From positions 1 to 28,334 of IMG/VR virus record IMGVR_UViG_3300031673_006486: DNA of 28,334 nt, one strand, 5' to 3'. The stretch comes from a virus. The position numbers were made by a program, and so were the translations under genes. This document shows positions 1 through 28,334 of the stretch, piece by piece; positions within the stretch are counted from its first letter, which is position 1, and every line of letters begins with the position of its first letter. The notes beneath the pieces are model-generated. The model did no database searches. It was not told the DNA's origin and saw nothing but the letters and a program-made list of their open reading frames with translations.

Positions 1-459
1 TTCCTAAGTGGCTCGAAAAAGATAGCACGCGTTTCATTCAAAATGCTTGTTGATGTTTTTGGAACATCATTCGTAAAAGGCGAAAAGGTTACATCAACAA
101 CTCCAATAATCACATGCGTGATAGATGTAGGAAGATTTACATATACAGGAAGCGCCCGTTGTAGCATACAGGATTTCAGTTTTTTCAAACCCGACTATGG
201 CGCATGGCTTGCTTTTAATCGTGCAAATCTGCACAGAAACGGAGAAAACAGGGCTAATCTTTCAGAAAGCTACGTGAAAGAACGGGTGAAGGATAGGGAG
301 GCGTTGTATAAAAGACGAGACCCTATTTTATACCATAATGAAATTTCAATAAAAGAGGCATTCCGTTTCTTTTTGGACTCCAAAGTTTTTGAGACATATT
401 GCAATGCAGTGCTTGACCTCGCCACAAAGCCGGAAGCCAATCAATTAAAACTGATCTAA
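1..459 (+). CDS. Unknown protein, 5' end probably outside the window
   Basis: I do not recognise this protein. The reading frame is open from base 1; the first ATG is at 43 but has no purine-rich ribosome site in front of it (the upstream bases are an ordinary continuation of the frame), so the gene most likely starts to the left of the window. The visible product of about 150 residues is soluble and basic, with a charged middle (around the RVKDREALYKRRD stretch) and no signal peptide, membrane helix or clear metal-binding cluster. It ends 29 bases before a promoter that starts a new rightward unit, so it is probably the last gene of a preceding rightward operon. It could be a replication or recombination accessory protein, but nothing in the sequence says so. 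Confidence 0.55.
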   Translation, partial: FLSGSKKIARVSFKMLVDVFGTSFVKGEKVTSTTPIITCVIDVGRFTYTGSARCSIQDFSFFKPDYGAWLAFNRANLHRNGENRANLSESYVKERVKDREALYKRRDPILYHNEISIKEAFRFFLDSKVFETYCNAVLDLATKPEANQLKLI

Positions 460-487
460 TTCTTTAAGGTTTTCGACATCTCGAATA

Positions 488-496
488 TGGTATAAT
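488..496 (+). promoter_or_regulatory. Extended -10 promoter for the 534-1421 gene
   Basis: The bases read TGGTATAAT, a perfect sigma70 -10 hexamer with the TG of an extended -10. No good -35 hexamer lies 16 to 18 bases upstream, which fits an extended -10 promoter. The start point would be near 503, giving a leader of about 30 bases that carries GGAGG at 521-525, eight bases before the ATG at 534. Confidence 0.7.
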
Positions 497-533
497 CGTA
501 TCACTTTACAAACTAGAAACGGAGGTCGCCACA

Positions 534-1421
534 ATGTCAATTGTTTGGGAACTCGTAACAGAAGAACACAACAAAGGCATCGAGACACCAGTCGAAAACC
601 CCTTTGTTCGTGCATTAAACCTATTCGAAGACGACGAAAACGAAAGAGCAGAAAGAAGGAGACAGCGCCTTGCCGACTGTGGTCAATCCGCGTGTAGGCT
701 TGACCCGCATACGGGTAAGCACTATTGGTTTACCCAAAAGTGCGGACTATTTAGGGAATGCCCTAAATGCCTTGCCGAGCGCGCAGATAAGATAAAAGAG
801 CAAATGTACGATTTTATCAAAGATGGCAATGCGGTCTCTGGACTTCGCCTTACAGAGAAAGAAGCGAAGAGTCTTGCTAGAAAACTAGATAAAGACCTTT
901 ATGAAAAGTATCCGCAGTTGGATGGCTCGGAGCTTGCATTTGTAAAAACTGATATGCTTCCAAAAGCACTTGCTCATCTAGCTCGACCTGTCGAGAGGGA
1001 AGATGTGTATCAAATTAACTGGATTGATATTGCACTAACTCCAGAGGGAAGAAACAAGAGCGGATGTATGACAACCAGTAAAGAGACATCAGAGGACGAG
1101 GAGACCTTCGCTTTTGTAAACTCTCCGTCCATTGTGAGCGACGCTCCTGCCAGCGAGCAAGAGAGAGCACTTGAGATTGCTAGACATAAGACTAATCACC
1201 TTGACCCGCACACCGCGGATGAAGTTGAGGACGCACTCCAAGAGCGCATGTGGGAAGCGTACCGCATACTAAAAGCAAGCGGTTACAACCCCCGTATCTA
1301 TCACGGGATGGTGAAAGTGATAACGAGTCGAATTTCATGGCTTAATTTTAATAGTGTTAAACGAGAAAAACAACATAAAGAGCCATTAGAAAATCAGGCT
1401 AGAATGTGGTGGAGCGAGTAA
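534..1421 (+). CDS. Zinc-motif protein of unknown function, possible replication/DNA-binding factor
   Basis: The 295-residue product has a cysteine cluster in its first third: C49, C54, C70, C76 and C79, with the last three in the order CGLFRECPKC. Such a C-x5-C-x2-C arrangement after an aromatic stretch recalls zinc-binding N-termini of plasmid replication proteins, but no HUH, primase or polymerase motif follows, so I do not name it. Residues 30-47 are highly charged, and the C-terminal third is predicted helical with many basic residues. A strong GGAGG and its own promoter precede the ATG. It is the first gene of the rightward unit that includes an IS110-like protein, a repeat array and a helicase, so a role in replication or its control is plausible. 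The end of the gene is folded into a long inverted repeat. Confidence 0.8.
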   Translation: MSIVWELVTEEHNKGIETPVENPFVRALNLFEDDENERAERRRQRLADCGQSACRLDPHTGKHYWFTQKCGLFRECPKCLAERADKIKEQMYDFIKDGNAVSGLRLTEKEAKSLARKLDKDLYEKYPQLDGSELAFVKTDMLPKALAHLARPVEREDVYQINWIDIALTPEGRNKSGCMTTSKETSEDEETFAFVNSPSIVSDAPASEQERALEIARHKTNHLDPHTADEVEDALQERMWEAYRILKASGYNPRIYHGMVKVITSRISWLNFNSVKREKQHKEPLENQARMWWSE

Positions 1422-1436
1422 TTCACCACATTCTAG
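1399..1436 (+). other. Perfect 13-bp inverted repeat spanning the stop codon
   Basis: CTAGAATGTGGTG (1399-1411) and its exact complement CACCACATTCTAG (1424-1436) flank a 12-base loop, GAGCGAGTAATT, which contains the TAA stop of the preceding gene. No T-run follows, so it is not a standard intrinsic terminator. It may protect an mRNA end, tune expression between genes, or bind a dimeric protein as DNA. The loop carries GAGCGAGT, the same core as the repeats at 2234-2586. Confidence 0.75.
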
Positions 1437-1486
1437 TAGCAAAAAAACCTAAAAACCTATAGAACACCAAGTAAAAAGGAGATACC

Positions 1487-2197
1487 ATGTCTGAAACACG
1501 ATTAGAAGTAGTAGCAGAACCTGTTGCCACGCAGTTGAAACAAATAGTTAATATCCGTGCCTTTACTCAAGACCAGCGGATTGCTTTTAGCAACAGGATT
1601 GACGCGGTTGAACGCGGTGACTCCTCTCTCTCTCTATCTCATGTGAAAAATCTTGAGGTATGGAGAGACCGTTTTGCAGTTATGGAGGCGTACGCAAACG
1701 CTGACATTAAAAGAATTACAGAAGATATGGAGATAGTGTCACGCATGACAAAAGTCGTCGGAATCGGCCCGATACTATCCGCTCAGCTTGTGGCGCAGAT
1801 TGACATAACAAAAGCAGAAACGGTGTCTGCTTTGTGGCGCTACTGTGGATATGGCGTTACAGAGGAAGGCAATGCCGAGCGCAGAACCAAAGGCGAGCGC
1901 ATTCATTATAATCCGATTGTTAAAACATTATGCTGGAACATTGCAGTATCATTTTTGCGTAAAAGTAGCCCATATCGTGTTTTGTATGATAGTGCAAAAG
2001 AAAAGTACACCAGAGAGAAACCGGACTGGACACCGATGCACGTTCATAACGCCTCCCTGCGTATTATGATGAAGCGTTTCCTGTCTCATTTCTGGGTAGT
2101 CTACAGAGAGATTGAGAATCTTCCCGTAAGAGTCCCTTATGTCCACGAGAAACTCGGACATACTACAATGGATAGCCCTGCGGATTATGGTTGGTAA
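1487..2197 (+). CDS. IS110-family Tnp_20-like protein lacking the RuvC domain
   Basis: This 236-residue protein matches the C-terminal half of IS110/IS116/IS902 transposases: a helical lead-in (about 52-87), a helix-hairpin-helix core VVGIGPILSAQLVAQI (90-105), then a segment ending in helical stretches with the family pattern (NPIVKTLCWNIA, SPYRVLYDSAKEKY, NASLRIMMKRFLSHFWVVYRE). Full IS110 transposases also carry an N-terminal DEDD RuvC-like domain of about 150 residues; only about 50 unrelated residues precede the helical lead-in here. The Ser-Gly site that carries the nucleophilic serine in active members reads TEEGNAERR, without serine. I infer a DNA- or nucleic-acid-binding protein, not an active transposase. 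AAAAGGAG precedes the ATG. It lies directly upstream of a non-coding repeat array that may be its target. Confidence 0.75.
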   Translation: MSETRLEVVAEPVATQLKQIVNIRAFTQDQRIAFSNRIDAVERGDSSLSLSHVKNLEVWRDRFAVMEAYANADIKRITEDMEIVSRMTKVVGIGPILSAQLVAQIDITKAETVSALWRYCGYGVTEEGNAERRTKGERIHYNPIVKTLCWNIAVSFLRKSSPYRVLYDSAKEKYTREKPDWTPMHVHNASLRIMMKRFLSHFWVVYREIENLPVRVPYVHEKLGHTTMDSPADYGW

Positions 2198-2217
2198 AGC
2201 CAGGTAAGATTTGGAGA

Positions 2218-2620
2218 AACCCATAGCCAAGAGCGAGTCATATGAAATAAGTAATCCACCAAAACAAACGAGTCAATGAGGTAAGTAACCCACGAAGGAA
2301 GAGCGAGTCGCAAAAAGAAGAAATCCTAAACCGATGAGCGAGTCAATAACTCTAGATACCCAGAAGAACAAGCGAGCCGTTAATTTTAGAAACCCAAAAA
2401 TTTTATGCGAGTCCAAAAGAAGAGTAATCCATTTAGTAAAGCGAGTCACCATAGCAAGACAACCAAATTAAGAAACGAGCCTTACTCTAAAGAGAACCAC
2501 GAATGTATAGCGAGCCAATAAACTAATGAACCCAAAATTCACTGCGAGTCCACTGTAAACAAGAAAACCATAACGCAAAGCGAGCCAATTACTATATAAA
2601 CACATGATACAAAGCGAAAC
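2218..2620 (+). repeat. Array of two alternating short motifs, 34.7-bp period
   Basis: This non-coding stretch holds eleven perfect CGAG(T/C)C motifs starting at 2234, 2269, 2304, 2339, 2373, 2408, 2442, 2476, 2511, 2545 and 2581, plus a decayed CGAAAC at 2615. Spacing is 34-36 bases throughout. Halfway between them sits a second motif, AA(C/T)CC(A), with its last C at 2222, 2257, 2291, 2326, 2361 (ATACCCA), 2395, 2430, 2464, 2498, 2533, 2569 and, decayed, 2603. Neighbouring motif ends are 17 or 18 bases apart almost everywhere (one gap is 19). The bases between are not conserved but are A-rich and T-poor on the plus strand. The period is not a multiple of three, which argues against coding. 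It may be an iteron-type origin, a partition-like site, or an RNA scaffold; see findings. Confidence 0.9.
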
Positions 2621-2638
2621 TAATCAAATGAGGCATAC

Positions 2639-4240
2639 ATGGAAGGAATCCCATCACCAAAAGATTTAGGTATTCCACATAACGAGTGGAGACCAAATCA
2701 ATATAAGATGTATGAGAAGTGCAAAAACCTTCACGATAGTGGGGGTGGATTTATCTTTGGCGAGCTTGGCACTGGAAGCGGTAAGTCTGCTGTCGCCGCG
2801 GCTCTTGCTAACGAGGATAGGGTGACAGTTCTCACTCACACTCTAGGTTTGCTAGACCAGTACGCCGAGAAATACGGTTTCCAGACTATCAAAGGCAGAC
2901 AAGAGTATCCATGCGCGGACGATAAAAAGAATAGAGAGTGGCAAGCCCGTTATGGATATTTGCCAACAGCGCTTGACTGCCATCATGACAACATGATGCA
3001 CTGTCCGTTTGTTGGAAGCTGTGCCTATATTATCCAGAAGCATATTGCGCTCAGCTCAAAGAAAATGGTTTGTACATACAGGTACGCGTCTGTGAGCCAG
3101 AAGGTTCAGGCGCGCTCAGGCATTCTTGTGCTTGATGAGGCGCACGACAGCGCAGAGGAAATCATTTCGGATAACGAGTTTGCTATAAGGAAAGCAATTC
3201 TAAGCGCGTACAACCTCCCGCGATTTCCCCTAATAGCTTTCGGGCCAAACGGAAAGGGAGACACGCTCAATGAGGCGCAGGTTGGATTGGTCAAGACGTG
3301 GCTCAAAGAGTGCATAGAGCTTATGTCTTATTCTGAGGACGAGATGAAATCAGAGAATGGCGCTAAAGCGATGCGGGTAAGGAACAGATTTTCTAAATTG
3401 CTTTCATCGCTAGACAACGGAGACCCGTATTTTGCTTTAAAAGACGATAACACCGAAGAGCCTGTTCTAAAGGCGCTTAGTGCAAAAGAGACTACAGAAA
3501 GAATATTTCAGTCTAAGACTACTACCCTTTTGATGTCGGCAACAATAGGCGACCCGTTGCCACTGGCTACAGAGTTAGGGATTGATAATTATGAGTTTGA
3601 GAGCTTTCCACATCCAATCCCATTCGAGTATCGCTACGTTGATATGGTTAAAGCTCCGAAAATGACATATCACAACCTGTCTAAAGACCCGAACCTATAC
3701 GCCTATCAAGGCGCTGTTGTAGCGCGATGGATAAAACAGTTTGACCCAAGATGGAGAGGGGTTGTTCTTACAACTTCATACTACAAGTTACAGCGTTTGG
3801 CAGACTATCTGAGATACCATTTTCCAGAAAGGCGCATTATATCTCAAGGAAGCGATACGCATTTATCCACAATGATAAAAGATTTCGTCACGGACGTGCG
3901 CGAAGGCGACATTGCGGTTGCTACGATGCAAGGATGGGGGTCTGGGATAGACCTCTACGGCGACCTAGCACGCTTCATTGTAATTGCAGGCGTCCCACAT
4001 CAAAACCCCCGTGACCTCTATGCAAAAGCCCGTAGAGGGCTTTTTGGAGGCGAGCGGTATCAAATGTGGTGTACCTACAACGCTGTGATGCAAGCGTGCG
4101 GCAGGGTTTCTCGCGGCGAGACCAATACAGATGGAAGCTGGATGTCTAATTACGCCGCTCTTGCGGACGCATCCGCATATACAGCCAAGGCATTGAAATT
4201 TTACTCTCCGTGGTTTAAAGAGGCAATGAGAAGAACATGA
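2639..4240 (+). CDS. DinG/XPD-type superfamily 2 DNA helicase with Fe-S cysteines
   Basis: The 533-residue protein is an ATP-dependent helicase. A Q-motif-like segment lies at 18-27, Walker A GELGTGSGKS at 41-50, Walker B DEAH at 166-169, motif III MSAT at 299-302, and motif VI QACGRVSRG at 485-493. Between Walker A and DEAH are four cysteines, C92, C114, C122 and C128, the placement of the 4Fe-4S domain in the XPD/DinG/FancJ family. Such enzymes unwind DNA 5'-3', and DinG also resolves R-loops. It is shorter than E. coli DinG (about 700 residues) and may lack part of the arch region. GAGG lies six bases before the ATG. The stop codon overlaps the methyltransferase start (ATGA). Its place directly after the repeat array suggests work at a replication origin; that is inference. 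Confidence 0.9.
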   Translation: MEGIPSPKDLGIPHNEWRPNQYKMYEKCKNLHDSGGGFIFGELGTGSGKSAVAAALANEDRVTVLTHTLGLLDQYAEKYGFQTIKGRQEYPCADDKKNREWQARYGYLPTALDCHHDNMMHCPFVGSCAYIIQKHIALSSKKMVCTYRYASVSQKVQARSGILVLDEAHDSAEEIISDNEFAIRKAILSAYNLPRFPLIAFGPNGKGDTLNEAQVGLVKTWLKECIELMSYSEDEMKSENGAKAMRVRNRFSKLLSSLDNGDPYFALKDDNTEEPVLKALSAKETTERIFQSKTTTLLMSATIGDPLPLATELGIDNYEFESFPHPIPFEYRYVDMVKAPKMTYHNLSKDPNLYAYQGAVVARWIKQFDPRWRGVVLTTSYYKLQRLADYLRYHFPERRIISQGSDTHLSTMIKDFVTDVREGDIAVATMQGWGSGIDLYGDLARFIVIAGVPHQNPRDLYAKARRGLFGGERYQMWCTYNAVMQACGRVSRGETNTDGSWMSNYAALADASAYTAKALKFYSPWFKEAMRRT

Positions 4241-4983
4241 GATGTCCGCAGTGTAACGGTAAGGGAAAGCACAAGGATTGGTGCGACATGGGACTTGGCG
4301 CAGTTCTCAAGGCAAATAATGTTCCCTCAACATCTGGGATAAAGGAGGCACAAACGATGATACCTTCTATTGGGTTTGACCAGCACGAGATACTACGCTG
4401 GATAAACAAGCTCCATCTTGATGAAAAATGGATAGCATGTGACCCATGCTACGGCAATGGAAATTTCTATACGCCTGATGATATTCCACGCCCGATGTAT
4501 GTGTATGACGTGCAACCGAAAAAGACGGGTGAAGGAGAGAGGCCAATTCTTCGCTCGGATTGCAGAGATTTACCGCTGGCGGATGTCTCTGTTGACTCCC
4601 TTATCTTTGACCCGCCGTTTTTGCAGACTACTGGCGAAGGTTCTATCATAAAAGACCGATTTGGTAGCTATCCAACGATGCCTGCGCTGTGGGAGTTTTA
4701 CAGTGAGTCTATTGGTGAGTTCAACAGGGTTCTTGTTCAGAGCGGAGTTCTTGTCGTAAAGATGCAGAATACGGTTATGTCAGGCAAGCAGTGGTGGAGC
4801 GTGAGCGAAATAGAGCGCTACGCAGATGAGAACAGCTTTGCAAAAATAGACGAGTTCGTTCTTCTTGCAAAACACAGGATGCCACAGCATAACCTGAAAA
4901 CACAGCGACACGCGAGAAAGTACCACTCGTATTTTCTCGTTTTTAGAAAAATAATCAGAAAGAGAGGTAGGTTCGATGTCTAG
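4237..4983 (+). CDS. Amino DNA methyltransferase, DPPF type
   Basis: The 248-residue protein has the two signature motifs of a Rossmann-fold amino (N6-adenine or N4-cytosine) DNA methyltransferase: DPCYGNG at 69-75, a motif I variant for SAM binding, and SLIFDPPF with the catalytic DPPF at 125-128. The short N-terminus carries C3-x2-C6 and C16 (MRCPQCNGKG, DWC), a possible small zinc knuckle. It could protect phage DNA from host restriction or mark it for replication or packaging; target sequence cannot be read from the protein. No restriction endonuclease gene is visible beside it, so it looks like an orphan methyltransferase. It overlaps the helicase by four bases and the next gene by eight, so the three are translated as one operon. 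Confidence 0.85.
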   Translation: MRCPQCNGKGKHKDWCDMGLGAVLKANNVPSTSGIKEAQTMIPSIGFDQHEILRWINKLHLDEKWIACDPCYGNGNFYTPDDIPRPMYVYDVQPKKTGEGERPILRSDCRDLPLADVSVDSLIFDPPFLQTTGEGSIIKDRFGSYPTMPALWEFYSESIGEFNRVLVQSGVLVVKMQNTVMSGKQWWSVSEIERYADENSFAKIDEFVLLAKHRMPQHNLKTQRHARKYHSYFLVFRKIIRKRGRFDV

Positions 4984-5251
4984 GAACAAAAAGAAAAAGA
5001 ACAGTCCCCCCGTGACTATTGACACAGAGCTAACAAAAAACAAGTGGCGCGAGGCGATAGAGAAAGATATGTGGTGCGAACAGTGCGACAGCCCCCTTCT
5101 TCACGATGATGAGAAAGGGAGTTTTTGTATCGTCTGTTTCTGTATCGCAGAGGCATTTAGAAATGGCAGAAAGGATGCTATTGAAAAGATGCTTATGGAG
5201 CAAATCCGAGTAGATAAAAGGAAAGCTGAGGATGAGGTCGAAAACGAGTAA
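4976..5251 (+). CDS. Small zinc-ribbon protein
   Basis: The 91-residue product begins with a lysine-rich tail (NKKKKN) and has two CxxC pairs, C34-x2-C37 (CEQC) and C51-x2-C54 (CIVC), spaced as in a classic four-cysteine zinc ribbon; an extra cysteine follows at 56. The C-terminal third is a charged helix. Small zinc ribbons of this type often bind nucleic acid or a polymerase in phages, but no specific partner can be named. Its ATG lies inside the last codons of the methyltransferase gene, with an eight-base overlap, and its own end overlaps the next gene by 20 bases, so its synthesis is tightly coupled to its neighbours. Confidence 0.75.
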   Translation: MSRNKKKKNSPPVTIDTELTKNKWREAIEKDMWCEQCDSPLLHDDEKGSFCIVCFCIAEAFRNGRKDAIEKMLMEQIRVDKRKAEDEVENE

Positions 5252-5552
5252 GGATGCTATTTGGGCGTGGTGCAAACACTGCATGACGCAGACCAATCAT
5301 TATAAAAACGAGAAAGGCGTTATCGCCTGTGAAAACAAGCATGAGAACGTCGCTGGAATGATGTGGCGCACGGCTGACGGTGTTGTGTGCACAGAGTCAG
5401 TACAGAAAGCTCTCAGCTATTTCGAGGGCAAGTATTGGAAGCCAAGCGTATGCTACATAAGCTCAAGAGACGAGAAGCCACAGATTAAAGGGTTAGATAT
5501 TGACGTGATAGTTGTCGATTATGTCCTTCCTGGGCATGTCTATGTTCTTTAA
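5232..5552 (+). CDS. Small cysteine-containing protein of unknown function
   Basis: I do not recognise this 106-residue product. It has CKHC at 14-17 and a further cysteine at 33 in a KGVIACENKHEN stretch, so a half zinc ribbon (possibly completed by a histidine) is likely in the first 40 residues. The C-terminal part is a mixed alpha/beta stretch ending in hydrophobic strands (DVIVVDYVLPGHVYVL). The ATG at 5232 lies within the preceding gene, close to its end. It closes the helicase-methyltransferase operon; the next gene has its own promoter 30 bases after the stop codon. Confidence 0.65.
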   Translation: MRSKTSKDAIWAWCKHCMTQTNHYKNEKGVIACENKHENVAGMMWRTADGVVCTESVQKALSYFEGKYWKPSVCYISSRDEKPQIKGLDIDVIVVDYVLPGHVYVL

Positions 5553-5559
5553 GCAATGC

Positions 5560-5588
5560 TTTACTAATATGGTCATTTATGCTATAAT
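5560..5588 (+). promoter_or_regulatory. Sigma70 promoter with extended -10
   Basis: The -35 element TTTACT (5560-5565, four of six consensus bases) is followed after exactly 17 bases by TATAAT (5583-5588), preceded by TGC (5580-5582), making an extended -10. The predicted start near 5595 gives a leader of about 65 bases that contains a run of ten C (5638-5647) just upstream of the GGAGG at 5651-5655. It drives the two genes 5661-6214. Confidence 0.75.
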
Positions 5589-5660
5589 TAATTAAGATTA
5601 CTTACCGGCTTGTGGCACTTTAACAACTTAGTACATACCCCCCCCCCTTTGGAGGACGCA

Positions 5661-5984
5661 ATGACGAAATCTCTACCTTTTGAGATTGACCCAGATATAA
5701 CAATAGAGATTGTAGCGTTGGATAACCCTCCGGCGGCTCTTTTCTCGGAGAAGATGGAAGAGACCGGTTATGTTGAGAAAGGCGACGTATATATTGTCCT
5801 GCCTCCCGTAAACGATGAAGACTTCGACTCCCCTACAAAAGAGACCGTTGCTACCGCCTACGAATTAGGAGAGCGCATTAGCGTGGAAGAGTTTTCTCAC
5901 TTCCTGCATAATGAGCTAGAAAACTTTAGAGAACTATGGAAAAACGCAAGGGAGCAGTATGTGAAGGAGAGTGAAGCGTGTTAG
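5661..5984 (+). CDS. Small acidic protein of unknown function
   Basis: I do not recognise this 107-residue product. It is very acidic, with a strand-rich N-terminal half and a helical C-terminal half (EEFSHFLHNELENFRELWKNAREQYVKE). I chose the ATG at 5661 because GGAGG stands six bases before it; a longer reading from a TTG at 5610 has no ribosome site and would put a C10 run inside the protein. It is the first gene of a short unit with its own promoter and a terminator at 6244. Acidic small proteins of this size in phage early regions are sometimes inhibitors of host enzymes, but that is only a general tendency. Confidence 0.7.
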   Translation: MTKSLPFEIDPDITIEIVALDNPPAALFSEKMEETGYVEKGDVYIVLPPVNDEDFDSPTKETVATAYELGERISVEEFSHFLHNELENFRELWKNAREQYVKESEAC

Positions 5985-6214
5985 TTTCGTTTCACATCCC
6001 AGACGAGACTGGAGAGTTTGTTGTGACGGCAGAAGTCGACTCAGCTTATTTTGAGCTGATTCTTTTGTCGGGAGCAATGCTTGTTGATGAGAAGGCATAT
6101 GGCACAGACGCGTACGCTTTCTCGATAACAACTAATCCAGATGAGTTGAGAGCACATATTACTCTCGTAGAAATCGAGACGACAAAAGAAGAAACCGAGA
6201 CCGAAAACGTGTAG
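5978..6214 (+). CDS. Small acidic protein of unknown function
   Basis: I do not recognise this 78-residue protein. It starts with GTG at 5978, preceded by AAGGAGAG, and overlaps the end of the previous gene by seven bases, so both are probably made from the same mRNA. The first 60 residues alternate hydrophobic and polar positions as in a small beta-rich domain; the end is a charged acidic tail rich in Glu and Thr. It is the last gene before a strong terminator. Confidence 0.65.
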   Translation: MLVSFHIPDETGEFVVTAEVDSAYFELILLSGAMLVDEKAYGTDAYAFSITTNPDELRAHITLVEIETTKEETETENV

Positions 6215-6243
6215 TAAAGGACACAGCAAGCCACAAGCGATTA

Positions 6244-6274
6244 GACAGGCGCAACCATGCGCCTGTCTTTTTTT
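6244..6274 (+). terminator. Strong intrinsic terminator
   Basis: GACAGGCGCA (6244-6253) pairs perfectly with TGCGCCTGTC (6258-6267) around the tetraloop ACCA and is followed at once by seven T (6268-6274). It ends the 5661-6214 unit on the plus strand. The next gene starts only 17 bases beyond, with no room for a promoter after the terminator. Confidence 0.93.
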
Positions 6275-6291
6275 ATACGATAGGAGAAACC

Positions 6292-6558
6292 ATGAACATA
6301 AAAGTTACGATTTTTTCCTGGGGCAAATATATTCAGGGGACAAAACATCACTATGCTAAAATATTAGTAGATGGAAGGCTCGTCGCTGAGAACGGAGGTC
6401 GCTCAGACAGGCTTACGTTCTATACAAAAGCGCAGGCTATGACTTGGGCAGAGGGGTACATTCGCGAGAATTATCCAAAGCGCTCATGGGAGTGGAAGTT
6501 TGTTGGAGATAAGCCTCACAAGAAAAGACGCTGGCTGTATGCCAGAGAAGGAGACTGA
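6292..6558 (+). CDS. Small basic protein of unknown function
   Basis: I do not recognise this 88-residue basic protein. It looks like a single alpha/beta domain: two N-terminal strands (NIKVTIFSW, YAKILVDGRLVAEN), a helix (KAQAMTWAEGYIRENY) and a tryptophan- and lysine-rich end (KRSWEWKFVGDKPHKKRRW), the kind of fold and charge seen in small nucleic-acid-binding proteins. AGGAG precedes the ATG at a good distance. The gene begins 17 bases after a strong terminator, so its transcription must come from read-through or from a promoter inside the preceding region that I could not identify. Confidence 0.7.
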   Translation: MNIKVTIFSWGKYIQGTKHHYAKILVDGRLVAENGGRSDRLTFYTKAQAMTWAEGYIRENYPKRSWEWKFVGDKPHKKRRWLYAREGD

Positions 6559-6559
6559 G

Positions 6560-6919
6560 ATGATTGACGCTAAAGAGTTTGTAGAAATGGAAGACAGAGC
6601 GCGGAACGCGTGGATTGATGAGCACATAATGGGGTTCACTGTTGTACCATTTAGCTACGACAGCTCTATACTTGTCCGCCTTGTAAAAGGGCGCAAATTT
6701 ACAATACCACCATATCACAATAGATACGACGCCTTGAGACAGTTGACAGACAAAATGGAGAACCTTGGCTATACATGGACGGTGCGGTACGATTTTTACA
6801 CCCACGACTTCTCTGTACGGCGCTTTGGAAACGATAAGGTTTATCAAGCAGGCTGGTGGTTGCCGTTAGAACTGCAAATCCCACTGGCAATCGGCAGAGC
6901 ACTTGGAAAAATCGAGTAG
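6560..6919 (+). CDS. Small protein, possible phage ABA-sandwich domain
   Basis: The start is the ATG at 6560, just after the previous stop codon and seven bases after AAGGAG; a longer TTG reading from 6500 lies inside the previous gene without a ribosome site. The 119-residue product has the rough pattern of the phage ABA-sandwich family: a YxxxxDALRQL helix after a Pro-Tyr-His stretch (about residues 50-62), a central region with W and F positions, then a C-terminal LPLELQIPLAIGRAL helix. The match is by eye and weak. Members of this family have no established activity. It is the last rightward gene before the convergent junction. Confidence 0.65.
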   Translation: MIDAKEFVEMEDRARNAWIDEHIMGFTVVPFSYDSSILVRLVKGRKFTIPPYHNRYDALRQLTDKMENLGYTWTVRYDFYTHDFSVRRFGNDKVYQAGWWLPLELQIPLAIGRALGKIE

Positions 6920-6935
6920 TCACTTTAAATGAAAA

Positions 6936-6955
6936 GAGAGACTTTGAGGTCTCTC
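6936..6955 (-). terminator. Terminator at the convergent junction
   Basis: GAGAGAC (6936-6942) and GTCTCTC (6949-6955) form a 7-bp stem with a 6-base loop. Read on the minus strand it is followed by TTTTCATTT, so it best serves the long leftward late unit; read rightward it is followed by weaker CTTCACCC. It lies between the last rightward stop (6919) and the last leftward stop (7023). Confidence 0.7.
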
Positions 6956-7022
6956 CTTCACCCGTTCTTTCACGGTCGCTTTAGTAATCATATTATATCA
7001 TATTCTGACCTACAGGTAAAGC

Positions 7023-8375
7023 CTATTTTGCTACAGAAATTATTTCGTCCATTTCCTTATTTCTGTCCGCGGCTTCCAGTATCACTCCACGATACATCAT
7101 CCTGCCATTTTGTATTGGCAGGGGAGTTATAGCTAGAACCTCGCTGTCTGTGTAGCATATTTCACCCATAGCCTGTTGCCAGTTGTTTTTTGCTTTTACG
7201 CCAGGAACGAGTCCGTCCAAACTACACAGGCATCCTGGGGAAAACGAGTATATGTTTTCTACTCCCCTTCTACTGTGTATGGAGCGTGCTACAAGCTCTA
7301 TTCTGTGGATGTGCCCAAACACTGTGGTATGTCCTACGTCTCGAACCATAGCGCTTGTAGTCCCTCCGCTAGTTGCTCGTGCGATATTTCCATGCGTGCA
7401 CACTATCCTTTCGCCTAGCCATTTCTCTCCGTCTGGATAATCCCCTACCATATTGATAGACATTTTTTGTAGCGATAGAAGCCTTTCTACTGACAGCAGT
7501 GCTGGCAGATCAATTTCATCCCCAGGTTTCAGATCGTAGGCGGCGGGTATGTATTTTGCAAGCCCCTTGTTTATTCTTACCTCATGGTTTCCCTCGATGT
7601 AAGTAATGTCAGCGGATGGAGCGGCTTCTCTTATTTCTTTTAGCCACGTTGTTGCCTCTATAACGGACGCTTGCGCCGTGTTATAAAACTCTGGCATTCT
7701 TACAAAATGGTCTGAGAAGTTAGGTAAATCAAGTATGTCTCCGAGTATTACAATGTTGTGAAAATCCTGCTCGTATAGCAGTTGCAGGACTAGGTTCATC
7801 GCTTTTCTATCGTGGTATGGGATTAGTTTTCCGCCCTCCGCTCTCACAAAGCCCACATGCGCGTCGCCGAAAACGAGTGCTCTTTTCACACGATTCACAT
7901 GACGTGATGGCACTTCTTTTGTCACTACTACTGGTAGTTCTTTTACCTCTATGGGGGTTATTGTTGGGAAAAGGGAGATGGGGTCTTTGCGCACTAGCTT
8001 TACTTTTACTTGGAAGAGCGGAGATATTACAATCTCCCCGCTGTCGTCTTTTGCCCCTACTTCCCATTTATTTACAATGTGCCAATCAATTACCCACTCC
8101 GCTAGGTCTATCTCACAGGCTTCTATAAGCTGGTCTAATGTTTTTATCCTTGCTGATTTACTCTCCAGCTCTTTTGTGTTTGTGGTGTTTGTTTGTGTGA
8201 TTGCGTCTTCTCTGATGTCTACGTCGCCTATGGCTTTCTTCTCTTTCTGTTCTTTGTACCTTTGGTATCTCCTTCTTGCCGCTTGTGGTGTTATGCCAAC
8301 AGATTTTCCTATTTGTCGCCATTCCATACCCTTGATTTCTTTAAGGTGAACAATCTCTCCGAGTATTCTATCCAT
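7023..8375 (-). CDS. Calcineurin-like metallophosphoesterase with N-terminal HTH
   Basis: The 450-residue protein carries the complete metallophosphoesterase signature: GDAH (D171, H173), GDILD (213-216), GNHE (262-265), THGN (H328) and GHIHR (354-358), which together bind two metal ions and a phosphoester. Residues 6-41 form a helix-turn-helix (IGKSVGITPQAARRRYQRY), and a variable linker follows. Domain pairs like this recur in phage tail-end or lysis regions, but their substrate is unknown; phosphodiester in DNA, RNA or nucleotides are all possible. It is the last gene of the leftward unit. The ribosome site is poor, and a G6/C6 hairpin sits just upstream of the ATG at 8375. Confidence 0.9.
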   Translation of the reverse strand: MDRILGEIVHLKEIKGMEWRQIGKSVGITPQAARRRYQRYKEQKEKKAIGDVDIREDAITQTNTTNTKELESKSARIKTLDQLIEACEIDLAEWVIDWHIVNKWEVGAKDDSGEIVISPLFQVKVKLVRKDPISLFPTITPIEVKELPVVVTKEVPSRHVNRVKRALVFGDAHVGFVRAEGGKLIPYHDRKAMNLVLQLLYEQDFHNIVILGDILDLPNFSDHFVRMPEFYNTAQASVIEATTWLKEIREAAPSADITYIEGNHEVRINKGLAKYIPAAYDLKPGDEIDLPALLSVERLLSLQKMSINMVGDYPDGEKWLGERIVCTHGNIARATSGGTTSAMVRDVGHTTVFGHIHRIELVARSIHSRRGVENIYSFSPGCLCSLDGLVPGVKAKNNWQQAMGEICYTDSEVLAITPLPIQNGRMMYRGVILEAADRNKEMDEIISVAK

Positions 8376-8384
8376 AGTATTTTT

Positions 8385-8410
8385 GATGGGGGGTTTTTAG
8401 CCCCCCTATC
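8385..8410 (-). other. Six-GC hairpin in the leader of the phosphoesterase gene
   Basis: GGGGGG (8388-8393) faces CCCCCC (8401-8406) across a 7-base loop, extended by GAT/ATC with one bulge. It lies between the holin-like stop (8413) and the phosphoesterase start (8375). On the minus strand it is followed by ATCAAAAATA, not a T-run, so it is more likely a translational or processing element than a terminator. Confidence 0.6.
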
Positions 8411-8412
8411 AA

Positions 8413-8742
8413 TTACTCTGAGTAGGTGAACCCGACTACGGGAGCACCTTTGGTTACGGTGTAGGTCAATCTGCCTACGCCGAACATACCCAAGAGTCCT
8501 AGGACTGCCGCACCAACTTCTGCGATAGTTCCTGCAACAGAGTCGACCACAGCTAAATCTACATTGAAACCCAAGACATCAAAAATGCCGATAGCCAAGA
8601 AAGCTATGAGTTGAAATGAGGTATGCCATTTTTGGGAATCTCCGTCTTTAATCCAGCCGAATCGCTTGAAAGCGCCTACTAAAAATGAAATTAGTACAGC
8701 CGTGCCTCCAAGACCTAAAAACATTTGATACAAGTTATCCAT
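8413..8742 (-). CDS. Holin-like small membrane protein
   Basis: The 109-residue protein has three predicted membrane segments, about residues 9-26, 41-57 and 70-91, a short basic loop with KRFGWIKDGD between the first two, and a polar end. Size, topology and position at the end of the tail module fit a class I holin, which would open the cytoplasmic membrane at lysis. No endolysin gene is visible beside it, so the call rests on structure and position alone; another small membrane protein is possible. It has its own extended -10 promoter upstream and a strong AAAGGAG ribosome site seven bases before the ATG. Confidence 0.6.
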   Translation of the reverse strand: MDNLYQMFLGLGGTAVLISFLVGAFKRFGWIKDGDSQKWHTSFQLIAFLAIGIFDVLGFNVDLAVVDSVAGTIAEVGAAVLGLLGMFGVGRLTYTVTKGAPVVGFTYSE

Positions 8743-8771
8743 ATTTGAACTCCTTTATCGTATTTATATGA

Positions 8772-8800
8772 ATTATAGCACATTTACCATCCCGATGCAA
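8772..8800 (-). promoter_or_regulatory. Extended -10 promoter for the holin-like gene
   Basis: Read on the minus strand: TTGCAT (8800-8795), a 17-base spacer, then TGC followed by TATAAT (8777-8772). The -35 half is weak and lies inside the end of the upstream gene; the extended -10 is perfect. The start would be near 8765, giving a leader of about 23 bases. Confidence 0.65.
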
Positions 8801-9032
8801 GCGTTCGCCATCCTCCATCGGCGTACATTTTTGCATTGTTGTCTGCTGTATTAATACAGATAACTCCTTCATTTCCTGTTGTGGGGTCTCCTGTCGTGCT
8901 TTTGATAAAGACGCGCGGGAAATTGCCGGTCTCTGCTCTCAGTCGAGATATTTCAGTTTTTAGTTTTTTTATCTCTTTAATAAGAACTTTATCGAGCATA
9001 TTTTTAGAAATTGAATACTCTTTATCATCCAT
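8784..9032 (-). CDS. Small coiled-coil tail-associated protein
   Basis: I chose the ATG at 9032, which has GAGGA eight bases upstream; a reading from a TTG at 9053 has no ribosome site. The 82-residue product begins with a heptad-like helix (about 8-40, KEIKKLKTEISRLRAE) and ends in a small domain of the pattern GDPTTGNEGVICINTADNNAK followed by YADGGWRTL, which recurs in phage fibre and tail-tip proteins and metagenomic relatives. It probably trimerises and sits at the tail tip or fibre attachment point. It overlaps the hub gene by eight bases, so it is made with it. Confidence 0.7.
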   Translation of the reverse strand: MDDKEYSISKNMLDKVLIKEIKKLKTEISRLRAETGNFPRVFIKSTTGDPTTGNEGVICINTADNNAKMYADGGWRTLASGW

Positions 9033-10980
9033 AAAGTTTATCCTCAAAGTCAAGAGTCATTTTCTCTCCAACTGCATTTTGACTTACTGTAATTTTCACT
9101 CCACTTATTTGTTTGTGCGTCTCTAAATCAAAGTATCTAAGTGTAACCTTGTCTCCGTAGTTATAGTGTTTTCCATAGTAGGACTGTTTGTTTTGGATAA
9201 TTCCAAATGCAAATGTATCATCGTACAGGTTTTTTTCTACAAGCGAGCGAGCAGTGTCAAGTAGTCTCTCGCTACTATTTCCCTGATTGCTTGCGCTTAC
9301 TGTTTCTTCCATTATGTTCCAAGGAGAGTCGAGCGTTCTGCTCACCTCCTCATAGATTTCAAACGCTCTGTCCTCTTCAACCCCCTGTCCAAGAGCTATC
9401 CCTTTGTTTATTTCATTTGCTCTATTTACTGCATAGTTAGGTTTTTCCATATTTCCAAAATCAGTAGAGAATATTACAGGTACATTTCCAGCCCCATTTA
9501 ACCCTGTAGTCATATCAATATTTTGGCTACTCAAATCAAAACCACGTTGCCCATCATATACCCTAAATTCAAACATGGCGTTTCCAATCCCTACAACATC
9601 AATATAGAGACCTTTATCCTCTGCAATGCTCTGTATAGCAGTAAATAGATTGTCCCATGCTTTAGCGCCATTCCACTCCTCTCCGTAACCTTGGTCTGCC
9701 GCCAGTGACAGTCCGGTCATGTTTCCATTGGTAAGTCTTCCGAGACTTTCTCTTGCACCAGCGCCTGCGTTCTCATAAACGTATTCTGTAATAGCAGTTC
9801 CTGCATTTTTGCTTTTTGAAGCCTGAGCGGACTCAGAGTACCACAGGATGCTCCTTCTTTTTAGGAGATGCAAATAACCAACGGCAAAAGAAACAAATGA
9901 GCGTTTTCCGTTTACTTGAACAAGGTCATTACTGGTTCTATGCAGTCCTTCCCACTCTTTATACCAGTCGAGGTCGACGTTTTGATTTCTTCTCCACACC
10001 TCTATTTGGCTATCTAGTTCAAAAAGGGAGACTCTTGAGTCAAACCCATCAATCTCAAACCTACAACTACCAAAAGTATTCACGCGCCTTGCAATAGCGA
10101 GCGAGCGCCAGTTATCAAACTCTGCAACAACGCTCCCGCTTTGATTTTTTAGAATAACTTTGTAATCGGCTACTCCTGGGGTATTTAGTTCCATTCGCTG
10201 ATTAGGAATCTCAGCGATGTAGTCAAGCCTCTCCTCCTGTACAGCCCCAAGACCCCTTGCTGTATTTGGATAAACTGTATGAAAGATCGTTGGACTATTA
10301 ATAGCTCCTTTTCCAGAAGATAGCGTACTTGGGTATATATCTACAATACCATTTTTAATAGACGCCGCGACAAGCGCCCAGTGAGCATTGGCACCAAATG
10401 TCCAACTCATTACTACTGATGATGGAGCGCCAGCTTCGCGTGACATGCCAGCACCCATGTATACTTCGAAGCCAGTGTATTTCATAAGCGCGGCATAACT
10501 TGCTGTTTGTCCTGAGCCAACTGTTGGTGTAGCAGGGCTAGAACAAAAAACATCGACAACAAGGTCTTGTGTATCGCTGTTTGTAACCGTAAGACTTGGC
10601 GTAGCGTTAAAATTATTATTCGAAAAACCGGTCTCCAGAGGAACTCCACTTATATCTGCTCCAGCGTAGCATTGTGCTACAGCAGCTCCCCAGCCAAGAT
10701 AGCCAGGCCATGATATTGAAACGGTATAGTTTCCTTGAGAGGGGTTTTTTAAGTAGAAGATAACTGCGCTGTAGTTTGTTCGATTAGTACAAACGTGTAA
10801 CGTCATTAGAACACTGTTGAAATAGGCTCGAATGACACCGCACATACTATCAGCGATTGAGTTTTTTATTGCAGCTCGAACAACAAGTAGGTCACTTCCC
10901 GTTGCATTATGGGAAAAACTTAGGTTAGTAGAATCTACGTTTACCGTTCCTATAGTGGTGTTAACAATGTTGATTGTCAC
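9025..10980 (-). CDS. Tail hub protein, ReqiPepy6 Gp37-like, with N-terminal beta-sandwich
   Basis: The 651-residue product has two parts. Residues 1-210 are strand-rich with the features of a sugar- or surface-binding sandwich repeatedly seen in phage tail proteins (FYLKNPSQGNYTVSISW, VAQCYAGADISGVPLE, WALVAASIKN). From about 265 on, the pattern DYKVILKNQSGSVVAEFDNW, SCRFEIDGFD, QIEVWRR, YKEWEGLHR and the end KISGVKITVSQN-like strands match the Siphovirus ReqiPepy6 Gp37-like family, a baseplate hub fold. It would sit at the tail tip under the distal tail protein. The start is GTG at 10980, six bases after AAGGA, ten bases after the previous stop codon. Confidence 0.8.
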   Translation of the reverse strand: MTINIVNTTIGTVNVDSTNLSFSHNATGSDLLVVRAAIKNSIADSMCGVIRAYFNSVLMTLHVCTNRTNYSAVIFYLKNPSQGNYTVSISWPGYLGWGAAVAQCYAGADISGVPLETGFSNNNFNATPSLTVTNSDTQDLVVDVFCSSPATPTVGSGQTASYAALMKYTGFEVYMGAGMSREAGAPSSVVMSWTFGANAHWALVAASIKNGIVDIYPSTLSSGKGAINSPTIFHTVYPNTARGLGAVQEERLDYIAEIPNQRMELNTPGVADYKVILKNQSGSVVAEFDNWRSLAIARRVNTFGSCRFEIDGFDSRVSLFELDSQIEVWRRNQNVDLDWYKEWEGLHRTSNDLVQVNGKRSFVSFAVGYLHLLKRRSILWYSESAQASKSKNAGTAITEYVYENAGAGARESLGRLTNGNMTGLSLAADQGYGEEWNGAKAWDNLFTAIQSIAEDKGLYIDVVGIGNAMFEFRVYDGQRGFDLSSQNIDMTTGLNGAGNVPVIFSTDFGNMEKPNYAVNRANEINKGIALGQGVEEDRAFEIYEEVSRTLDSPWNIMEETVSASNQGNSSERLLDTARSLVEKNLYDDTFAFGIIQNKQSYYGKHYNYGDKVTLRYFDLETHKQISGVKITVSQNAVGEKMTLDFEDKLYG

Positions 10981-10989
10981 TGTTTATCC

Positions 10990-11415
10990 TTATGGGCAAG
11001 CACCAAGAGTGAACCATCCGCTTGCAGGACAGTTGACCTCTATTGGTGCATCTTTGTTGCTTGAAAAATCAAGGTAGCATATTAGCGCACTTGTAGCATC
11101 AGCACCACTATTTACCGCAATAACCATGTACCTTGCTCCAGTAAAAGTATCTCCGTTCCATCCGGTTATATCATCTGATGCAAACTCTACCCAGTTGTTC
11201 ACTGCATCTACAGTAGTTGTTTTTGTGGTTAGGGTTTTTCTAGCGTATCCTCCAGTAGACAACTCGTCCCCAGATATATCGTCAATAAATTCATCGTTGT
11301 CTACGTCTGGAGTGTAAGTTGAGTCAAGAAGCATGGCGACTATGGTGTTTGAAAGTAGGTCGATGTCGCCATCCATGAACTTTTTAAAAGCAGTGTTGTA
11401 ATAATTATCAGTCAT
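10990..11415 (-). CDS. Small structural tail protein, unknown exact role
   Basis: This 141-residue protein belongs by eye to a phage family with the opening pattern YYNxxFKKFMDGDIDLxxxTIVAMLLDSTYTPD followed by a DELSTGGYARKTLTTKTTT strand region and a WNGDTFTGARY stretch. Members are encoded in tail-fibre or baseplate regions and are thought to be virion parts, without a defined activity. It has no signal peptide or membrane segment. It stands between the paralogous receptor-binding-like proteins and the hub, and shares the MT(D/E) start with both paralogs. Confidence 0.7.
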   Translation of the reverse strand: MTDNYYNTAFKKFMDGDIDLLSNTIVAMLLDSTYTPDVDNDEFIDDISGDELSTGGYARKTLTTKTTTVDAVNNWVEFASDDITGWNGDTFTGARYMVIAVNSGADATSALICYLDFSSNKDAPIEVNCPASGWFTLGACP

Positions 11416-11425
11416 AATATTTTCC

Positions 11426-12394
11426 TTATAGTCCGTACAGTGAGACTTTCGAGCCAGTCAGAAATGTCCCTGTTAAGTTGACAAGTGATATTTTTGTTAT
11501 TGGGGACACGTTTAGCCATACACTTCCCTCAGATGCAAGGGTAGTAGTTGATATTTCGTCCTGTACGCACGTTTTATAAAATGGCCCAGTATAATTTGGA
11601 ATTGTAAACCGGAAAGGGATTCCCTCATCGTCATACCATCCGACATCGTCAGTTCCTACAGTTGCAGAGCCTACAATACCAACAGCTATAACAGAAGCAC
11701 CTATACTGTTTAGTACCTGTCTATAGTAGTTTGTGTATACCTCATCATCATTGTAGTATAAGCGCCCTCCAACTCCGACATCAGTCCCTCTCCACTGCCC
11801 AATAATGATAAGGTCGCGGTATGTTTGTGGAATATTATCAAAACTAACATCAACCGGTATTCCAAGAGATAGTATCTCTATTTCCTCTATTAGTGTCATA
11901 ACTGGTCTTTCAGATAACGGAGTAGATGCGAACTCTCTAGTATCAGTTACGGAAATAACTCCAGCCGTAGTAACAAGAACCTCTGCAATTGGCATATCCC
12001 ATACAACGCCGTTATTTTGTATTAATGATGGAGCGGTTGGGCTTCCTGTCTCAGTTCCCTTGATTACAAATATCCTAGCCGTTTGGTACTCAAAAATCAT
12101 TCTAATAACAACGGTGTCAATTCTTGGATTAGAGACGGGAGTAGAAATGATTTTAGTCACATTTGCCGTGTTCTCGTAAACCCATCCATTCACAACCGCA
12201 AACCCACTTGCAATGGATATGCCCCCACCTATACCGGTTACAAGTAATTCGTTTAGATAGGCTTTTAGAACTCCCTGATTGCCCTCTCGCGTAAATAGTT
12301 TTTTCCAGTTACCTGCAAATGCAGAATGCGTATAAGGAGCTAGTGTCGCATCTCCAGTTACCAAACCATCCCAATAGTATGAGCTTTCAGTCAT
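11426..12394 (-). CDS. Tail/receptor-binding-like protein, paralog B
   Basis: The 322-residue protein is the second copy of a tandem pair. Its first 40 residues (SSYYWDGLVTGDATLAPYTH, then F-x5-WKKLFT) and its SVTDTRE, NIPQTYRDLIIIGQWR and C-terminal GSKVSLYGL segments align in order with the upstream paralog. The F-x-IP-x-TY-x-LxxxG segment recurs in phage tail-fibre and receptor-binding proteins. The C-terminal third is unlike paralog A except at the end, as expected for a host-contact surface. Its ATG overlaps the paralog A stop codon (TAATG). It probably forms trimers at the tail tip; the bound host receptor is unknown. Confidence 0.75.
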   Translation of the reverse strand: MTESSYYWDGLVTGDATLAPYTHSAFAGNWKKLFTREGNQGVLKAYLNELLVTGIGGGISIASGFAVVNGWVYENTANVTKIISTPVSNPRIDTVVIRMIFEYQTARIFVIKGTETGSPTAPSLIQNNGVVWDMPIAEVLVTTAGVISVTDTREFASTPLSERPVMTLIEEIEILSLGIPVDVSFDNIPQTYRDLIIIGQWRGTDVGVGGRLYYNDDEVYTNYYRQVLNSIGASVIAVGIVGSATVGTDDVGWYDDEGIPFRFTIPNYTGPFYKTCVQDEISTTTLASEGSVWLNVSPITKISLVNLTGTFLTGSKVSLYGL

Positions 12395-13410
12395 TATAAA
12401 ATCCCATATAAAGAAACCATAGAACCAGATACAATATTTCCGGCAGACCCCGTGGTGCTAAGTATTGTTATTTTGTTTATAGCTTCTGTGTTCAGCCACA
12501 TTCCTCCGGCGTGACGCATAGAGAAGGCGGCTACAGTAGTATTTGGAATACTTATTGACATTCCGACCCAATTTTTATAAAAAGACGCACCGGCATAGTT
12601 TGCAAGATAACATTGAAAAGTACCAGCGTGACCAGAGCTTCCGCTTCCACCAGGAACTTCTCCAAGCGCTCCCTCGTTCTCTCCAGTTGCTCCAACAGCA
12701 GATGCTGTCGTGTCTTCTCCTATGGTTTGCTGGTCGTTGTAATTCGCCCCAGTATCGTCATTGAGCAGTATTTCCAGAGCTACCTGTACCACTGCTCCTG
12801 CAAATCTAATTTGCCCAATAAGAACCAGATGCGTGTATATTTGAGGTATAGCGTCAAATTCCATTATTGCGGCAGTTCCATCGGCGACTACACTTTTTAT
12901 AAGAACCATCGTGTCAGTGCCTTCTTCTGCTAGAGGGGTTCTACTTGCCTCTCTTTCATCTGTTACTGTAATCGCTCCGCCAGTAGTTATAGAAATTGTT
13001 GCAAGTGGTATCTCCCAAGTAAGTCCGTCTGTTTGTGTCAGGGATGGAATACTTCCTCCCTCTATTCCAGTAAGAACAGCAACTCTTACCGTTTGTGACG
13101 CCCAGCTTTTCCGTAATACTATTCTATCTTTTCTTGTTGCCGCCGCTGGTGTTGAAATCGAATTATCTACAACAGCAGTAGTCTCATAGAATTTTCCGTC
13201 TACTAGAGCCGCTCCTGTATTCACGCGTATCGTATTTCCAGACGGATTGCTCACCTCTAAGGAGTTCTCATATCCATCAATATGCCCTTGCACTGCTCTG
13301 TCTGCCGTGAACAGCTTTCTCCATATGTCACTAAACTCGTCGTTGTCATAAGGCGATAAAGAGCCATCCCCAATCGCTGTGTTTGCCCAATAAAAACTTT
13401 TTTCAGTCAT
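12394..13410 (-). CDS. Tail/receptor-binding-like protein, paralog A
   Basis: The 338-residue protein is the first of a tandem paralogous pair. It shares with its neighbour the N-terminal YW-x6-GD-x2-L-x-PY-x4-F-x3-W-x-KLFT pattern, the middle TVTDERE segment, AIPQIYTHLVLIGQIR and the C-terminal GSMVSLYGIL. A glycine- and serine-rich stretch around EVPGGSGSSGHAG is found only in this copy. It is probably a trimeric appendage at the tail tip that contacts the host; the partner is unknown. It is encoded four bases before the end of the distal tail protein gene downstream in the leftward order. Confidence 0.75.
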   Translation of the reverse strand: MTEKSFYWANTAIGDGSLSPYDNDEFSDIWRKLFTADRAVQGHIDGYENSLEVSNPSGNTIRVNTGAALVDGKFYETTAVVDNSISTPAAATRKDRIVLRKSWASQTVRVAVLTGIEGGSIPSLTQTDGLTWEIPLATISITTGGAITVTDEREASRTPLAEEGTDTMVLIKSVVADGTAAIMEFDAIPQIYTHLVLIGQIRFAGAVVQVALEILLNDDTGANYNDQQTIGEDTTASAVGATGENEGALGEVPGGSGSSGHAGTFQCYLANYAGASFYKNWVGMSISIPNTTVAAFSMRHAGGMWLNTEAINKITILSTTGSAGNIVSGSMVSLYGIL

Positions 13411-13413
13411 TGA

Positions 13414-14334
13414 TTAAACTCCTATATATCTTGTGAAATATCTAAAAATAATCTCTGTTGCGGAAGTTATACCGTATCCCCCTACGCCAATAGAGTTTAT
13501 TCCATCTGTAGCTCTTGGGATTGCGGCAAGACTGAATGAAGCTAAATCACTATCGGACGTTAGCAGTCCTATCAAATTGTTTCCACTACTATCTACAATT
13601 GTTTTGTTGCCATACTCTAGTGATATTGAAACGTCTACATCTTCTGGAACATTATAATCCAGACTTATAACGTCTCCCGTTGTAATATTCCTTATTGATG
13701 GCTCGTTTATAGGCCCGTTAATAATTATGTTTGGAAAGGTCTCCCAAGTTCCGTTGTAGCTCAAATCAAACGCTTCTATTGAGTCGTCTACAGAAAACTG
13801 TATAGGAAAAGTTATCGGAAAAGCAAGACTGTCTCCGTCAGCGGCTGGCTTGTATGAAAAAAGATTTAGCACGGGGTCATAAAATATCGGGTCGTGCGCA
13901 ATGAATCTTAGAGCCTCTTGATAGCTAAACTCGTCCCACGTTCCTTTTCTTGATTCCTCAAAGTCTGGAGTGTTATTGACTATAACCCTTATATCACGCA
14001 TACTTCCATTCGGGAGTATTTTTCTAAGCGTCATAATATCAAACTGAGCACCATGCCTGTTTGGACGAAGTATATCCATTAGCTCCGCGCGTGCGTTCCA
14101 GTATTCCTCTCGGCTACACTCGTTGCGCCTAAGAACAAAACTTATTGTTCGCGGTCTTAGCACGTATCCAAGGATAGTATCACCGTGTTGAAAAGGCCCA
14201 CGCTCTGTTCTCATTGAGGACGTAGGCATCCCCCTTCCAGAGAAACCCCACGAGAAATATCTGACATAATCGGTGAGCGTGACAACAACTCCATCAGAGG
14301 TAATTATTTGGTCAAATTCATATCTATTCAGCAT
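13414..14334 (-). CDS. Distal tail protein (Dit-like)
   Basis: The 306-residue protein lies directly after the tape measure gene and has the layout of the Dit/phage tail family: an N-terminal barrel part (about 1-130, with VLRPRTISFVLRRNECSREEYWNARAEL typical of the family) and a C-terminal galectin-like half with strands around FDLSYNGTWETFPNIIINGP. Dit forms the ring that joins tail tube and baseplate. The ATG at 14334 starts two bases after the tape measure stop codon, so translation is coupled. Confidence 0.85.
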   Translation of the reverse strand: MLNRYEFDQIITSDGVVVTLTDYVRYFSWGFSGRGMPTSSMRTERGPFQHGDTILGYVLRPRTISFVLRRNECSREEYWNARAELMDILRPNRHGAQFDIMTLRKILPNGSMRDIRVIVNNTPDFEESRKGTWDEFSYQEALRFIAHDPIFYDPVLNLFSYKPAADGDSLAFPITFPIQFSVDDSIEAFDLSYNGTWETFPNIIINGPINEPSIRNITTGDVISLDYNVPEDVDVSISLEYGNKTIVDSSGNNLIGLLTSDSDLASFSLAAIPRATDGINSIGVGGYGITSATEIIFRYFTRYIGV

Positions 14335-14335
14335 A

Positions 14336-17011
14336 TTATGTCCACATATTTATCAGTGCAAGGTCGTCGGCGATTGTCTCCGGCGATTGCGTTTCTGCAT
14401 AGTTAGCGTTTACGGTTATTCTCTGGTCGTTTGTAATACTGCCCATATCTGCAATAGGCTGCATGGCTACGCTTGCTACCTGCCTAGACACATCTAGAAC
14501 ACCTCCTAAGCCTTTCTGCATACCCTCAACAATCCCTTCAACGAAATACGCTCCCATTTTTGCAGAGACTTTAGACGGAGATTTTTCCTGCCACTGCCCA
14601 GAAAGAACGCCAGCGGCTGCATCAGCAAGGTTTTGTACCCATTGCATTAGCTCGTCCCATTTTTCTATAATACCGCTGATGATACCTTGTACCCATGATT
14701 TTCCAAGCTCATAGAACTTTGAAACTAGCTCTTCGCCAGCTTTAAGTATCTCACCAACTTTTGTGCTGACGCCTGTTTTAATATCTTCCCATTTCTTTAG
14801 AAAATCCTCTTTCCACGTTTCCCAAGCTACCTTTAGATTTTCCCAGTTCTCCTGCCAGTTAGCGTTTGTGTCCTCCCATACTTCTGTAAGTGCTGACGTT
14901 ACACCTGTTGCCCACTCGTCTACGCTGGTCTCTATTCCAGACCACCACTCGTCTATTGCATCACCTACTGTAGTCCAGAATATATCCCACGAGACAGCAA
15001 TAACTTCATTCATTGCACCCAGCAACCAGTAGAGGTTCTCCTCGAATTCAACCCAGGTATCTACAATTCCTTCCCCAACAGTTCTGGAAAAATCTTCTAT
15101 TCCTGTTCCTATATCCTCCCATATAGTATTAGTCTCCCACCATTGTCCTATTGCCTCGCCAACAAAAGCCGATATTTCCTCAACGAGAGTTCCTAGCGGT
15201 TCGAAATAATCCATCATCTCGCCCCACTTTGTTCCAAGCTCTTCACCAAAACCAGTGATAACATCCCCCGCCCCAGAGAAATCTAGGGTAAAAATTTCAG
15301 CCCATAGTTTTGCCCAGTCTTTTCCAAACTCGACTACTATGCCAAGAACAGGGCCGATTACGCCTTCAACTACTCCAATTAGCAAACCACCTGTCTGCCC
15401 CGCGATTCCGCCGAAGTCAATACCTTCGCCTTCCTCCATTTTGAACATATCTCCAATATTTATGTCCTCTCCGATTATTCCTGCAATAACAGATAGAAAT
15501 CCTGCTACATATCCAAGGGTTTCTAAAACCTCGGCAGGAATAGCAAAAGCTGTATCTTCAAATCCCGCCCATCCTTTTTCTTGGTACGTTTCAATTGCCC
15601 AAGCTATATTATCTATTGCAGTAGCGACGCTCTCTATTGTGTCCGTTGCTACGTCCTCTATCCATGCAACAGCTCCCTCGGCATTAAACTCTAATCCGAG
15701 TGCTGATGCAAGTCTTTCAAAAGCAGGAGCTAAGTCTTCTTTTATTACGGATACAATTTCTTTCATTGTCTCGTCTAAGAATGGGCGCATCTCAATCAAG
15801 AAGTCGTTTAGATTTGACATCATTGGAGCAATAATCTCGTCCTTAATTGGCTCTCCAATAATGAATTTTAAATCTTCAAAAGCATTTTTTAGAAGCTCTG
15901 CCTGATTTGTAAATGTTGCATAAAAGATTTCCGCCTCTCTAGCAAGCTGTGTGCCCTCTTCAAAAGCTACATTAGAACCTTCTAGTGCTCTAGTTAGCTC
16001 CCCTTCCGCTGAGGACATATTCAAAAATGCACCGATTAGGCGCTGGTCTGCCAAATCAAGCTCTTTCAAAATTTGAATAGCCTCCGGCCCTTCCTTGCCA
16101 AGCCCTTCCACGAAGAGTCTAAACTGCTCTGTTGGCTCTACCATAGAAAATTCTTCTGCTGTTTTTCCGGCTACTTTTGCAATTAGCTCAAATTGTTCTC
16201 CGCCCTCTTGCAGTGCTTCGTTCATTTTAATAAGCACCTTTTGAACAGCAGTACCACCGCGTTGCATCTGAACACCAGACTGCGAGAATGCCGCGCCGAC
16301 AGCAATGATGTCGGTCTCCGTTAGACCAAGAGCCGCTCCAGCACCAGCTATTCTTTCCGCAAAGCGAATAATCTCATCTTCGTTTGTAGCAAAATTGTTT
16401 CCGAGCCACACCAGTGCAGAGCCAAATGAGTTTGACCATTCTCCTATGTCGTCTCTGCTGATTTGGAAAATTTTAGAGATTGTTGCAAAGTCCTCAGCCG
16501 CTTGCTCTCTTGTTAGCGTAGTGGATACCGAGATAGCGGCAATGTTTTTGGTGAACTCTGCTATCTGGTCAGCGGGAATGTCCATCTGCCCAGCAATAGT
16601 ACCTATCTCTGCAAGCTCTTCGAAAGCCAATGGTATTTCAAGTGCCAGCTCTCTAAACTGATTTTTTGTTTTTAGACCAAGCTCGTTTATTTGATTTGTT
16701 GCGGGGTCAGTAAACTCAGAGACTGTTTTCAGCATACCGGCAAACGCTTGCTCAAATGATGCCGCTGTCTCAACTGACTCTTTTGCCAGATAACCAACGC
16801 CTATGGTTACAGCGGCAATACCAGCTACTGTTGCCGCCGCTATTCCAACAACAGCAGTAAGACCCATGCCTAAAGCGCTCATTCCTCCAGCCGCTCCAAG
16901 CGCCGCCTTGTCTAGTCCTATTACAGATGCGCCAGCGGCTTTGAGTTTTGTATTGAATAACGCAAAATCTCGCACTACAAGACGTACGCCTATTGGGGTT
17001 AATGCTGACAT
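14336..17011 (-). CDS. Tail tape measure protein
   Basis: The 891-residue protein has a short N-terminal domain, a hydrophobic stretch rich in Ala and Gly (about 44-80), then a TP901-type tape measure core (about 85-400; SFEQAFAGMLKTV, QMQRGGTAVQKVLIKMNEAL). The C-terminal half is helical and rich in tryptophan, and ends with the SPSKVSAKMGAYFVEGIVEGM segment common to this family. It sets tail length and guides DNA ejection. At the usual 1.5 angstrom per residue the tail would be near 130 nm. AGGA lies seven bases before the ATG, and it follows the frameshifted chaperone pair. Confidence 0.93.
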   Translation of the reverse strand: MSALTPIGVRLVVRDFALFNTKLKAAGASVIGLDKAALGAAGGMSALGMGLTAVVGIAAATVAGIAAVTIGVGYLAKESVETAASFEQAFAGMLKTVSEFTDPATNQINELGLKTKNQFRELALEIPLAFEELAEIGTIAGQMDIPADQIAEFTKNIAAISVSTTLTREQAAEDFATISKIFQISRDDIGEWSNSFGSALVWLGNNFATNEDEIIRFAERIAGAGAALGLTETDIIAVGAAFSQSGVQMQRGGTAVQKVLIKMNEALQEGGEQFELIAKVAGKTAEEFSMVEPTEQFRLFVEGLGKEGPEAIQILKELDLADQRLIGAFLNMSSAEGELTRALEGSNVAFEEGTQLAREAEIFYATFTNQAELLKNAFEDLKFIIGEPIKDEIIAPMMSNLNDFLIEMRPFLDETMKEIVSVIKEDLAPAFERLASALGLEFNAEGAVAWIEDVATDTIESVATAIDNIAWAIETYQEKGWAGFEDTAFAIPAEVLETLGYVAGFLSVIAGIIGEDINIGDMFKMEEGEGIDFGGIAGQTGGLLIGVVEGVIGPVLGIVVEFGKDWAKLWAEIFTLDFSGAGDVITGFGEELGTKWGEMMDYFEPLGTLVEEISAFVGEAIGQWWETNTIWEDIGTGIEDFSRTVGEGIVDTWVEFEENLYWLLGAMNEVIAVSWDIFWTTVGDAIDEWWSGIETSVDEWATGVTSALTEVWEDTNANWQENWENLKVAWETWKEDFLKKWEDIKTGVSTKVGEILKAGEELVSKFYELGKSWVQGIISGIIEKWDELMQWVQNLADAAAGVLSGQWQEKSPSKVSAKMGAYFVEGIVEGMQKGLGGVLDVSRQVASVAMQPIADMGSITNDQRITVNANYAETQSPETIADDLALINMWT

Positions 17012-17012
17012 T

Positions 17013-17805
17013 TTATCTTCCTCGCGGTTTTCTCTTCTGCTTATTTTCCTGTTTTCTTATTCTGGCGTCTTCGACGTGTGCTCTAATTATTTGCGTTAGT
17101 TCATAATAAGCTATAATTTTTGCCTTGAAATCGTTTGGATAGTCCCCCTTCTCCCATTTAAACGGGTCAAGATTAGACCCAACGCACGCGGTCATTTCAA
17201 GGAAAGCACCGGAGTATGATATTCCTGGGTCTAGTTTATGTAGAAGCTGGTAGTCCTCAATCGGTATTCCGTTACGTTGGACTTTGAAAGGAGTTTTTCG
17301 CCGATGCGATAGACTCGGCTGTCACTCCTGATATTCTACCAATTTCTACAATAACTTTAGTATCTGCGGCAATATATTTTTTGAAAAGAAACTCTTTCTC
17401 TACGTTAGATAATTTATCGCCAGTTTCAAACCCAAGAAGGGCTAATTCCAGAAGCCACGTCTCATCCTCTGGTAGACCATCTACAAGTTGGATTCCCAAG
17501 ATCGCCATAGCCTCAAGAGCGGCTTTTGCTTTCTGGGATTCAACCTCTGCAACAGCTCGCAAATAAGCCTTACTTGTTACCTGTTCTACGGCTCTTCCAT
17601 CCTCCAGAATCTGAATTGGAATCTCTGGGTCGGGAATACGGTTCTGCATTTCTGTAATCAATGGAGCGGCTACAGGTCTTAGCTTCACACGTATCCCCGA
17701 CTCAAGAGTAATCACTCCGTCTTTGTCGCGATGTAAGCTCTTTTGTAATCCAAGAGCCTGTTCTTCTTCGGGTGATAAGGTATCCTTAATTTCGTCGGTT
17801 GTCAT
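17013..17805 (-). CDS. Tail assembly chaperone, GT fusion by +1 frameshift
   Basis: A second frame, +1 relative to the G frame, is open from a stop at 17322-17324 down to TAA at 17013-17015. It encodes a T-type domain (QRNGIPIEDYQLLHKLDPG, then SYSGAFLEMTACVG and a basic end KQENKQKRKPRGR) and has no start codon with a ribosome site. The shift must occur between 17321 and 17274. The best site is GCG-AAA-AAC, where a lysine tRNA on AAA (17298-17296) can re-pair perfectly one base on, giving 170 G residues plus 93 T residues, 263 in total. TTT-C at 17289-17286 is a second option. This pattern of chaperone frameshift is conserved in tailed phages. Confidence 0.8.
17272..17805 (-). CDS. Tail assembly chaperone, G form
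   Basis: The 177-residue protein lies between tail tube and tape measure, where siphophages encode tail assembly chaperones. It is mostly helical and acidic, with a central repeat-rich helix region (ISKAYLRAVAEVESQKAKAALEAMA-like). It coats the tape measure before tube assembly and is not part of the virion. The frame ends at TAA (17272-17274), but the last 17 codons overlap an open +1 frame that continues to 17013, so a minor frameshifted product is expected. The ATG at 17805 has AGGAG upstream, 14 bases after the tail tube stop codon in the same unit. Confidence 0.85.
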   Translation of the reverse strand: MTTDEIKDTLSPEEEQALGLQKSLHRDKDGVITLESGIRVKLRPVAAPLITEMQNRIPDPEIPIQILEDGRAVEQVTSKAYLRAVAEVESQKAKAALEAMAILGIQLVDGLPEDETWLLELALLGFETGDKLSNVEKEFLFKKYIAADTKVIVEIGRISGVTAESIASAKNSFQSPT

Positions 17806-17821
17806 TTTGTTCTCCTATTTT

Positions 17822-19336
17822 TTAGTCGCTTCCTACTGCGATGAAACCATCTGCGCCATCGTCCGCCAAACCAACCAACATAACAAAATCTTGGTCTTCT
17901 TGGCAGGTTGCGATTGCAGAAATCTCATCACTCAGCGGGATAACATTTGTATCTCTTGCGGCGATAATGAAGCTGTATCCACCGTCAGTAGAGATGTACA
18001 AGCGTCCGTGGGACGCAACTGTTGCGGCAACGTACATTACGCTATCGCTGGACATTTCGATTGAGGTAAGATTAGTCGGGGCAGTTCCAGGCAGAGGCTT
18101 TTCTGTCCATGTTAGACCACCATCAAGCGTGTACCACAGGTCTCCATTGTCGTCACCGACAAACCACTCTTTCTCATTTTTCACCCACACGGCATTGAGA
18201 TTTACACCAAGACCGACAGGGAATGTGTCTGTAGGAGAAACTAAGTCGCCCTCTATCGTGAGAACAATTCCATCCTGTCCTACTGCAACTCCAAACTCTG
18301 TCGAGATTGCATGTACAGCATTAAGGTTAGAGGTTGTAGACTCGCCAGCATCAATTACTTCGACGCCAGTAGTAGGCTCAGTCATAATGTACACATAACC
18401 AAGGTCTCCTACGATGTAAGCCTTTCCTCCAACAGACCAAATATCATTTGGTTCGCCACCAGCTACAAAGCCAGTAACCACTGCCGCAAACGCGGGGTCA
18501 ACTCCTGCTTTGATTTCTGACTCAAGAGCCACAAAAGCAGAGCCGTCTGCATTTCCAACCACAACTATATAGCTCCCAACCTTAGCGATTCCGCTTGGGT
18601 CGTTAGCTACATTCATACCGTCAATATCGTGAGCCGCCCAGTTCTGTCCTTTATCAAAAGTAAAGATAACATCAGCGGGTGTTCCTGGCGAGCCGCCAGC
18701 AGCACTTGATATTGCGTAGAAGGTAGAGCATCCGTCAGACTCATCGTCGCATTCACCACACGACACTTGGTCAGGCCCAATCACATCTAAAAGCTGATTG
18801 GTCACAACAGCAGGAGTTCTAATCCCAAAAACGAGAGGAACGAACTCGTACATTCTTGCGGCGGAAAGCTCACCAGTTTCATCTGCCTTACCTTGTTCCC
18901 CAGGCTCAAGAGCACCAATATCTTCGGTTGCAAAACTATTCAGGTCTACATCCTCGAAAATAATTGATTTTTGGAAAGTGTTATAGATTGAAGCATCCTC
19001 GCACTCGCCAATATGAATTTGGACATCAAAGGCACAGCCCTTGTTTCCAAGTTCAAGCAATCTGCTCTTTACAAATGCGGCATAACGACCTACCAGAGAG
19101 GTTGTTGGTCTCTCTTCTCCGTCCCTATACTTGCCAGCTTCGATAAACTTTCCATAACGATTAGGGTCAGGAATATAAATCGAGTTTGTAGAGCCGTATC
19201 CTTTATTCAGACCGCCAATTTTCATGTGAGACATGAACTCAGGCATGTGGTCAGGGCGCGCTCTGCCTTCAATTAGCCAGACGCGTGTAAAGGATGAAAC
19301 AAGAGGCTTTTGGCTTTTTCCTACTCCAGTATTCAT
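17822..19336 (-). CDS. Tail tube protein fused to a BNR/Ycf48-like beta-propeller
   Basis: The 504-residue protein sits where the major tail tube gene is expected, just before the chaperones. Residues 1-190 look like the tube part (FTRVWLIEGRARPDH, SRLLELGNKGCAFDVQIHIG, TEDIGALEPG). A CGECDDESDGC cysteine patch (193-203) follows, then about 300 residues of propeller-type repeats with Asp-box motifs TFDKGQNW (226-233), TLDGGLTW (403-410) and STDGGYSF (449-456), as in Ycf48 and BNR sialidase-like propellers. The tail would then be studded with propellers on the outside, possibly for glycan or surface contact. GGAGG precedes the ATG. Confidence 0.8.
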   Translation of the reverse strand: MNTGVGKSQKPLVSSFTRVWLIEGRARPDHMPEFMSHMKIGGLNKGYGSTNSIYIPDPNRYGKFIEAGKYRDGEERPTTSLVGRYAAFVKSRLLELGNKGCAFDVQIHIGECEDASIYNTFQKSIIFEDVDLNSFATEDIGALEPGEQGKADETGELSAARMYEFVPLVFGIRTPAVVTNQLLDVIGPDQVSCGECDDESDGCSTFYAISSAAGGSPGTPADVIFTFDKGQNWAAHDIDGMNVANDPSGIAKVGSYIVVVGNADGSAFVALESEIKAGVDPAFAAVVTGFVAGGEPNDIWSVGGKAYIVGDLGYVYIMTEPTTGVEVIDAGESTTSNLNAVHAISTEFGVAVGQDGIVLTIEGDLVSPTDTFPVGLGVNLNAVWVKNEKEWFVGDDNGDLWYTLDGGLTWTEKPLPGTAPTNLTSIEMSSDSVMYVAATVASHGRLYISTDGGYSFIIAARDTNVIPLSDEISAIATCQEDQDFVMLVGLADDGADGFIAVGSD

Positions 19337-19340
19337 TTTT

Positions 19341-19640
19341 TTAACCTCCAGTGTTCTTTAGTTGCGCCTGTTTTATCTTGTATAAATGTATCAGACGCGT
19401 TTGCAATACCGATAGGATGCTGTTCGACAAATTCTTCATCGCTTTGGCATCCTTAATTGATATTATATCACGCTTCACAAGTGTATTGTGAAGCTCTCTT
19501 TTTATCTGCTCCCAATCGAGAGCGTCAAGGTCTGGAGGGTCGTCTGGAATACCCATGTGCGCTTGGTCGTCAGACATATCGTCTCTAACAAGCATTCTAT
19601 GAAGGTATCCGTCTTTATCTTCCGTAACAACTGTTCTCAT
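19341..19640 (-). CDS. Small conserved phage protein, unknown function
   Basis: The 99-residue protein begins MRTVVTEDKDGYLHRMLVRDDMSDDQA, then IPDDPPDLDALDWEQIKRELHN and an amphipathic helix near the end. I believe this pattern recurs in phage head-tail modules but cannot name a function. It is encoded between the adaptor-like protein and the tail tube protein, with a TAATG overlap on the upstream side and a five-base gap before the tail tube start, so a role in head-tail joining or tail completion is the likely context. Confidence 0.7.
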   Translation of the reverse strand: MRTVVTEDKDGYLHRMLVRDDMSDDQAHMGIPDDPPDLDALDWEQIKRELHNTLVKRDIISIKDAKAMKNLSNSILSVLQTRLIHLYKIKQAQLKNTGG

Positions 19641-20878
19641 TATGCCACACCTACCCGATAGTGTCTATCCATTTGTTTTATCATTCTCCAAACAGCTATC
19701 TCTCCAATTCTTGTTCCAAGAGGACAGCTTAGCGCATCTGGCCCTAAGAAGAACGTCGAGCCTTCGCTCTGTTCAGCCCCGTCTCTTCTCATGCTATCTA
19801 CAAAAGCAGTTATGTTGTTATTGCCTCTAAACGTAGCATCCATTCTGGCTGTGGCAAGCCATGCAATAGCTCTTTTTATTGTAGAGTTCATAGGAGATAT
19901 ATCTAAGTCGTTCATATATCTTTCTGAGCGCAAGCCGGACTGATACCACAATTGTACTCCGTCTGGCAAAGTGCTTTTAGAGAAACACTGTTTATCCCAA
20001 AGCTCCGTGTCGGCATTGTACGCCGCTGGCACTGGAATTACTATTCCGTTATCGTAGTCCGCAATTCGAACATATGCGTCTTGAAGAACAACTGCTCCAA
20101 GGGAGGACTCAAAACTGCCGCTACTCCATATGAACCTGCCGGAAGATACTGTCGTATCAGCAGAAATCTCGTATATGTCCAGTGTTGCAACGTAGTTAGC
20201 GGCATCATCTGCGCTTATTGTTATTGGCTCTCCACCAGGAAGAACCTCGTACAGCTCTCTGAGAAACAATAGCCAGCTAGACATAACAATAGTTACAGAG
20301 CCGCCACTAATGGTTACGGACTTCAAAGGTCTGACCTCATCAATAGGGTCTCCTCCGCTTCCTGCAAAATACACCTTAATGCTTTTCGGGTCTGTTACTG
20401 TAGTCACTGCTGTAATTGTAGCTGTCTCTTCGTATCCGTCTCCGTCTTCATCGGAGTATACAACAGCTACATTTTCGATAAGCGTCGTTTTGCGTTTTCC
20501 CATCACGATAAGTTTTTTGTGCTCCGTCTGAACAGACTTATAGTCCCCTTTGATGCTTCTTGTAATATATGGATTTTCAACGGGCAAATCCTCTGGATAC
20601 TTTACTGTTTCAAAGGTAGTCCACGTTGGGGCTGGATAATACCCAAGGAGCTGAGATATAGCCTCCTCTGCTTCATGAAGGAGCATAGACAGTTTATAGT
20701 GACTCATTTGATTAGCGGCTTGCCAGTCGTATCTGAACCACAACGGTTGCTTATCTGCTTCAAATCCATAAAGGTTTTCATTTGCGCTTGCCGCAGAGTT
20801 AAAATTCAACGGATTGAGACCCATAATTTCTGCGTACTCATCCAAAGACAGGAGTGTCTGAATATCATTTGTTGCCAT
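19640..20878 (-). CDS. Head-tail adaptor/connector-like protein
   Basis: I use the ATG at 20878 (AGGA nine bases upstream) instead of the TTG at 20896. The 412-residue product starts with a pattern seen in head-tail connector proteins: LSLDEYAEIMGLNPLNF, then a W-x-RYDWQ segment and HEAEEAISQLLGYYPAPTW, followed by a long strand-rich insert and a C-terminal GTRIGEIAVWRMIKQMDRHYRVG. It is longer than typical gp6-type adaptors (100-200 residues), so it may combine adaptor and completion roles. It overlaps the DUF1360 gene by 14 bases and the next gene start by one base (TAATG). Confidence 0.6.
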   Translation of the reverse strand: MATNDIQTLLSLDEYAEIMGLNPLNFNSAASANENLYGFEADKQPLWFRYDWQAANQMSHYKLSMLLHEAEEAISQLLGYYPAPTWTTFETVKYPEDLPVENPYITRSIKGDYKSVQTEHKKLIVMGKRKTTLIENVAVVYSDEDGDGYEETATITAVTTVTDPKSIKVYFAGSGGDPIDEVRPLKSVTISGGSVTIVMSSWLLFLRELYEVLPGGEPITISADDAANYVATLDIYEISADTTVSSGRFIWSSGSFESSLGAVVLQDAYVRIADYDNGIVIPVPAAYNADTELWDKQCFSKSTLPDGVQLWYQSGLRSERYMNDLDISPMNSTIKRAIAWLATARMDATFRGNNNITAFVDSMRRDGAEQSEGSTFFLGPDALSCPLGTRIGEIAVWRMIKQMDRHYRVGVA

Positions 20879-21170
20879 AGTAGATAATCCTATCAATGAT
20901 TATAGCTATCGCTCCAACCGCTAATGAACGGGTGAAGGAGAGAGATGCGTCAAAAAGCAGGCATATTGCTATAGCTACCCAGAAGCTAGTACACCACATA
21001 CAGGTTAGCATTTCAGCCAAAACATTACTGCCTACTTTCTGGCTATACTCATTATATGTTATTCCGATTTTCCTGCGCATCTTTGCAAAAAAATCGAAAG
21101 GGCCGTCCTCTTCTACAAGAAGGCTAGATATTCGCCATGTCGCAAGTCCGAGCGTAAGCAACTCAAGCAT
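20865..21170 (-). CDS. DUF1360-family membrane protein
   Basis: The 101-residue protein has the DUF1360 pattern LGLATWRISSLLVEEDGPFDFFAKMRRKIG, then LAEMLTCMWCTSFWVA with a CxxC, and hydrophobic segments at about 60-75 and 80-95. Members occur in bacilli and in many tailed phages, often among structural genes; no activity is known. It would sit in the host membrane. Its ATG overlaps the stop codon of the large glycosyltransferase (TAATG), and it ends inside the adaptor gene. It may help in envelope interaction or lysis timing, but that is a guess. Confidence 0.8.
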   Translation of the reverse strand: MLELLTLGLATWRISSLLVEEDGPFDFFAKMRRKIGITYNEYSQKVGSNVLAEMLTCMWCTSFWVAIAICLLFDASLSFTRSLAVGAIAIIIDRIIYYGNK

Positions 21171-24166
21171 TACATACCTTGGACTGCTTCAAGAATCATC
21201 TCTGCTCTTGAGTCTCCGACCCCTTTGTATTCTTTTAGACCTTCAACTCCGAGGGCAATAATGTCCTCTTTGGTCTCAATACCATTAGCCGCCATTTCCT
21301 TAGCTATGGTAGATGTAATTCCTGGCACAGCGTCTGGCTTGAAGACTTCGGATATTAGAGGAACGGGGGCTTTTGTTTCCTGTGTTTGTATATTGACTTT
21401 CGGCTCGTTGACACTTTTCTGTACCGGACTGAAAATATGTGGCTGAGCGGCCTGGTCTTCTCGTAAAATAAGGAACACGTCCCCGCCTCTTCTATATCCG
21501 TAATTCGCACCTGTGGCAGCGCCAGTTACTCTATGATTGCCTATGTTGCCCCACATATATTTGACAAGGACGGTTTGAGAATCTTCTATTGCGGCGCTTG
21601 TAACTCTTTGTGGATTTGAGAAATCCCTTACTGCTATCTGAGCACTTCTTGCCCTTGCTCCTGGGCATTTTGTACAGCCTGCCATTTTGACTCCTTTTAG
21701 TTTCTCCTGAGAGTATTGTAACATTTTTTTAGCAACTTTTATACCATCGTCTGTGCTGAAATCAGCAAGCACACGTCTTGTACTGGTCTCTCTATTATAC
21801 ATCACAAGGCGCTCTGTTAGCCTGATATAGCATTTTCCAGTACGCGCCATTGACCAATGATACACCACATCCTCAAAAGTTTCCATGCTTTCGTCAAATC
21901 CACCAATCTCGTAGTGCCATACTTTAGGAATAAGGCATGTCACAAGACACCAGTGGTAAAGGTCTTTTCTCTCGTAGTCTGGCATTCTCTGCGCCCTCTC
22001 GCAGTTATAGTCAGAACCTTTTCCTCTAATGTAAGCCACACTGATTGATGGGTAAAACTCTATAATTTCATCCTCTTTGAAACTTTTTATGCTTTCTGTA
22101 TCCGCGCTTACTTTGTGAATGTAGTCTGTATATACAATCCCCTCGTCCTGCCCCCACACATCAAAACACGCCTCAAGGAACTCTTTGTGTATTTCATCGT
22201 CTGCATCAAGAAAAACAACGAATGAAGACGAGGACGCAGAGGCATCCACGCCCATATTTCTTGCCGCGCCAGCTCCTTTTTTCCCTCCAGTAGCCAGTAT
22301 CTTTGCGTGAGTATATCCCTTTAGATATGAAAGGTCTGGTATCTCCTCCATATCAAAAACAAGAATAAGCTCCCATCTGTGGTATGTTTGACCCTCCACG
22401 CTATCAATCGCTCGCCTCGCAATCGTCTCGTGCCCAGGGCCTATAGGAATAATCACAGATACAATAGGTTCGTCATACTGCATTACGTTATGAGCCACCC
22501 CGTTCTCTGGTGTAGCCGGAGACGCAAATGGATGTTTTCCTGTGGCAGAGTATGCCTTGTTTTTGAGCCAGTGAGGTTCAATCACGTTATGGTGTATTTT
22601 CTTAGCTCCGCTTACAAGACCAGTGCCAATAGAGTATATAAACAGAGGGCTTTTGGTTACAAGCTCTGCTCTGTATCCGGTGGCACAATACCTTGTCCAG
22701 AACTCGGCATCCTCAGCTCCAGCGCCTCTTGGGGCGTAGGCTTGGTTGAACCCTCCCACGCGCTCCCATATGTCTCTTCTGAACACACAGCAGGTAGGCA
22801 CTTGGTTCATTCCTCTGTCATTATTTTTTCCTCTTAGCTTTATCTGTGCGTCGAAGTTGAAAACGTCAGGCCAGTCGCTTACTCTTTCTTTGCCATCCGC
22901 GCTAATCGCTAATAGTTTTGTATACGCTATGCCAAGGGATGGGTCGTCAAATGCGTCCGTGCAAACCTCTAGAAAATGCTCCCTGATCTTGTCGTCTGCA
23001 TCTAGGCAGCAAACCAGCTTTGTTTTAGCCTCTTGGATACCACGGTCTCTAGCTGTTGCCACGCCGCCATTTTCTTTCCTAATGTATCGAACAGTATCGT
23101 GCTCTGCCGCGAGTCTCTCTCCAACTTCCTGAGTGTTGTCAGTAGAACCATCGTCTACAATGATTATCTCCCGTGGCTGTTTTGTTTGGCGTATAGCGCT
23201 GACCACCGCTTTTTCAAGAACCGTTGCATAATTGTATACGGGGATAACAACAGTTACATCGTTTTTCTCATCTTTGATGTCAAGCGCCTTTTGGTACGAG
23301 TCCGCCACAAGCCTTGCCGCCTCATCCCATGACCACTTTTGTACATCTACTGCGGCGTTAGCGCCAAGGGTATCTCTGTATTTGAGGCAGTATTGAAGCC
23401 CCTTAGCCAAATCGTCTATGTCGTTTGGTCTAGCAAGGTATCCCGTGACACCATGCTTTACAAGGTCGCTATTTCCGCCATAGTCATAGCCGAGGACGGG
23501 AACTCCAGCCGCCATTGCCTCCAGTACACCTATACAGAAGGTCTCTTTTGTGCTTGAAAGATAGACACCAGCGCGCTGAATGACCTCTCTCATAAGATCG
23601 TGGCGCATTGTTCCTGTCACTACTGTATTTGGAAGCGGTTCTTTCATGGGGGGCATAAATGTAGTTACAAAGTCTAAGCCCTCAAACATAGACGACAACT
23701 CGTACATTGGCGTAGGGTCACAAACATCGTAATTCCTGTTTTTGTTCCACAGTACATACCCCTCGTTAGGTTCTTTGTGCGTCCATTTTTTCCAATCAAT
23801 ACCGTGCGGAACTACAACGGGGTCTATTCTCATGTCGCGTCTAAACACTTGCGCTACCCACTCAGACGGAACGGTAATCTGCTTCGCGGCTCGCACAGCG
23901 TTTACAATATTTTTATTTGCTTGATGTTGCCATTTTTGGGATAGGTAGTCAGCAGTCCAATATAATCCGTGGATGTGTGCAACGTCAACATTAGAACCTG
24001 TGCCTCCGGCATGAGACGCAATAAGGTCGTATGACTCTTCATCTTTATCTACAAGCTCTATGTCGTATTTGGGTAGGTATTTGAAATAAGCCTCTACAAC
24101 TCTCTTTACTCCACTTTCGTGTTTAGACTGAAAGTCGCCAAGGTGCGGTCTCATTAAAACTTTCAT
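21170..24166 (-). CDS. Triple glycosyltransferase (GT4-GT2-GT2) with virion-type C-terminus
   Basis: The 998-residue protein has three enzyme domains. Residues 1-290 are a GT4 (GT-B) unit with E208 to E216 in ETFCIGVLE, followed by GVPVLGYDYGGN. Residues 303-545 are a GT2 (GT-A) unit with VVIPVYNYA, IIIVDDGSTDN, DADD at 389-392 and ED at 485-486. Residues 568-800 are a second GT2 with DADD at 654-657; its usual nucleotide-site VDDGS is replaced by VFDMEE. The last 170 residues hold CTKC (831-834), a beta segment (YMWGNIGNHRVTGAATGANYGYRR) and a helix-hairpin-helix end (LKEYKGVGDSRAEMIL). These enzymes would build a glycan of at least two or three sugars; target and sugars are unknown. Confidence 0.9.
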   Translation of the reverse strand: MKVLMRPHLGDFQSKHESGVKRVVEAYFKYLPKYDIELVDKDEESYDLIASHAGGTGSNVDVAHIHGLYWTADYLSQKWQHQANKNIVNAVRAAKQITVPSEWVAQVFRRDMRIDPVVVPHGIDWKKWTHKEPNEGYVLWNKNRNYDVCDPTPMYELSSMFEGLDFVTTFMPPMKEPLPNTVVTGTMRHDLMREVIQRAGVYLSSTKETFCIGVLEAMAAGVPVLGYDYGGNSDLVKHGVTGYLARPNDIDDLAKGLQYCLKYRDTLGANAAVDVQKWSWDEAARLVADSYQKALDIKDEKNDVTVVIPVYNYATVLEKAVVSAIRQTKQPREIIIVDDGSTDNTQEVGERLAAEHDTVRYIRKENGGVATARDRGIQEAKTKLVCCLDADDKIREHFLEVCTDAFDDPSLGIAYTKLLAISADGKERVSDWPDVFNFDAQIKLRGKNNDRGMNQVPTCCVFRRDIWERVGGFNQAYAPRGAGAEDAEFWTRYCATGYRAELVTKSPLFIYSIGTGLVSGAKKIHHNVIEPHWLKNKAYSATGKHPFASPATPENGVAHNVMQYDEPIVSVIIPIGPGHETIARRAIDSVEGQTYHRWELILVFDMEEIPDLSYLKGYTHAKILATGGKKGAGAARNMGVDASASSSSFVVFLDADDEIHKEFLEACFDVWGQDEGIVYTDYIHKVSADTESIKSFKEDEIIEFYPSISVAYIRGKGSDYNCERAQRMPDYERKDLYHWCLVTCLIPKVWHYEIGGFDESMETFEDVVYHWSMARTGKCYIRLTERLVMYNRETSTRRVLADFSTDDGIKVAKKMLQYSQEKLKGVKMAGCTKCPGARARSAQIAVRDFSNPQRVTSAAIEDSQTVLVKYMWGNIGNHRVTGAATGANYGYRRGGDVFLILREDQAAQPHIFSPVQKSVNEPKVNIQTQETKAPVPLISEVFKPDAVPGITSTIAKEMAANGIETKEDIIALGVEGLKEYKGVGDSRAEMILEAVQGM

Positions 24167-24190
24167 CGGTTGGTCTCCGTGTTTTTGATA

Positions 24191-24529
24191 TTATGTTAGT
24201 AGCCCCAGAAGAAACTCCCTAAAAGCCTCACTTGTCACCGCGACGTAGGCTACCAGAACAATCGCCGCGATGACGGAAGCAAAAAACGATAGGGTCTTAG
24301 CTGTCTTGTGTTTCAACAGCCAGATAACAGACGGGTTTTCCTCGATATATTTTTTTATTTCCTTTATATCATCGCGTTGCTCAGTCATTGTCACCTTGCT
24401 CATCTCCTGCGATTTTAAGTTTTTAGTTTGCGACTCCAGCAAAAGCCTAACAGCCGCTTCGACCGTAATGTCACCTTTGTCTAAAAACCTATCAATTTTA
24501 CTTATCAAGCCGCCATTTTCATCAGTCAT
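24191..24529 (-). CDS. Small membrane protein with cytoplasmic coiled coil
   Basis: The 112-residue protein has a charged helical N-terminal part with coiled-coil potential (about 35-70, including KVTMTEQRDDIKEIKKYIEEN), one membrane segment at about 79-99 and a short hydrophobic end, with no signal peptide. I do not recognise the family. It is encoded between sulfotransferase and large glycosyltransferase with two- and 24-base gaps, so it could anchor a glycosylation complex at the membrane or be a holin-like or spanin-like accessory. Confidence 0.6.
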   Translation of the reverse strand: MTDENGGLISKIDRFLDKGDITVEAAVRLLLESQTKNLKSQEMSKVTMTEQRDDIKEIKKYIEENPSVIWLLKHKTAKTLSFFASVIAAIVLVAYVAVTSEAFREFLLGLLT

Positions 24530-24531
24530 GA

Positions 24532-25251
24532 TTATTCCTTTAGTTTAGTCCACCAGTCTTCATCATTTTCGTAACCAAGTGACATTAAACAATGCCACAA
24601 GTGCTCGTGGATAATTCTACCATGTTCCTTCGTTATATGGTTTTTCCAATCACCCACAACGCCTTTTCTAAGCAACTTACTCTGGATTGACTCGCCATAA
24701 GGAAGCGTGCTCCCGCTCCCCTTCACCCGTTTTTTCATGGATGCAAAAGACTGTCTTTCGAAAACCTCATCGAGCGGCTTGACTGCATCAACCTTAAGAA
24801 ATTTTAAGATTCGATCAAGCTCCTTTTCTTTTAGGAGGCTTAGCTTCTCATATGTTGTTACTACGTTTTTAACTGGCTTGTTTGCATTTTTCCATTTTTT
24901 TATGTATCTTTCATAACCGATAAGTACGTTTGGTCTTTTGTCTGTGTCGAGGTTAGCCATCTTCCTGATGTACTCATCTACGCTTTCGAACCCCCAATAG
25001 TGAGCCACTGAAACAATTAGGTCGCGTGGGTCTCTTAGAATAAAAACCACGCGTTCTGGAAGAGAGCTAATAGAGTTATAAAGATGATGTCTTTGGCGAA
25101 TAATGTACTTTCCTTTTCCGTCGTCATTATCGGCTAAAGATGGTTGTGGCTTTCCGCTTTTGACGGGGCTATCAAGAGCATCTCCAAGCAATCTTGATAG
25201 CCACGTATTCCCAGATTTAGGATAACCAACAACAAAAATCTCGTCACTCAT
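24532..25251 (-). CDS. PAPS-dependent sulfotransferase
   Basis: The 239-residue protein is a clear Sulfotransfer_1 enzyme. Near its start VVGYPKSGNTWL (7-18) is the 5'-phosphosulfate loop. RQRHHLY (52-58) provides the catalytic histidine (H56 most likely). ILRDPRDLIVS (71-81) is the 3'-phosphate binding segment with R73 and S81, and RKGVVGDWKN (195-204) is the family end motif. It would move sulfate from PAPS to a hydroxyl, here most likely of a sugar because it lies between two methyltransferases and the glycosyltransferases. PAPS must come from the host. It overlaps the upstream methyltransferase by eight bases. Sulfotransferases are rare in phages. Confidence 0.95.
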   Translation of the reverse strand: MSDEIFVVGYPKSGNTWLSRLLGDALDSPVKSGKPQPSLADNDDGKGKYIIRQRHHLYNSISSLPERVVFILRDPRDLIVSVAHYWGFESVDEYIRKMANLDTDKRPNVLIGYERYIKKWKNANKPVKNVVTTYEKLSLLKEKELDRILKFLKVDAVKPLDEVFERQSFASMKKRVKGSGSTLPYGESIQSKLLRKGVVGDWKNHITKEHGRIIHEHLWHCLMSLGYENDEDWWTKLKE

Positions 25252-25816
25252 TTATGATGAACCCTATCACCGAGTCCGCTTTTACAATGATCTCGTAAAA
25301 CGGATACAGAAGTGTGTCTACGGCAACAGTTACTCCAGGCCAGACATCTTTGTTTGGCCCTTTCTCGCTCAGGTAGTCGTCTACCAGAATCAAGCCTCCT
25401 TTCTTAACGTGCTTTATCCATATAGCAATATCTCCAGAAGCACCCTCTAGGCTGTGGTCTCCATCAATGAAAATCATATCAAGTTTACCGTTTGCCCAGT
25501 GTCTACCAACGTCTCGGCTATCACCATGTATTTGTCTGTGCCTATGTTTATACTTTATTCCAGATTTTTCAAGAGCGATTATCTCGTTCTCTAAACCGCC
25601 ATAGGGATTTGCTTTTAGCCTGATGTCAACAGTGGTAAGTCTAAGGTCTTCTCTTGTCTCTAGTATAGCGAGTCCGCTTGTACCAGAGCCTGCTCCAATG
25701 TTTACAACATGAGAGTCTGGAGGCAGATAAACAACTGCCTCTTTTATTGCAGACACTTCTGCTCTTGTGAGGTATCCAAAACTTTCTGCTAGTTGGTACG
25801 CATCTTCTTTTATCAT
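25244..25816 (-). CDS. SAM methyltransferase, Methyltransf_24-like
   Basis: I use the ATG at 25816, part of an ATGA overlap with the upstream stop codon, over a GTG at 25825. The 190-residue protein is a class I SAM methyltransferase: motif I VVNIGAGSGTSG (37-48), acidic D64 after the second strand, FIDGDHSLEG (116-125) and GGLILVDDY (140-148). This set, with a metal-binding-like DH and DD, is typical of Methyltransf_24 sugar or small-molecule O-methyltransferases. It would cap a glycan hydroxyl, which fits its glycosyltransferase and sulfotransferase neighbours. Confidence 0.88.
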   Translation of the reverse strand: MIKEDAYQLAESFGYLTRAEVSAIKEAVVYLPPDSHVVNIGAGSGTSGLAILETREDLRLTTVDIRLKANPYGGLENEIIALEKSGIKYKHRHRQIHGDSRDVGRHWANGKLDMIFIDGDHSLEGASGDIAIWIKHVKKGGLILVDDYLSEKGPNKDVWPGVTVAVDTLLYPFYEIIVKADSVIGFIINE

Positions 25817-26376
25817 GGTACACACATCCAGATGTCTCTAAACTTGTCTCTTTCTGCGATATACGTGCTTCCAATAAGCTCAATATTAGAGAATCCAATA
25901 TCACGAGATAGCCAAAACTGCATATCTCTTCTATTTTTTACGAAAGACAGCCCAGGCCCGTCTCCGTCGTATTGGCACTCCACGATTGAGGCGAAATACA
26001 TTTCAGACATCCATCGCAGGAAGTCGGTAGGCGCTTCTAAATAGGGAAGAACGCTAAAGCAAAAACCTATCTCTCCTCCCCATGTTTTTAGTTTCTTTTC
26101 TATGTCGTCTTCTATTACATCAACAGTAGCTACAACTTTATCTACGCCTTTTCCATTCGGTATTCTATAGACTCCAGCGTATTTTTTTGCTTTGTCTATA
26201 TCCGAGTCTACCCCCAGAACATTCGACGCACCCGCCATCAAGGCGCGCCAGAGAAAATCACCTCCTCCGCATCCAAGGTCTACCACAGATGCTTTATGAA
26301 AGCATATGTGCTGGCTTATTTGAAACCACATCTGATAAGCCCTTTTATTGTATCCTTCCGTAATGGTATTTTTCAT
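25813..26376 (-). CDS. Class I SAM methyltransferase
   Basis: The start is ATG at 26376 (AAGGA seven bases upstream), which shares one base with the upstream stop codon (TAATG); a GTG at 26397 lies before the ribosome site. The 187-residue protein has motif I VVDLGCGGGDF (31-41) and GVDSDID (55-61) and continues as a Rossmann fold, with no target-recognition domain for DNA. It is most like small-molecule or glycan methyltransferases. It is the third gene in a five-gene overlapping set and lies directly before a second methyltransferase, so two different positions of one glycan may be methylated. Confidence 0.85.
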   Translation of the reverse strand: MKNTITEGYNKRAYQMWFQISQHICFHKASVVDLGCGGGDFLWRALMAGASNVLGVDSDIDKAKKYAGVYRIPNGKGVDKVVATVDVIEDDIEKKLKTWGGEIGFCFSVLPYLEAPTDFLRWMSEMYFASIVECQYDGDGPGLSFVKNRRDMQFWLSRDIGFSNIELIGSTYIAERDKFRDIWMCVP

Positions 26377-26870
26377 TATGTTTTCCTTTTCATGCACAAC
26401 TTTTCAAATGTTTTATCGAGCCAATATTTATCTCCTTCTGGTCTTTTATCTGGACGCGGGTCGTTGATTAATCTTGATTCTGCAAAATCTATTAGAAACG
26501 GTTTGTTATGTACTACTATAATTGATTGCTCTGTAATATCTCCGTGCCTTATTTCAGCATCTTTTAGAGCCTGTAGTATCATTTCTTTATGAATCATAAA
26601 AGCCCTGCAATCCGTAACCTCCATTGAAAAACCAAGGTTTTGAGTAGCAATCGTATATTTATCATATCTAAAACATGACGGAACGTACCCGCTGTTGTAC
26701 ATTTTTTTAAGGCAGTATATCTCGTTCTCTATCATAAATGGAATAGAGCGCTTATAGATTGTATCGTTGGCTCTATAGACTACACTTATTCCATTATTTG
26801 AGATAAGTGTTGATGTTGGTAGCTTCGTCATATCTTCTGTTACAAGAGACATCCAGTGCGCATCACTCAT
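26376..26870 (-). CDS. Mini kinase-like protein (Bud32/RIO/WaaP-type)
   Basis: The 164-residue protein keeps a reduced protein-kinase-like pattern: a putative nucleotide lysine at K40 (TIYKRS), a glutamate in the next helix (E48 or E50), the catalytic loop HGDITEQS (109-116) with D111, and LIDFAES (126-132) with metal-binding D128. The usual asparagine after the catalytic loop is S116. Small kinases with HGD loops include Bud32 and lipopolysaccharide kinases such as WaaP. In this cassette it may phosphorylate a sugar or a protein, or be an inactive scaffold. It overlaps its neighbours by ATGA and TAATG. Confidence 0.65.
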   Translation of the reverse strand: MSDAHWMSLVTEDMTKLPTSTLISNNGISVVYRANDTIYKRSIPFMIENEIYCLKKMYNSGYVPSCFRYDKYTIATQNLGFSMEVTDCRAFMIHKEMILQALKDAEIRHGDITEQSIIVVHNKPFLIDFAESRLINDPRPDKRPEGDKYWLDKTFEKLCMKRKT

Positions 26871-27577
26871 TGTTTTATTTTTCCCTCGAATTTTCTAGGT
26901 ATCCAGTTAGCCTCTAAAATCGTTTTTGTGTGCTCCCGTGGTATCCCCTTTATATTTACTTCGTTGCTGTCTGATTTTAGTCCGTTTGCGTATCTTACGA
27001 GTTGTTGTTTAGTGCCAATAACTCGCATGTCGCTCTCATTTACAACTGTTGTCCCGCTAAGCTCTACGTCCCAAGGAGACCACCCTCGTTGCAGGACTTT
27101 TAACAAAAGTTTTGTGTCCCATATCCCCGCTTGCAGGCTCATTTGATACTGACTTCCTACTGCTTCAACAAGGTCGTAGTGACCGTAGTAGCCAACGTCT
27201 TTAGCTCCTCCAGCAAACATTCTGTCTGAGGTCAGGTCAACTCTAAGTATTTTCTTATTCTCAACCATAAACTCGTGCATCGTCTTTATTCCAGAATGGT
27301 CTACTGTTCTTACAAGCCAGTAGTCGTCTAGAAGCCATGCAAAATGACTCTCGTTTATCTCTCTTTGTATAAATTCAATGACTGCATCTGAGTATCTGCT
27401 TTTCCCCCACGGAACACCAGCGCTTCTATAAATAAAATTTGGTGGAAGTTTGAAGGGCGGAAGGGACTCCCCAAGAACATAGACCGGCTGACTGGCGCTC
27501 CAGAACTTATTGAAAAGGTATGAAAAAACTCTTAGCGTCCAAAGGTGTGCATCACACGTAGTAACAAAAACTTTCAT
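26867..27577 (-). CDS. Glycosyltransferase-like protein with LLDDYWL motif
   Basis: The 236-residue protein starts with a strand and loop VFVTTCDAHLW, then FAWLLDDYWLVR (79-90) with an acidic DD like the DxD motif of GT-A enzymes, then LRVDLTSDR and QAGIWDTKLLLKVLQRGWSPWDVE, a pattern I associate with a phage and marine-bacterial glycosyltransferase-like family. The sugar donor and target cannot be read. It is the first gene of the decoration cassette, with AAGGA before the ATG, and lies about 45 bases downstream of a T-run terminator, so its expression may depend on read-through. Confidence 0.65.
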   Translation of the reverse strand: MKVFVTTCDAHLWTLRVFSYLFNKFWSASQPVYVLGESLPPFKLPPNFIYRSAGVPWGKSRYSDAVIEFIQREINESHFAWLLDDYWLVRTVDHSGIKTMHEFMVENKKILRVDLTSDRMFAGGAKDVGYYGHYDLVEAVGSQYQMSLQAGIWDTKLLLKVLQRGWSPWDVELSGTTVVNESDMRVIGTKQQLVRYANGLKSDSNEVNIKGIPREHTKTILEANWIPRKFEGKIKQ

Positions 27578-27621
27578 TAGAAAATTCCTTTTGGTCGGTT
27601 TGTCTTAATGAATTTTACCAC

Positions 27622-27653
27622 AAAAAAAGCAGAGCGACAATAGCCGCTCTGCT
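27622..27653 (-). terminator. Intrinsic terminator before the decoration cassette
   Basis: Read on the minus strand, AGCAGAGCG pairs with CGCTCTGCT (9 bp, 27653-27645 with 27636-27628) across an 8-base loop and runs into seven T in a row (27628-27622). It lies only about 65 bases after the expected start of transcription from the promoter at 27722-27750, and 45 bases before the first cassette gene. Confidence 0.9.
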
Positions 27654-27717
27654 GGTGGGCAACCAACCCACACACACCATATGTCCCCATTAAGGAGAGT
27701 TGAGTTTGGGAACTCAA
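27622..27717 (-). ncRNA. Candidate ~95-nt structured leader or small RNA
   Basis: A promoter at 27750-27722 should start RNA near 27715, and a strong terminator ends it at about 27622. In between are three hairpins: TTGAGTT/AACTCAA (27700-27717, at the very 5' end), GTGGG/CCCAC (27655-27671) and the terminator stem (27628-27653). Such a promoter-to-terminator unit of about 95 bases without a good gene is the layout of a small RNA or a transcription-attenuation leader. No known RNA family is recognised. A 5' hairpin would also protect the RNA. Confidence 0.6.
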
Positions 27718-27721
27718 TAAA

Positions 27722-27750
27722 ATACTAGCATATTACGGAAATTATGTCAA
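27722..27750 (-). promoter_or_regulatory. Near-consensus promoter with extended -10
   Basis: On the minus strand the sequence has a perfect -35 TTGACA (27750-27745), a 17-base spacer, then TGC and TAGTAT (27727-27722), five of six -10 bases with an extended -10. It is the best promoter in the window, placed just after the capsid gene terminator. Confidence 0.9.
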
Positions 27751-27762
27751 GTTAACAAAAGT

Positions 27763-27788
27763 GGCAGGGAGTTTTGAGACTCCCTGCC
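27763..27788 (-). terminator. Bidirectional terminator after the capsid gene
   Basis: GGCAGGGAGT (27763-27772) and ACTCCCTGCC (27779-27788) form a perfect 10-bp stem with a 6-base loop, flanked by TTTT on the plus side and ACTTTTGTT on the minus side. It would end much of the capsid transcript and insulate the promoter that starts 13 bases later. Confidence 0.85.
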
Positions 27789-27813
27789 TTTTGCTACGGA
27801 GAAACCAACCGAC

Positions 27814-27836
27814 CTTGCCCTTTACCAGAGGGCAAG
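27814..27836 (-). other. Hairpin downstream of the capsid gene
   Basis: CTTGCCCT (27814-27821) and AGGGCAAG (27829-27836) make an 8-bp stem with a 7-base loop, 18 bases after the capsid stop codon. No T-run follows, so it is more likely an mRNA 3'-end stabiliser or processing site in front of the terminator than a terminator itself. Confidence 0.6.
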
Positions 27837-27853
27837 ATTAGGTGGCTTAGTTT

Positions 27854-28334
27854 TTACGCCCAGACTGCATTTGCAGTTCCGACGCTTCTAGGAGTGCTTA
27901 CGCCGCCATCCTCGAAGTAGTCACTGTCGGGGTACGGGCTTCTCAGGTGCTGCAACGGTTCGTACATAATGTTTTGGATTTTCCCAGCAAGATGCGGGGT
28001 TCTCAAAACGATACGCTGTTCACTTCTGAGGTGCATCACGTAGCACCATTTGGTTTGGGAGACAGCCCATGAGTACACACCATTGTCAGACCAGAAGTCT
28101 TCTTTTCCTCTGAGCAGGCTGACATCGGAGTCCCAAGCGCTGTAGTTCAAATACTGGCGATAGGTTACGGGGAATCCGCCTTGGATAGTGATAGGCACAA
28201 AGTAGATGCTTGATGCAAACTGTCCAGGGATTAGATTTCCGTCGTTGACACTATTCGCTTCGTAAATGCCATCATCGGTTACAACAGGGTATGTTCTACC
28301 GTTGATGTCAAGAGTCATACTGTTTCTCATTCTG
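27854..28334 (-). CDS. Probable major capsid protein, C-terminal part
   Basis: The frame is open to the right edge and the first ATG (28330) has no ribosome site, so this is the C-terminal part of a gene that continues outside. The visible 159 residues look like the end of an HK97-type major capsid protein of phages: MTLDINGRTYPVVTDDG, WAVSQTKWCYVMHLRSEQRIVLRTPHLAGKIQNI, HLRSPYPDSDYFEDGGV. Its place in front of head-tail connector genes and the strong terminator after it also fit, since capsid genes are highly transcribed. Only the end is visible, so the fold call rests on the pattern and the gene order. Confidence 0.65.
   Translation of the reverse strand, partial: RMRNSMTLDINGRTYPVVTDDGIYEANSVNDGNLIPGQFASSIYFVPITIQGGFPVTYRQYLNYSAWDSDVSLLRGKEDFWSDNGVYSWAVSQTKWCYVMHLRSEQRIVLRTPHLAGKIQNIMYEPLQHLRSPYPDSDYFEDGGVSTPRSVGTANAVWA

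What the first reader, a model, noticed from the sequence alone, without database searches (positions are those of the whole stretch)
2197..2638. Array of about 23 alternating short motifs at a 17-18 base half-period, without CRISPR features
Eleven exact CGAG(T/C)C motifs (2234 to 2581) at 34-36 base spacing alternate with twelve AA(C/T)CC(A)-type motifs placed halfway; a twelfth, decayed CGAAAC is at 2615. The spaces are unique, A-rich and T-poor. A 34.7-base period is neither whole DNA turns (about 3.3) nor codons. I know no named element with this layout. Options: (a) an iteron-like replication origin bound by the IS110-like or zinc-motif protein; (b) a centromere-like partition site; (c) a transcribed RNA scaffold with many protein sites, like CsrB in principle; (d) an R-loop origin served by the DinG-like helicase next door.
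Basis: partly seen in the sequence, partly recalled or inferred. Interest (0 to 1): 0.87.

Follow-up and report, generated by a model that had tools for sequence, protein, structure and literature searches.

The report
Phage TIGR guide-RNA array with TasA
The strange alternating motifs are a TIGR array, a string of twelve two-part guide RNAs used by the neighbouring TasA protein to find matching DNA; this RNA-guided system was first described in 2025, so the find is a good new example of a known thing.

Summary
The 236-aa IS110-like protein just upstream (1487-2197) is TasA, the nuclease-free Tas protein. It passes the NCBIfam TIGR-Tas model (185 bits, cutoff 100), matches solved TasH and TasR sequences (E 3e-27, 6e-25), and its confident model fits the TasH-tigRNA-dsDNA structure (TM 0.85). 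One database match is Salicola phage CGphi29, an experimentally proven TIGR-Tas locus with near-identical repeats. At least 65 of 80 related viral contigs carry such an array near tas, on the tas strand (454 edge motifs against 3). The RNA is less structured than shuffles, and near-identical tas genes can carry mostly different spacers, as guides should. Likely mechanism: a transcript cut into ~34-36-nt guides that lead TasA to bind DNA without cutting it. Mild peculiarities: irregular 34-36-nt units where most relatives are fixed at 36, and read-through into a DinG-like helicase gene. No self-target found. New member of a known kind.

The parts
1487..2197 (+). tasA: 236-aa solo Nop-domain (IS110 C-terminal-like) protein, no nuclease domain
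   Evidence: NCBIfam NF052498 TIGR_Tas_endo 185 bits, cutoff 100; phmmer to TasH chains E=2.9e-27, query 17-236 on TasH 71-307, so the N-terminal HNH part is absent; AF2 model pLDDT 94.3; Foldseek TM 0.85 to 9w04 TasH-tigRNA-dsDNA
2198..2616 (+). TIGR dual-repeat array, 12 units (24 spacers)
   Evidence: edge AGCGAGYCA / loop AGNAAYCCA, unit table; chance test
2198..2202 (+). 5'-truncated edge repeat (AGCCA), directly after the tasA stop codon
   Evidence: similar arrangement in Mvi-JY20, L018, L044, L050, L053, L066 (TAGCC)
2203..2231 (+). unit 1: spacer A (12 nt, over-long), loop 2215-2223, spacer B 2224-2231
2232..2266 (+). unit 2: edge AGCGAGTCA, A TATGAAATA, loop AGTAATCCA, B CCAAAACA
2267..2301 (+). 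unit 3: edge AACGAGTCA, A ATGAGGTA, loop AGTAACCCA, B CGAAGGAAG
2302..2336 (+). unit 4: edge AGCGAGTCG, A CAAAAAGA, loop AGAAATCCT, B AAACCGATG
2337..2370 (+). unit 5: edge AGCGAGTCA, A ATAACTCT, loop AGATACCCA, B GAAGAACA
2371..2405 (+). unit 6: edge AGCGAGCCG, A TTAATTTT, loop AGAAACCCA, B AAAATTTTA
2406..2439 (+). unit 7: edge TGCGAGTCC, A AAAAGAAG, loop AGTAATCCA, B TTTAGTAA
2440..2473 (+). unit 8: edge AGCGAGTCA, A CCATAGCA, loop AGACAACCA, B AATTAAGA
2474..2508 (+). unit 9: edge AACGAGCCT, A TACTCTAA, loop AGAGAACCA, B CGAATGTAT
2509..2542 (+). unit 10: edge AGCGAGCCA, A ATAAACTA, loop ATGAACCCA, B AAATTCAC
2543..2578 (+). unit 11: edge TGCGAGTCC, A ACTGTAAACA, loop AGAAAACCA, B TAACGCAA
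2579..2612 (+). unit 12: edge AGCGAGCCA, A ATTACTAT, loop ATAAACACA (degenerate), B TGATACAA
2613..2616 (+).
   Evidence: sequence; the same GCGAAAC ends the array of the closest relative L120
2639..4240 (+). DinG/XPD-like SF2 helicase gene; the array runs into its GAGG ribosome-binding site with no terminator. Neighbour, probably on the same transcript; functional link not shown
   Evidence: Pfam Helicase_C_2, PADLOC typeIV_DinG E=7e-45, no terminator at 2613-2638

Best explanation
The array is a dual-repeat TIGR array, and the 236-aa protein is its TasA. Inferred mechanism: the array is transcribed in the tasA direction and stays largely unfolded. With TasA's help it is cut inside each edge repeat (the truncated end repeats suggest around GCG^AG) into guide RNAs (tigRNAs) of about 34-36 nt, each with two short spacers. 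A TasA dimer holds one tigRNA by its box C (YCA/CCA) and box D (AG) motifs. Spacer A pairs with one strand of a DNA target and spacer B with the other strand of the adjoining stretch, so the target reads A followed by the reverse complement of B. TasA has no nuclease domain, so it most likely binds, opens and bends the target without cutting it, blocking transcription or replication of a competing element or of a host gene. Shown here: family membership, anatomy, strand, lack of RNA structure, spacer turnover among relatives. Inferred from proven relatives: processing and target geometry. Not shown: the natural targets and the benefit to the phage.
For: NCBIfam TIGR_Tas_endo above cutoff. phmmer to solved TasH (E=2.9e-27) and TasR (E=6e-25). 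AF2 model pLDDT 94; the best Foldseek matches are all TasH/TasR complexes, with IS110 recombinases next at TM about 0.6. Salicola phage CGphi29, the SpTasH locus studied in PMC12045711, is a tblastn hit and carries AAGCGAGCCA/AAGACAACCA repeats against AGCGAGYCA/AGNAAYCCA here. Dual-repeat arrays were segmented near the tas gene in at least 65 of 80 viral relatives. Motif strand bias 454:3. The RNA folds worse than 99 of 100 shuffles, z=+2.3. L026 and L029 Tas are 96% identical but share only a few spacers, and spacers are shared across loci as whole A+B units (21 against 5). The truncated first and last edges match the published array anatomy.
Against: Units are 34-36 nt and irregular, whereas 52 of 68 analysed arrays are rigidly 36. 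No terminator follows the array, although the paper calls one typical; only 2 of 67 arrays here had a strict one (that detector missed the visible one in Mvi-JY20). No RNA-seq for this phage. No target found in its own genome or in 0.8 Mb of related phage DNA.
Confidence: 0.93

Rival explanations
1. Same TIGR-TasA array, but working with the downstream DinG-like helicase: TasA opens the target and the helicase is loaded there to clear transcription or replication machinery, as CasDinG does in type IV-A CRISPR.
For: TasA has no nuclease; the array lies directly between tasA and the helicase gene with no terminator. The helicase matches the PADLOC typeIV_DinG model E=7.4e-45 over almost its whole length. 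CasDinG is essential in nuclease-free type IV-A interference (abstracts of PMC10450177 and PMC11519345).
Against: Only 4 of 50 tas-bearing records have any match to that model; the two strong ones lie about 20-30 kb from tas. The same model also rings in all 14 control genomes, so it means DinG in general. Specific type IV Csf4 models match only weakly.
Confidence: 0.08
2. DNA-level repeat: iteron-like replication origin or partition site bound by a phage protein.
For: Periodic direct repeats in an intergenic gap beside a helicase gene.
Against: The repeats occur next to tas genes in many different phages, on the tas strand. Cumulative GC skew peaks near 7 kb, where gene direction switches, not at the array. 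The protein is a member of an RNA-binding guide family.
Confidence: 0.02
3. CsrB-like RNA sponge or scaffold that titrates a protein through many sites, without guide function.
For: Many protein sites on one unstructured transcript.
Against: A sponge needs no unique paired spacers; spacers are inherited as A+B units, and homologues are proven guides (PMC12045711).
Confidence: 0.02
4. Self-regulation: guides aimed at the phage's own genes.
For: Encoded by the phage itself, next to replication-type genes.
Against: Best A+rc(B) matches in the window have 3-4 mismatches of 16, no better than mispaired controls (3.33 against 3.13 +/- 0.13); no enrichment in CGphi29, Mvi-JY20 or relatives' flanks. 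The window may be a fragment.
Confidence: 0.04

Closest known systems
TIGR-TasH of Salicola phage CGphi29 (SpTIGR; PMC12045711)
   Same: Tas core about 35% identical; repeats AAGCGAGCCA / AAGACAACCA; array just downstream of tas; truncated end repeats
   Different: CGphi29 Tas has an N-terminal HNH nuclease, almost fixed 36-nt units and a terminator; the window Tas starts at the equivalent of TasH residue 71, units are 34-36 nt, and there is no terminator
TIGR-TasA systems (e.g. FpTIGR-TasA, PMC12045711)
   Same: Solo Nop-domain protein plus dual-repeat array
   Different: The paper reports no clear partner proteins apart from an occasional ParB-like gene, while here a DinG-like helicase gene follows the array
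Ornatilinea apprima tas locus (L120, genome contig, Chloroflexota)
   Same: Closest relative found (47% identity by tblastn); edge AGCGAGCCA, loop AGAAACCCA; array opens at the stop codon and ends in GCGAAAC
   Different: About 5 units, followed by a GC-rich terminator; no DinG gene beside it
IS110/IS621 bridge-RNA transposases
   Same: Shared Nop/Tnp_20 fold, TM about 0.6
   Different: No DEDD catalytic domain here and an array instead of a single bridge RNA
CRISPR arrays
   Same: Repeats with unique spacers
   Different: Two alternating 9-nt repeats and 8-9-nt spacers instead of one 25-36-nt repeat; no cas genes found among the neighbouring genes tested

Membership tests
TIGR-Tas (dual-repeat) | Tas protein with a Nop domain of the Tas family | tested here: met
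   NF052498 185 bits, cutoff 100; TasH/TasR best in sequence and fold
TIGR-Tas (dual-repeat) | two distinct alternating 8-12-nt repeats separated by about 9-nt unique spacers | tested here: met
   9-nt edge and loop, spacers mostly 8-9 nt
[quoted passage not shown]
   AGCCA at 2198-2202 and AGCG at 2613-2616
TIGR-Tas (dual-repeat) | rho-independent terminator after the array (typical, not required) | tested here: not met
   none between 2613 and 2639; strict terminators are rare in the phage loci examined, so this is not treated as defining
TIGR-Tas (dual-repeat) | 36-nt unit / tigRNA | tested here: inconclusive
   units 34-36 nt; RNA ends not measured
[quoted passage not shown]
   AG...YCA/CCA in both repeats; C/D motifs change together in edge and loop in other loci
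TIGR-Tas (dual-repeat) | array processed to small RNAs bound by Tas; RNA-guided DNA binding with two spacers | not testable with these tools
   needs RNA-seq and binding assays
TasA subtype | solo Nop domain, no HNH or RuvC | tested here: met
   236 aa aligned to TasH 71-307; no nuclease family hit
CRISPR-Cas | single 25-36-nt repeat with cas genes | tested here: not met
   dual 9-nt repeats; no cas family hits in the neighbouring genes apart from the general DinG match
Type IV-A CRISPR | CasDinG helicase acting with a nuclease-free effector | tested here: inconclusive
   DinG-like neighbour but not recurrent, and the model is not specific
IS110 transposon | DEDD domain joined to the Tnp_20 domain | tested here: not met
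   only the Tnp_20 region is present; transpos_IS110 25.6 bits against cutoff 140

The most novel reading that the evidence does not exclude
A TIGR-TasA system that uses a co-transcribed DinG-like helicase as its effector: a guide-RNA complex without nuclease plus a helicase, convergent with type IV-A CRISPR, with relaxed 34-36-nt guides.
Probability: 0.08. Interest if true: 0.75.

Novelty: new member of a known kind. Interest (0 to 1): 0.36.

Why it matters
TIGR-Tas was described in 2025, and what nuclease-free TasA does and what the arrays target are open questions. This locus adds a phage TasA whose closest relative found lies in a Chloroflexota genome, with unusually irregular units and a helicase gene on probably the same transcript. 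The survey around it adds two usable facts: guides are inherited as whole A+B units while most spacers are replaced between near-identical tas genes, and the half edge repeat that opens the array often overlaps or abuts the tas stop codon. Such pairs of related arrays are where natural targets could be sought.

Tried and rejected
Single-protein scans of viral contigs with TasA and with the helicase: no relatives. Pattern scan for three CGAGYC in a row failed twice on the server. Rfam: nothing. Spacer-pair targets in 0.8 Mb of held phage DNA: no enrichment over shuffled pairs or wrong order. Own genome: none. Shared-unit target TGYTCWGGACAGACATGT in IMG/VR: 3 hits, none encoding the expected peptide, judged chance. 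Idea that guide variants track synonymous codon changes of a coding target: looked good by eye, P=0.17 in a permutation test, dropped. DinG as a regular TasA partner: not recurrent. Spacer pairs of 14-18 nt in all are too short to search the large collections, since chance hits would swamp real ones.

Full report
OBSERVATION. Eleven exact CGAGYC motifs form a chain with 34-36-base spacing on the + strand. Markov sequences of the region reach at most 2 (5000 trials), Markov versions of the whole window reach 1 (200 trials), and the - strand reaches 1. Dissection by box-C ends gives a 5' half-edge AGCCA at 2198-2202 directly after the stop codon of the upstream gene, then 12 units of edge (AGCGAGYCA), spacer A, loop (AGNAAYCCA), spacer B, then a 3' half-edge AGCG at 2613-2616. 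Spacers are mostly 8-9 nt.

WHAT IT IS. The 236-aa gene 1487-2197 is annotated by Pfam only as Transposase_20. A tblastn of the phage collection found Microcystis phage Mvi-JY20 and Salicola phage CGphi29 among the best hits. Reading their DNA shows the same alternating array directly downstream of the homologous gene, each ending in a hairpin with a T run. CGphi29 is the SpTasH locus of Faure et al., Science 2025 (PMC12045711). That paper describes TIGR arrays: alternating edge and loop repeats of 8-12 nt, ~9-nt spacers A and B, truncated edge repeats at both ends, a Tas protein with a Nop domain, processing to 36-nt tigRNAs, and targeting of both DNA strands. The window meets the sequence-level features. 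NCBIfam now has a model for the protein, and the window gene scores 185 bits with a cutoff of 100. The best solved relatives are TasH (E=2.9e-27) and TasR (E=6e-25). An AlphaFold2 model (pLDDT 94.3) matches TasH-tigRNA-dsDNA at TM 0.85, TasR at 0.75 and IS110 recombinases at about 0.6. The protein aligns to TasH from residue 71 onward, so the HNH domain is absent and the subtype is TasA.

RELATIVES. An alignment query found 96 relatives in IMG/VR, of which 80 were kept; some of the 80 are near-duplicate contigs. A chain detector and unit stacking found a dual-repeat array near tas in most of them, and 65 of the 80 were segmented into half-units. L039, L042 and L067 gave no chain. Edge motifs lie on the tas strand 454 to 3. 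Consensus repeats vary between loci, but edge and loop often change together at their ends, for example CCG/CCG in L072 and CTA/CTA in L088. In 52 of 68 arrays analysed (window and two isolates included) at least 80% of the units are exactly 36 nt; the window is irregular at 34-36. L017 (the window's sister in the tree, support 96/88) and L018 (37% identical) are irregular too (read by eye), and L120 has half-units of 17-19. The closest relative found in any collection, in Ornatilinea apprima (Anaerolineae, Chloroflexota), is 47% identical. It has nearly the same repeats, the same start at the stop codon and the same GCGAAAC end, followed by a GC-rich hairpin and T run.

WHY GUIDES. Three independent signs. 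First, the RNA is less structured than 99 of 100 shuffles (z +2.3), as expected for guides and not for a structured scaffold. Second, L026 and L029 have Tas proteins 96% identical but arrays of 12 and 22 units that share only a few spacers. Third, when spacers are shared between loci they are shared as A+B pairs belonging to one tigRNA (21 cases) far more than as B+A pairs (5 cases, at least two from adjacent shared units).

MECHANISM. By homology the transcript is cut inside edge repeats. The truncated end repeats (..AGCCA at the start, AGCG.. at the end) suggest a cut around GCG^AG, giving RNAs of ~34-36 nt. From the 8-nt 3' overhangs reported for TasR, I deduce that a target reads A followed by rc(B). 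TasA lacks a nuclease, so silencing by binding is the likely effect; this is inference, also proposed in PMC12045711. I looked for targets. The window, two complete phages (CGphi29, Mvi-JY20) and related flanks, 0.8 Mb in all, gave no excess over mispaired controls. Contigs of five related phages gave no match to the clade's guide pairs with fewer than 2 mismatches of 18. A tempting pattern of synonymous differences between homologous guides was not significant (P=0.17).

NEIGHBOURHOOD. The array runs into the ribosome-binding site of a helicase gene (2639-4240) with no terminator. Read-through into the next gene looks common among the phage loci, so this is not unusual. The helicase matches a PADLOC type IV-A DinG model, which invites a type IV-A CRISPR-like scheme. 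However, only 4 of 50 tas-bearing records have any match, the two strong ones about 20-30 kb from tas, and the model also rings in all 14 ordinary control genomes. I rate this coupling at 0.08.

VERDICT. A clear TIGR-TasA locus in a phage contig: new member of a known, recently described kind, with small peculiarities (relaxed unit length, no terminator, helicase neighbour). Its proposed identities do not hold, except that the IS110-like protein and an RNA are indeed involved.

Noticed in passing
window 534-1421: 295-aa protein with an N-terminal CxxC-type motif and a C-terminal stretch that by eye resembles sigma-70 region 2; no Pfam, PHROG, NCBIfam or PADLOC match and no phage tblastn hit.
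   Followed up: partly
window 2639-4240: DinG/XPD-like helicase with a possible iron-sulphur cysteine cluster (C..CHHDNMMHCPFVGSC), best PADLOC match typeIV_DinG; followed by a DNA methyltransferase gene (4237-4983).
   Followed up: partly
L009, L018, L044, L050, L053, L066, L120 and others: The 5' half-edge repeat that opens the TIGR array often overlaps or directly abuts the tas stop codon (TAGCCA, TAACCA, TGAGCCA); in some loci (L083, L087) a loop repeat (TGAAAYCTA) supplies the stop.
   Followed up: partly
L026, L029, L031, L032, L043: Phages with 62-96% identical Tas share some complete A+B guide units, with point differences, while most spacers differ: likely shared targets and fast spacer turnover.
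   Followed up: partly
L012 2654-2986 and L011 2701-2938: Mycobacterium phages (76 records) and Arthrobacter phage Talia1610 encode tas-like genes; the two examined have no dual-repeat array but a 240-330-bp noncoding gap upstream, which may hold the stem-loop type of TIGR array.
   Followed up: no
L038, L055, L062, L065: Array chains appear on both sides of, or overlapping the end of, the tas gene in some loci.
   Followed up: no
L121: Candidatus Nomurabacteria contig with tas flanked by two arrays that share nearly identical units and end in the same hairpin, suggesting array duplication.
   Followed up: no

Follow-up and report, generated by a model that had tools for sequence, protein, structure and literature searches.

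The stretch of DNA analysed here (the window) comprises 28,334 nt of the IMG/VR virus record IMGVR_UViG_3300031673_006486. Our analyses have identified on its minus strand a cassette of genes which, together with the genes flanking it, reads in the 5' to 3' direction as follows: a capsid gene that is probably of the HK97 type, gene A, a kinase-like gene, two methyltransferase genes (MT1 and MT2), a PAPS sulfotransferase gene, a gene for a one-helix membrane protein, a triple glycosyltransferase (GT) gene of the arrangement GT4-GT2-GT2, a DUF1360 gene and a presumed connector gene (Table 1). The ORF calls and family searches agree with an earlier note on this DNA as regards the presence, strand and coordinates of the cassette genes, and its description of their starts as mostly overlapping also holds: successive genes overlap by 4, 22, 13 and 8 nt, are then separated by gaps of 2 and 24 nt, and overlap again at the GT/DUF1360 and DUF1360/connector junctions. 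The placement of the cassette between the capsid and connector genes is likewise borne out for the set of genes that the note had named, although the interval also holds DUF1360, which lies between the GT and the connector.

Table 1. Coordinates of the genes and other features of the locus in the window.
Feature	Position	Strand	Evidence or remark
Major capsid protein, C-terminal part	27854..28330	-	50% identity to 477-aa ORF in L003
Terminator-like hairpin 3' of capsid gene	27763..27788	-	Counterpart in most relatives by eye
Sigma-70-like promoter TTGACA-17-TAGTAT, extended -10, before cassette	27722..27750	-	Same place in L003, L010
Second terminator, 11-bp stem, T7, between promoter and first cassette gene	27628..27653	-	
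Gene A, glycosyltransferase, GT-A fold, LDDYW motif	26867..27577	-	AlphaFold2 model and structural matches
Small RIO/Bud32-like kinase domain	26376..26870	-	PF01163, arch_bud32
SAM methyltransferase 1 (MT1)	25813..26397	-	PF08003 E 8e-8
SAM methyltransferase 2 (MT2; Methyltransf_24, O-methyltransferase-like)	25244..25825	-	PF13578 E 2e-16
PAPS sulfotransferase	24532..25251	-	PF00685 E 5e-23; PDB SULT matches
Small protein, one predicted transmembrane helix	24191..24529	-	Family matches weak only
Triple glycosyltransferase GT4-GT2-GT2; C-terminal CxxC, YRF-type domain, HHH	21170..24166	-	PF00535, PF00534
Predicted internally started product, 171 aa, MAGCTKCPG..., CxxC + YRF-type domain + HHH_5	21170..21685	-	AAAAGGAGTCAAAATG; Shine-Dalgarno excess; stand-alone gene in relatives
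DUF1360 membrane protein between GT and connector	20865..21170	-	PF07098 E 6e-7
p418, first conserved gene past cassette, presumed head-tail adaptor/connector	19640..20896	-	Gene order only

The capsid ORF of the window encodes the C-terminal 158 aa only, because the contig ends inside the gene. Its full-length homologue in L003 was modelled at low confidence (pLDDT 41), and all 50 structural matches listed for this model are HK97-fold capsids or encapsulins (VIA Z up to 7.9); the best match of the same weak model among viral models (Foldseek) is a Bacillus phage major capsid protein (E 0.026). In relatives, the gene order is terminase-portal-protease-capsid, the capsid gene being located downstream of a terminase/portal module (PF03237, PF04860). 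For p418, the family searches found no database match, and its role as the head-tail adaptor or connector is presumed from gene order. Neither the capsid nor the connector has relatives in an annotated collection of 50,697 phage records, and hence the phages carrying this locus look uncultured. Profiles of the capsid, the connector and gene A returned nothing meaningful from PDB sequences, and no close relatives were found when the sulfotransferase alone or the connector alone was used as the query.

The counterparts of the cassette promoter in L003 and L010 show 11/12 matches each. The second terminator may possibly serve as an attenuator or mark the end of an RNA of about 90 nt, and a comparison of this leader region with Rfam gave a single match at chance level.

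Enzymes of the cassette

The triple GT matches PF00535 over two stretches (E 1e-49) and PF00534 (E 4e-18). All three of its domains keep their predicted catalytic residues (viz. E208/E216; D389-D392 with E485-D486; D654-D657 with E765-D766), which are invariant across 8 homologues. A tblastn search of phages with the GT gave matches in 88 records that covered at most 37% of the query, and Mycobacterium is absent among the organisms named. The GT, gene A, the methyltransferases and the sulfotransferase of the window have no predicted transmembrane helices.

Gene A has no family match, and its AlphaFold2 model (pLDDT 89.8) has the fold of a GT-A glycosyltransferase, with VIA Z scores of 16.9 to B4GALNT1 and 14.6 to GnT-I. 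The kinase-like protein matches RIO1 (PF01163, E 6.5e-5, just over the Pfam cut-off) and arch_bud32 (E 2e-4) and retains Lys40, the HGD motif and Asp128; it has a predicted kinase-like fold, but its activity is doubtful because the metal-binding Asn that follows HGD is replaced (by Ser in the window and by Ala in L010), being missing in 2 of the 3 homologues aligned. Sulfotransferase homologues are present in the same interval in 8 loci, and all 8 match PF00685 and contain the 5'-PSB loop PxSG, the catalytic His55, the 3'-phosphate motif RDPRD and GxxGxW, with P11, S13, G14, H55, RDPRD, S81, G197, G200 and W202 invariant. In our literature search, virions did not appear as the target of any phage sulfotransferase, and one paper names phage GT and sulfotransferase genes solely as suspected modifiers of nucleotides or proteins (PMC10829341).

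Recurrence of the locus in related phages

Relatives of the locus were identified by searching IMG/VR with the triple GT alone, without use of the capsid, which yielded 63 loci after duplicates were removed by hand. The first relatives had been obtained through the capsid, and the concern that the synteny was circular on this account is dismissed by the GT-only search. A capsid homologue is found on the same strand as the GT in 57 of the 57 contigs with a detectable capsid, located upstream in 56 and, in the remaining one (L063), upstream only if the contig is circular. For 47 of these contigs the capsid homologue is within the fetched flank (46 detected by script, plus L062) and in 9 it is further upstream; all 10 of the GT loci that lack a capsid within 8 kb carry one in another part of the contig, in the same orientation. 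Of the 52 informative loci, 51 have a connector homologue on the downstream side of the GT; DUF1360 is found in 46/63, and no gene other than the GT lies between capsid and connector in L037 and L058. This arrangement is beyond chance because it recurs in 63 loci, and the synteny in related phages that the earlier note had called for is thus present. The triple GT also occurs in 9/9 records of the capsid family, and among weaker matches to single GT2 domains (n = 17) a capsid-connector context is seen in L101 only. Across 31 loci, the divergence of the GT correlates with that of the capsid (Spearman 0.56) about as that of the capsid does with the connector (0.57).

The genes between the capsid and the GT are more variable. 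Homologues of gene A are found there in 28/63 loci and homologues of MT2 in 20/63, while the kinase-like gene is present in 8 loci, accompanied in 7 of them by MT1, whose homologues are confined to loci with the kinase-like gene. The accessory genes exchanged between loci encode GT-A enzymes, NAD-dependent epimerases/dehydratases, DegT aminotransferases, methyltransferases, kinase-like proteins and PF00685 sulfotransferases. Within this lineage the triple GT keeps its place between capsid and connector, and the accessory genes between capsid and GT are exchangeable. The expectation that the cassette would not turn up in unrelated, non-structural contexts holds for the triple GT, whereas gene A alone has relatives in sugar islands of other phages that lack these head genes (L013-L016).

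The small C-terminal domain of the glycosyltransferase

The link between the GT and the structural genes, another claim of the earlier note, rests on the same-strand capsid described above, on the overlaps of the GT with the next genes in the window and on its fusion to a small head-region phage protein, which forms its C-terminus. The fusion is found in 53 loci and separate copies in 7, the small protein being a stand-alone head-region gene in L007, L008, L009, L075, L085 and others. Apart from its C-terminal helix-hairpin-helix (HHH_5, E 9e-8), the small domain is not known to PHROG or Pfam; the HHH itself occurs on some GT tails only and is absent from many GT homologues, which have other tails.

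An internal ATG preceded by a Shine-Dalgarno sequence is observed at the start of the small domain in 31 of 37 loci, whereas synonymous resampling predicts 16.1 (sd 2.5), and no such excess is seen at 1,177 Met codons examined as controls. A mere by-product of the amino acids encoded before the Met is ruled out by the resampling and by these controls. The small domain is thus strongly indicated to derive from a small phage gene that was absorbed at the 3' end of the GT ORF and retains its own ribosome-binding site, which suggests that the one ORF would yield both the GT fusion and the free small protein.

Proposed function and comparison with known systems

The structural context that the earlier note had proposed for the cassette is strongly supported, whereas the virion glycan, its methylation and its sulfation are what we infer from that context. 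We consider it likely that the locus serves virion glycosylation and forms an integral part of the head operon. Swappable sugar enzymes occur together with a triple GT fusion that anchors them between capsid and connector, and these phages therefore probably coat their own particles with modified sugars. A cytoplasmic pathway would decorate the virion, probably its head, with a glycan presumed to be methylated and sulfated. Gene A and the three domains of the GT would draw on nucleotide sugars made by host or phage to build, in the cytoplasm, a short glycan on a protein of the particle, which may be the capsid protein itself, the small protein at the GT C-terminus or some other protein of the head. 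Through its fusion to the small domain, the GT would be recruited to heads under assembly. In the window phage, the sugars would then be O-methylated, and sulfated from PAPS, and the kinase-like protein, whose missing Asn counts against virion glycosylation, may act as a sugar kinase or have no catalytic role. That accessory genes are swapped around a constant GT would fit selection for varied coat chemistry, for evasion of recognition or for surface binding.

A more specific proposal, which we advance tentatively as somewhat short of likely, is that internal initiation within one ORF gives a GT tethered to the small head-region protein as well as the free protein, that the tether unites head assembly and glycan building, and that the exchangeable cassette sets whether the coat is methylated, aminated, sulfated or phosphorylated. 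If so, a phage particle would for the first time be found to bear a sulfated glycan, and coat chemistry in a large uncultured lineage would be set by a modular locus.

The locus may instead be a moron-like cassette that remodels the host polysaccharide to block other phages, with the late operon serving for expression only. In the window, L003 and L010 a strong promoter of the host type precedes the cassette, as would be expected of a moron, and this counts against a role on the virion, as does the inclusion in the cassette of a membrane protein without an assigned role; two membrane proteins are present in the interval (one small, one DUF1360), and like accessory sugar genes lie in the islands, lacking these head genes, of L013-L016. 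However, a pure moron is expected to move about and to be missing from many relatives, whereas the position of the GT is constant across very divergent phages and the GT is fused to a small phage protein. The window GTs are predicted to be soluble, and a homologue of the GtrA flippase (PF04138) was found in 0 of 40 records, which may be incomplete (control positive). This alternative, which the earlier note had offered, is weakened by these results, and we regard it as unlikely.

It is improbable that the locus acts not on the head but on another particle protein, chiefly the tail tube or major tail protein with a beta-propeller region (p504). Glycosylated tail tubes are known among mycobacteriophages (PMC12363180), and L003's phage has a second sulfotransferase at the end of its tail module, but what stays with the GT throughout is the capsid-connector interval and the small protein of the fusion rather than the tail genes. 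Still less probable is DNA hypermodification, in which the GTs with HHH tails would glycosylate a modified base in phage DNA, as phage GTs can do (cited in PMC12619734); the HHH on some GT C-termini could point to nucleic acid and counts against virion glycosylation, but many homologues lack it, the GT is linked to the capsid and not to replication genes, and in 40 records we found no homologue of thymidylate synthase or pyrimidine hydroxymethylase (PF00303, control positive). A search of the 40 records for the TET/JBP oxygenase (PF12851) gave 0 matches but had no positive control, and it carries no weight either way.

The significance of these results lies in a locus that is lineage-wide, situated in the head operon and exchangeable in its chemistry, including sulfation, and in evidence from the sequence that a nested gene joins a glycosyltransferase to a small protein of the head region. 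If the virion reading is true, the particles of uncultured phages bear diverse modified sugar coats that would affect adsorption, surface binding and recognition. The order capsid - triple GT - connector provides a simple genomic marker for finding such phages.

Among tailed phages, glycosylated virions are known in a few mycobacteriophages. The capsid and tail-tube glycosylation of these phages provides a precedent (PMC12363180, PMC12619734), and both sources cite Freeman et al. (2023) for Che8 gp110, Corndog gp38 and Myrna and describe, as here, phage-encoded glycosyltransferases whose proposed substrate is a capsid or tail protein. In contrast to those systems, the locus described here places a GT of three domains, with a small phage protein fused to it, between capsid and connector, and adds genes for sugar synthesis, methyltransferases and sulfotransferases. 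In Che8, a distance of 11 nt separates the capsid gene from the adaptor gene, and no GT gene intervenes; as the capsid of this phage is glycosylated, virion glycosylation does not require linkage to the capsid gene, which counts against the virion reading.

The gtrABC serotype-conversion clusters are also phage-borne and include GT2 enzymes, and they work through a GtrA flippase and membrane GTs by way of a lipid carrier. Here, in contrast, no GtrA homologue was found in the 40 records, and the window GT and gene A, which lack a predicted transmembrane helix, do not look membrane-anchored as GtrB/GtrC are. In chlorovirus PBCV-1, the Vp54 glycan enzyme A064R is a soluble GT encoded by the virus that has several domains, one of them a predicted methyltransferase, and acts in building a capsid glycan, as described in part of PMC5408694; that virus is eukaryotic with an unrelated capsid, and the same part of the source names neither linkage to the capsid gene nor a sulfotransferase. 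Lastly, the phage sulfotransferases share with the cytosolic SULT family (PF00685) the conserved PAPS-binding and catalytic residues, and they differ from that family in being phage-encoded and located inside a head operon.

Position of the glycosyltransferase in related phages

In the window, a linear IMG/VR virus contig of 28.3 kb, the genes of the sugar cassette are separated by gaps of 2-24 nt or overlap by 4-22 nt. A search with the capsid C-terminus identified one relative, and a profile built from it retrieved eight viral contigs (including the relative's own, locus L003) and three MAG contigs. The order portal, protease, capsid, variable sugar genes, triple glycosyltransferase (GT), in some cases DUF1360, p418 (presumed from its position to be the connector) and p504 is kept in each sufficiently long relative; for L011, the first flank examined did not show the connector. 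A second search used the GT alone, so that capsid-first sampling could not make the synteny circular, and manual removal of same-contig and near-identical loci left 63 triple-GT loci. A capsid homologue is present in 57 of these, on the strand of the GT every time. Of the 52 informative loci, 51 have the connector downstream in the same orientation; the location between capsid and connector, for which the earlier note had proposed a check in related phages, recurs. The capsid lies inside the flank in 47 loci (46 by the first count plus L062, where ORF boundaries overlap) and elsewhere on the contig in 10, nine of them 8-22 kb upstream of the GT by coordinates; the placement in L063 fits only with a circular contig. 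In the six loci with no detected capsid, no more than 6 kb of contig precedes the GT.

The capsid-connector interval spans 2.7-13.0 kb (median 7.8 kb), with the GT as its sole gene in L037 and L058. Across 31 loci, divergence of the GT and of the connector correlates equally with that of the capsid (0.56 and 0.57), as expected for head genes inherited together. Among 17 weaker, single-GT2 matches in the same list, the capsid-GT-connector context occurs in L101 only, a more distant phage with a shorter GT.

Features of the window and of related loci
Feature	Location	Strand	Remarks
Helicase, DNA methyltransferase, transposase-like gene	window	plus	
Transposase-like protein (phrog_4285)	window 1487-2197	plus	Adjoins helicase
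p504, presumed major tail protein	window 17822-19336		C-terminal BNR/Ycf48-like beta-propeller region
Tail chaperone-like ORFs, tape measure, Dit, minor tail proteins	window	minus	After p418
One-helix membrane protein, 998-aa GT, DUF1360 membrane protein, p418	window	minus	After sulfotransferase
Predicted internally started product, 171 aa	window 21685-21170	minus	After AAAAGGAGTCAAA
Capsid gene end, gene A, kinase-like gene, two methyltransferases, sulfotransferase	window	minus	Starting at right edge
Kinase-like gene and MT1	window 25813-26870		Paired
Hairpin, promoter TTGACA-17-TAGTAT, second strong terminator, gene A	window	minus	3' of capsid gene
Strong promoter and leader of roughly 90 nt	window 27763-27577	minus	Ends in second intrinsic terminator, before gene A
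Fibre-like proteins	L007 13818-14714, 15831-16496		
Shorter GT	L101 6529-9859		
Second sulfotransferase	L020 1-821		Cut by end of contig G001

Composition of the cassette

The GT protein has the domain order GT4-GT2-GT2, and its domains are intact: the catalytic residues of all three (E208/E216; D389-A-D-D392 with E485-D486; D654-x-D-D657 with E765-D766) are invariant in eight homologues. The window sulfotransferase hits PF00685 (E 5e-23), and SULT enzymes of known structure are also among its matches. A family search with gene A gave no match; its predicted structure is a GT-A enzyme fold (pLDDT 89.8; Z 16.9 to B4GALNT1). The capsid gene is identified from 50% identity of its ORF to a full-length ORF, from gene order (it follows terminase and portal) and from a weak model for which all 50 structural matches listed are HK97-type shells.

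The capsid-to-GT genes are modular, and among the 63 loci they include homologues of gene A (28), methyltransferase MT2 (20), the kinase-like protein (8), MT1 (7, never without the kinase-like gene) and the sulfotransferase (8, sharing all PAPS-binding and catalytic residues), together with epimerases (19) and DegT aminotransferases (18). L024 has the enzyme set of the window in a different order. Other loci encode a polysaccharide-type dehydratase (PF02719), a GHMP kinase, a SIS isomerase and a CmcI/rhamnosyl O-methyltransferase-like protein slightly below the Pfam cut-off, all of it dedicated sugar chemistry. The kinase-like gene and MT1 are also paired in L004, L010, L024, L036, L045 and L077, although the metal-binding Asn of this RIO/Bud32-resembling protein is not conserved (Ser in the window).

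A distinct second sulfotransferase (PF00685; motifs FPKSGLHL and RDLRDVVIS) lies at the tail-module end of L003's phage. Two repeat-rich, fibre-like proteins with no family assigned lie amid the sugar genes of the L007 capsid-GT interval. In L014, L015 and L016, sugar islands from other phages of which some are large, homologues of gene A lie close to sulfotransferase-like ORFs; one such ORF, on L016's contig, matches PF00685.

A small domain and predicted internal start in the GT

Behind the third GT domain lie a Cys motif (M-x-C-x-x-C) and a small domain bearing a YRF/YGYR signature, to which close relatives add a helix-hairpin-helix. Fusion and fission are both represented: the small domain is fused to the GT in 53 loci, is a separate gene right behind it in L007, L008, L075 and L085, and is fused with two additional separate copies in L009 and L040. 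The GT tail is, on comparison of these loci, very probably an absorbed small gene.

A Shine-Dalgarno sequence of at least 4 matching bases precedes the Cys-motif Met at 30 of 37 sites (31 with slightly stricter site choice) and 11% of other Met codons, a difference for which Fisher P (9e-22) overstates independence owing to kinship among sequences. Synonymous resampling points to selection on this sequence: 31 of the 37 sites have it, where 16.1 (sd 2.5) would be expected and the highest of 2,000 resamplings reached 24. Requiring at least 5 bases leaves 18 sites, the expectation being 5.8 (sd 1.9); 1,177 control Met codons have no excess (122 observed, 131.9 expected). The residues ahead of the internal Met and the exact Shine-Dalgarno position both vary among loci.

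Proposed function and relation to known systems

The locus is best explained as a cytoplasmic pathway glycosylating a particle protein, on the basis of soluble GTs without lipid-carrier partners, the fixed capsid-connector position and the fusion to a small phage protein. A particle protein would be glycosylated in the cytoplasm by the soluble GTs, coat chemistry would be set by exchangeable enzymes, and in the window phage two methyltransferases and the PAPS sulfotransferase would act on the glycan; we infer the substrate, glycan structure, order of steps and benefit.

That the cassette instead changes the host surface, as a moron, is unlikely; its promoter counts in favour of this reading; against it, no GtrA homologue was detected in 40 records, where the positive control worked. 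Given this promoter, with even better ones at the same place in L003 and L010, the cassette is probably transcribable both alone and from the head operon. The promoter-then-terminator arrangement in the window tempers the point in favour of a moron, suggesting that the stretch separating capsid and cassette serves attenuation or yields a short RNA. DNA modification by the cassette is very improbable, the same 40 records having yielded no thymidylate-synthase homologue (positive control worked); a Tet/JBP search, run without a positive control, also gave no hit and carries no weight here.

Our literature search, incomplete in coverage, found no paper describing such a locus. Published reports describe glycosylation of the capsid and tail tube in mycobacteriophages (PMC12363180, PMC12619734) and, in chlorovirus PBCV-1, a protein that joins a GT with a predicted methyltransferase and serves the capsid glycan (PMC5408694). 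The present locus is proposed to work alike. It differs from both in its gene position (in mycobacteriophage Che8 the capsid-to-adaptor gap is 11 nt, against the kilobase-scale interval here), in having a triple GT fused to a small protein that has a predicted internal start, and in its putative sulfation.
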